Positions 1-64,000 of a DNA stretch of 64,000 nucleotides are shown one piece after another. Origin of the DNA: Gavia stellata (lineage: Eukaryota > Chordata > Aves > Gaviiformes > Gaviidae); the NCBI RefSeq assembly GCF_030936135.1, contig NC_082620.1:3162001-3226000 (forward strand), given 5' to 3'. The notes beneath the pieces were generated by a model, which searched no databases, was not told the origin of the DNA, and saw nothing but the letters and a program-made list of their open reading frames with translations. The position numbers and the translations under genes were made by a program. Each line of letters starts with the position of its first letter. The first letter of the stretch is position 1.

Positions 1-569
1 TCCCCAATTAACTCAGGCCTCGTACTGCTGCTCTTGCAGATGAGGTTCTGCCATGCCCACTGAATATATGCTGAATCCCCTCACGGAGACCTTGATCTCT
101 GCCTGTTTTTCCAGAGCTTTCCTCTAACTCTTCCCTCCAGCTCACTATGTACCTAATTTGTACTTTTTACCTAAATAAAATAAAGTCATTCTTTGGAGCT
201 TATCAAATGGACATCACAAAGAGCCTGACTGTAATTCACAGGAGTATTTAATCCAAATCATTCCACAGACATCATTTACATAGAAGTAAATCATCCAGTA
301 ATTAAATACAAGGAATAAATCAGGTGCTGATTTGAAGGAAAAGGGATTGAAACACAGCACGTGGAAAATATTAAAACTGTAAAGACTGAACTGTCAGTAG
401 TCTCAGGAGGACAAAGACCAGTGTTCAGAGAGTATTTAAGTTCATGAATATCAAACTTGGTATTTTACACATCAAAGTGTATCACATTTTTGCTGACAAG
501 TACTACCTGAGGTTTGGGAGCCTAAACGGAGACATTAGTGGGAGAAACATAAAAGAGGGAAAGTTGTTT
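1..569. other. 3' flank of gene A; possible end of another plus-strand transcript
   Basis: On the minus strand, ATTAAA (plus 247-252) lies about 320 nt past the gene A stop and could be its poly(A) signal. On the plus strand, overlapping AATAAA signals at 174-184 follow a pyrimidine-rich stretch ending in CTTGCAG near 40, which may be the terminal exon of a gene further left. That second reading is only a guess. Confidence 0.3.
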
Positions 570-3500
570 TTACAGGCCTTTTATGAATTTAACAGTTCTG
601 TCCAATCCCCTTTTCCCAGCTGGAAATGAGAAACCGCAATAATCATACAGGCTTATGATTCCATGGAATCCATCCTCAAGGTGGTACCAGGTCACTCGAA
701 CACCATTGTCCTCCAGTCTCTTCTTGTAAAGCAGGCCGTCGTCTCGTAACACATCATACTCACAAGTCAAGATGAAAGATTCGGGCAGCTGATGAACAAT
801 AGCATCTTCAGCTAACAGCGGACACAGGTTGGGCTCACAGAATCTTTTAACTTTCTCAAAAACTTCAGCCTTGAATTTACAGGGCTTGTGTGGTTTGTAG
901 CCTCTGACCTTAAATTTTTCAGGGATATTATCTGGACTCAGCCACTTCCTGTACTTCAGCCTCACATCTGGAGGAATATGAGAGCCCTCCAAGAGCTCTT
1001 GCACATGCAGCGCATCCCCATTTAGATACTGCAAAGCAAAGAAAGCGGCACGTTCTCGGAATAAGAGAGGGACTCCTCGATTCTGCTGATAGGATGGTAA
1101 ATTGAAGTCCAGTGCCTGAAGGCCTGGGTAGATCAAGATCTGAGCACGTAGTTTGGGGAGGTCTGATCTCCCTGCAAGGGTCTGGCTAACAGCAGCTGCT
1201 AGGTTGCCCCCAGCACTGTCCCCGCAGACAATTATACGGGCAGGATCCACTCCATAGTCCTCTATATTCTTCATAAAGTGTATGGTGGCATTAAGACAGT
1301 CTTCATACGCAGCAGGGTATTTGTGTTCAGGAGCTAAACGATACCTAGTACACAAAAGGAGACAACAAAAGTGTGAGAGGGAAATGTCATATCTGTAAAT
1401 ACAAATTTCCGACAGCACCTTGGTTTTCCTGGTGTTGCTTGGAGTATTTTTCCTTCAGCAAAAAAATACAGTGTTGTTACGTGATAAACAGTTATTTGTC
1501 CAGCGAGTTATCACAGATAAACGATAGCTAGTAGGATGAAGTTGCAAGGACATAGCATAGTTGGGATTTTCTTTTGAGAACAGCACTGATCACAACTTGA
1601 GTGATACAAGTTCATGTTACTCTTCTGGTGTAGACTGCATCTGGCTTCTGGATGAAGTAATTTCATCAGTCTGCACTTCACCTTTACTTAGGATATTTCC
1701 TCTTGAGAATTGTTTTATTTTTCCTTTGTTTATTTAAATAAAGTGGGACAGAGTTATATTTTTCTGTATTATTAGTATTAAAATATATTAGCATTTGATT
1801 CTTACTGTTAGAAAACTCCTTGAGGTTTACAAGGTGATTACATAAATTAAACAGATCACTGAATCACCACCTTCCAGCTTTGTTTATTAGTTCTCAACAT
1901 GTAAGAAAACTCTCCTGGAAAGCATTCCTTCTTTTTGTGTGGTGCCAGCATAGCTCTGTGTGGTGAGATACATGAACCTTACTGGGGGGTCTGCTTGCAC
2001 TCCCCCTGCGTTAGCAGAATGGGAGGGAAGAAATGGAAATAGTCCCCTTGGAATTCTGCCTGACCATCTGGGATCCTGGGGAAATGGTTTACTGAGGAGG
2101 AGTGTTCCCACAAGACGTGCAACGCTGTGGTGCTGAGAAGTGAAAAGAAGCAGAAAGACTTCCACAGGGTAGTACTGACGTAACTCACCCAACGGACACA
2201 ACCACCGACTCGCTTTCTCTGGCAATGTAACGGCAGATCTTTTCATGGGAATCTGCAAAAAGTTGTGGGGTTGTTAGCTGCCCGCTCCGTTTCCAGATGC
2301 AATAGCCGAGGAAGGTGGAAGCCCCCTTTTCCCGCTCTGGCCGTGCCCTTCCCGGCCCTCACGTGCCCCCTCACCTCCCCTGGTCCCTCTTTCCCTCAGC
2401 CCTGCCGCCTCCCCTCAAGGCAGGTAGCGGTGGTTCAGCGAGAGCACTAAACTGGCCGAAGACTACGGAAAGCTCAGCCAGATTTCAGACCTTCTGCCAG
2501 GTTTCGGGGCAGAATTCTTCCCCCCGCCTCCAGAAGAGAACAGCGGCAGCGCTCAGCTGCGCTGCGAGGAGAGAGAGAGGGGGGAACGACCCTACCGATG
2601 CTGCAGTACAGCCAGCCGCCGCCGTGGAAGAAGATGGCGCCCGCCCGCAGGCCGGCAGATGGGGCGCGGGGCCGGTAGACCCTCACCGGCACCCGCCCGA
2701 ACCGCGCGTCCCGCAGCGAGAGCTGCGGGTCCGGCCCCAGCTTCGTCCCGGAGCGCACGTAGCGGGTGAAGGCGATCTGGCTGCACACCCCCGTCTTTTC
2801 CAAAATCTTCCCCTGTTCGAAGAGAGGGAGGAGGGCCCGGCTGAACGGAGGGCGGCCTCCCCGGGGGCAGCCAGCAGCCGCGGGCCGCCTCGGGGGAGGC
2901 TGCCAGACACCACGCCGGGCAGGTTGCCGTGAGGGAGACCCCGCGCCTGCCTTCCGCCGGCTGCTGCGAGGCCTGAGGGGGCAGCCAGGCTTCGTGTTGG
3001 CGGGGGTCAGCCTGCTCCAGAGCCGCTCGCCTCTACCCTCGCCTTTAGCGGCCGCTCCGGTTTGGTCCTCACCAGAAGGCTGGCACCGGAGAAGATGGAG
3101 CCGTGGCGGTCCCCTGTGAGGCTACGCGCCTGGGTGAGCGGGGTTGCTTTGGCACCGTGCGCCTGAGCAGGTAGGCCCACGCGTCCGACTCACGCTCCGT
3201 CAGGCACAATGTCTTAGAGGAGAAAAAAAGGTGATTCCTTCTCAGCATCACCAGGTCCTTTGGTTTCATATCAGCTTCCCACCACTTACTGGCTTACAAC
3301 CCAGATCTCGTTCCTGTAAGGTTTCCCCTGAGTCTCTGGTGTTAGCTGCTTAAGAAGCACCCAGCCTTCCATCAGTGTTACTGGAGAGCCTCAAGAACAG
3401 CCTAAAATCATCTGTGCTTAGCTAAAATGGAAATCAAAATCTCACTTTTTATAAATAATTAATTTAAATTGAATTAAGGAAGCTCAGCTGATAAAGCTTG

Positions 3501-3907
3501 GGCTCTTATGGTTGGCTTTGTCCCTCTGTAATAGGGAAAACCTGGCTGAAACTGTGTGAGGTCTAACAAATGATTTTACAAAAATTGTCCTCTAAAGGCA
3601 GCCCCCAAAAAAGGAAAGCCTTCATTTAAGTCTTGATGCAGCCAGCAGGATTCTGGTATTTACACATATAACCTTACAAAATTAACAGCTAAACCACATT
3701 TCTGGCAGAAATCATGGCAGAGTAACTCACCATAGCAGATGTACTAATGATAGCAGCAAGGACAATTCGAAGCTTTCCAGGATGATTCACTCCAGGAGGG
3801 ATACTGAAATTGGAGTACTCCGATTGAATTGTTTCCATAACTGCTAGTATGAATGAAGCAGTAAAAATCACCAGCAGTATCACTGGCAGTATATAAAAAA
3901 ATGCCAT
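570..3907 (-). CDS. AADACL4-like: AADACL gene A: arylacetamide deacetylase-like esterase, four exons
   Basis: Coding exons, in transcript order: 3731-3907, 2596-2812, 2189-2252, 570-1344 (177+217+64+775 nt, 410 residues; human AADACL4 is about the same length). All junctions are GT-AG and the phases are 0, 1, 2. Residues about 3-23 are a hydrophobic signal anchor, as in type II ER-membrane AADAC proteins, followed by IPPGVNHP. HGGGW (His about 122) is the oxyanion-hole motif of the hormone-sensitive-lipase family. GDSAGG (Ser 196), the Asp of EYDVLRDDG (350) and the His of GFHG (380) form the expected triad. There is an N-A-T glycosylation sequon near 171. Known of the family: hydrolysis of ester or amide bonds in small lipids and xenobiotics at the ER lumen; the substrate here is unknown. 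Odd points: exon 2 is very GC- and CpG-rich, unlike the other paralogues, and reads GGGWLYCSI where gene B has GGGWVFGSL. The 5' part of exon 4 is nearly identical to gene B. Confidence 0.9.
2300..3130. other. CpG-island-like block around exon 2 of gene A
   Basis: About 830 bp of strongly GC-rich, CpG-dense sequence (many CCG and GCG triplets and a GCGGCCGC near 3049) sits inside otherwise AT-rich DNA and covers exon 2 of gene A (2596-2812) with parts of both introns. Exon 2 of the four paralogues lies in ordinary AT-rich DNA. Long open frames seen here on both strands are a by-product of the scarcity of stop codons. Confidence 0.7.
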
Positions 3908-5080
3908 TTCACTTAATCAAAGGTGAGGTGTCTTTACGCCTATCTTTGATTTAGCTTTCTCAGATAACAGTAAATCTTAGAGCAGTCCAAGTTACAACAG
4001 ATCTCTCAGGTGCCACACGCTTTAAAGTCCTTGGAAATGTTGTGCAAGGTGCCAGCACACATCACACTGGAGAAGAGTCAGAGGAGAATGTGTTTAATTT
4101 CCTGTTTAGCTTCACATTAATTGTGGGACTGATACGGGGCCTGGTATTCTGCATGGTATTCTTGGATTGCGGATGATGTGAATGACTGTTCGGAGATAGC
4201 CGTTAAGTACTGAATGAAGTTCGAGTTTATGACGGGTTGCTATTTACAAGGAGAGCCAACTACTGTGGAGATTAAATTGTCTCTTGCAGCTGATCTGCAG
4301 CCTCAACATATTGCTTCCTGTATTGTGGACGTTCTTTAAGTAGTTTGGTATATGTAGTTTTAACAAGGACATTTAGAAAAGAAAATGGGAAATAACATGA
4401 GGGTGAAAAAAGCTAACGTGTGCTCTACAAAAGTGAATGCATCAATCTTATCTTGTTGTTAGAGTATTTAAGCACTGGAAGAAGTTTTTAAGCATAGGAC
4501 AACACTTAGAGCATTTCCTCCATTGTAATTTACACAAAGTTGTTAATAGGGAGTATCTCTGTTGGGCACAATTGCAGTTTTGACTTCACTTTTTCAAGTC
4601 TAAAATACCAGCTACCTAGCCCATAGAAATTTTCTGCAAGTCGGTGACTGGGAATCCTAGACTCGGATGCTATCTGTAGCGTATAGCACAGGTACTGCGT
4701 TACAGCATTGTAATATCAGTATCTTTCTCCTTTGCCAAAACACACTTAGCCTTCTAGGAAGAATGAAACCATAGATCATAACTGAATAAAATGGGTCAGA
4801 CCACATGTTGATTTAAAATTTTACTGCATCTTTAATACTTACTGAGAGAGTAGCAAGTGCCTAGTCCAAATAGATCATTAAAATAGGCAGACTGCACATG
4901 GAATACTTCAAACAGCACTAAAAGAAACTTTCATAGCATTCTTGAAATATCTTTTTCAGTGGTCACACTGACATAATTACTTATTAACAAATTGTCCTAT
5001 CTAAACGTCTTACATGGAATTTAGAAGCATAAAAGATCACAGAGCATTGGCAGTTCTTATAGAAGGAAAGAAAATTGGTT
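3908..5080. other. Intergenic A-B: gene A upstream region and gene B 3' flank
   Basis: The gene A upstream segment at 3941-3966 resembles 9569-9594 upstream of gene B; both contain TCTTTGATTT followed by CTTTC[T/C]CAGATA. This suggests that the duplication included the promoter. A minus-strand ATTAAA (plus 4831-4836) about 245 nt past the gene B stop is a candidate poly(A) signal. Nothing else is recognisable. Confidence 0.45.
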
Positions 5081-8000
5081 CTATAAGCTTTTTAGAAAGT
5101 TCACAATATTGTCAAGACCCCTTTTTCCAGATGAAAATGACAACCAGTCACTATTAAATGAATTTATGATTCCATGGAATCCATCCTCAAGGTGGTACCA
5201 GGTCACTCGAACACCATTGTCCTCCAATCTCTTCTTGTAAAGCAGGCCGTCGTCCCTCAGCACGTCATATTCACAAGTCAAGATGAAAGATTCAGGCAGC
5301 TGCTGAATCAGAGTGTCTTCGGCTAACAGGGGACACAGGTTGGGGTCCCAGAATCTTTTCACTGTCTCATAAACTTTGGTTGTACAGTCAAGTACCACAT
5401 GTGGTTTGTAGCCTCTGACCTTAAATTTTTCGGGGATGTTATCTGGACTCACCCACTTCCTATAATTTAATTTAATATCTATAGGAATATGGGAACCCTC
5501 CAAGACCTCTTCCAGATTTGATGCGTTCCCATGTAGGTACTGTAACATGCAGAAAGCGGCACATTCTTGGAATAAGAGAGGGACTTTCTTATTCTGCTGA
5601 TAGGATGGTAAATTGAAGTCCAGTGCCTGAAGGCCTGGGTAGATCAAGATCTGAGCACGTAGTTTGGGGAGGTCTGATCTCCCTGCAAGGGTCTGGCTAA
5701 CAGCAGCTGCTAGGTTGCCCCCAGCACTGTCCCCGCAGACAATTACACGGGCAGGATCCACTCCATAGTCCTCTATATTCTTCATAAAGTGTATGGTGGC
5801 ATTAAGACAGTCTTCATACGCAGCAGGGTATTTGTGTTCAGGAGCTAAACGATACCTAGTACACAAAAGGAGACAACAAAAGTGTGAGAGGGAAATACTA
5901 GTTTTAAATGTATTGCTGAAAATACTGGTTCCTGCGTCCAGCTATACCCTGATTACTTCAGAATTTTCCCTTTCTCCACAGGTTGTCATAAATAAACTGC
6001 ACTAGTTGGACCAGGTGGTGCAGATTAACTTGTTAGGATATCATCTGTTCAGGACATTTCTTAGGTCTTTAACAGCACAGGAGTGCTCAGCTGCCAACTA
6101 TGTCTAGGTTTTATTGACAGTCATTTAGTCAGTTTATGCTTTAGCTTTCCATGTGTCAGATACAAATGACAATAATTCCGGTTTATGTCTTTGTTACAGT
6201 GCAACTATAACCTCATGATCCAAATCGTTATGTCAGTATATTGATGATGATATTAGCTTGTCATTCGCATAGTGCTTCTGTAAGCATCAAGCAGAGTTTC
6301 CTTGAATAAGGATTAAGTAGAATATATGGCTCACTATCTGTTTATTACCAGTTTTGAGTCTGGAATTTGAAAACATTGATTGACAAGTCCCACAGAAACA
6401 TTTCTCTGAGAATGGTTGTTGCTGTGAGCAGAGAGGCTATAAGGTGATATTTACACTATAGGAAATAATCTCTAAAAAACAGCATGAGGAAAGACTCACC
6501 CAACAGATACAACCACTGATTCACTTTCTCTGGCAATAAAGCGGCATAGTTTTTCATGGGTCTCTGAAAGAAACATATTTGGTGGGGTTTGGGTTTGTTT
6601 TGGTTTGGGTTTTTTTGCCAGAGTACTAATGTCTATTGCATAAGTCAAAGAATTGCAAGAAGAAAACACTATCTACTTTTCTCTGCCCCTTCCTACATAG
6701 CTCCTCAGATTTTGTACCCCCTCATCTTCCTATTTCAGTATTTGCTTACTGTATTTTTTCCCCTCATATCTCATTGTCCTTGTCTGTAAGAAAAATGCAC
6801 ATAATGCACAGCAGATGCTTTCTTCTGACAGCAAGACTTAGGAGAGTGCATCTGTGGTTATACTCAAACTTCGTAACTGCTACAGGTCAAGCAACAATCA
6901 ACTTTACCATCTATGAAGTAGATACTTCTTTAACTAATTTATAATATTTTTTCTGTTAGATATCTTACCAAGGCTTCCAAACACCCATCCTCCTCCATGG
7001 AAAAACATGACTCCTCTCCTTTGGCTGGCAGATGGAACCTTAGGCTGATAAATCCTCACACGTACTTTCTCAAACCACAGGTCCTTGATGAAGAGCTTCG
7101 GGTCCACTCCTAGAATCTTTCTACTTTCAATGTACCGGATAAAGCTAACCTGACTGCAGATGCCAATATTTTCCAAAATCTTTCCCTGTTCAAAGGCAAA
7201 GAGAATAGGGACTTCACTCAAGAGACTGTATTTTCCAAAGTAAAGTAATCATATGGACAGTATACTCATGATGTCTAAGTCGTATATTTTAGGGCAGTCA
7301 TAAAATATTTGAGTAGTTGTACGGGTATAGTACAACTGAACAAATAACAGTAGCATCATGACAGGTCACATGAACAGCAGTGTTCACCAAAGACCATAGT
7401 CCCAAAACAATGCAGCATTAACAAAGACTGGTGAAATACACCCCTTTGCTTTCCCAGCGGGTCCTTTACCTAGCATTGAAAATGAGTTTGGTTTTCACCG
7501 TTTATTCCGTCCTTGCCCCTGAGCAGATGTGAAAACATTAGCGAAAGATGATAGTTCTGGTGCTGATTTTCATGATATGGATACTTGCCCAAAATAGATT
7601 TGACTAAGTTGAGAATATATTTGATAATTGCTTTTTGATTCATCTCGGAAGTCTTCACTGATGTGTGCAATACACTGACAAGAAGGTCCTGGGCTATTTA
7701 GTACGCCTAAACTTCCGTTCTTTCTGTATGCCGTAGTGATATTCATGCCAGGCACAAGAAGATGAAAACAATACAAATGAGAGCTACTGGTCCAACATAA
7801 CTTTGCAAAAATAAAAAAAAGACATCATCTCTGTTTTGAAATACATTACTTAGTCATGCCAAACTAGGACTTCGATCCTTATGAAGATTTGGATTGGGCT
7901 CTTAATATTCAATATTTTGTTATGAATATTTCTTCTTAGACTGCCACATTTGTATGGATTGTCAGTAGGGTGTTATGACTCAATATATTTACCTATGAAA

Positions 8001-9540
8001 GACCTTTTCTTCAGTGACTGCAGCTATTTATAATGTTCTCCATGCCTGATTTTGAGGCTGAAGAAACTAATACATTTTGCAACATAGTGATTTTTAATTT
8101 GTTGCAGAAACTAGTCTTAGTGCCTCTGATTGTATACAAACATGATTAAACGATTTATTCTTTTGTATTTGCTATTTTCCAAGCAGAAATGGAACAGCTA
8201 CAAAGAATATTCTCACCTTTACATTCAGCTTGTTTGGTTTCTTTCATCCTGTGTTGTTTACATTGCAGCATGCAATTCTGGTTTATGGTACTAATGGGCA
8301 GTGTATAGATGATGAAAAGAGAACTGGCTCTTCCAGCTGCTTAAGTGAAGCAATCACTTTGTAATTACAACTTGTGTGCAGCCAAAGCATGAGAATATAT
8401 CTCTAGAATTCTTTAGTGTGGTCCACTATAACCTAGGATATTTCTGACTTTTTTTCTTTTTTTTCTTTTTATTCATTTTAAATAATTTGGCCTTCTTGGA
8501 GGTGTTTAAGTAATTTATTAAATATATGCACAACTTCTGCTATCATCTCATATATTTCTAACACCTTCCGTCATCACAGCATCTATGCAACTATCATTAC
8601 ACAGAAATACTCCTGATTCAGTGAGATCCTTTGTCAGCAGAGATCACCAGGAGTTGAGTGCTGGTAAGAGCTTCAGCTCTTGTGGACTGGTTAGCTTCCC
8701 ACTCTTTTACAGGCCAGTTCACCTGAAGAAGTTGGGCGGGCCAGAACCCTTCATTCCCATCAGACAAGCCTGCTTAGTCGCTGCAAGAGTTACAAATATG
8801 TGTTCAGGGGAGGTGGAATTCCTTCAGCTCCTCTTAGGAAATGTTACCTAATTTTGTCACTTGTGTGACAAAAACTCCCCCTTCCCCAAACCAGTTCTGA
8901 AATGTTCAGTTTCTAATTTTATGTTCAAAATGAATACATAACTCCTCATCCCCAAGTCCGAGAAAAGCTTGAAAGCATGGCCCAAAGACATCTGATATAT
9001 TCTGAACCTAGAATGGAAATATAAATGATCTAACATGTATAAGCATTCTTAATCAAATTATTGCTAGGTTAGCACAATTCATTGTAGAAGCACAGTCAGA
9101 CTTTCAAATGCTTGTGTTAGGCAGCATTTACATACTGCCTCATGTAAGAGCTAGGCAGGACCGTAATAATGCAGTGTAGTGTAAAACATCTGGTAAAGGT
9201 TTCTTTAGCAAAACTGAGCTTCTAAATACAACATGCAGCATGATAGCTATGCCCCGCTCCCCTCTCTGAAAATTAATTCCAAGCAAGGTTTTAGCATTGC
9301 ATTAAGTTTAAAATCTACAGGTTCACCATTCGTCCCCCAGAAATCACATCAGGTTTGACTTACCACCACTGCTCTGATTATTAAAGTTATATGAAGGATT
9401 CGAAGCTTTACAGGCTGATTCACTCCAGGAGGAATTTCTGAGTTGGAGAAATCAAAATTAATTGCCCCCATAACCAACAATATAAATCCAGCAACAAAAA
9501 CTGCTAAGAATAACACCAGCAGTGTGTAAAAAACTGCCAT
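5081..9540 (-). CDS. AADACL4-like: AADACL gene B: arylacetamide deacetylase-like esterase, four exons
   Basis: Coding exons: 9364-9540, 6969-7185, 6500-6563, 5081-5855 (177+217+64+775 nt, 410 residues), all GT-AG, with the same phases as gene A. I chose the MAVFYTLL start because it aligns with MAFFYILP of gene A; the frame is open further upstream with another ATG, so an N-terminal extension is possible. The N-terminal signal anchor is followed by EIPPGVNQP. HGGGW lies at His about 122, GDSAGG at Ser 196, the Asp of EYDVLRDDG at 350 and the His of GFHG at 380, so the triad and oxyanion hole look complete. The N-A-T sequon near 171 is shared with gene A. This is gene A's closest relative in the cluster: the first 102 or so residues of exon 4 differ at one position, whereas the middle of exon 4 is much more divergent. 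It is probably an ER-membrane carboxylesterase; the substrate is unknown. Confidence 0.9.
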
Positions 9541-10962
9541 TCTGCTAAGCAGCAAAGTGATTTGGTATGTCTTTGATTTGACTTTCCCAGATACCTTTGG
9601 CTTGTTACTTCCTGGTTCTTTGTTCGTCACAAGGTTGCTCTAGTAAAAACCTTTCTCCCCGCCTTTACAAATACATTGGCAGGTATATCTTTCCCTCTCC
9701 CACTCTCTCTGCACCACTCCTTTATTTCACAAAAGATAAGTTGGTCCTGAATTTGTTAAAAGATCTATGTCAGCATAATTTCAGAATTTTTGCAGGAAAC
9801 CAGTCCTTAGCTGGGAGAAGAGTGTTATGAATAAACTGCGTTAGTATTTAAATAATTCAGGGTGGAAAATGGACACAGGGCATTTGTGTACTTTGAGTTT
9901 GTGACACTATAAAACACTATACAGAAGAAGAGTTTCTCCAGGGTTATGCAGAGATAGCAGCCTGCATATGATGATTATCACTCTAATGGGCCAAATGGAT
10001 TGTTACCAATGGTTTTTTGGAAAGGTGCACCTGTAAAATTATGTCATTACCTCAATTTCAGTTTCTTTAGTTTTTGTGTTTTCTTCCAAAAGAAGAGCAT
10101 GGTTAAAAAACAACACAGGAGGCTGAGTTTAGATCCATGATCAGGTTACCTCGTATCAGGTAAACTTCAGTAACTCTCAGTATGCAACAGGCACAGCATA
10201 AAATGACTTAAGGTAATCAGCAGTTAAAGAGTTTCAAATCAAACTGCTTTATCTTGTTCTTGCTAGAGATGCTGTAGTTTAAATGATGCTTGAGGTATTA
10301 ACTGTGAATCTGAGTCTGCAACTCTTCAAAGAACTAGGAGGTCAGAACATTGTTGAAATTGCAAATTCCCAAGGAAATGAAAGACATAAGAAGCTAACTT
10401 CATTAAGCAGACATGTTATAATTTTTTTTTTCATTTAAATTGTAAGTGCTGGGGGGAAAACTACTATGTCATTTTAGTTAGAATACTAGAAATTAGAAAT
10501 TTCTTAATTTTTTCCAGTGAGAAGTTGAGTGGTTTTAATAGGGCAGATGGTCATCGTAAATTATTCTGAAGTAGAAGGATATATTTTGTTTAAAAACAGC
10601 AAAAGTCTGGATTAAAAAAAGAAAATTCCACCCAATGGTGTTTCTGGACTTTCCATTTGTATTATGTTTCCACAGTTAGGTGATCATATACAATAATCTT
10701 GGATAGTCCAGTTGTCTGATAAATTAATTACTGTGCACAGCACAGATATGACTAGGTAGAACTAGCAAGATTGTGATCTCTGTCTGCTAGTGTTGCATTG
10801 TTCCTTTCACCATGAGGTATTCATTTAGGTTTATCAGTGAGTATGTGTTTAGCAAATGCAAAAGAAATATTTGAAGTGCTAGTTTTTATTTTTGTGTTGA
10901 AGGCATCACAAAATTGCCACATCATTACAGTGATAAAATAATATAATGTTGTGCTTCTCTAC

Positions 10963-10987
10963 CTTCTTACATCTGTGATGTAAGAAG
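10963..10987. repeat. Perfect 11-bp inverted repeat, 3-nt loop
   Basis: CTTCTTACATC and its exact reverse complement GATGTAAGAAG are separated by TGT. The pairing does not extend beyond the 11 bp. It lies between genes B and C. Confidence 0.85.
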
Positions 10988-11666
10988 AACTTTTAGAACT
11001 TTTTCAACAAACATAGCATAACAGGTAGCATAACAGGTAGTCTTGAGCATAAGAAAAAAAAAGAGTATTGAAAGAAAAGCGAAGAGTAAAAAACCAAATT
11101 AATTAAAGTTTAGGGATTCCAGTTTAAGAATCAGTTCCAAAACGAAACATCATTTCTCAGATTCCAAACAAAATCAAACCCATACTAGTTCCAGTTTAGA
11201 ACTTCTGCTCCAGACAGAAGCCTTTCTTTTGACTACACTTTTTCAAGAAAAGTATAGTCTTTGTGCAAACTAACCCTAGAAATTAAAATGCATAGCTGCA
11301 ATTCCGCTCTCTGACATAAGACTTCACGGAACCTGAGTCATGGGGCTCTCCATCTGATACCCTGAACATCTCCTGCCTCTCACAAGGGCCAAAGTAGACC
11401 CCGGTTGTTGTCTTCAGCATTTCTGGGCAGTCGAAGAATCTTCAGGAACAGATGTTCTTGCTGCTTGCCTTGAATGTGTGCCAGCCGTGCAAAGATACTA
11501 GAATTGCTAGAGTTGAGGTGAAACAGTATGGGCCAGGTGCCTCGCTTTTGCATCTCAATCTTATTGGTGTGTTTGTATAATAATGTTTTCTAGAATGGTG
11601 GTGCTTGAAATAATCTTAACATTTCTTTGTCACTGCAGAAGCAGAAATTAGAAAGTATAAAATGCA

Positions 11667-11718
11667 GTCAAAATCCAAAACGTAAATCAGAAGTCAAAAT
11701 CCAAAACGTAAATCAGAA
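11667..11718. repeat. 26-bp perfect tandem duplication
   Basis: Two exact adjacent copies (11667-11692 and 11693-11718) of a 26-base unit that begins GTCAAAATCC and ends AAATCAGAA. They lie about 80 bp beyond the gene C stop codon, so they are probably within its 3' untranslated region. Exact identity suggests a recent event. Confidence 0.9.
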
Positions 11719-11797
11719 GTGTTTACATTCTTTGCCAAGTGTAAGTTCACCAAGGATAATGTAAGAAAGACTTGCATCTTTGTTCTGAAAAATAATT

Positions 11798-14700
11798 TTA
11801 TAAACTGTTTATATAATTCACAGTACTATACATTATCTTTTTTCCAGATAAAAAGGAAAAAATCCCATAGCCAAAAAAGGCTAAAATTCCGTGGAAACCA
11901 CTCTCAGAATGATACCAGGTCACTGGAACACCGTTGTCCTCTAATCGCTTCTTGTATAATAGTCCATCATCCCTAAGCACATCAAATTCACAGGTCACAA
12001 TGTAGGATTCAGGGAGCTGGCAAATAATGGAGTCTTCAGCTAAAAGTGGGGAAAATGTTATTCCTAAAAGTTCTTTGATTGCTTCATGGACTTCAGGTTT
12101 ATACGAAGTGGATTTCTGTGGTACATAGCCTCTAATCTTAAATTCGTCAGGAATAATGTCAGCACTTATCCATTTTTTATATTTCCGTTTCATACTCTCA
12201 GGAACATGGCGATTTTGTAGGACATCTTCCATAAATGATGGTTCTTTATTAAGATAACGAAAACAGAAGTACATAACTAGCTTTCGAAACAACATGGGGA
12301 CAGAAGCATTCTGCTGATAGGAAGGCAAATGAAAATCTAGCCCCTGTAGTCCTGGATAAAGTAAGACCTGAGCACGTACTTTTGGGAGGTCTCTTTTATT
12401 CAGCAGTATTTGGCAAATAACCGTAGCAAAATTAGCTCCACAACTGTCACCACTAATGATGATGAGAGCAGGATCCACATGATACTCTTCTAAATTCCTC
12501 ATAAAGTATAAGGTGGCATTGAGACAATCAAAATATTGCCCTGGGTATGGGTGTTCAGGAGCCAAACGATAACTGAAATGTCAAAGATATTGTGGTTATT
12601 GTCAAAATATTTACAAAAATTTAATCTGCATTGTTCATGATTGACTGATATGGTAGTTAGGTAGGCCTTTTTTTCTAAATTTTAAAGATTATATATCTTT
12701 TTAACTAGTGTAGATTGGAAAGACAAACTAATGGTCTTACAGCTATTTTAGTATACTTTGCCTATAAGCACATTTCTAAATTAAATGAAAGGCTAAAGCG
12801 AAAAATGGGGAGCACAATCTAAAATAGTAAATATTTTCAGCATAGTTTTCAGAAATGTTTCAAGTGTGGACTGTATTACCACCAATACTTCTATGTAAAA
12901 GTAGCACTTACCCAACAGACACAACCACTGAGTTGCATTTTTTGGCAATATAGCGGCATATTCTTTCAAAGGCTCCTAAAGAGAAAGTTTATCAGAATTG
13001 TTGTTTTAAAAATCAAATATCCTTTTGAAATGAAAATGTAGATCCTTGAACATACGCTGTGTGGAAGGCACTGCAACCTGAAAACCGATGAGTAACTTGT
13101 GCTATGCAATGTGGTCTTTACATGTTAACGTATTTTCTGGTTATTGGTCAGTGGCTGTTAGGGCATAATATAAGCATGTAAGAATGGTAATACTTGGGAA
13201 AAAATAGAAGTCTGTCTAGGCTCATATCACATCTCAGCTAGTGGTCAACAAAAGATGTCTAAGGAGAAGCATAAGCTGAAGACAAGCATATAGTACTAAG
13301 AAGCATACAAGAAGTTGAGGCTCAGAGCACTCCTTTGAAACAGAAACTGTGTCTTTATATTTAATGCTCTTCATTAATGTTTCTTCCCTGAATTATTTGA
13401 ACCACTTCTCAAACCCATGATTTTAACATTAACAACTTTTTGCAGCGAAGAATTCCATAGCTTGCTTACAAAGGTGTAAAGAGCAATTTTTATTTGCTCG
13501 TTTTGTACCTGGCATTCACTACTTCCATTTCGTGACATTAACTCTTGCACTGTAAGAAATGGTGGATAATTATTCCCTGTTTAACTTCTCTTGCTTCTCA
13601 TGATTTTGTAGACATTTAGTGTATCTGTCTTTATCTGTCTTTTCCAGCTTGAAGAGTCATAGTCTATTCACTTATTCTCCGTACAGAAGCACTTTTCTCA
13701 CCTATGCAGCCTCTCTCTGAGTCTTTCCGATACTGCTTTATCCCTCTTGAGGTATGGGAACCAGAACTATAAGCAGTATACTATATTTAGATGCACCATG
13801 GATTTATTACAGCGGCATAAAGAAGTTTCCTGTTTTTTCCTTTCCTAATAATAATAACTAGCATTGTATTTGCTTTTTGACTGCTACTGTGCACTAAGTC
13901 AACTTTTTCAGGCAATTTTGTACCATAATGCCAAGATTATCTTCCTGCAAGGGAGTAGTCTGCTTGGAGTCCGTTGTTTTATTTATAAAGTTAGGATGCT
14001 GTATTCATCTTTCTGACTTCTCAACACGCCTTTTCACCTCACATTTTATTGTCTAATCTTTTTCTATCATAAAGATATTCCGCAGTTTTTCAGTCATCCA
14101 TTTACTACCTCGAAGGACTTAGTATCATATCAGCTTTCACCATCTTTTCTGTTTTTGAATATATTGATTAGCACTGATCCCAGCACAGATGTCCTTATGG
14201 GAATCTCACAGGAACCTCCCACAACCCATCTTTTTTCTGTCTTTTAATCAGTTTTTATCCAAACGAGAGACCTTCCCTCTTGTGTCATGGGTGTGTAGCC
14301 TCTTTAAGAGACTCTTTTGGAAATCAAAGTAGGTTTTATCAACTCAGTCTCCTTTATTCATCTATTTTCTGACTCATTTAAAAAGCTTACACTGATTTGT
14401 GAAGCATGACTTCCATTTGTATGGATTTTAAGGAGTAAGTCATATTTATCTGTCCACTGATTCTGTTCTTCATTGTAGCTTCTGCTAATTTGCTAGTTGC
14501 AAACTTCAGGCTTACTAGTGTGTAGATTCTCCAAGTCCTTTTAAAAACTTGTCATTATGTTATTTGCTTTCCTGTTACCAAGTACCAACGGGAATTCAAA
14601 TGAAAGGTCACGTACTACAGTCAGTGTATCAGTATGGGTATTACATTAAGCCACGGCATGTGATATAGCTCCCTCAGTGTGCTGATTGTGCCACAGCAAT

Positions 14701-17085
14701 TGTGTTGTGAACAACAACTACAAGTATGCAACTTTGTGGTGTGTTTTTTTTCTTTCAGCGAAAGGAATTCACCTTTCACTTAGATCATATAGGCTTATCT
14801 CTTGAGTCCTCACTGCCACCCAAACTAGCTCTAGAACTAGAAGCATCACAGCTGGTGTCAGCCTGACACTCCACCCAGACTAATGTGCTCTGCAGTAAAA
14901 CAAGGGTAGATTATTTCTGCCACAGTGCAAAATGGGACCTAAGTTACTAGAAGTTACATTAATTTTTCTGCGTGATGCTAAACGGAGCCAGGTAGACTCT
15001 CAAACTCATTTGCAGGTAACTAAAGTCTGCCTAACATAGTGCTAGTGGAGACTTACCCTTTGAAACAGTAAAGGATTCAAAACCCACACACTTCCCTGTC
15101 GGACCCCTGAAACGAAATCTAGCTTTCCATGTTAGGTGCCTTGGCTTCCAGACAAAGCACACACAGACGTGGTTGCTCAGAAAGAGATCCAGAACAGTTA
15201 GGAGGCTGAGCCAGTAGCTACTGAGACAATCAAAGGGTTGTCTCTCTTTCTGAAAAAGAAATAAAGTATTCTGTGCAGTGTTACCACAAGAATCAAACTC
15301 CCCAAAATTGGTTCTATATTTAATGCTCATTTATTAACTATATTTTCCTTCATTTTGATTCCTTGTTTGCATGAATGGGAATATATTTACAGATTTTTTT
15401 TATGTATTCTTTAAATTCTTTCTTGGACCATGTTATATCTTTTAGACTTCTTTTGATGTATGGACTGCAAATTGAGAAACAGTGACTTTTGCAGTGTTTC
15501 TACACAGAAGTTGAGTGCTGAGCACAGAAGTATATCTTAAATTCTGTACTTTGAGGCCCTATCCAACACTTTAGTCCAGTTGAGATCCAAAACTAAAAAT
15601 TTCTCCTTGAGAAGTTACCAAAGCATTGTTCCAAAGAATGAAGCCAGAATGTATTCTTTGTAGCAACAGCATTGCCATTTCCATGATACTGTAATTATTC
15701 CAGAAAGTAGACCTAGGCTGAGTTCCGTATCAGCCTAAAAGGATTTTAAGTTACATTTCCAGAAAAGATGGCATACAGAGGAGAAGGAGGGAAGAGACAT
15801 GGATTACAACCCTTACTCCAGAACTGTTGCTATATCTTATTTTCAGCCAGCCATTAGTTAAGGTACAAGAACATCCTGTGAGCTGAACTTCCCTCACAGT
15901 GACCTGAGCATATGTGTTTTGTTTGGATGGTCTGTCTTTCTCTGCCCCAGCAAATGGAATCTTTCTCAGAACAGCTTCAACAGGAGGAGGAGCAGAGTCC
16001 CTCTGCCATTAGCTGACAGCAGATTGAGAGGTTTCTGGATCACAGTTCTGGATTTAGGACCCTCAGATCTCCTAAGAGCTGCTTTCATCAACATCGCCTG
16101 TAGCCTGAAGGAAGTAGAAATGTGATTACCCTTAACTGTGTGCTAGACTATTAATTCCGCAAGGTGCTTTGCAGTTAGTATTGAGATTGCAAAGACTATT
16201 GTCATTAGGGAGGACAGGTGAGATATTGACTGACACATGTCTGAAGGTAAAAATGTAAAGCTTTGGATTTGATTTTAAAAATAAAACTTGCTGATTTCTT
16301 ACTAATGCTCCCAAATGTGCCAGCGCCTCCATGAAAATACAGTATTCCTCTTCTTTTGCCAGTAGGTGGCCATTTAGGCTGATAAATCCTCAATGGTACC
16401 TCGTCTACTTTGAGATCTTTGATAAGAAGCTTTGAATCTCTCGGTGGTGGTATTCCATCTAGCACAACTCGTAATAAGCTTAAATCACTGCAGATCCCTA
16501 GCTTCTCAAAAATCTTTCCCTGTTGAAAAGAAAGAATTCGAAAGAAGAGAGTAATGTAGGCTTGCTTCTGAATAGATAGAATTATTACATGTACATGCAG
16601 TTCAATAGGTACAGTATACATAAAGCTTTTTTTTTTCCATTTTCATGTGAAACACGTCTCCAATGTAAAGTGGCTGCAGTTTGACAGATGCACTGAAAAA
16701 TCTAAATAACCTTTTAAGATTAGTCATATCAGTTTTATGAGTTAATTTAACATGATTTGGTTCATCTAACAATGCTTACAGGCTTCAGGGGGGTGAATTG
16801 CTTCTCCTTCTTTTCTTTTTTTTCTTAAGCCATTATCTTCCAGCTCCCAAATATCCTACCAAAATAAAATTGAAATCCCCAGTTTTAAGAAAGTTAACTT
16901 ACCGCAAACATGGTTGTAATCAACAATGAATGGAAAAAACGAAGCTTTAGAGGTTGGTCAATTCCAGGTGGCAGTTCTGAATGGAAAAAATCATAAAACA
17001 CCCCCCCCAAAAACAGTGCTGGTATTATAACAGGAGACATGAAAACCATTCCTATTATTGCTAAAGTTGTATAAACAGATGCCAT
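11798..17085 (-). CDS. AADACL4-like: AADACL gene C: arylacetamide deacetylase-like, altered oxyanion motif
   Basis: Coding exons: 16903-17085, 16303-16519, 12912-12975, 11798-12572 (183+217+64+775 nt, 412 residues), all GT-AG. Exon 1 starts MASVYTTLA, has a signal anchor, then SELPPGIDQP. A run of eight G on the coding strand in exon 1 reads through in frame. The oxyanion motif is HGGAG (His about 124) instead of HGGGW, and the nucleophile elbow is GDSCGA (Ser 198) instead of GDSAGG, with Asp 352 in EFDVLRDDG and His 382 in GFHG. Catalytic residues are therefore present, but two positions close to the active site differ from genes A and B. An N-A-T sequon lies near 173. The codon across the exon 2/3 junction is Arg (A|GA), a trait shared with genes D and E. 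Likely a membrane esterase of changed specificity; reduced activity is also possible. Confidence 0.88.
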
Positions 17086-19309
17086 TTCACTTCAATAGAA
17101 GTGAACGCTAAAAAACCTACGCTGTCTTAAGCTTTTGTTTTCAAGCGTTTCTGAGGTGTCTTCACAGGAGACTAAGCACTCAGTTCATAAGCAGAAATAA
17201 GAAGTTTATTAATGTTGCAATACCCTAATTTTCTCCACCCTTCTTTTGCTAATGATATTATTGGCAACACTTGCTTATACTAAAAAAAGGGGAGGGGGAA
17301 GTTTTTACCCTTTACAAAAGGTGGAATTCAAAGTATATGAAATTTATTTATATCATGAGTTCTTCACTAACAATGAGAAATGATTATTCAGAGGGGCCCT
17401 TATCTGAAGATTGTCTGTGTTTGGTTTGTTGTGGATCCATTATGGATGGACATTCCTGTTGCAGTGTTAAATTTTGGTGATGTGGGGCTACTTGCAGTTG
17501 TCATCAAGGTGTATACTTCTCTGAGAAGAAAAATATTCAAATCCACATTTTTTTATAAACTTTGTTTCATAGTGGAATGCACAGACACATTCATGCTTTC
17601 ATTTTGGTTTAAATAAGAGTATATTTGCTTGGTGTATAACCTCTGATGCTCCGACAGAAAGATTTGCTCTGTTTATGTGATGTATGTCTACATTACGTTA
17701 GCTGCGCACGACGTTTTATGCAGAGATACTGTTCTTCACACTGGAGTAGGAGTGCAAGTAAAATCAGTGCTAGACAGTGCAAGTCTTAGTGTACGTTAAG
17801 GTCTCCCCAGATACACAGTGGTGTGTTTGTAGATTTAAGCCATTATCGTTTCTGGTCAAAGCTTTTCACTAATTAAACTCTCATTGTAATTCTTGTTTGT
17901 AGTTCAGTGTAGAGGCATTATAAAATACATGCGTATTAGTGAGGGGTGGTTAAAGTTGGTGGCAGTTTTCTTGTGAAATAATTTTTCTGGTTTGTATTCT
18001 TCTTACCAGAATTTCATTTACGACACAATTTTAAAGTTACAGCTCCCAAACTTTTTTCCTGTCCTGGCTTTTGAAGTGAAATTCCAGTCTGAAAACTGAA
18101 TTAGTCCTTAGCTTCATTAGCTTAGTATTTAAGGCAAAGCAATCATGAGAGCTGATTTGCACAATTTTAGCTTGTGGAGATAAGAATGTGTGGGATAAAG
18201 CAACATAAATTTGCACCAACGTTTGTGAAACAGGCAAATCGTCAGCTCTTCACAGCAAGGGCTTTTTCTTTGCTGAGGTTGGCTGATTTGGGGCCGCCTT
18301 TCCCTTACATGGAGAACAAATGTAGCCATATAGTTAGTTACACATGTCAGACTGTAGAAGCCAAACTCAGATACTCGCGGTCAATGCTTATTCTGTCCTA
18401 AGCTTATCAATGTTTATCCATAGGGCTTTTTCTGCAACACAGTGGGGTCATCCTAGTGATGGTTTTGGTTATTAGTTTCTATGTAGTGTGATATTACAGC
18501 ACAGCCTGTGGTTTTTTCATTGAGTATTAGTTTTGACGTCTATTCCCGGCAAAACAGCAGAACACTACAGTCCTTACTAGGTGCTTATTTCTGATGTCTG
18601 TGCCATCAATCAAAATATCCTGAAATAAATTACCACATGCAAATCAGATCTGAATATTGTATTTCAGCATTCTTGATGATTTCTTATGTTTGACTCCTCA
18701 AAGGAGGAAAATTCCGTGCTTTCAAAAGAACCTGTAATCAAGAACAGTAAACTCATAAAGGCATTTACTACTGCAGGGGCAGTAAATGAAACTTTTAAGA
18801 GCAATCAGTAACAATTTAATTAAATACCTGATATTTGGAATAGATCAGGTCAGATTATGAAAGCTCTGTACCAAAGAGGACATGTATGTCTGCTGTAGCT
18901 GTATAAGCTGTTGCTGACACCGTATTGGCAGGAGTCTTTTCTTCACAGTATTCAGTGAGTCAATAATTAAACACCTTTAATCAAAACCAAAACACCTCAC
19001 AGATGCCATCTCTGTTTTGAAACTTTGATGGATCTGATAGAGTAGAAGGAATATTTCTTTACTGTCTTTTTTATTTAAAAATAAATTTTAAAAGGGACAG
19101 TTTGGGGGTTTCATTTGTTTGGTTTTTGGTGTTATGCCCTGGCAGTTGTCTTCAGTCAGAATCTGCTGTACAGTCGTGACAGCCCGAACAAAAATCTTTC
19201 AGTTATGCATTATAGCCCTTCTGTTGTCAAAGAAATGTTAAGTAATGTTTCAGAACAATATCTTAATATTTTACTCTGAATCTCTTAATATCTTAATATT
19301 TTACCCTTA

Positions 19310-19349
19310 GAGCATACTCTGAGTATGCTCAGTTAGAGCATATTCTAAC
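19310..19349. repeat. Two adjacent palindromes
   Basis: GAGCATACTC, T, GAGTATGCTC (19310-19330) is a perfect 10-bp inverted repeat with a one-base centre. GTTAGA, GCATAT, TCTAAC (19332-19349) follows at once. Just upstream, TATCTTAATATTTTAC occurs twice in tandem. Confidence 0.85.
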
Positions 19350-20642
19350 TGCATGCTATGTGAGCACCTCAGTCCTTCCTCCAGGTCCTGTTACCACAGT
19401 TTCCGTGTTTTTCCAGAATCAAGCAAATCCCATGGTCTTAGAGCTTCTCATTCCTTCTGGGGATGCTCATACTCACAATTGTTTCGTGATACTTGGTGCC
19501 TTATATTCCCAAATGCTCATGTGACTCAAATAATTCTGTTGCTGCATGTCACTTTTCTACTGATGTTTGTTCAGAGATGCTTCAAATTTTTCTAGTCTGG
19601 TCAGCCATTCCTGTACCTGCAGGTGTACAGGTAGAAATATCTATGACCACTCTCGGTCTCTCACGTTTCTAACAGTCAGTGGGGGTTTTGGTGGTTTTTT
19701 CCCCAATTGTTTTTGAGGTGTTAAATTGTCAAAAAAATGTTTTATTCCCTTTCAGTCCACTCCATAAAGTGAGTAACTTACATCTTTGCAAAGAAAAAGG
19801 CTTCTTCTCTTTCTGGCAGTAGATAGATACCCATCTTGGATAAAAAGCTAACCAGTAATAGCTCTTTAAACTGTAGGTGTTTGCTGATGTGTTTTGCTAC
19901 ATCCATTATTTTATTCTTTCAGCAAGCTCATTGCAAAACCCCAGCTTCCACAAAGTCTTTACCTGTCTGTAGATGAGAATAGCTAAAGAAGATTGAAGAG
20001 ATTCCACTAAACTGGAGAAAATTAACAGAGCCTGGAGTTTGGCATTGTAATGCACATTATGGACATGCATAGAGTTCTTTATTTTTATAAAACAGTCAGC
20101 TACTCAGAGCTCACATAATTGATACTTTATTCATTGAATTTAGTGTTGCTGGAGACTGGCATGTTCAATATATCAGTTGGTGAGTACAGAATTGATGATA
20201 ATTGAGTAAATTCTTCCTGTTTTCTCATCAGCAAGCCTCCATTTATGCAAGAGGTTAGTTCCCTCTAAAATTAATTCTTTTCTTAAATTTACAGTGTATT
20301 TCTAATGGTCATAGTAATGATGGGAAAGCGAAGAATTACAACAACACCTATTCAAAGAAATATGTTCTTTGCTGGTTTATTCCCAGGCTTAACCTGTCAG
20401 GTTTTGTAAGGCTTATGTAGCTGTGGAATCACATACCTCTTTGTAGATTGAGAAAGCATAAAACTCATCAACTTCACATCAGTTGTTTATCAGCATAAGA
20501 GGCAGGCAGCCTTCAAACCAAACACTAATGAAGGCACAAACGTCAGGGTAGTTGGTGCTAATGAGTTACATGAATGTCACATGTTACTGTTTTTCTTGCA
20601 ATGTCTTTCTCTAAAACATTGCAAAACGTTTCACTTCTGATT

Positions 20643-20670
20643 GTAGGCTGTGTTAGGAAACACAGCCTAC
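20643..20670. repeat. Perfect 12-bp hairpin, 4-nt loop
   Basis: GTAGGCTGTGTT and its exact reverse complement AACACAGCCTAC are separated by AGGA. A related CAGTTAGCCTATAG follows. No known element is recognised. Confidence 0.85.
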
Positions 20671-23058
20671 AGTTAGCCTATAGTTAGTTGACTATTGCGG
20701 AACTGCAATGTGTAATACAGGAAATACTACAAGGATTAACTAAAGCGTGGTAAAGTAGCCAGCTATAATGACTGAGGTATCGATTCTGTCAAGTATAGTC
20801 AGGCTTAATAACTAATTGGAAGACATAAAGCTAAGAAAACAGGAAAAAATAATGTATTCCAAAGAAGAATTAAAAGCAGAAATAATAGCTTCTGATATGT
20901 TCCTTTTTTGGTTTTTAATGTACATTTCAAAATGAAACACTCTGGTAACTATAATTTGCCTGCGGTTTTTGGGTTTTGAGGTTTTTTATTTACTCCAGGT
21001 AATGTAGTAGGACAATTAGACTCTGTGGTGCAATTTAACTAACTTTGGTTTTACCAAGTAGAGCATGTAAGAAACTTACCGTCCTCCAGTTCACATTTCT
21101 TTTCTTGTATTTATGTAAACAAATGACTGAAAGCATCTCAGACCTCTTCATATCTGTAAGCCTTAGTCTTCCGATCTGTGAGATGGATTTAGTATGCCCT
21201 TTACAGTGACACTAAGAAGCTTTAAGAAACGACAGCTTAGTACATGCTCTTGATACTGTTTTTTAAAGGTGCTATGTATTTGCTTGATCTATCTCCTCCT
21301 TCATTGAGCCTGCCTCCTACCTACCTTTGGGTGTCCTCCCTTTTTGTTATCTCCATCTCCCCACCCAAATTAGTAGCTACTCCCTATGCATTTTGCTCTT
21401 ACTCATGACTGAAAGCCATCTTCTGTTTAGTCTGCCATAAATCTTTATTTTAATTTTTCCTTTCTTCCTCTAAGTTATTCTTTGAAGTCTATCCCTTCCA
21501 AATGTCTCCTAGGTTAAACATCTGCTAACAAATTCTGCAGTAAAAAGCTGTACTGTATCAAAACCAAAATCAATTAAAAATTATGATAAATATTATGTAT
21601 TAGCATTCAGCGATGGAAATTCAGATCTTGTGCCGTACAATTCAGAGCAGCTACATTTCTGAAAGCGTGACTCAACAGAGGGTTTTTGTTATGTAGCATT
21701 TCTTGGATATATGTGTCTCGGTAGCTGTGCAATTCTGTTCCTCAGAATGGATGAACTTTGTTCCACACAAATGGAGTCTGAATAAGCTGCTCTGGAACAT
21801 CCACCTGAGATTTCATGACACGTCACTGCACCAAAATGTATTCTTATTAAGTCATAAGTAGTTTGAATATAAATATAAAAACTGCAACTGGCCTTAATTT
21901 GCTGGCCAGATTTGTCTGAGACTCATAACTCCAAATATTTAGGTTAGCAGTTTCTTCACTATCATGAGAGAGTCAGCAAACACAATGAATTATTGAGGTG
22001 ATGGGCAATCAGACAAAGAAGATTGTCAGGAATTAAAGCAGCCATAGTTTGCAGGATTATGCCTAACTATTTCAGGAGCAGTACAGAGAATGTGCATCAC
22101 AGGCAGAGAATAAAGTTAATGCTTTTAAATAAATAATGTTATTTATAAATAATAGAGTTAATAAATGTGGAATGTTTTCTAATTGCCTGCGTATTTTTAA
22201 AAATACTTGCTGTCGTATATTGACTTTTAACCAGAGTGGTACAAAGAGGTGATGTAAAGATAGCAAAGCAGAAGCTCATTGGAATTGTAGACTTCTGTAA
22301 TAAACCACTGTAACTTGATTAGTTTAGAACAGGTAATCTAACTTTAAAATTGTTATGGCTTAAAATGTGCTCTATTATCAAACATACAACTTTAGTCTAT
22401 GGAGGCATAACAACAGGTTCATTAAAAATATTTAAGTCTAATCCACAGATTGACCTTTTGTAACATCTTTCAGGTACTCATATTCTGTGCCCAGAGCACA
22501 AAGGAGTTTGCCAGGTTATCCTGCTGGCATTAAAAACACAATTGTGTGCTGACACCTGGTGATGGGAATGATGCACAACAATTTGCTTTCCTTTTCTTAA
22601 TTTCTTTTAACGTCTTCCTGTTCAAATAGTGTCAAGACCTCCCAGCTGTACTGAACTTCCCAGCATTTCACTAGTTTTCAGGTCTTGACAATGTTCTGAT
22701 TTGTTCCTGCATCCTTTTATTTGTGAAATACTGCCTTTGTGCCAAAGTCTAGAGACCACCTAAAGAAACGTGGCTCATGTCCACGTTATTTAGGGTTAAT
22801 ACCTCTGAAGTGGACCAGCCTTGTCCACACCCTTTTACTGCCTGGAGACCATCATGGCATGGTCTGTCTCTTTACTCCGGATGCAAACTCTAGAGTAAAA
22901 TATTACCTCAGGCATACTCACCTTCCCTTTTGGAAGGAACTAGTTGTTTCTGTCGAGATGGGAAGTAACTGCCCCATTTAAGGAAACTTACTTGTCAAGA
23001 TTATATTTTCCTAAGTTCTTCATAGGCAAAGACTCCTTCAGAACCTAGCAGTTATCTA

Positions 23059-23061
<3 letters not shown>

Positions 23062-23090
<29 letters not shown>
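23062..23090. repeat. A29 homopolymer tract
   Basis: An uninterrupted run of 29 A. It could be a simple repeat or the tail of a retrocopy inserted in plus orientation, but no parent gene is recognisable upstream. Confidence 0.9.
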
Positions 23091-23092
<2 letters not shown>

Positions 23093-24665
23093 TCTGTAGT
23101 ATCTTCAGCATGTCTTCTTTGGGTTTTAATACCCATGAGAGATTTGACAGTTGTCAGCCTTTTTCTTAGTCTGACTTCTTCTGTATTTCAGTGTTAGGAA
23201 TGTACCTTTCTATCACTCTATGGACAAACTGCCACTGATGTCAACGGAGCAAGTAAACCTCAACATTAGTGGGATAGGTTGCCCATAAGAAAAATAGACA
23301 GCATTCAAAAATCAGTGTTAACTGATCTGTGTGCCTATAAATCAGGAAAATATTGTAGATTATTTTTGGGCTTTTTGCTTGTTCAAATTGTATTCATTCA
23401 GAAAGGCCATATGGAAGAACCCTGTAAAATTTCCTCTTTTTCCTGACTATACTATGTGAGTGTAACTAAATGTCATTCATATTGCTTTGGCAGGCTTTAT
23501 TTTCTCATATGCTGAATATAAATAACATAGCCATGCCGAGCATTGCAGAACATCCTTCCGTTGTTTGGAGGATGTCGTCTTCTGTCTGAACACTTACCTT
23601 ACATAATTGTCTGCAGCATGCTTTGCTTTTGATTATAGTTTAAATAAGCCAGCGGTGGGCAGAAAATATATACAATAATAGAAGATAAAGAGATTATTAT
23701 TTTTAAATGATAGAGCTAGAAATCTCCCTGACAAGAGTGAAAGTAATTCATAGTGTGGGTAGTGTTCCAGGTACTAATTTAAGCAAAGATAGTCAGAAGT
23801 TTTGACTGTAAGTAAAATTGCATCCTAGCTCTGCTTCCATTTCTGCATGGAAATACATCATGCCTCCAAGTATAACTTACTGAAGAATTTAAGATGTTAA
23901 AGTCTAATGACATGATAAATTATTATAATTCAGGTTATAAGATTATAATAAAAACAGAGGGGAAACAGTTATGCTGTGAGGCATTCACCTGAGGAGAACA
24001 GTGTTATTAAAACGTTTACTGACATTTCTTAGCAATACTTGTTGGCATTTCTAAGAAAATATCCTTACACATTAATTATGCCACTTTATTTTGTATTGTT
24101 TTACTTGATCATTCATCTCGTCTTGTTGTAAACAGTTTAAGATCAATGTGAACATTGGGGGATTTTTGGTTTTGTTTTGGGTTTTTTTTTTCTTTCTCTT
24201 TCATTCTCCCTTCTCTGCCATGGCACTTTACATTGTCCCTCTATGAGAAAGTGCTTCCTGCTTCAGACAGTGCAGGCCTACAGTTAATACAAGCTCTTTG
24301 TAAAGTAACTGATAGTACTGTATATTCCCATATATCTTTATCTCTATATAAAAGGTATATGCATGATTTTTTTAATAGATGTTGCATTCCTTAACCAATA
24401 CTTTGCATAACATCTGTAGTTCCAGGCCTAACCTTTTTCCTGACTTCCTCTCCTTTCCTTCCACTTCTTTCTTTTATGTCTGTGCTCAAATATTTTCTGC
24501 TATATTCAGTTCTCTTTAAGCCTGCCTCAAATTCAGCTTTCACCAGATACAGGCTTTGAGAAATCATTGACCATGCTCATTAGGCACTTAACCTGTAGAT
24601 TCAGGCCCTGTTACCTGCCCCAAGTTGTCCTCGAATCGCGGTTTGTGTTTTAATATTTCCAGAAC

Positions 24666-24671
24666 TTTATT
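24666..24671 (-). terminator. Candidate poly(A) signal of gene D
   Basis: AATAAA on the minus strand, about 290 nt past the gene D stop, implying a short 3' untranslated region similar to that inferred for gene E. Confidence 0.45.
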
Positions 24672-24959
24672 GAGCCAAACTGTATGGCAAAACACTTGCC
24701 ATGGGGACCAGATCTTGTATGGGTACAGGAGAAAACTCTGAAGAGATGGTAGAGGAAAGAAAGGTAAGTTCACCTGATTTTGCCTCAGAGAAATGAAGCA
24801 AAAGCCACCACCAAATCAATTTCTTGGGTAAAAAGAAGACAGATGCAATGCAGAAATTTAAGATGTTGATTTAAGAAAAGGAAGATTGAGGATGTTTTTT
24901 AAAAATCTTTGCAAGCAATAAGAGATAGGAATCAGGAAAGGAAAGCAAGAAATGGAATT

Positions 24960-27900
24960 TTACATCAATCTTAGAAAATTTACTATCTTTTCCAGGCCTT
25001 TATTTCCAGATCGGAATGCTACCAGCTCACCGCAAAGAGCTAAGAATACTGTTCCATGGAATCCCTCTTCCAGATGGCACCAGGTCACTTTTATACCATG
25101 ATCCTCTAATCGTTTCTTGTACAGCAGCCCATCATCTCTAAGCACATCCAACTCACAGGTCAAAATGAAAGCCTCAGGAAGTTTAGCAATAACACTGTCT
25201 TCAGCTAGCAGTGGTGAAAAAAAGGGGTCAAGCATAGACTTGACCAGTGTATAGAGTTCTTTTGAGAATGAATTGAATCTTTTTCTTGGTTTGTAGCCTC
25301 TTGTTTTAAACTCTTGAGGGATGTAATCAGGATTCACCCATTTCTGATACTTCAGTTGCAAATCTTCTGGAATATGACAACCGTTAAATATTCCGTCCAT
25401 GATTGACAAGTCTTTATTAAAATACTTCAAACCAAGAGCAAGGGTTCGTTCCTTTAACAAAATGGGGACTCCGTGATTCTGCTGATAAGAAGGCAAATTA
25501 AAGTCCATACACTGGAGAAAAGGATATATTAGGATTTGTGCTCTTAGCTTTGGGAGATCTCTTCTGTTCACCAGTGCTTGGGCAACAGCAGCAGTGAGTG
25601 TACCTCCACTACTATCTCCACAGATGATAATGCGAGAAGGGTCTACTCCATAATCCTGTGCAGTCCTCATAAAGTGTATGGTGGCAGTGAGACAATCCTC
25701 AAACTGGGTTGGATATGGATGCTCAGGAGCTAAGCGATACCTAAATAGGAGTGAAAGTGTTTTAACATAGTCACATCTAGTGAACGATCCCGTTGTCATC
25801 TTTTCATTCATGTATTTCATTCAGAAGATATGAAAATATTCCGAGATTATAATTACAGAGGTAGAATTGATCGTAATTATTGCTTTTGATGTATTATTTG
25901 CTACTATTGTTAAAGTTTGGGGGAGTAAGCACACTATTCTATCTTTGCAAAATACTTCTTTACCTATCTTTTAGGTGACTGAAGGCACAGGCTGAGTTAT
26001 TGTAGAATTAGATGGCAAGGCAGGTATGTATGAATCAGTTAGCAGCAGTTCTAGTTAGAAATTGAAGTGAACGTTTCCCAACAAATTGTTAGAAAATACA
26101 AGCGTAGAAAATTGATAATGAAAGTATGAAGAGTTTTCAGTGGTTTTCTATAAGCTGAATTCTTTATACACAGAACCAATAAGAGTTAGTGGTTCTTCAA
26201 GTAGTTTAGGATGTAAGTAGTAATTCCTGCAATTTTAGTCAATTTCCAAGACATCAACTCTTTTCCTGAACTTTTAAAACTTGGTTGTTTTAAAAATGCA
26301 TTACAGCTTATCAGAAAAATATTTTAAATGTTCATCTCAGGTTGATTGCAAGTTAAATGTGGATATTCCCCACCAGTTTTTCAGAACTGCTAGTAAAAGG
26401 AGTATTTAGTACTCTGGGCAACTGTGCTTTTAACAGAAACAGTTACATTTCAAACACAGTGTTGGCTTTCAACTTAAGGTTATTTGGATACGGGTTTAGG
26501 AAACAAAAACATCCTCACCTATTAATGGTGGCTACAAATTATGAAATTATTATAATGGATTTTATTTAGAAATAAGCAAGTGAGGATTAGTTGACTAATT
26601 CTTCCTAAGAGTAATTAGTGCTGGTGAAATGCCTGTGATCATTAAATATATGTGCTTTACAAGGAACTTGGCTTGAGGTCGCTATGCCTTGAAGACTTAC
26701 AAACCTAGAAGGAGGCACAAACGGCTATCATATTGTGTGTCTGGATTGACTCCACTTACCCAACAGACACAACCACTGAATTGCTTTTTCTAGCGAAATA
26801 GCGGCATGTTCTTTCATAGGCCCCTGTAAAAAAAAATATTTCAGTGGAATTGTAACTTGCTTTAAAAATAAGTTGAATGAAAATACTCTGAATGAAAATA
26901 CTTCTCTCTATTCTGTGATTAATGCTACACTGTAATTCTCTTATTGTGGCATGGTCTAATCTGGACATTGCTCACAATTTCATTAAGTCTGTGGGAATCT
27001 TCTTGCCAGTAAGAAACCTGGAATTTACACCAATGCATTGTTTCAGCCTCTTTGAAAAGTTAGTTAATAGAAAGTGCTACTGCTGCCACTTCTAAAGTGG
27101 TATTGAAGATTAGAAGTTACTTAAAAAACCAAAAACCACAAAAAACCTTACTAAATCTAGCACAAGAATTCTTGTGCATGAGCCACCATCTAATCTCTTA
27201 TGCCTTTCCATTTCAAATGCCAAAATGTATTTTTTCCTTGTTTTGCCACTGTAAAGACACACAGCAGTATACAGACATACACACAAGCTTGCACACACAT
27301 GTGAACACAAATCGGGATCTTTAAAATAAGAAATAAAATTCTAATGAGATTTGCAACTTTTCTCGTAAGCATTAGGGAGAAGAAGGAAGAAAACAGGTAT
27401 TCTAAATGATCAGAGAATAAAAGTTATAGATACACAACCTCTATAAAGACAATTTAACATGATGCCTAGTATTTGTAGTTACAGCTCATATTATATATAT
27501 TACTTACGAATGCTTCCAAACTGTCCAACGCCTCCATGAAGATAAACGATTCCTCTTCTTTCACCAGTGGTTGGTATTTTTGGCTGGTAAATTCTTACTT
27601 TAACCTTTTCAAACCTTAAGTCCCTGATAAAAAGATGTTTGTCTTTTAATGGTGGTATTCCGTCCATTGCAGCCCTGAGGAAATAGACCTCTGAGGTGAT
27701 ACCTAGTTTTTCCAAAACTTTTGCCTGTTAATAAAGGGAAGGAACAACAAATTAGTGCAAATTTCCATCCTAGCTGGAGATTGATCCTGAAAAATTTAAA
27801 ATTCCATGGTCAATTCAAACTTTGTCTCCTGATGGTTCTTAAAATGAAGTGGCCAGTTATGATCATGCTTTGGCTATATCTTCATTCTAGTGTACTACCT

Positions 27901-30900
27901 ACCAAAATTTGAAATTCCAAGAGCAGTAGGTTTGACAGGAATGGATGAACTTATCTTCTGTAGCTGCCTTGTGTCCGTGCTTCTCCAAAAGCAAGGCCTT
28001 TGAGCCTGTGGGAAAGCCAGCCTGAGAGTTGCTTTCACAGAAGCGCGGTGCTTTGGCTCATTAATACCATCTTACATCTCTGGCAAAAATGTTAGCAGCA
28101 CTGTCTAGCAGAACATAGGGTTAGCTTTGCTAGTAATTTCTAGATTATATTAGAAATGTTAGATGAGGGCATGGTGTTTTTCAAATTACTTCATTCTTCA
28201 GTGATGAAATCCTGGCTTAGTTTTTATCGGTAAGAAAAAAATCAAACTATTAATAGTAGCTAAAAGAAGGTGTCAAATACTTCAACTTGTCAGATGTTTA
28301 AGTAGCCATGTGCCTGAACAAAATAAGAAGAAAGTAGAGCGTTTTAGACTTCAGCTTTGGATGAAGAAATGTGGCTAATACTTTAGTTTCCCAAACTCAC
28401 GCTACTTTTCAACTTGTGGCAAAAAAATTCTGTAGCATCTACCAGAGCTGGCCTCCTGAACAAGAATAGCTTTGAACCTTAGCTTGATCTTCGCACAGCT
28501 CAGTGATTCTTACTTAAATGCTCAGGCTGAAGATTCTTATGTCACACTGAGCTAGTCTACTTCGTTGCATCTGGATGGCTTTAAGCTGTTTCAGTTGTCT
28601 GCTCTAGTCTATTGCTGCTCAACGTGAAAAATATGAGGCAGTATCACTATATTTCCACTATATTGGATTAAATTTTGTACTTTTCTTCTCCAACAGTGCA
28701 CTTCTCTAATAAGTAATTTAATTTGTTGTGTTGCCATTATTCATGCATATGTATTTCAAAAAGAATTGCATAGACAAAGGTATATGCTGCATGTATCTTA
28801 AAAACCCACAGTAAGTCTTGTGGCTTTCACCTCACATTTCACAGACCTCCTGTAGCTCAGTAATGTGGTCCTGTGAAATTTGATGTAGGTATTCCATCTT
28901 AGGCCGTCTGAGGAGCTGATCCCAAATGCAAGAAGGATCATATTGTGGCCAAGTTTTAAGTCTCATACCGATTCCTTCTACAGAACTCCTGTATGATGTC
29001 CACGGGAAGATAATTTTGTTTCTTTAGTCGTCCAATTCCCTCCTCTGTTTTCTTTCCTCACACTAATACTTTTGTAACAGTAAAGATTAAACCTGTAATT
29101 AGCTATGTTGTTTGTATATAATACAGAGATCATCTTTGTCTTGGAAATACTAAAACTAAATAGGAGTCCTTATCAGCCACTGTGTTTAGTGTTGGCAGTC
29201 TGACATCTCATTTTTGTTAAACCTGCAGTAGTTTCACGGGTCATTTTTCATAGAGATTGGCATTTATTTGTATTGCTCTTAGTCACTTCACTGTTAGCTG
29301 TGAATAGCTTCTATGGATTACCTGCAACAACGTACAGTTATGGCAGACATCTGTAATTAGTATCATCACGCATAAAATTATTTCTGCTAATATGCAAATG
29401 AAATTTTAATCTTGTGTTGTTGTTTTAAATTGTATTGTTTTAAATTCACAGTTCCTATGAATAGAAGTTCTACAAGAACCAGCAGAATTTGCATTTTTGC
29501 TTTGTCTTCTGATTCAAGTCCATTTTTTTTAGTATATATGCTCTGTCAAAGTGAGGTATTGGTTTTCGGTCTACAGTTTCTGGAAAAAAGTGATCACTTG
29601 CATGGCAGCTGCCAGACTGGGCTATGTGTACATAAAGGTACACTTAGAGTATAGCTAGACTATGTATCACTGATTTCTTTATTACCAGAAATCCCACTTT
29701 CAGGATCTTCATGCTCATAGAGCTTGCTCTTTTGCAGGTGATTAACCAAGTCAGTCAAACATGACCTACATTTTGACATTTATAAATAAGAGTGACTACT
29801 TAGTAGTATAATTTGTAAACCAGTAATTGGACGGTTTGGTTATATATTGATTAAGGATCTTCTAACACTACAGCTGACATGGCAGCTTGAAAATTAATAG
29901 ACTTAGAGGTAGCGTAAGACAGTCAGAGTATGGGACTAGAGAACTGCGACCTCATTTGAAGCATTGGCTAGCTCAGCCCCTGCAGTCACACCAAGTGCAA
30001 CAGTGTCTGGCATTCACAGTGACATACTGAAAACCTGATCCCACTGGCAACAGCTGGCATGGAAATTTCCATGCAGGAGGAGAAGAGCTGTGTAAGACCT
30101 GAGTTAGCTTAGAGCTGGGAGTCCAGATACATGTTCAGGCAAAGGACTAGGGCCTGCAGCAACACGCATGTAGTAATGTCTTGTGGGAGAGATGTGGGAG
30201 AGATGTAACAGAGCTGTGCTATCCGTGGTGTTAGGGTCCTTTGTCCTCTTTACACAGGTACAAAGGCCTACCATGTACACCGCAGAACTCGTTGGAATTG
30301 CACTTTGTGCCAGCCCTTCTACGTAAATCATTACTGGAATAAATTGGGTACAAGAAGCTTGCAGAACTATTAGCACAGTAGGTAGCATAATTTAATCAGC
30401 CTCGCTATTTCCCAGACAGGATCAGTCATAAGTCCCCTGGCTATTATTTAGCTTTACTGATATGTCAATTTTTCTTCTTATAGACTGAATATTAGATGAC
30501 AAAATAATGCATGAGTTAATAGATTTTTCAGTGAAGAAGTTTTATTAACATTAAGATGTAGCTGGTTTTATTTAAGTATATCCTCTTAAGTGAATGCAGA
30601 CATTTCTTCATAAAATCTATCAGATTAGGCACAACTACTTCAAACTGGTTTGTCTCCACTGACTTCACAATCATCTTTTGTCCCAGCTGAAGACTGGATA
30701 TGCTAGTAAACTTTAATTTTCCTTGCAGTTCTGACATCATGGGTTGTCATCCCTTGAAAGGATTTGGCTACTTTGGCATAAGTAATTGGCCTAACAGCGA
30801 TACCAAGAGTTGCTACGTGACCCAGACTTACGCGCATTTAAACTTTTGTATAACCATATATTAATATTCTTATCTTTCTGCTCCTTTAAGGTGATGTGGT

Positions 30901-32254
30901 ACAGTGCTTTTGCTTGGCCTCTCACTGGTCAGCAGAAAGGATATAAAATTATAAGACCAGAAGTTAAAAACTACATTAATCACCAGTAAGTTTCTAAATT
31001 CTGCAGTTTAGCTTTTTACATATGAATTACACAAAGATAAAACTTTGTCTGATGAATAAGAGTATTCATACAGTATTTTGTAAATGTGGAAGTCCACACA
31101 TTATATAGTAGATGGAAGAAAATCTAATTTGATTTCTATTACTATCCTATTCTATTGCATTGCTTTGCCATGGTAGCAGTGTTCGGGCCTGGGTGGAGCA
31201 CTTCTCAAGATGCATGCTAGGTCACTTTGTTAGGAGCTTACTGGCTGACTTCAAACAAAACTTAATAAGCAATGTAGCAGGGAAAGGGAGGAAGAAATAG
31301 TAACATTAGAACATGGAATTGAAGTGAAATGTAGTGCACAAGCCAAAGAAACTGAAGGGTTTTTTCACAATTTAAACAACTAAAAGAAAAGTTTGATTTA
31401 GGTATCACAGAAGAAGCATTTTTAAAATGACAGAGGCAACAGTTAGTTCAGGAAAGGATAACTGATGAAACAGAAAGACAAGTGGAAGTCACATTTTAGT
31501 TTTGAAGAGAAACAGGGATGAAAAAAAGGGAGGATCAAGAATGTGCCAAAAACAATGACGCAGACAGCTTTAGTGTTATGTGTACTGTCTCAAAAGAGAA
31601 AGTCATATAGACATATTGAAAGGCAAAAGATGATGAATGTGGCAGCTGTCTTTCACATGGCTCAGAAGTAGTCATACAGTTGTAGAAGAGAACTGAGATC
31701 ACAGACATAATTTAGTTGCTCATTCTCTAAATAAGCACTGTGTTATACAGAGCAGAAGTTCCACATATACAGTGCTGTAAGCTTCTTAAGACTTCCAGCA
31801 CTGCGTTGAGGCAATAGGATTAAAAAGCTAAAACATAGGCCCTCAGAAAAAAATGGGCATTACACAGTCTGTAGAATTTTTTTTTCCATAATGTTACCTT
31901 TGGTGCTGTATAGCAAGAAGTAGAGTCTATTATACTCAGCTGAGCTGAAGGTATCTGCAGTGATGCTCACATCACCAAATTAATCCAGTCACATATTTGC
32001 AATATATTTAAACATTGATTCTAAAAAACCTCATCAATCCATTACCCCTCTATCAGAAATTAAATTAAGAACACCAGCTTTAATCAAGTTTTACTTACCA
32101 GACCAAACCCAAAGTTCAGGACATAATGAAAAAAGTAGAGCTTTCGTCGCTGACTAAATCCATGAGGGATTTCTGCCTTGGGGTGTTCATAATAGAATGC
32201 CATTGCCACAAAGACAGTCAAAACCAAAAGAAACATCGCTAGGAGGAGTTCCAT
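24960..32254 (-). CDS. AADACL4-like: AADACL gene D: arylacetamide deacetylase-like, divergent exon 1
   Basis: Coding exons: 32099-32254, 27508-27724, 26760-26823, 24960-25740 (156+217+64+781 nt, 405 residues). Exons 2-4 are clear. Exon 1 (52 codons) was found by reading the minus strand upstream: an ATG, a run of hydrophobic residues (MELLLAMFLLVLTVFVA), then AEIPHGF, ending at a strong GTAAGT donor in phase 0 exactly as in the paralogues. It is the most diverged first exon of the cluster and lies about 4.4 kb from exon 2. The oxyanion motif is HGGVG (His about 115); GDSSGG has Ser 189; Asp 344 is in ELDVLRDDG; His 374 is in GFHG. The sequon seen in genes A-C is lost (LTAT). A minus-strand AATAAA at 24666-24671 lies about 290 nt past the stop. 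Likely an ER esterase; the substrate is unknown. The exon 1 assignment is somewhat less sure than the rest. Confidence 0.85.
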
Positions 32255-32968
32255 CTCACTGTACTGTTAGGAACCAAATGGAAGAACCAGCTGTGCCTTC
32301 CTTCGCCCTCTGACTTTTGAAGTATTTCTGAAGATAAAGGCGCAGGATTAGCAATTCTCTTCATATCCCATCATCCAGCTTTTAAAAATGCCAATAGGAA
32401 GGTGAAAACATGTGGCAATCAAAACATACAATTAAACAGACAGTAGCAATTAGTCGTGGGAGAGGCTTGCATAAGCAGTTTTTCATATTTGCAGCTAACA
32501 TGTTTTGAGTCTGTGCCCATCACCATAGAACCAGTGCTTGATATATCATTTGTAGCGTCAGTGTTATGAGGAGACAAAAACTTGTTAAGTATCTCTCTAT
32601 TTCTTGAATACAGTCAAGTCAGTATTATTTCTGAGTTCCTGTGAGTTCCCATGGAACGGGATTTCTTAGTAATCATCTTCAGAGCTGCTCAGTTTCTTGA
32701 CTTATTGTGTATATTCTTTTCTGTATACTCGGTGGTGAGCTTTAGGATCTGTGCCTTCCTCTGGAATTAACATATTTTTCAGTACACAAATCATTAGTGA
32801 TAAGATTTAACCTGAAACAAAAAATATGTAAAGCAAAGCTTTTTCAGCTCATATGATGTCACCTGTGGGAACAGTGTCTTTTTATCACTCTGCTCAAACT
32901 GTCAAGGCAACAGATTCTCACTCTGACATACTGCTGTATGGGTAAAATGAGTGTGTAAAATTTTCCCT

Positions 32969-32988
32969 TAAATAAATAAATAAATAAA
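32969..32988. repeat. (TAAA)5 microsatellite
   Basis: Five exact TAAA units upstream of gene D. Confidence 0.9.
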
Positions 32989-35900
32989 AGTACAGGGATG
33001 AGCTGACTTTGAGATGTATATTAAATGAAACTAAATGCAGAGAACCCCAGAGCTTTAGAATGCATAATCTGTGACCTGCATAGGAAAGAAGACCTCAAAC
33101 TTGATTCCTGACTTTAGAAACTGTTTATTAATTCTTTAGAATAAATGGGAAGGAACTTCATTTTCGAGCCTGGTGATATGCTCTCTGAGAAGAAGTTGAT
33201 TCCGTATTCTGCTCCCTCTGCCCAAACTGTTTCTTCATTTTATCCAACAACAGTTTGCGGACTTTCATTTCCCAATGTCCCCATTCCCTCTCCCTCCCTT
33301 GCCAGAAGGTTGTTTTACATGCTAAGTATACAATCAGGTTCCTTTTTGTTTATTCTTTCTTCTGGCACTTGATACAGTCACCCAGCTTGATAAGGGATTT
33401 TGGTGAAAGACACATTGCCTGATGATTGGGACACTGTCTTGGGAAAGAAGTGGTGAATTCGAACCCATCGGCCGAGGTGCGTATAGGTTTCAGCTTTCTT
33501 CTAGCTCGGACAAGATCATTAGGAAATACTGTTACACAGAACATGGTTGCAGCTCCCTTCTTTAGCGTTTAATAGTGAAAGTAATCAGCTTTGTGCTAAG
33601 TTGTGCTGTCCCAATGAGTTAGGTGTGGTCTAAGTACGCTTATCAGATTTGGCCCCTCTGGGGATCTAAGAAGTCTTCTGACACTTGTGACAGATCCTTT
33701 GTACTAAGGTTCTTACCACCTATTGTTCATCTGTTTTCTAAGTCTTTTTGGTTCTGGTCCTTACGGTAGCCAGTTTACCAATAGCTGGTAGGTCTTGGAC
33801 TCTGTTGGGCATGTCAGCCAGGCCCAGACATCACAGTACCCCCACCAACCCCAGAGGCTCCACACAAAGACTGTATGTGCTGGAATCTGATATCAGCTGT
33901 AGAAGAAACAAATAGTTGATTCCTGAAGTAATAAACTGTTTTTTTCTTTGGGCATTGCAGGTACACAGGGTAATACGTAATGTTTTATAAGAGTCGACGC
34001 AGCAATTTACAAGCTTGCTTGCGTCCCAGGATGGAGAACCATTCCCTAAATAATCTTTCAAATGTATGGTCTCTCCAGCTTCTGATTTTTTTAGCCTTTT
34101 CTCTTGCTCCTGTGAGATAGATCAGAGGAATTGGCCCCTGAGGCCAAAATCCCATTTTGTCCTACCCCAGGAACTCCCTTTCTTATTACTTTCCAGTGAA
34201 GAGCTACATGTCAGTGCCTGAAATCTTGTCAATACTGGGCTGGCATCCTTAAGCTTTTTCTCTGTTGTGTAGCTGCACATGCTAGGGGAGACAGAGACTG
34301 AGCCAGTTGCAATAGATACAAAATACTCCCTCACGTAGTCGTCAGGCGATCCCAAGAACTCTCTGCCTGTCTCTGAATCATGGTGCTGATTAGGTGGCAA
34401 CTGGGTACTCACCTGCTTAGACTCGGGCACACCAAGTGTGAATGGATGCCTGTACTGGGATACTGGGAAATGTTCCGGAGAGGAGGTGCTGCTCCATCCA
34501 AGAAGCTCCTTTGAGTTCTGCAGGGCGTGAGAGCCATCTGGTGCCCAAAGTCTGAACCTGAGAACGGAATCGCCTCCTCAAGCCCTCACCAGCATACTCT
34601 GAGTGCCATTAGCTCTAAGCCTGTTTGCAGAGCGCTCATAAGATCTGCTAATGGCTTATTTTACGCGATGACTTGTGTGTGCGCACTTGTGTCTATGATT
34701 ATTTCTCTGTGTGCATAATTCCTTGTGGAAGGACATTGGTGTGCAAAATTCTGTAGGTGCACTGCAAGTTTGCCATTGTGTTTTAAGTACTTGACTGTAG
34801 CTCTTTGAACATGCAGTCAGTGAGATGAACACGCTGTCAGGAAATGTCTGTGTAAAGAGGCCAGTAAAAATTATTTTATATCTTTCCCTAGGAAAAAGAA
34901 AAACCTTTAAATGAGTGATAGTTTTGAAAACTAGTTCCACACTTTGGAAACTATAAAATGTCTTCAAATGAACAAACATTCTATCTTAGCAATGCAAGAC
35001 ACATAGCAGATCTGTAATTAATTAAAATAAATTAGAGAACAGGAAGTTCCATGGAGACAATTAGATCTTGTGACTTTCTAAATTTTAGAAAATCTGGGAG
35101 TCGCTACTAGAAAAGGAATACATTGTTTCGGCACTTGCTGTTCTCTGCTTACCCATCTGCACTACCATGGTTATAACCCTCAACACAGATTAAAATGCAT
35201 GTGTTCAAGAGACCTAATAATTCTGCTGACATATTACAAAGATAAATGTATTAATATTTGTAGTAAATTAAGACAGACAGATAAAGGACTGTGGAAAAAT
35301 CTCAGGAGTAGATCAGTGTAGAGTTTGGACATTGGCCCATAAATGAGGCACAAGTCCAGACACTGAATAAGAAAAAGAAAACAATTATTGGATTGCTGAA
35401 GTGACAAGGAGTATAATACACGCTGCACTGAATGAGATGTGTGTGAAATAGTATGAGATCATCTCATAACTTAAAACATACAAAGTGGAATTGCGTGGAC
35501 ATCCTTAGTTCTGGCACTTCCAACTATCTCTGTACCTGCAGAGACTCATCAAAAGAACAAGCCTGGTATAGAAGATGCAGAGAAGGATACATGAATAAAA
35601 ATGATCTTAAATAAAGGTAAGCCTAATGACTCTCACAGGTTTGACTGAAGTTCATGAAGTCATATTCAAACTAACTGTAAGCCAGCTTGCTCATGTACAA
35701 ATAACAGCCGTGGCAGAACAAACATGGATTAACTGCTCAAATATTATCCAGCTTTTTGCATAGCTTTTACAGCAGGTACCGACTCTGCTGGCCTGGCTTC
35801 AGCTACCAACATGTAAGCTGGTAAGCCAACCTTCATCTTGAGATCAGAAACCAAAATGAATCCCCACTTTCACATCAGGTTGCATCATCAAGGCAAGTCC

Positions 35901-37003
35901 TCTAATCCTCAAACAGCGGAACATTTTAATTTTATCATGTTACTTACTCCTGGAAGAATTTCTTTGCTTGGAGAGTGCAATAGGAAAAAATGAAATGAAA
36001 TATCTGTTGTGTCAACAGAGCATGAAGAAACACAATTTCATTTTGCTGAGAAGGACTGGAGAAGAAGAATTCACAAGTAACAACTTGTTGCTCCAGAGAC
36101 TTGTAACTGCTAACTTGTCACCATGTTTAATTAATGTGGTGATGACCTGAAGAATTTAAGCCACCGTTTTCGTCTTACTCACAGTTTGGCTGGCAGAGAA
36201 TGAAGATGTGTACTAACCTCTTTCCACACTTGTGTGTACATAGATTTTACAAGTGCAAGGTGGTTGCATAACAATGATGAAATATTTTACAATTCCTAGG
36301 CATTGCGTGGCCAGTTATTTTGACATGCAATGGCAATTATCTTGGCATCTGTGTTTAGCAAAGGTGCATCTGTCCTAATAAACAATGTAACAATTGAGCT
36401 GAGATTTTTTTTTTCCCCTTCGTGTTTTGCATATTTGCAGAAATTATTGTGGCAGCTTCCACGCTGTTTACATACTTTCTCCCCAAATTCCGAGTAAAAA
36501 GTTGATTATTTGTCTGATTACAAAAAGGCAAAAACCACTATGTCGCTGTCTTCCCTGAATACAAGCAAATGTTTCTCAGAAAGGAACATTATAGAATATA
36601 GTTTAGAGGACATTCAGTTATGTTTGTGAGGTTCTCCCTCATTGCATCTGTGTTGCCAGTCTCGGATACTTACAGGTAGCCATCTCGTACAGCTCACATT
36701 TCTGTACCTCCTTTCTGTGTCAGCCATTTCCCTTTAAAATCAGATTTGTAAGTACACCCAATTCCCTTCTTCAGATTTTACAACCAAGTCCAAAGCTACT
36801 GGTTGCCTATACACGTAGTCTGATGATGATTACTGCTCATCTCAGAAGGACTGAAAGTATCTTCAATCTCCAGAGTTGTTGGGGGGGGGGCATTTTATCT
36901 GTGCTGTCATGCTGATTTTGTGTGCATTATGTGGATATGCGTATGCACGTTGCTGATCAGTCATATATTGCATGCTTTAAAATGTTGTTTGCTATCGTGA
37001 GTT

Positions 37004-37009
37004 TTTATT
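37004..37009 (-). terminator. Candidate poly(A) signal of gene E
   Basis: AATAAA on the minus strand, about 265 nt past the gene E stop. Confidence 0.4.
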
Positions 37010-37274
37010 CTTTGACATAAGAAGAGAGCAAAAATTCTTATAATATAAGAAGAGAACAGTAAAACAAGCATACCAGTTAATGGGTTTAAAAAAAAAAAAA
37101 GATTAAAAATATATCATGTTCCCAAGTGATAGCAATTAAAAATCAGAATTCAGCAGACCATGCTAATCTTAACTTACTATTCCTTGCCTAGATTCTAATG
37201 TACTAGTAGCTAGTAAATAGTTAATTGAAATACACTCTATCTGCATACCAGTTCACTGCATTCAAGAAAACATT

Positions 37275-40200
37275 TTAATAGCCTTTTATAAAGTTTACAA
37301 TGTGGTTTGCCATTTTCCTTGATGATGGAAAAGAGAAAATACCATAACCAAAAAATCCCAGTGCACAGTGGAAGCTTTCTTCCATGTGATACCAGGTCAC
37401 TTTTACGTTGTTGTCCTCTAACCGTTTCTTGTACAACAACCCATCATCTCTGAGCACATCATGCTCACAGGTAATTATACAAATATCAGGTAGGCGGCAA
37501 ACAACATCATCTTCTGCTAACAGCGGGGAAAGTCTTGTCTCAAACAGTTCCTTTGTTTTTTCATGGACTTGAGGTAAAAATAAAGTCGGTAATGGTGGTT
37601 TATAGCCCAGTTTAAATTCCTCCGGGATAAGATCTGGATTAATCCATTTCCTATATTTCATATTAATACTATCAGGAACATGAGAACCTGCCAAAATAGC
37701 TTCCTTCATAGAGCAATCCTTTTTCAAGTATTTCAGCATAAAATGGACTGCACGTTCCCGGGACAAGAAGGCAGTGAAAGCATTTTTCTGGTGAGATGGC
37801 AGATTAAAGTTCAGTGCTTGGAGAAATGGATAGATCAGTACCTGCGCACGTATCCTTGGGATATCTGTTCTATTTACCAGTTCTTGGCAAACCCTAGCAG
37901 TAAAAGTACCCCCTACACTATCTCCACAAAGAATAATCCGATCAGGGTCCACCCCGTAGTTTTCTGCAGTCTTCAAAAAGTGTACAGTAGCAGTGAGACA
38001 GTCCAAAGTTTGGGTGGGATACTTATGCTCAGGAGATAAACGATACCTGAAATGTGCAAAAGACAGCAATTACTACAAATACGTATATTTGTAAATTGCT
38101 TGAATGTGTCATCTTAAATACATCCATGGATTATGTATTTGCAAAAACTCACCAAAACCAGTATTACTTATTTAAAGTTTTGCATGCTGAAGCAAACCAG
38201 AAGCTTCCCCTCCCATTTCTGTGAAAATACAGAGACCATTAATCATTTAGGTTTATTCTAGCATAATTTAAGAGCATGAGGGCTTGAGCAGTGCAGTCCA
38301 GTCCGATCACCCACATTGTACAAAGCCACACATCTACTCAATTCCTCATCTGAGTGCACCTGCCTGGCATCAGAGTTCATGCCAGCAGGGAAGTCTGCAG
38401 TTCTCTCATTTGGACTGACCTTGCATGTGTGTATAGCTGTGAGTCAATCCTGCTTACCCACAATGTCCAGCCAAGTTCTGGCTCCTGAGCTTTTTACACT
38501 GGGGACACTGATTGTTGTGTCTTATGTATTAGCACAGTATTGTGTATTATTATTACATTTTAATATAAAAAGAGTAATTTAATAATACATTATAAAACAC
38601 CATACAGTAAGTGTACTGTGGTGACAAAATAGCTTCCTGTAGACAATTCTTCCATGTATTTTGTTAATTGGAACAAGGGAATTACAGAGAAATGATGTTA
38701 AAGTAACAATCTCTTTGTTTATTTCTTAACTGTTAACAACTTACTTTCATACGATGAAAAGCAAGGCAGGCATAACGGTCAGATACCCAGTCAAAGTGAT
38801 GTAATCTGATTCCAACGACATATAAGACTACTTTGAGACTACATTTTTAACAGCCATGGTTCTTTATTCTCTGTTTTCGTGTTCTTAGGGCTTTCTGGAG
38901 AAGGTTAACGATAAATACTACAAAGGTAACAGTGCAGGCATTCTCTCTTAACCCTTCACTGTTTGCTGAGGCACACTGCTTCTGCTTTTCTGTTTTTTCA
39001 CTATTCTTTGGAATTAATTAAATGGATTCATAAAGTAAACATCCTAATAACCAGGGAATAAAAGGATATCAGTATCTTATTTCAGAGTCACTTTAAACGC
39101 ATCATGACTTACCCAGACGGGATATGGAATAGGCAATTCATTCTCAAAACCAATTTCTCAAAACCAATTCCTCCCAACTTAATAAAATTCTTTAGTAATG
39201 AATTTTTTCGTGGAAGAATTTGTTGGAAACTAAAGTTTTTTCATACCATCAGCTATTTTCCATAAGCAAAACATCTTTAAAAGGAAGCAGTGGTCCATGC
39301 AGTTTTAAAGAAAATATTACACTTTAGACTTATTATTTACTCTCTAAAATCATCCCCAAAGCCCCCTAAATATTAAAACCTGAAATTGGGAAAACAGCTT
39401 ATAATTCCTTATTATTGAACAAAGGCAATGATTTTTGCGGCAATAACAATGTAAAATGAACAAATCTCTTTGTTCTTCTGAAAACAGCTGGCATAGATGT
39501 TACTTTTGTAACTTTATAACCCTGTATCAGGTATTTCTCATTGTCAGTTCATGGCACATGCTTGCTCACACATATCAACACATAGGGGTAGACAACACTA
39601 GAGCTCAGTTTCTTTTCTTATATTCAAAGACATGGAAGTACAGAGTGGGCATGGGTCGGGGGGAGGTATGGGGGAAAGCAGCGGAACTATCTAATACTGG
39701 GAGTAACATTGCGTGGAGCTCACTTACCCAACAGACACAACCACGGAATCAGATTTTCTGGCTATGTACTGGCATATTCTTTCATAGCTTCCTGAAGAAC
39801 AAATGTTGTTAATGTAATTAATATCTTAGAATACTTGAAGCAATATCGTCCCTTATTTTTTATGGCATATTGCCATGATTGAGTGCGGGCCCCTAGCCTG
39901 TTCAGTGAGTTACCCAAATTTTCTCTAGGATAAAAATAATCTAGTCTTTTGATCATCAGGACACACTGTAAAGTTCATACATTTAGGGAGATTGTTGATT
40001 CGTAAGAAAAATAAGGAATTATTATTATTATTATTATTACTATTAGAGATGGGACAATGGTTTTAAACTGAGAGAGGGTAGAATTAGATTGGACATAAGG
40101 AAGACATTTTTTATGATGAGGGTGGTGAGACAGTAGAACAGGTTGCCCAGAACAGGATGCCCCATCATTGGAAGAGTTCAAAGTCGGGTTGGATGGGGCT

Positions 40201-43200
40201 TTGAGCAACCTCATCTAGTGAAAGATGTCCCTGCCCATGGCAGGGGGGTGGGACTAGATGATCTTTAAGGTCCTTGCAGAGGGATTTGGACAGGCTGGAT
40301 CGATGGGCTGAGGCCAACCAGATGAAGTTCAATAAGGCCAAGTGCCGGGTTCTACACTTTGGCCACAACAACCCCAGGCAACGCTACAGGCTTGGGGACG
40401 AGTGGCTGGAAAGCTGCCAGGCAGAAAAGGACCTGGGGGTGTTGATTGACAGCCGGCTGAATATGAGCCAGCAGTGTGCCCAGGTGGCCAAGAAGGCCAA
40501 GGGCATCCTGGCCTGTACCAGAAATGGTGTGGGCAGCAGGAGCAGGGAGGTGATCGTGCCCCTGTACTCGGCTCTGGTGAGGCCGCACCTCGAATGCTGT
40601 GTTCAGTTTTGGGCCCCTCACTACAAGAAGGACATTGAGGTGCTGGAGCGTGTCCAGAGAAGGGCGACGGAGCTGGTGAGGGGTCTGGAGCACAAGTCTG
40701 ATGAGGAGCGGCTGAGGGAGCTGGGGGTGTTCAGTCTGGAGAAGAGGAGGCTGAGGGGAGACCTCATCGCTCTCTACAACTGCCTGAAAGGGGGTTGTGG
40801 GGAGGGGGGTGTTGGTCTCTTCTCCCAAGTGACTAGTGACAGGACAAGAGGAAATGGCCTCAAGTTGCGCCAGGGGAGGTTCAGGCTGGATATTAGGAAA
40901 AAGTTCTTTACCGAGAGAGTAGTGAAACATTGGAATAGGCTGCCCAGGGAGGTGGTAGAGTCACCCTCCCTGGAGGTATTCAAGGAGCGTGTGGATGTGG
41001 CATTGTGGGATGTAGCTTGATGGGCATGGTGCTGTGTGGTGTTGGGTGGGTTGGTTTTTGGTGTGTTGTGGTTTGTTTGTTTGGTGGGTTTTTTTTTTTT
41101 GGGGGGGGTGGTTTTTTTTTTTTTAGGTTGGACTTGATGATCTTACAGGTCTTTTCCAACCTTAGTGATTCTGTGATTCTGTGATTTTGTCCCTTCCAAC
41201 TCAAAACATTCTATGATTATTACGCATAATTGCTTAGAGTGGTTGTAAGGGATAAAATGGCTTGAGATCTTTGTAAAAGTTTATTACATTATTTTAATTA
41301 ACTGTGAGTCTGAGACTGACTTAGGTATGTCATATCGTTTTGCTGTGGAAATGCTAATTGTAGCTAAGTCTAAATTAATTTCGTATTTGAAGCAGAGATT
41401 TGACTATTTTCTGAAGAATGAAGGGTGCAGCTGGTATGCCCCCTGCGAAGTCAGTATATTTCTTTGTGGCTAATTCAGGCAGAAATCTGAGTTTTCCTTC
41501 AACCTTAATTCTGAATTTGCTGCATTTGGAAGATTTGGTTTACAGGTATTTGCTCAATGATGTGTTCTTTCAATCACAGAATTGTAACGCCATTTAATAT
41601 GTGTGCATGTCTACTGCCTGTAGAAACAGTATATTTTAGAACTTTTTAAATTATGTGTTGGCATTTATCTACTTTCTCTAATAAATTAAACTGGAAAAAA
41701 AGACAACATAACTAAACTACATGCATCATGGACACACTTTTTAAAATAGCTGCTATAGGCTGCTTGAATTGCCATGAACACTGTTTATAGAAGTCCCAAT
41801 AAACATGCTGCAGTTAGAGATCAAAGGGAGGAATGCAGCTGTTAATAAATTCTGTCGGGTTTTCAGACAAAAAAAAGAATTTATTTCTTTAGCAGCACCA
41901 CTTTCTCTAAGGAATATATGTGCCATAAAGAGTGCTGTATCCTATAAAAAATAATTTAACTACTAAATAAGAGCGGATTAGAGAGTTTAAAAAGTAAAAA
42001 TAAACATTAAATGCTTTCTATCTCTCAATCTCTCAAACTAAGCTTCAGTCACTTCTTAGGTTCAGGAGAGTTTTTAAAAATACGTAGTTAACAATCCTAA
42101 ATTATCAGATTTTCTCTTTCAGTTCCTTACTGATGCTTCCAAACATCCCGCATCCTCCATGGAAGAAGACGACTCCTCTCCGTTTGCTTGCAGATGGTAC
42201 TCTTGGGAGGTAAATCCTCACTGGCACCTCATCAAAATGCAGATCCTTTACGAAGAGCTTTGAATCCCTGCACGCCGGCAGTCCATCAACAATCAACCTC
42301 ATAAGTTTGTGCTCCTCAAAGATATTCAGACTTTGTAAGTTCTTTGCCTAGACAGATGTAACAGGAAAAATGAGAAATTAGTATAGGGAATTCAAGTCTT
42401 CCCACTCTATAAAGGCCCAAGCTACCTTTTTCTATACTATATTCAAGATAATTGCATTGGTTACTTGCTACTTTAGAGGATTACCACAAATAGCACTAGT
42501 GGCTTTGGTTATGAAAGTGAAAATGTACATCTTCATGATTTGAGGTACCATTATTTCTGGAAGAATGTTGTAATACTTGTTCCATGGAATGTATTATATA
42601 AATACCTTCTAATTTCTGTGATCTGTATTTACCCCAAGTAACATCAGGCATTTGCTTAGGTATGGAAGTTAGGAGTCATGAGGCCTGAGGCTCCTTTTCT
42701 AATCAGTGAAGAGAAGGGCATTTCTTGGGGATGGTTCCAATTTCAGGTGTGTTAAATCATGCTCTGGAGATGTCTGTTCATCTCCATTGATAGTAAAGGG
42801 AGGCTGTGTGCTTCAAATGCCTCAGTTAAAGTATTTAAGGTCAGGTGAGATGAAAATGTCCCTAGCATGACAGCATTTAGTATACTGTGAGAAAAAGACT
42901 CAGGCCAGTGTGCGTGCAAGATTGGGTAACTTAATGGTTTTGGGTCATCTCTGTGCCACAGGGTCAGTGAGAACAACCTTTAAGAAAATCATTAGTGCCT
43001 ATAATCAATAATGAGGGGCTGCTGGCCTACATGAAGAGCTGATGAAAATGGTTCTGAATCTCATCTCCTCCTCCATCAGTGAAACTGTTGCCTTTTTTCA
43101 AGATCTCACAGGTATTCATGAAATGGCTCTGCAGCCAGTTTCTTACATCTAATCAGGGAAAACAACTATTTTGAAGACAGGGGAGGTTTGTTAAATGTGT

Positions 43201-46200
43201 CAAAACATTTTCTTATGCAAGGCCAGTCAACTGCTGATAATTAAAATAGCCTGAAGATCACACTGGAATCCTCCTTTATTTTGAACACGTGTTGTAACAG
43301 ATGCATTTCCTGGTAGCGACAACATTTCCCTTCCCATTAAATGGTGATTTAATTGCCCTTATGAACTATTATAATTCATTCTTCTGGAATGATGATAATC
43401 ATCACAAGCAATTTGCAAATTGTATTGTTCTCTTCTGAGTAACAGAAGTCTCTGTGTACCCTGCTGTATCAAGGCCTTATGAACTAATGGCCAGCTATGC
43501 TTTTGTAAATTGTTCTTTCCAACCTTGTGTATCTGGCCTTTAATTTAGATCTGCTCTGTCTATCTCAGAGACAATTCAAATATTGGCCTTAAATAGTAAT
43601 TTTGCTGTGAAAGAATGCCACAGTAAGATGAAGAGGCAGAACTTTCTTAGGTGCATGATCCCAGCTATCATGTACATATGAAGCCAAATCTCAGGTAGTT
43701 CAAGTGTGTTCCAACACCCAATTCCTCACCAAAGGCCTTTCTCAAACAACACAGATTCTTTCTTCATGATAATCTAGACCAGGCTGCAATAACAAGTTGG
43801 GTGAGGAGTAATAAAAGAAACCACTGTGAGCCATGGAAGAGAGAGAAAATAATTTAGAAACAAAGATGGGAGCCCAGAGATGATGTGGAGTTTTTTCATA
43901 ACACTCTGTGCCACAACTGCCAGCAGTGCTTGGGGAGTTTTAAGTCCCAGTTCCTAGACACAAATGGATAAATATACTTCTTGCCTTACATTTGAAAACG
44001 CACATTTTTAGGTATCATGGCAAAGGGGGAAATGAATATAAGAGCCAGGGCAATCGTGGCAGAAACGACAGGGTCAATATAACCTTCCCCAAACAGCAAT
44101 TTTCAAAAACTCTCATGAGTCTTAAGTCAGTCTTTTTGTCAGAGTTATGATTTTGGAATTGTTGAAGTTGGCACAATTGCCACACCGTGTTTATTTATTG
44201 TCATCTGTACTTTCTAACATCCCTGAGTTTTTACAGACCTTTCAGATGACAGATAGTAATACATATGATAAACTTGGTATCAGAGCATTCTATCTAAATA
44301 TCCTCTTTCCTTTCCTTATCTTAGGAGCTCCTGATGTCACAGAGGCATCTTCAAATTCAGGGAAAACACTGTCATGAAGGAGAATGGGGAATTTGGTATG
44401 TATTCTGTTGAAAAATTTCTTGATCAATAATTACAAAATACTTCAGAACCAATAACAATACACTCAAAAAATAAAAGGTATGACTGTTCCTAGACAGATG
44501 TGATCAGTGTTAGTAGGTGAAACATATTTATAAGCCAGGTTCTAAAATGTGTATATGTGTAAGAAAAAGAGGACCCAGATCAGCATGTCATGTCAGCATA
44601 CCTTTTCTTGGGAAATAGGGTCTTTGAAAAACTATTTGCTGGAACACCTAAATTCTGGTCAGATTGGCTTTTTATGTGGAAGATTGTACTGGGACCAGAT
44701 TTTTACTTTAAAAATAATTATGAAATCACATACCAACTAGCAAAAAACCACTCAATTTGAGCTTCATGGACTTTAAGACTACATTAGACAGTCTTTCTGT
44801 CAGTCACTTTGAAGTGTTATGCTTTGCCAGCCAAAATAATTATCATCAAAGCTTTTTATCACAGTGCAGTATGCACAGTTAATCTAAATGCAGATCTGTA
44901 TGAATAGATTAAAACAAAAGCTAGGATGTGAGCTAGGAGGCTTTCTCTCCTCTCTTCCATTTGGGATTGTCATTGATTTCTTTATGACAGAGTATGTGGA
45001 TAGATGCAGCAGCAGCACCGTATGTATGACAGCCATGCTGTAGAAGGTACACATTTAACTGTTGATGCAGCTTTTCTAAGACATATCACAAGTAAGGTGG
45101 AAGAAAAGAGGAAAGACTGTCCTGTATTGCAGAAAAAAGAGGTCTTTACTGCAACATACAGTACGAACAGACACATCACTGGCACAAGAAGAGCAGCATT
45201 CATCAGAATGAGCAGGATATGTTCATTGCACATGTGCAATGCACAAAGCATCATGCACTGTATAAGAAACCTGTGAAGTCCTCACTATGAGGGCTACTTC
45301 TGTGAGTACAAATATAAACCTAGAAATTCACCAAAAGTACCAGCAGATGGCTAAAGGTTTTCGAAAGAAAATGAGGTATTGACTGGATTCAATGCGTAGC
45401 AAATGGTGAAATGCATCTTTAGAACTATCCAGGAAAAGGAAGCTGAAATTTCTGGAACGTATTATCAATGAAAACAGAATATGTACTATTGCATAACAGC
45501 CACTTAGAAGCTGTAAAAGTGGGTAAAAAGAATAATCTGAAAGAATCTTTTCATCCAACCAAGTATAGAAATACAGAGAACTTAACATACAGTCATATTA
45601 TGATATTATGGTCATATGATTATATTAAGTCTATATATAGCTTAACATGAAAAGCAGTGTGAGATATATAACAACAGCAGACTCTCCTCTCATGCCAGAC
45701 AATGCAGAAAGGTACACGGGACCTAGGCCATTGGAGAACCAGGGACAATTACTGGACTTGGTAAATGCTGCTATGTAAGTTCAAGCAACCCACAGAAGTC
45801 TTTAACAGATTATAGTGCCCCAAATCACCTTTCAGGATGTGGGCCTTAGTTATTACGTTTATTATGTATAACTAGGGGACTAGAGAATACCTTTACTTGA
45901 GATGAGCTCCGTACAAACATTAACGAAACCACTCTGTGATTTTCCTGCAGGCTTTCTTTCAACCTGTTATGTGCCAGACGTGACAGGGTTTAGGCTGCTC
46001 TTATGTACTCCTGTTGCCTTCTTTGAAAGCTTTTTGGGCAAAAGCTGTTTCTTTCTCTGATGGCAAAGCAAACAGCAGAGTAAGTCTGGCTTACAAGTGC
46101 TTAAATAACAAGTGATAACAGGTAGGTCTAGCTGAACCTGCTTTGGGCAGGAGGTTGGATTAGATGACCTCTGGAGGTGCCTTCCAACCTACATGATTCT

Positions 46201-46814
46201 ATGATATTTAACTAAGACACAGTAATTCAGCCACTGTGGAAATAAGAACAGAATACTGGGTAAGAAAATTACTGCAGATCATTCAAAATTTAGGAAATTA
46301 ACTTAAGTGAGATTCAGAAGGGTTGGTTATTATTATTCATGTAAATTATATCCACAGCCCTCCTGTCATCCACAGGACCAATCATTTCTTTATAGAAGGC
46401 AATCAAATTACAATTGCAGCTTAAGAATGCATATCTCAGTATTTAAAAGAACTCACCTCCTACTGGCTGCTTTTATATACAGTAATAGAACACCAAATCA
46501 AACTTTGGCCTTCATCTTTACATCTGTGTTACTGTGTGGTTCCCATTACACATAGTTGCAATACTCAGATGCATGTCTTCATAGTTCTACTCAAGTTTTT
46601 CCTTTCCTGAACATCACAATATCACAGAACATGATAAACTCACCAGAATTTCCATCAGAGTATATATGCAATGATATAAGCGGAGCTTTGATGGCTGGTC
46701 AACATCAGGAGGAATCTCTGCCTTGAAGGAATTATGATAAGTTGCAATTAAAACCAGTAATACAAAAGCAACTAGAATTCCCGCTATTAAAGCCAGAGCA
46801 TAAAAGGATTCCAT
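37275..46814 (-). CDS. AADACL4-like: AADACL gene E: arylacetamide deacetylase-like, nearest to DHRS3
   Basis: Coding exons: 46644-46814, 42131-42347, 39728-39791, 37275-38046 (171+217+64+772 nt, 407 residues), all [13 protein letters not shown] starts a signal anchor (residues about 5-25), followed by [10 protein letters not shown]. The oxyanion motif is HGGCG (His about 120), the nucleophile elbow GDSVGG (Ser 194), the Asp is in EHDVLRDDG (347), and the His is in SFHC (377), where the paralogues have GFHG. Exon 2 opens with [13 protein letters not shown], poorly matching the GKI[LF]EKLGI of the others. Intron 2 (39792-42130) holds a nested CR1 pair. A minus-strand AATAAA at 37004-37009 lies about 265 nt past the stop. 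This gene is head-to-head with DHRS3, the position AADACL4 occupies in human, so it is the positional counterpart; true orthology needs a tree. Confidence 0.88.
39647..39674 (+). other. Potential G-quadruplex near exon 3 of gene E
   Basis: Four G runs (GGG, GGG, GGGGGG, GGGGG) separated by CAT, TC and AGGTAT fit the canonical intramolecular quadruplex pattern. It lies about 53 bases into intron 3 from the donor of exon 3, on the template strand of the gene. Confidence 0.5.
40018..40045. repeat. (ATT)n microsatellite
   Basis: About nine ATT units with one substitution (C at 40040), directly abutting the 5' end of the older CR1 fragment. Confidence 0.9.
40046..40273 (+). mobile_element. Older CR1 LINE 3' fragment, left part
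   Basis: This resembles the end of CR1: an untranslated form of the end of ORF2 (with GGTTGCCCAGAACAGG and GAAGAGTTCAAAG) and the 3' tail GGACTAGATGATCTTTAAGGTCC. It stops abruptly at 40273 and its missing tail resumes at 41189. The coding part is decayed, so it is older than the CR1 that interrupts it. Plus orientation, inside intron 2 of gene E (antisense to the gene). Confidence 0.85.
40274..41188 (+). mobile_element. Younger CR1 LINE, 5'-truncated, inserted into an older CR1
   Basis: About 915 bp. Open frame 40274-41020 encodes the C-terminal 248 residues of CR1 reverse transcriptase ([53 protein letters not shown]) and reaches the natural stop without a break. The 5' truncation has removed the endonuclease and the catalytic part of the reverse transcriptase, so it cannot move by itself. 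The 3' untranslated region has a T/G-rich expansion (41040-41125) and ends in GATTCTGT octamers. The repeat GTCC flanks it (40270-40273 and 41189-41192). Confidence 0.92.
41189..41219 (+). mobile_element. Older CR1 3' tail, right part
   Basis: CCCTTCCAACTC followed by CATTCTATGATT is the CR1 terminus that should directly follow GATCTTTAAGGTCC at 40273. It completes the interrupted older copy. Confidence 0.85.
46131..46206 (+). mobile_element. CR1 LINE 3' end fragment
   Basis: GGTTGGATTAGATGACCTCTG, a GTGCCTTCCAACCTA stretch and ATTCTATGAT match the CR1 3' tail. It is only about 75 bp, in intron 1 of gene E. Confidence 0.8.
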
Positions 46815-49800
46815 TTTTCTTTGGTGGGAATAATTTATCAGAGAACTGTTTGATATGATTCTGTCACTATTTATATCCTCCAGACTGACTCCACAGAGAA
46901 GTAATTTGCATACCAAAATTCCTCCACCCTCCTCCTACAGATAAGGCTGCCAGTTGCTAGAAGCATATAAACATCCGGCTATTACAACTTTATTTAGCAT
47001 GGTCAAAGTTAATACACAGAAGACTCACATCCAGGAAATGTCTTTATTCCGTATGTTCCAAAATTGCAAATGAACTTTATTTTTTATCTGGTTTAATTGT
47101 ATTCTGCTTTATGGGCCTGAAAAGCTATGTCTGATTTTTTGCAAGTGTACTAGTTAGTGTAATGAAAGATACTACCTCTACTTAAGAACCCATGGAAGAC
47201 TGGCAATGCTGAACTCCAATCTCCTGTTCAGGAAGTGTAATGGTTCTGCTCTTGGAATAGGTCTGATGTATGATTCTCAGGCTTTTTGCTTAGTGCTGAT
47301 CTTTTTTTCCCCTGCTCTATTGCTGAGGCAGACAGCTGGCCAGAACAGTTAGAGCAGACATTCTGAAGTGCATCTAAAGGAATTTTGCTTTTAGAGATTC
47401 ATATAGAGCTATCAGTTATCTGGAAGCTCCATCCCTGAGTGCGCAGCAAGGGTCTCTGAGCTCACCAATGGTCCAGTGATATCAGAGGGAAACTTCCCCT
47501 TGACTTGGAGAACTTCGGCCCTAACCCTCTATTCTGATTCATTCTGAAGAAAGCATTCTGATGTCTTTACAACTTGATAGTCTGCTATTTTTTGCCGAGA
47601 CAACTCTACGTTATCCTTTGTTCTAATTTAGGCTGTGATCAGACCATATGGCTAGCCAAATGCTTGTACCAATGGAGGTGGTGATAGTGGAGGAATGAGT
47701 GACCGACCAGGTGCAACTCCGTGTATTTCTGTCCACCATGTGACTGGACAAAACTTGTTTGGGTAAAAGTAAAAACCAAACAAACATCAGCTCAGCTTAA
47801 CATAATCAGCACAACCTATGCTTATCCCCTCAACACTCCGAAATATTTCTTTATCCCCACTAATCTCCCAGATATTCTATTTTAAAACCCTTACAAAAGC
47901 TTGTAATCATGGTCATAGAAGAGAAATACTCCTTTTTACAAGCCATAAGATTCTGCATTTGGCTAACAAACCTGTAGCAGTATTCCCTCAGAAAGTAAGG
48001 GAACTTGACTGAAAAAAGGTGAGTCCTTTCTAGCTTTTCTTATACCCTTAAAAGAAGCAGATGAAATATGTCTGCTTAGAAAAATCCCATTTATGCAAAA
48101 TATGCATTACAGGAAAGAGCAAGAAACTTTAATGTGAATTAGTCAATAGGGTGAACAAATATTTAGCTGTGTGGAATGAGAGTAAACAATATGAGTCATA
48201 AGAGATAAAGTACCAGATGATAAGAGTGACCAGACAGGATTCTTAGGAGAATAGGTCTAATCGTTAACTTCAGTGGAAGTCAGCAATTATAACTGATTGA
48301 ATTATGTGGTTTTAAATGAAAATTAAAATAAATAAATAAACAAATAGGTGTTAAGGGTAAGAAAACCATTAAATCCGTGTAAGTTATAACATGGAACTTT
48401 CGGCTTAACTCAGCAGGCCTGGAACTTGTGATTATAGTAGGCATCTTTCCAATACTGACTCAAATTATTTGACTAAGCTGGGGAATAATTGATCTCTTCC
48501 ATCACTGTGAGGTGCAGGATGCTTAACTGAGCCCCACCCAACTTCTTACTCCATTCAGACCTGTGGGGGTACACTAACTTGAATGTTTTTAAAAAAAAAA
48601 AAAAAACCCCAACATAAAGCAAAAATTAAGGCTACTTTTATATTCTGAGGAGGAATATCTAGGTTGGGGTTTAATGAGTTTTACTAATCCATCCTAAAAT
48701 AAATAGGTTGTAAGTTCTGAATGTCCCTATATAAACATACTTTTAAATATGAAAAGTGAAAGTTCAAAGGCATTTCTTGTTTACTAATTTTTCATTCTCT
48801 TTGTGGTGGATTTAAACACCCCACTGATATTATCATCTGAAGAGATCATGGAATATCCAGATTTCCCCTCGTAAAAGCTGGATGTCAAAATATCAATTAC
48901 CTTCTGCCAAATCACTTAGGAGCTCCCAATATACATGGGTTTTTTCCCATGATATCAAGACTTTCAGACCAGTAACAAGCATCTAATGAGAGATGGGAGA
49001 GGAGGTAGGAGTCCTATGAAGAGGGGTTCTTGGACTTTGGGGTGGGTTGGTTGGTTGGTTGATTTAGGGGGTTATTTTTTTTAATCAAATAATGTTGGAC
49101 AAAGTTTAATTGGAGGACAGGGATGAGCGTTCTGAAAAAGCATCTCTGTTAATTATTTTACAGGTCAGCTTCTAGGAAACGTATGGATTTATGCATGCTA
49201 CTGCTATAACGGATCTTTCTTCCTCCAAAGAATTAGCTGATCCTCACTGCCCTGTGCCATTGTGCACATCAGGAAAGATAAAATGACATTTAAAAAGGCA
49301 GCAGTCCCCATAAATGAGTTAAAGGATCATTTGGCCTTTGGAAGCCCTGTGCTGTTTACCCCATGTATCATTTGCTCCAAGGTCCTCCTCAAGAACTGCT
49401 CTTCCCTTAAAAAGATTAGTGATTCCAATTTGTAGGGGTAATGGCAGTGATTCAGCAAGAATGAGCAAATTGACTTTCTGCTAACAGTGGGCAAAGTTCT
49501 AGAAATACCCAGATAAATTTTTAAAAATCCAAACCTTATCATTGCTCAGACCATCATCAAAAATGCTGGGGGTTCTGTTTGAATGAAGAACCCAGCATCC
49601 CTCTGTGCCTTCTCTTAGCTCAACTGAATCTCTCCATAGATCTTATTTTCCCATCATCAATTTATAATGTGATCTTATTCCCCCACATCAATTCATACAC
49701 CTAAACCTGATCCATCCTAGCATTCCAACCAAAAAAGTTTGCCTTTGACAAAAGCATTCTCTTCCTAACATTCCTCCTCTTTTTGGCTTCCTTTCTAGAA

Positions 49801-52800
49801 TTGTCAAGTTTGAAGACGCTTATGACGGTTAGAGGACTTGAATTATTTCACCTCTGAATGTACTAGTGAAGCACTAGCCCTGAAAAGAAATTATAGCTGC
49901 ATGTAGTGAATTCTTTTAAAAAGACATTGCTAGAAATGATTAAGGGAACATTTCATCTAGAGAGTTTTTCCTAAGCTAGTTTACAAGCTTCCAGTGCAAA
50001 CTTATTACAGGCATTAGCCTACAGTTCTGTTTTTGTCAAAATCCGTATCACATTGGTTTAGTAGGATTTCAGTTCAGACTCTTGAAACAATAAACTTCTC
50101 TAATTTTGAGGACTTAATTCTTCTGCCTCCTTAGTTCCTTGTGTGTCTTAGAAATTTTGTCAGGACTGAGGAATTAGTCAGAAGGAATGGTAAATACTGA
50201 CTGGCGTAAAAGTGAGGTAAATGTACTGTAAATGTAAAGAGAACGTAAGATGAGTCAATCAGTTTAACAAAATGTAGTCACTCCGTTCCTGTTTACATGT
50301 GGTATTTTTTCACTGTTCTCTTTTCCAATATGAAGAAGCAGGCTAACAGATTGAGGCAGATTTGGCTTCTAATTAGAGATAGGTGAGAAAAAAGAAAGGC
50401 AGTTAGTACAAGTGACAAAATCTAACATATACTAAAATGACTAAGCAATTGAAAGAAGTACCACATTTTTGATGTCTCATCCCTTTGTCTGAATTCCAGG
50501 TAGCACCTACATGCCCTTTGAGAACACCGTACTTCTGCTTATAAAGACAATCATTTTTACACATATTGAAGCTAGAAAGCGATGTCATCTAGAATTTAGA
50601 ATTACTCAGTAAGACATTTGTTACACCTTTATTCATGATACTGATTTGTTATGAGACCCTGGGAAAGCAGTAAGACATCCAAATGCAGTTTTTTGCACAA
50701 GGCTGGACACAGACTGTTTTCTGTCAAGGCTGGAAGTTAAACAGAAACCCGGTCCCTTTGAGCTTAGTCCATGGCAAAACTCCACTTACAAGGCAACAGT
50801 ATCAGACTCTTAATACTTAACAGCGTATAGAAGGACAGTGTGAAATCATAGAACCACTGGGACCCATTTCAAATGGAAAATGTGAACTCAAGGGAAGAAT
50901 GAAATCAAGAAGCACAAAAATTTAGCTCTTGATTTATCCAAATCTGACAGCAGTACTTCATGGAACAAAAAACAGATCAGCTTGGCAAAAGGTTTTCCTT
51001 TTTTAAAGGAGGTTTAGTTTTAACCTGTGATTGTGATACATTGTCCATGGTCAAGAACCCTGCACTGATGTAAAAAACTGGTATTACTTGACACCCTAGT
51101 AACACAGACTTTCCATTGTGTAACAGCACTGTTCTGTGTTCCCAGTTTTTTCACATCTGCTTACCAATGCACTGTATATATTTGAGTGGGTTTTTTTAAG
51201 TTGAAAACACAGAATTGTTAGCCCAAATGGCTTTCAGACATGCCTTGAGCATGCTTTTAATTTCCAGCTCCTTTTCCTTTCAAAAGTTCTTGCAGTTCAG
51301 CAACTTCATTTGTACAAACAGACTTCCAAGTTTGCTAGGAACTTTGCTGCAAAGGCTCTATGAACAAATTTAGAGTTCTGCCGGTATATATAGATGCAAC
51401 ATCAAATCTAAGCATTCAGACACTCTACCTGAGCCTCTTCATAGGTCCACATAACACCGTTCTGCAAATATGGACCTTTGTTATCCAAGTGATGTGTATG
51501 GAGAGTGTATCAACTTGTTTCGGAGGTAAAAGTTGCTTTTTCACTGCTGTTTAGTTCTTCAAGAAGGGGCAAGTAAGAAAAAGTAGGTTTCTATGACTCT
51601 CATTGAGAATATGAGTAGATCTACACTAACTACAATCTAAAAGCTTGGTTTCAGTTACTGTAGCCTTCCTAACCTACCTTTACATTAGCTAGCCTAAATA
51701 TGAACAACAGGTTTACTTTTAAGCTGGATAATTACAGTTAGGGACTATTGTGGTTAAATAATAGAAAGCATAAACACATCTTTTGAGCTATGGTCCCAGA
51801 AATGGGTCATGCAGGGATGGTCTAAATTTAAACCTATTAATTCAGAATAGATTTGTAAAACTGTATTAAAGCCATTTTCCTTTACCCTTCTGTTAAGAAG
51901 TACAAACCCAGAAATTTAAACAGACAAGCAGTAGCCGCAACGGAATGAGTTACCACTGGGATGTATTACATGACTGGCATCTTGCTCTTGTTGCAAACTG
52001 GAATGAAACATAGTTTAAAGTCCCATGAAAGTGGCTTGAAGCAAGTTGTTGGGTTTTTTTGCAATTTATACTTTGTTGTGAGTGTCTGTATAGGAAACAA
52101 ATAGTTCAGTACTGTGCAACTATCCAAAATGCAAAATTAATTCTGCAACTAAGTGATAGCATCAGCAACTGACACAATTTTACAAAATTAACAGGCCTGC
52201 TTATTGAATGCTCCAGTGCGCTGGTTAAGGACTTCCAAGTAGAAACATGGAAGGGATTAACTTTGGGACAACTTTTAACTTACAATTAGTAACAACTGCT
52301 GTGATGTGACAGATCCTTGTTACCATCAACAAAGGTATGTACTGTCTGTTTGCACCTATAGACATTTACTGAAAGCAATTTGGATAATCAAACCTACGTG
52401 AAGGTAGAGTTTAGGGGGTTTCACTAACAGAGATGAACTTTTTCAATGAAAGCACATGTTGGTTTCTGAAGGTGACAGTTTGGAAAAAGAGCTCTTGCCA
52501 AAAAAGAGTGCAATGGTTACTGTACAATCAGGTAAAATCCCAGAATACTACTTTTTTGCCACTTTTCAGAGTGGAACTGCCATTCAAAGGGACAAACCTC
52601 AGGTGTTCTCAGTGTTCTATATAGTATGTGTAGAATTTAAAGCTATCTGACTTTTTGATTGAATTAGGTGAATTTTAAAATAACTTGCCTATATTTTTCA
52701 CCATATTTATTACAGGCAAGTTGCAGTAACTTCAGTTTTACTATAAATCTGCTTTTGCTTCTTACTTTTGTACATTTGTACAACGTAGTAACTACTGGTT

Positions 52801-55235
52801 TTCACTGCTTCAAGGTAAATCCAAAGTAAAGTAGTAAAGAAGTAAAATAGTTCATACTTTCATGAAATTTGAAGAGCTGGTTAGGAAAATTTTCAATGTC
52901 TAGAACTGTCTTTTTACTCCCACTCCAAATTTGGTAGCAACTTTGCACATAGATCAATAAACTGAAATCATAATGAATAATAATAAAAAAAAAACTTCCA
53001 AAACATTTTAGAATATTATTCAAGCTGGAAACAGATACATGAAATCAATATTCACAAGATAATGCCATTCCCACTGGCTTCAAAGGACCTGCAAATGTTT
53101 TAAATTAATAATTAATTTTGGTTTTAATCTGAACAGGTTAGCTGTGTAATGTTGCTGACTTTTCTATTTTAAATGTGTCTGTGGTGAGTTACACATAAAG
53201 AGACTGAACTCAGGAATCAAAAAATCAAATTTACTTTGATGAACTTCATATCCTTTCATTTTTTAACACTGCTCCTTATTTCCATACCAGAAAGTTGTTA
53301 TATTTGTTACCAGTCCAGACACTGAGTCATTCTTGCTTAAACCAGACACTAGGCTCTCTGTGTAATTTCTCTTTCCCCTTCAGAGTTTTTGGACTGAGAG
53401 GAAAATTGTAATGCCAGGTGCCTCCCCTAGCTCCATTTCTAAAGGTATTACTGTAAAAACACACAGAGGTGCTAAATGCTGCCAAGCGGGTGTGGAAATT
53501 CTCTGAGCTCTGGTTATTTCACATGCAGCTAAGTTAGGGAATACCACCTGATTCTGACAATACGTACAGACTTACGGTTTCCAGTTAGAATGCTTCATCT
53601 TCTTCTCTCTGAAAACCTCTCTCCTGACTTTATGATGATGCAGTCATAGTCATATGGCTTATTTCACATGAGGTAACCTGGCATTTAAAGGTAAGAACCC
53701 TGCAAGTTTCTCTCTCAAATTTTACTTTCTTTTTTTTCTGAAAACTTTTGTGGAACTTTTAACAGAGCTGAAATTAAGGGATTTAGATATTGTTCATATT
53801 TCGTGTAAAAAAACCTATGTGGGTGACACCAGAAACTCCGTTGCTCTTCTTTTTGCAAACAAATAACCCCTGAACACTCTGTTACCATATGGCCACTTTG
53901 AATGACGCCGGTTTTCAAAAATGTGTTTGATTCCAACACATAAAATTGAATTTATTTTCAAAGGAATTCAGCTTCCTATCTCACTTCTATTGGTTGTGTA
54001 ATATAACTTGGCTACCTATGTATAGGTGCTCAGGCTCGTACACTTCCATTGCAGTGGTGCTTTAGTAACTATAGTTGTAAAGAAGTTTGAGAAGGTCTTT
54101 CCAATTTGTCATTTTTCAGTAATTCTAGATTTTACCACTAGATGGCTTCCCAGGATAGTGGATATAGATCCAGCCCTCCTGAAAGAACATGTGGGATTGG
54201 ATTCATTTTGGCACATTCTTAATGATATATAGTCATAAAGCCGAAGTTCTTTCCAGCCCAACTGTGAAGACAGCAGTGTGAGGTTTGACATCCTTGAGCA
54301 TCTTTTGCTATCCTCAAAGCTTTGCATATTAGGTTATTTCTGATTGCTGCCGCAGCTACTAACTGTGCACGAACAGCTCTCGGTTCAAATGTGCAGTTAG
54401 AGCCTCCCAGAAATGCTTCATCAGTACGACTGAAAACATAACTTACCTGCCTAATGCTTGACAGTGCAAACAACCAAGTTGGGGGACCTAGCTGCAATAC
54501 GCTTTGCTCTTTCTCCTGTTACAACATAGTTTAAAGTGCTATGGAGACCTTCTTGTGTTGCAACTATGCCCTCATAACTGGACAAAAAAGTCTTGGAAAA
54601 GGAGAGAAAAAAACCCAGCCTTTGTTGTGAGGAAGTGAGTCTCCCTCCTGCATTCAGAGCTTGCCTTTCTTATCGTCCTGCTACTAAATCAACAGTTTTC
54701 AGCAATGCAAGCATCTTCCAGCTTGGAAAATCCGTGAGTTGTCATGCTGCCTGTAAAAACGTTGCTCCAACAGGAATAGATTTTGATGATTATCAGCCTA
54801 GGCTGGATTCAGCCCGGCAGTCTAGGGCTGAAAGACGTTTTCCTGTCCACACCAGCTTATCTTGGGCAAGCAGTTCCCTGCCAGAGCTCTGTAAGGCGGA
54901 GATGGCTCCCTTGAGCTCAGCCTTAACCCTGACTGTTCCTGGAACTGCTTTTTCCTGGGCTCAAGTCAGACCACAGCACCTTCCTTCTGGCGTGGGTGCG
55001 TTAGGGAGGAGGCGGGGGCTGCCCGGCCCGGTTGCCGTGCGCTTCACCTCCAGCTGCAAGCCCGACGTGGCGTGCAGCAAGCCCCGACTTGCAGGCGGCA
55101 GCTCCGGAGCGAGCGGAGCCTCAGCCTGCCTGCATGTGTGAGTTTATGTGCGGCGGCTCCAGGATAGCTCTGGGGGAGGGGAGAGCAAAGCCAGCCACTC
55201 ACAGAAACGGTAGTGAAATCTCCCCAACACTTTAA
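46815..55235. other. Divergent intergenic region between gene E and DHRS3
   Basis: About 8.4 kb of AT-rich DNA with no convincing gene. An A16 tract lies at 48591-48606 and a GGTT repeat near 49048. CpG density rises only from about 54990 toward the DHRS3 promoter. An open frame at 54593-55141 has no ATG start and no recognisable domain. Enhancers for either flanking gene could be here but cannot be read from sequence alone. Confidence 0.6.
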
Positions 55236-55245
55236 CTGTCAATCA
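55236..55245 (-). promoter_or_regulatory. PBX-MEIS/PREP consensus decamer upstream of the DHRS3 TATA
   Basis: The minus strand reads TGATTGACAG, the consensus for PBX with MEIS or PREP. It ends 12 bp before the TATA box at 55258. An exact 10-base match this close to a core promoter is suggestive, but binding is inferred. Confidence 0.45.
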
Positions 55246-55257
55246 GGCTTAATGGGG

Positions 55258-56063
55258 TATAAAAACTCCCCAGCGCCGCGGCTGTGATAGGCAGAGAGCG
55301 CAATAGGGAGAAATGAGTAAGAGCCAGAGCTGAAATAGTGTACGGCATAATTCCTGCTCTGTGATCACAGATACTCCAAGTGAAAAAAACAGGAGGGGGG
55401 GAAAGAGAGGCGGTTATCAGCTCAACCTTTGCAACCGGCTCAGGACAGAACGTCTATAGATATTTATAGATATTAAAACAAAAACAACAACCTTACCCTG
55501 AATAGAGCCTTTCTTAAAAAGAAGGTCCTGGCAATTCTGTCTTATTTAAGCAATTTCCTGAGTCTAAGAATAGAAATGAGCTGCCTGGAAGGCACTGCAG
55601 GCTGAAATTTGGAGACATAGGCTGCTTTATTTTATTTTTCCTACTATAAAAACCTTCCATTTGGATACTGGATTTTTATGTTGGTCTTTGAAGCGGAGGG
55701 ATGTATGGTTACTTTTAATTTTACTTTTTTTTCTCTCTCTCTCTCTTTTAATTTAAAAAAACTGCCTTCCAGTTAAAAAGCAAGGAAACCGTTTTACCTG
55801 CATGTGACAATCCCAGAGGACACCGATCAAGAAACGGGAGTGACTTGGTCTTCTGCACTACTTTACTCCTACCCCAATTTTTTAGGGGGAGAGAAGGATT
55901 TTTCCAGTCCAAGAATCTCTTGCCCCCAAGTTTTGGAAGGGGGTTGAAGACTTGTCACCCATCTGGGGGTGCATGAAGGGTATTGGTTTTCTTTCTCTGT
56001 TAACTTGGTTTTGTGAAGGGTTGGAAGAGAATTTTGCCTTCCTGACTTGCCTGGAACAAGAGG
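55258..56063 (+). promoter_or_regulatory. DHRS3: DHRS3 core promoter and 5' leader
   Basis: TATAAAAA at 55258-55265 is followed by a GC-rich stretch and is a plausible TATA box, giving a start near 55290 and a leader of about 775 nt. A second TATAAAAA lies at 55645-55652 and would give a leader near 390 nt. Which one is used cannot be decided from sequence. The leader contains several upstream ATGs; the one at 55973 is out of frame with the main start, has a weak context (T at -3), and stays open past 56064. The surrounding 54990-56330 is richer in CpG than the neighbouring intergenic DNA, as expected of a promoter. Confidence 0.6.
55455..55474. repeat. Two tandem TATAGATATT units in the DHRS3 leader region
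   Basis: Two exact 10-base copies lie between the two TATA-like boxes of DHRS3. Their AT-rich core resembles but does not match a MEF2 site. Confidence 0.8.
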
Positions 56064-56258
56064 ATGATTTGGAAATGGCTGGGCGCTTTGCTGCTTTTCC
56101 CCGTGCAGATGGTTTATTTGGTGGTGAAAGCTGCCGTGTGCGTGGTGCTGCCGCCCAAGCTGCGAGACCTGTCCGGGGAGACCGTGCTGGTCACCGGGGG
56201 GGGCAGAGGCATCGGTCGCCATCTGGCCAGGGAGTTTGCCAAACGAGGAGCCAGAAAG
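56064..56258 (+). CDS. DHRS3: DHRS3 coding exon 1 (retinaldehyde reductase, partial gene)
   Basis: This exon encodes the first 65 residues of DHRS3 (retSDR1), the NADPH-dependent short-chain dehydrogenase/reductase that reduces all-trans-retinaldehyde to retinol on ER and lipid-droplet membranes. The start [19 protein letters not shown] closely matches, from memory, human MVWKRLGALVMFPLQMIYL. Residues 6-29 are the hydrophobic membrane-targeting segment, PPKLRDLS follows, and TGGGRGIG (44-51) is the Rossmann dinucleotide-binding motif. The exon ends GCCAGAAAG at a GTGAGC donor in phase 0; the human protein also continues after ARK. The ATG has G at -3. The rest of the gene (catalytic Asn, Ser, Tyr, Lys) lies beyond the right edge of the window. 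The gene is divergent from AADACL gene E. Confidence 0.95.
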
Positions 56259-57640
56259 GTGAGCACCGGCGGGAAGGGGAGGGGGGAGGAGGCTCCCACC
56301 TGCCGCTCTACTGGGGAGTCCTCCCCCTCGGAGGCTTAAAAGCCCTTTCCCTCACCTCTGGGTGGGACTGGTGGGATGGATCGCTGTGAAAAGGTGAGAG
56401 GGGGCACTAATTTTGCAAAACCCTGGCGTGCTGAGCCAGTGCTTTGGCTTACGTTTCAGAAGTTGCCCACTCCTCCTTCCCTGCATCCTGTCTCTCCCCA
56501 TCTCATCTAAGAAAATGTGAAGGTGCGAAAGGGGCCCCCGCGTGAATTCTCCTCTGCTGACAAAGGCGAGGCTGGCTCCAGCCTAGGTTTCCTGTGGCAG
56601 GCAGGGGAGAGCTGTGCGATTCCCATGCGTGAAGCTAGCGCTCGCTTGCATTTCTGGTCACCAGGCTGCTTCCCGGCAGCCCTGGTTGCTGGGACCGTGC
56701 ACAAACGGAGAGCGGGGCAGCTGCCTGCCGGCTCCAGCCTTTCAGGCTGAGCACACCTTTAAGCTCTCCTTGGGCACAGCCAGACTGCCGCTGCCACTCG
56801 GGTCACCCCGGCGGAGAGGGGCTTGACGGGGAAAGGGGCAAATGGTCTGGCTCTCGGTCCTGGTAATGCGTTCTCGGGGGAAAGTGGGGAGAGGAGTTCA
56901 GTTTCAACCCGATGGTTTTCCATTTGCCAAACTGATTTCTTGTGCCTTCTGAAGCCCCTTGTGTTTTGCTTTTTGCCAGCCCAGAGCTCTTCAAAGGTAA
57001 GATGAATGAGACCCCAGCAAGGTGGAAAGTCACAACGAGGGTAGGAGCTGTGAGTCTGTCTGCACCCTCTCACTCCCTTTCGGAAAGAGGGAAGGGGAGA
57101 GAGGCTGAGAGACTGGTCTGGCTGCACAACAGCCTAGAAATGTCAGTGTAGCTGGTGTGTCCGTTCTCTAGCTCAGGAACTGGTGGTTTAACTTGAAACT
57201 TTGTGATTTCATAGTACAGGTGTCTCCAGGTGTGAATCAATCAGGAATACAAAAACCACACACACTCTGAAACGAGGCTTGAGATTTAAAGTTCCATCTT
57301 CCCCTTTATAGGTAATGAAAGGGAGGAATTGTGAAATTAGACAGCTGCATAAATACTTCTCCCTGTGAGAGAGGATGAATGAGAGTAAATAGAGAAGAAA
57401 GAAGAAGAAAAACACAGAATGAGAGGATATTTAAAGAAAAATTTGCATTTAGTTTGGGATAGTGTTTTGTCACTTCCTTACACATGCACTACAGTTTTCT
57501 ATGTGTGGTATAGAGCTGTTCTGGCATACAACTTTGAGGTGTAACATATGTCAGCATTGAACTTTGATGTTTGTATATGCTTGTGTTTAAACATAATGTT
57601 GAGATTTACAAATTCTTGGAGGCAGAGCAAACAAGTTGAC

Positions 57641-57654
57641 TGACCTTTGGACCC
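57641..57654 (-). promoter_or_regulatory. DR2-like retinoic acid response element candidate
   Basis: The minus strand reads GGGTCC, AA, AGGTCA: one exact and one imperfect half-site with 2-bp spacing, a spacing used by RAR-RXR. It is weaker than the DR1 at 59547. Confidence 0.25.
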
Positions 57655-59546
57655 AAGCAATTTGCTGAAAGTGTATTTATATTATCTGTTAGAACACCAT
57701 GCTTCATTATTTATTTATTTAGTCTGGCTGGTTGCTATGCTAAGCTCTGGTATTAAAGTACCACCATTTCTACAGCTAATTCAAGAGCTGCTTAGCGGCA
57801 GTTCAGCTAGAAGCTGAACAATGGCAGTCAGCCCTAATGAACCAGGTGACATGGGCCAAAAGGAGAGGGAGCTATTTAAGATACAGAGCTGAGGATGAAA
57901 TTACTCTAAACAGATACAGACTGTAGTTCATTTGTACGTCTGATTTATAAAATCTCTACGTGTCTTAGAAGGAAAGAATAAATGAGAATAATTGTTGGGA
58001 ACCTTTGTACATGTCTCATATGGTGTTGTGAAATGCTGTGGGGGTTGCTAGTTATTGTTTAGAACTTTGGGGGGGTTGCCTTATGAGTTTTTTCATGTCT
58101 GTCATCAAGGTGTTTCAGTTTTTGCTTTTACTGACTTTGAATTGGATTCACCTTTCAGTTATATCATGGCTTTCCAGTAAGTCAAATATGGCACTCAGCA
58201 AGTTTTGATCCTCTCTGGTAGCGGCACTGCCTTTCTGCCTTTGGTAGTGGCACATTTTCCCTGCAACACTGAAGTAGGCTTATCCTTTTCTTCCTTAACA
58301 TTTTTAAAGACAATTTTACCTAGATGTGGTAGTTTCCCTTCCCTTTGCTCTGAGATTTCATTTCTTTCCTGCCTTCTGTGCTCAACCCTAACTTTGTGAA
58401 TTTAATGCAGTTTCCGTGTAGAATGCAAGACCTCTGGCACTACTCTTCGATTTTATGCTTTGCCTTAGACAATCAAAAAGAAATGAAAAAGACTTTAAGT
58501 GGCTAGCAAGTCGTCTTTCAATAAGGCTTGCGAAAACTAACTATTCTATGTTTCTGTTGTCTTCTTATGCAGTTAACGGTTTTACAATTATATGCAAAGC
58601 TTGAACTATTGATCATAATTAACAATTTATAACAGATTCTGATTATCAGGTGGGGTAGTCACAATATTCCAAGTTTAGAAAAACACTTCCACCAAAGGTG
58701 TGAAGTTCTGCAGCCAAGCACAGTGTTACATAGAGGTGAACGGAAACAGTAACATATAGATTCAGATTCTAATAGTGGGTGTGCAGTGTATCTTGAAAAA
58801 GTCATCACAGCGCTTGCGCACCCAGACATAGTGGCGGAGTTTTGGAGGTAGGCGGCGATATATAACCATATTTTTGAGATTAGAATCTTCTGAAAGATAG
58901 GTTAGTTGAGACTGTTAGCACATGAAAATTCCTCTGATAATTAGACTGCATTGGATTTCATCTTACACTCTATCTTTATTTTCAGAGGCTGGCTTTGTTA
59001 ATCGCAAATGAGATGTACCTGAGCAGTTTTCGCCTAAGATGACAAGTGTTGTAGCTCACTAAGATTACAAATTGTCACATCTGCAACTTCTTTACTGTAA
59101 AATATGATTTCGCACTTTATGAAGGTGGCAAGAAATAAATCAAAAAAGGGCAACTGGAAATACAGTGTCTTCTGCTTGATAGATGAGCATGGAGACTGAA
59201 ATTCTCAATCCAACAGAATGGAAGTCTCTTGGGCATGATCATGTAAATCCATCCTGATTCCCATTGTCTACCCCCATTCTTTTAAATCCATTGCTCTGGC
59301 ATTGTGCCTCAAATATGACTTGGACAGATAAACGTCTAGGAGGCATTTACTTCTGAGGTGATATTTCTTTTCTCATGGTTGTTCATTGGCGTCTCTGATG
59401 AAATGGCCAATAAAGGGACAAAGCGGTGTCAGTTGTATTTTCAGTTACAAAAGTGTCTATCTTCTAGTTTTTTCCATTAAGACTACCAGTGATTTTTAGG
59501 CAAAAAGAGACTTTAATTATTAGATCATCCCTGTTCGGGTGTAAGA

Positions 59547-59559
59547 AGGTCAGAGGTCA
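59547..59559 (+). promoter_or_regulatory. Perfect DR1 nuclear-receptor element in DHRS3 intron 1
   Basis: AGGTCA, one base, AGGTCA: two exact half-sites spaced by one base, the binding site class for RXR homodimers, RAR-RXR, PPAR-RXR, HNF4 and COUP-TF. DHRS3 is a known retinoic-acid-induced gene, which makes a receptor site in its first intron plausible. Binding is not shown. Confidence 0.45.
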
Positions 59560-62500
59560 AAGGATCCATACTCCATTTTTACTTTCGGGTGGAAGTTTTC
59601 AAAAACTATTTGGTCATGGGAGGCACTGTGTATTTAAATGCTTCCTGTAGCACTTCTGGAAAAAAAACCAAAGGCATGTAAATTTGCTGCATGCAGAGAC
59701 AGAGTGTTTTACAGATGATATGGGACATGTTAGTGTTATTATGAGGGATGAATAGCATTGAATTGTCTCCGGAAGTACTCAAGTATTGTAATTCAACTTT
59801 CATGCTGTTCCCCAGAGATGTGTCCAGCTTCAGAAGTGCTGGCTGAGGAGTTACTTTGCTGCTGCTGCTGAATTGCTAGAGAAACATACTTTTTTGCTTT
59901 TGGTTCCTTTTGGGTTGCTTGCAAAATTCAAAATTTTCACTATTGTTGCCTTTAACTCTTGAGAATTTTGACTACATCTTACAGGTATTTGACCAATAGA
60001 GCATCACCTCTGCCTCAGTCTCACAACATTGGTAGCTTTGTTAAGGCTCCTAGCTTTTGATATTCTGTGGTTAGCCAAAATGGTAGAGTATATCTGTGTT
60101 AATGAAACAGGAGAAGGAGAGATTTTTATGAGTTTATGATTTAATGCCTAAGAAATAAAAATCCACTTCCAATGCCTAATGGTGTTTTGCAAAGGTTATA
60201 CTGTATAATCGAGTTAATATTGGGAAGACTGGCCTCTTCGAACAATATTTCTTGTGTGGAAGAACAGTCCTCTACAGATGTGAGTAGTCAGGGGGATGTA
60301 GGGGCTGAATGGGATCATTCACCGCTTGTTAGACTTGGAAAATGCTTCTGGTTTCCTCTAAGCCATTTGCTTTTCCTACAGCATTTTCTATTATAGTGCC
60401 CTTGCCAGAGAGTTGTCAGCCCTGGTTTTGATGATGTCCAGTGATGAAGTTTTGATTCGTATGTCTTTTGTATGTCATTTGTATGTCTTGCTCTTTGTTA
60501 GGTTTTCTTTTAGGGAATTTCCTTGATGTCTAAAAATTTTCCTTGTAATTTTAACTTACTTTGTTCACAGATTATTTCATCTGAGGTCTGATGGAACACA
60601 AAAGAGATGTTTGGTTCTTAGGCATTCTGGATTATTAAATGTCACCAAAACCTAATAAAAGTAACTGAAAAAGATATATTTACAGGATAGAAACAGATTC
60701 CCCAACTCTAGTATGTATTTTAGTGTTCAAGGCTATCTGATGGTGACTTTGGAAGAGTTTCTTGGGCCTTTCCTGTTTGGAGACTGGTCAAAAGTCATTG
60801 ATTTTCATTAGGTTTTTTATTTACACTGGGGTCTCTGGGCTCAGAAATCAGCAGTAGAGATCTTCAGTAGTGTATCTACAAGGGATCTTGGACAGCAGTG
60901 CTTTTCTATTGTTCCTTTGTGATCATTTCTGTGATCTCGGTTTCTTTCAAAGTATATATATTTTGTCCTCCTATGTTTGCTTCTTTTTTTTTTCCCTCCA
61001 GCTGTGATATGTTTGCCTTTTTAGTAACTGTAGCTATCGATGAATGAACAAGAAGACTTCTAGGGAATCAGGGGTGTTCTGGCATGAAAGATGTCTCCAA
61101 AATACCAAATGGGTTAGGGGCAGCCCTGGCCTTGTGTTAGTGTGACAGTACTGCAGAGAAGAGTTGAACAATTCCTATTAACCTTGTTCAGAGTTCTTCA
61201 CAACAGTGCAAGAACAGACCTCGTAAATACACTGAAAGATCTCTCCTTTCACTGTTTTGTCCTCTGGACATTCACTTCCTGTATTGCAGGAGACGATGCG
61301 ACCCAAAGGGTTTGCATGCTTGTGCAGCAGATGAGGTAAGCAGTCTGAAATATCAGGACAGACAAGAGCCCTTACTAGATGGCAAGGAGCTAGTATCACC
61401 AACAAAAACAAGAAACGGAAACCTCGCTCTTGCATGGAATGTACCGCTTGATAGCCATGACCTCGCTCTGTCAGCACTGGAGTCTAGACAATTATGTCTG
61501 CAAGGTACTTTTAACAGGGTGGCAACGTGATGGGCAGCTGTAGAATGCCACAAACGCAATAATACACTGATTATTTTGGGATAGCGAACAAAGATCCTAA
61601 AGGCACTACTTGAAAACTTTTGCTTTGAAAACTGATCAGAGATTTTTGTTGTTGTTTTCATTTGTATTTTGCTTCTATCAGTCCTGATTTTGTTCAGGCT
61701 AGAAAAAAAAACACCCTGAAATTTCAGCTGCTCTTTCTGTCATTATTTCCACAGCATTTTCAAAGTCAGACCTTAATGTCTTCATTTAGGAAGATACCTT
61801 GTCACTTGAGCGTGCTATCCTCTTTCAGTTCAGTTACAATTGGGATGGTAGTAAGTCAGTGGAGGAAGGCGCACCAAGGAAGGGATGAGAGCTGTGCAAG
61901 CCCGCACTGCTGGTGAAACCTGGAGCCAGCTTTCTGCAGTGTTCCACTGAATTCAACAGAACTGAAAACCTCAGAGGAATTGCAGGTGCTTGACAGCCTT
62001 GTATAATTGGAGAGTTTTAGATGAGTGAGATTTTTTAGGCTACACATTCTGTTTAGGACGACAGTATTGCAGAGAGGTTATGTAAACAATGGTGGCAGGT
62101 CTTACAATTTAGCCTTGTATTCCCAGTAATGGAAAATTTGGTGAGTTTTGACATTAGTTTCTACAATGGCACGCTCCTCCCACATTATCTACACAAACTG
62201 CATCTGTAGTTCACTTTGAGCTTTATGAATCATGTTGACATATTATTGTCCTGGTTTGTCTGAATTGGAATATACATTTTAAAAACTTCTTTATAACATA
62301 TATCAATGCTGTATGATAAAAGATTAATTGCATTGTGACTAGAGCTGGAAATGAAATTAATACTAATCTCCTGAAGTGAGGGCAAAATACTGAGACTGAT
62401 GCTGAAACTCAGTCAGAGACGTGACCTTTTTTAAGGTGTAGGACGAAAGCTATTACTATCTTATGTGGATTTCAGTAAGAGTTCTTAATCTAAAATGTCT

Positions 62501-64000
62501 TTTAAAATATTGGTCATTCTCAAACTTTCATCTCTGATTTCACTTTCAGAACCTGTAGAATACTCTCATTAAACTGTATTTGAGAGTTAGCTCTTGCCTA
62601 AAGAAGAACCCGACATCAAATTCTTAATGCACAGGAATGTTAATCCGAGTTCCACCCAGATGGGCTGTAGTGTTCCAAACCTGAAAACATTTCTTTTGTC
62701 ATGTACAAAAGCATATCATTTCTGAGAATGTGCTGGAGGAGTGGGGAAGGTATGAGATAGCACACCTGAAGTAAACTCAGTAAGTCCTTCTGCTTGCTGT
62801 CAGGTTTCAAATCCACTGCAGCTGGGCCAGTCATCAAGAAGACACTTGTATTGTGCAAGTAATAACTGATTTCTGACACATATCTTGCAATTCACTCTGA
62901 GTTCAGAACATGAATAGACCTGATCTGGCCACCCCAGAGGAGATTAGTTCTGTTATAAGGAAAAGAACTGATTTAAAATTATGTCATTTCAGAGCTGAGA
63001 GGAACTGGTTTTCTATAGAATATGATTAATCACCACGTACTTGTTTTTAACAGGCAGCATGATCTAACATAATGAAATCATAAAGCCTTTAAAATCATGT
63101 TTATAAAAGAAATGGACACAATTCTGATGTACTTTACCCAGTGCAAATGCAGTATGCAAATGTTCTGCACAAACAGATGTGGAGCTGACCTGTAGTATAA
63201 TAATTTAAAAGGCTCAGTGTAAAATTTACATATATATTTTTAGATTCAAGCACTAAGACAATGTTGTCAAGAGAGCATCTCCACCATGCCCTGTGGGGAT
63301 ACCAGAATGACATATAGTCCATGTATCTAATGGATTTCTCTGTAGTAATTAAGCAATGCAAATAAGTAACTAGCCATTTTGAAAAGGCAATCTGACATAT
63401 CTCAAAGTGAAAAAGATAATGTAAGCTAAGAGGAAATTTTGCATTTTCTATGTTGTAGATATTTTAGTATAATGAGAATATTTACCCATAGTGCAAGTAT
63501 CAGGTTCTAGGTAATTAATGTCTCCTGCTGTGTGTGTGGTTGAAGAAAAAACACCATAGGAGCTGAACAGTTTCAGGCATATTTTTAATGATGGTTACTT
63601 TAATCTTATTTAAATTTAAGCACTTAATCTTACAGCGAACTATTAAAGCATGTCCTGACTTAACCAGTAACCAGAAGTACCTGAAAAGAATTGGGGACTG
63701 AATGTTTTTCCATGTCAAGCAAAATAATACATTAATTTGGAACTTTTGGTAAATGATGAGAGAATGGATTTTATTGAGTCGCTTTATATTCTCTAGAAAG
63801 GCTTTCTTTTGATAAAGATTATATACTGACAGCAACTTTCTTTAATGGCTTCCTGTTGGCAGCTCACTTCCTTGTTGATTGAATTTAAGGATGGGCAGAA
63901 GAACCCTTGTTTCAAGTCCCAGGCTTAGATGGCATTAAGCCTGTTATGTGTGCTGGTGCCAAGGCCAGCAGTTTGAAAAACATGCTGAATAAGTGTCTCT

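Follow-up and report, generated by a model that had tools for sequence, protein, structure and literature searches.

The window, which is the whole 64,000-nucleotide stretch of DNA analysed here, holds a tandem array of five minus-strand genes, named A to E. The exon-4 proteins of all five belong to Abhydrolase_3 (PF07859), as each of them (5/5) matched the profile with 120–143 bits against a curated cut-off of 25. The exons that were compared are as follows.

570..1344, minus strand: gene A exon 4, coding through the stop codon (Abhydrolase_3; first base from codon phase)
5081..5855, minus strand: gene B exon 4, coding through the stop codon (Abhydrolase_3; first base from codon phase)
11798-12572, 24960-25740 and 37275-38046, minus strand: last exons of genes C, D and E (first base from codon phase)
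2183..2261, minus strand: gene A exon 3 core
6494..6572, minus strand: gene B exon 3 core
2594..2812, minus strand: gene A exon 2 as compared, with HGGG (GC3 0.93; ends approximate)
6967..7185, minus strand: gene B exon 2 as compared, with HGGG (GC3 0.49; ends approximate)

Genes A and B carry the motifs HGGG in exon 2 and GDSAG, DVLRDDG and FHG in exon 4, and are predicted esterases on these sequence features. Among solved structures, the chains that scored highest with exon 4 of gene A are named as esterases or carboxylesterases, such as Est8 (4ypv) and EST2 (1qz3). A and B each also matched seven bacterial NCBIfam equivalogs, LipP1 and chloramphenicol hydrolase among them, and in no case was the cut-off reached; LipP1 scored 161.5 and 156 bits for A and B, respectively, against a cut-off of 350. 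The two genes are old tandem copies of a four-exon, probably AADAC-like Abhydrolase_3 esterase. We take the likely name of the array to be the AADAC-like 4 (AADACL4) cluster beside DHRS3, assuming that DHRS3-AADACL4 is a known gene neighbourhood. A plus-strand frame with TGGGRGIG was observed at 56193, which in our opinion resembles the start of a DHRS3-like dehydrogenase.

The other three genes differed in their motifs. For C, D and E, the oxyanion motif in exon 2 (16301-16519, 27506-27724 and 42129-42347) reads HGGA, HGGV and HGGC, and the elbow in exon 4 reads GDSCG, GDSSG and GDSVG; these variants may alter activity. A 252-aa open frame at 40262-41020 had no Pfam match but looks like the terminal part of a reverse transcriptase from a CR1 LINE, in keeping with an avian origin of the DNA.

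Exon 4 of genes A and B could be aligned without gaps at an offset of 4511, and this alignment contained a stretch of near identity that continued into intron 3.

1080..1385, minus strand: proposed conversion tract in gene A, of which 1080-1344 (265 bp) belong to exon 4 and 1345-1385 (41 bp) to intron 3
5591..5896, minus strand: proposed conversion tract in gene B, matching the A tract at 305/306 bases
1209..1223, minus strand: GDSAG nucleophile elbow of gene A, within the tract

The earlier note had described these 306 bp as identical except for one base, and our gap-free count of 305/306 agrees with it, the sole difference being T at 1235 versus C at 5746 (Ile/Val). The borders of the tract were obtained by likelihood change-point segmentation, with two to eight segments, over the 816 bp in which A and B align without gaps. 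Positions 1080 and 1385 were selected as borders in every one of these segmentations, and the best BIC was given by seven segments. At either end the first base outside the tract differs; on the exon side the tract abuts a run of five mismatches at 1075-1079, and on the intron side alignable similarity stops where the tract ends. The description of an identity that runs 41 bp into intron 3 and then stops abruptly was therefore borne out. The 41-bp intron tail contains a run rich in pyrimidines as well as the acceptor AG, after which comes a G. The GDSAG motif, whose catalytic role in gene A we assume from the HSL/AADAC family, falls inside 1080-1385, and so the tract does span the elbow of the catalytic Ser, as had been noted.

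Synonymous and nonsynonymous differences between the two copies of exon 4 were counted by the Nei-Gojobori method for the tract and for the remainder of the exon. The tract had 0/60.8 synonymous and 1/203.2 nonsynonymous differences, whereas the remainder had 44.7/109.8 and 63.3/397.2, giving a dS of 0.59 and a dN of 0.18. Where A and B encode the same degenerate amino acid, their codons were identical in 86/86 cases within the tract versus 92/118 outside it (Fisher p 2e-7, with borders picked post hoc). The longest run of identical codons, 95 of the 204, gave a permutation p of 2e-5, and this value needs no borders.

The GENECONV analysis proposed in the earlier note took the form of a GENECONV-style permutation test on the five genes and their ten pairs, and not of the GENECONV program itself. 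For A-B, the longest unbroken series of matches at polymorphic sites covered 82 of 455 sites and was not reached in any permutation (0/20,000; p 5e-5), which is significant. With silent sites only, the A-B run was 37 of 80 sites (p 5.5e-4). Conversion was not significant in any of the nine other pairs, which included C, D and E; their lowest p values were 0.17 for all sites and 0.46 for silent sites.

If the catalytic core had been under strong purifying selection since an old duplication, this too might preserve a segment of this kind, given that the tract includes the GDSAG elbow and the splice acceptor. In the columns of the tract, however, only 43–61% of the same-amino-acid codons were identical in the nine other pairs. 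Synonymous codons vary freely there, which demonstrates that the tract codons are not constrained. Nor did the acceptor tails found in C, D and E resemble the tail shared by A and B, with local scores of 5, 7 and 7 where identity would score about 40. The statement that selection on protein cannot explain identical intron sequence holds; there are 0 differences at 60.8 synonymous sites and the intron tail is identical at 41/41 bases. We therefore give purifying selection next to no chance of being the explanation.

The part of intron 3 that lies past the tract was compared between the two genes.

1386..2182, minus strand: gene A intron 3 past the tract (797 bp), collinear with intron 3 of gene B
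5897..6493, minus strand: gene B intron 3 past the tract (597 bp)

A local alignment spanned about 475–480 bp of each intron, with 293 of 444 aligned columns identical (66%). Its score of 34 exceeded the shuffle maximum of 29 (0/300 shuffles, z 5.7), and a second scoring scheme likewise gave 0/300. Cruder shuffles were passed by the last 200 bp (23 vs 18), the last 600 bp (34 vs 32) and the whole sequence (34 vs 28); for the last 400 bp the score of 25 was below the shuffle maximum of 28. None of the nine other pairs had significant similarity in intron 3, the nearest being A-E, for which 18/300 shuffles equalled or exceeded the score. Intron 2 of A and B displayed no similarity to each other (score 12, shuffle maximum 15). 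The sequence comparison thus makes A and B sister genes with an aged intron 3 in common, in which the 41 bp at exon 4 are young. The residual homology of 66% shows that the intron has been diverging for a long time and that just its last 41 bp were reset.

No alignable similarity was detected in the 109 bp (A) and 74 bp (B) of intron 3 that adjoin the tract, and an indel in this zone is possible. A fresh insertion as the cause of the abrupt intron end was not favoured, as the two introns are collinear and neither had a match elsewhere in the window at E 1e-3. Tandem repeats were not found at the borders of the tract; the sole array in positions 1-8000 is at 6586-6617.

Outside the tract, the two copies of exon 4 were 78.7% identical in DNA (399/507) and 71% identical in protein (120/169). 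The rest of the exon had been described as far more diverged, with roughly two-thirds identity in the middle of the protein. The first part of this description stands, but the second does not, as positions 744-1079 were 70% identical in protein and 77% in DNA; only 570-652 came near two thirds in DNA (50/78, 64%). A simple recent duplication of A and B fails as an explanation; the genes are old outside the tract. In exon 3, dS between A and B was 1.13, on 12 synonymous sites only.

The divergence outside the tract was not uniform, and the best-BIC segmentation identified two patches of low divergence. Positions 889-950 had 3/62 mismatches between A and B. The other patch was nearly identical.

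653..743, minus strand: second near-identical A/B patch (1 mismatch in 91 bp; gene B counterpart 5164-5254)

This patch contains FHG (660-668), with what we presume to be the catalytic His, and terminates within DVLRDDG (735-755), whose first Asp (753-755), just beyond the patch, we take to be the catalytic one. Outside the main tract, the patch was significant by permutation with all sites (p 2e-4); it was not significant with silent sites only, in either of two tests (p 0.135 and p 0.08). Protein-level selection may therefore account for it, and as a second patch of A/B conversion it is suggestive only.

These patches also bear on the reliability of the assembly, since an assembly or gap-filling error could have copied the sequence of one gene into the other. 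The tract does, however, contain one difference, the window has no N, and both reading frames are intact over the exon border. Flanks that are 79% alike would presumably hardly cross-map, and the patches at 889-950 and 653-743 fit a natural history, although selection could also yield them. We consider an assembly error very unlikely.

Taken together, the absence of silent and intron changes inside sharp borders and the old divergence of the flanks point to recent ectopic gene conversion between A and B, to which we assign a probability of roughly 0.92 from the sequence evidence. This upholds the reading of a recent conversion tract with sharp ends, there being zero synonymous and zero intron differences inside it. 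Conversion is an ordinary process, and this locus would be a clean example of it. The gene order and the flanks of A and B are unchanged, which makes the exchange non-reciprocal, judged from the present arrangement alone. Mechanistically, we infer repair of a break: after a double-strand break within or close to one of the copies, the other would have served as the template for repair, and the copied stretch would have taken the place of 265 bp at the 5' end of exon 4 and of the final 41 bp of intron 3, including the splice acceptor. In such repair the broken copy is the recipient.

The intron border lies in a zone of low homology, which classical conversion disfavours, and could instead point to a template switch or another copying event. 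The exons of A and B are nevertheless still in their own order, so that the replacement is non-reciprocal and conversion-like, and no indel was found in exon 4 or at the exon border, the intron border being unalignable. The probability of such an event is slight, greater than that of purifying selection and smaller than that of an assembly error.

The age of the conversion could be bounded from the sites presumed to be neutral. About 100 such sites in the tract are without change (60.8 synonymous sites plus 39 intron bases, the AG being subtracted), which places a 95% upper bound of 3.0% on the divergence. Set against the dS of 0.59 in the rest of exon 4, this bound dates the event to within about the last 5% of the time since the A/B split, if the rates of the two copies are equal.

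CpG islands were searched for in 500-bp windows with GC >0.55 and an observed/expected ratio (o/e) >0.65. By this rule the window, which has a GC content of 39%, contains only one island.

2151..3350, no strand: CpG island (GC 0.64, o/e 0.74) covering exons 3 and 2 of gene A

The island takes in intron 2 and portions of introns 1 and 3 of gene A, and the same rule gave no counterpart in B or in C, D and E. This island and the near-identical patch at 653-743 are new here. Exon 2 has 60 sites with G or C in A and A or T in B, and 3 sites with the opposite pattern. At the exon 2 sites where C, D and E agree, A had 21 AT->GC changes vs 1 in the reverse direction, and B had 1 and 2. The corresponding A-strong/B-weak vs reverse counts were 9 vs 4 in exon 3 (p 0.27) and 56 vs 38 in exon 4 outside the tract (p 0.08), where the polarised AT->GC vs reverse changes were 12 to 3 for A and 5 to 4 for B. 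The AT->GC bias of A therefore fades with distance from the island. This excess is the pattern that GC-biased repair could leave, with selection or mutation bias as possible alternatives. The dN of exon 2 (0.36) is also higher than that of exon 4 outside the tract (0.18). An earlier conversion spanning all of exon 4 is not claimed from this, because exon 2 of A has a long branch of its own; exon 3, with its 12 synonymous sites, is too small a sample for the question.

The direction of the exchange is not readable from the tract. Base composition was uninformative as to the donor, GC3 being 0.45 in the tract and, for the remainder of exon 4, 0.47 in A and 0.48 in B. Birds lack PRDM9, and their recombination hotspots lie near promoter-like features that include CpG islands and are conserved for long periods, according to the available part of PMC5519329. 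We lean somewhat towards B as donor and A as recipient, the single basis being that the GC-rich island sits in A and that avian recombination gathers at CpG islands and promoters. A more far-reaching scenario, which we regard as speculative and unlikely, would make the island a long-lived hotspot of A only, with repeated B-to-A conversions in exon 4 (at the Ser elbow and perhaps the His patch), the GC content of the island driven to an extreme by biased repair, and divergence of the enzyme parts between the patches. The island beside the tract is a more interesting lead than the conversion, and this avian locus, in which conversion tract and copy-specific GC island lie about 0.8 kb apart, offers a neat test site. 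Trees or dates derived from exon 4 of these esterases would mislead, because in A and B the first third of the exon is far younger than what follows it.

Relatives of the tract were sought among other contigs, and none of the pattern matches was confirmed (0/8 in viral contigs, 0/37 in bacterial and archaeal contigs; records of the own genome were possibly omitted). Searches linking arylacetamide deacetylase with gene conversion returned no literature, those on the evolution or duplication of AADACL3/AADACL4 returned nothing on birds by title, and in the broader related literature no listed title names this esterase family. In PMC10016047 the terms gene conversion and concerted are absent. Within the literature searched, the A/B event is not in print. 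The array is probably of the same family as the chicken AADACL4-like genes, by its Abhydrolase_3 domain and the DHRS3-like start downstream, with putative orthology; the names AADACL4L3 and AADACL4L5 are used for the chicken genes in the portion of PMC7923837 that was available.

With the interlocus conversion of tandem paralogues, the event shares a short tract, sharp ends, and silent and intron identity. Most estimates of interlocus tracts range from 50 to several hundred bp, and conversion is said to be rare though possible below about 80% identity (PMC3924818, in extract). The 306 bp of the A/B tract fall within that size range. The A/B case departs from the usual one in that its surroundings are just 79% (exon 4) and about 66% (alignable intron) identical, near or past the 80% limit. 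Given this low flank similarity, either earlier conversions kept the segment alike or the repair accepted a poor match; earlier rounds in this segment would ease the problem. The vertebrate NAT family has been screened by six methods, GENECONV among them, which yielded eight recombination events spread over seven pairs of paralogues; only four of these events were recovered by at least two methods, and concerted evolution was given a minor role (PMC3601968, in extract). NAT is likewise a family of enzyme paralogues, acting on xenobiotics and different from this one, and the accessible part of that account includes no event that crosses from an exon into an intron. Avian MHC class II paralogues have been treated under concerted evolution (PMC5470263 and PMC10641522, both in extract), a view which the latter contrasts with the discovery of two lineages. 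Those are immune genes, whereas the conversion described here concerns a single pair of esterases.
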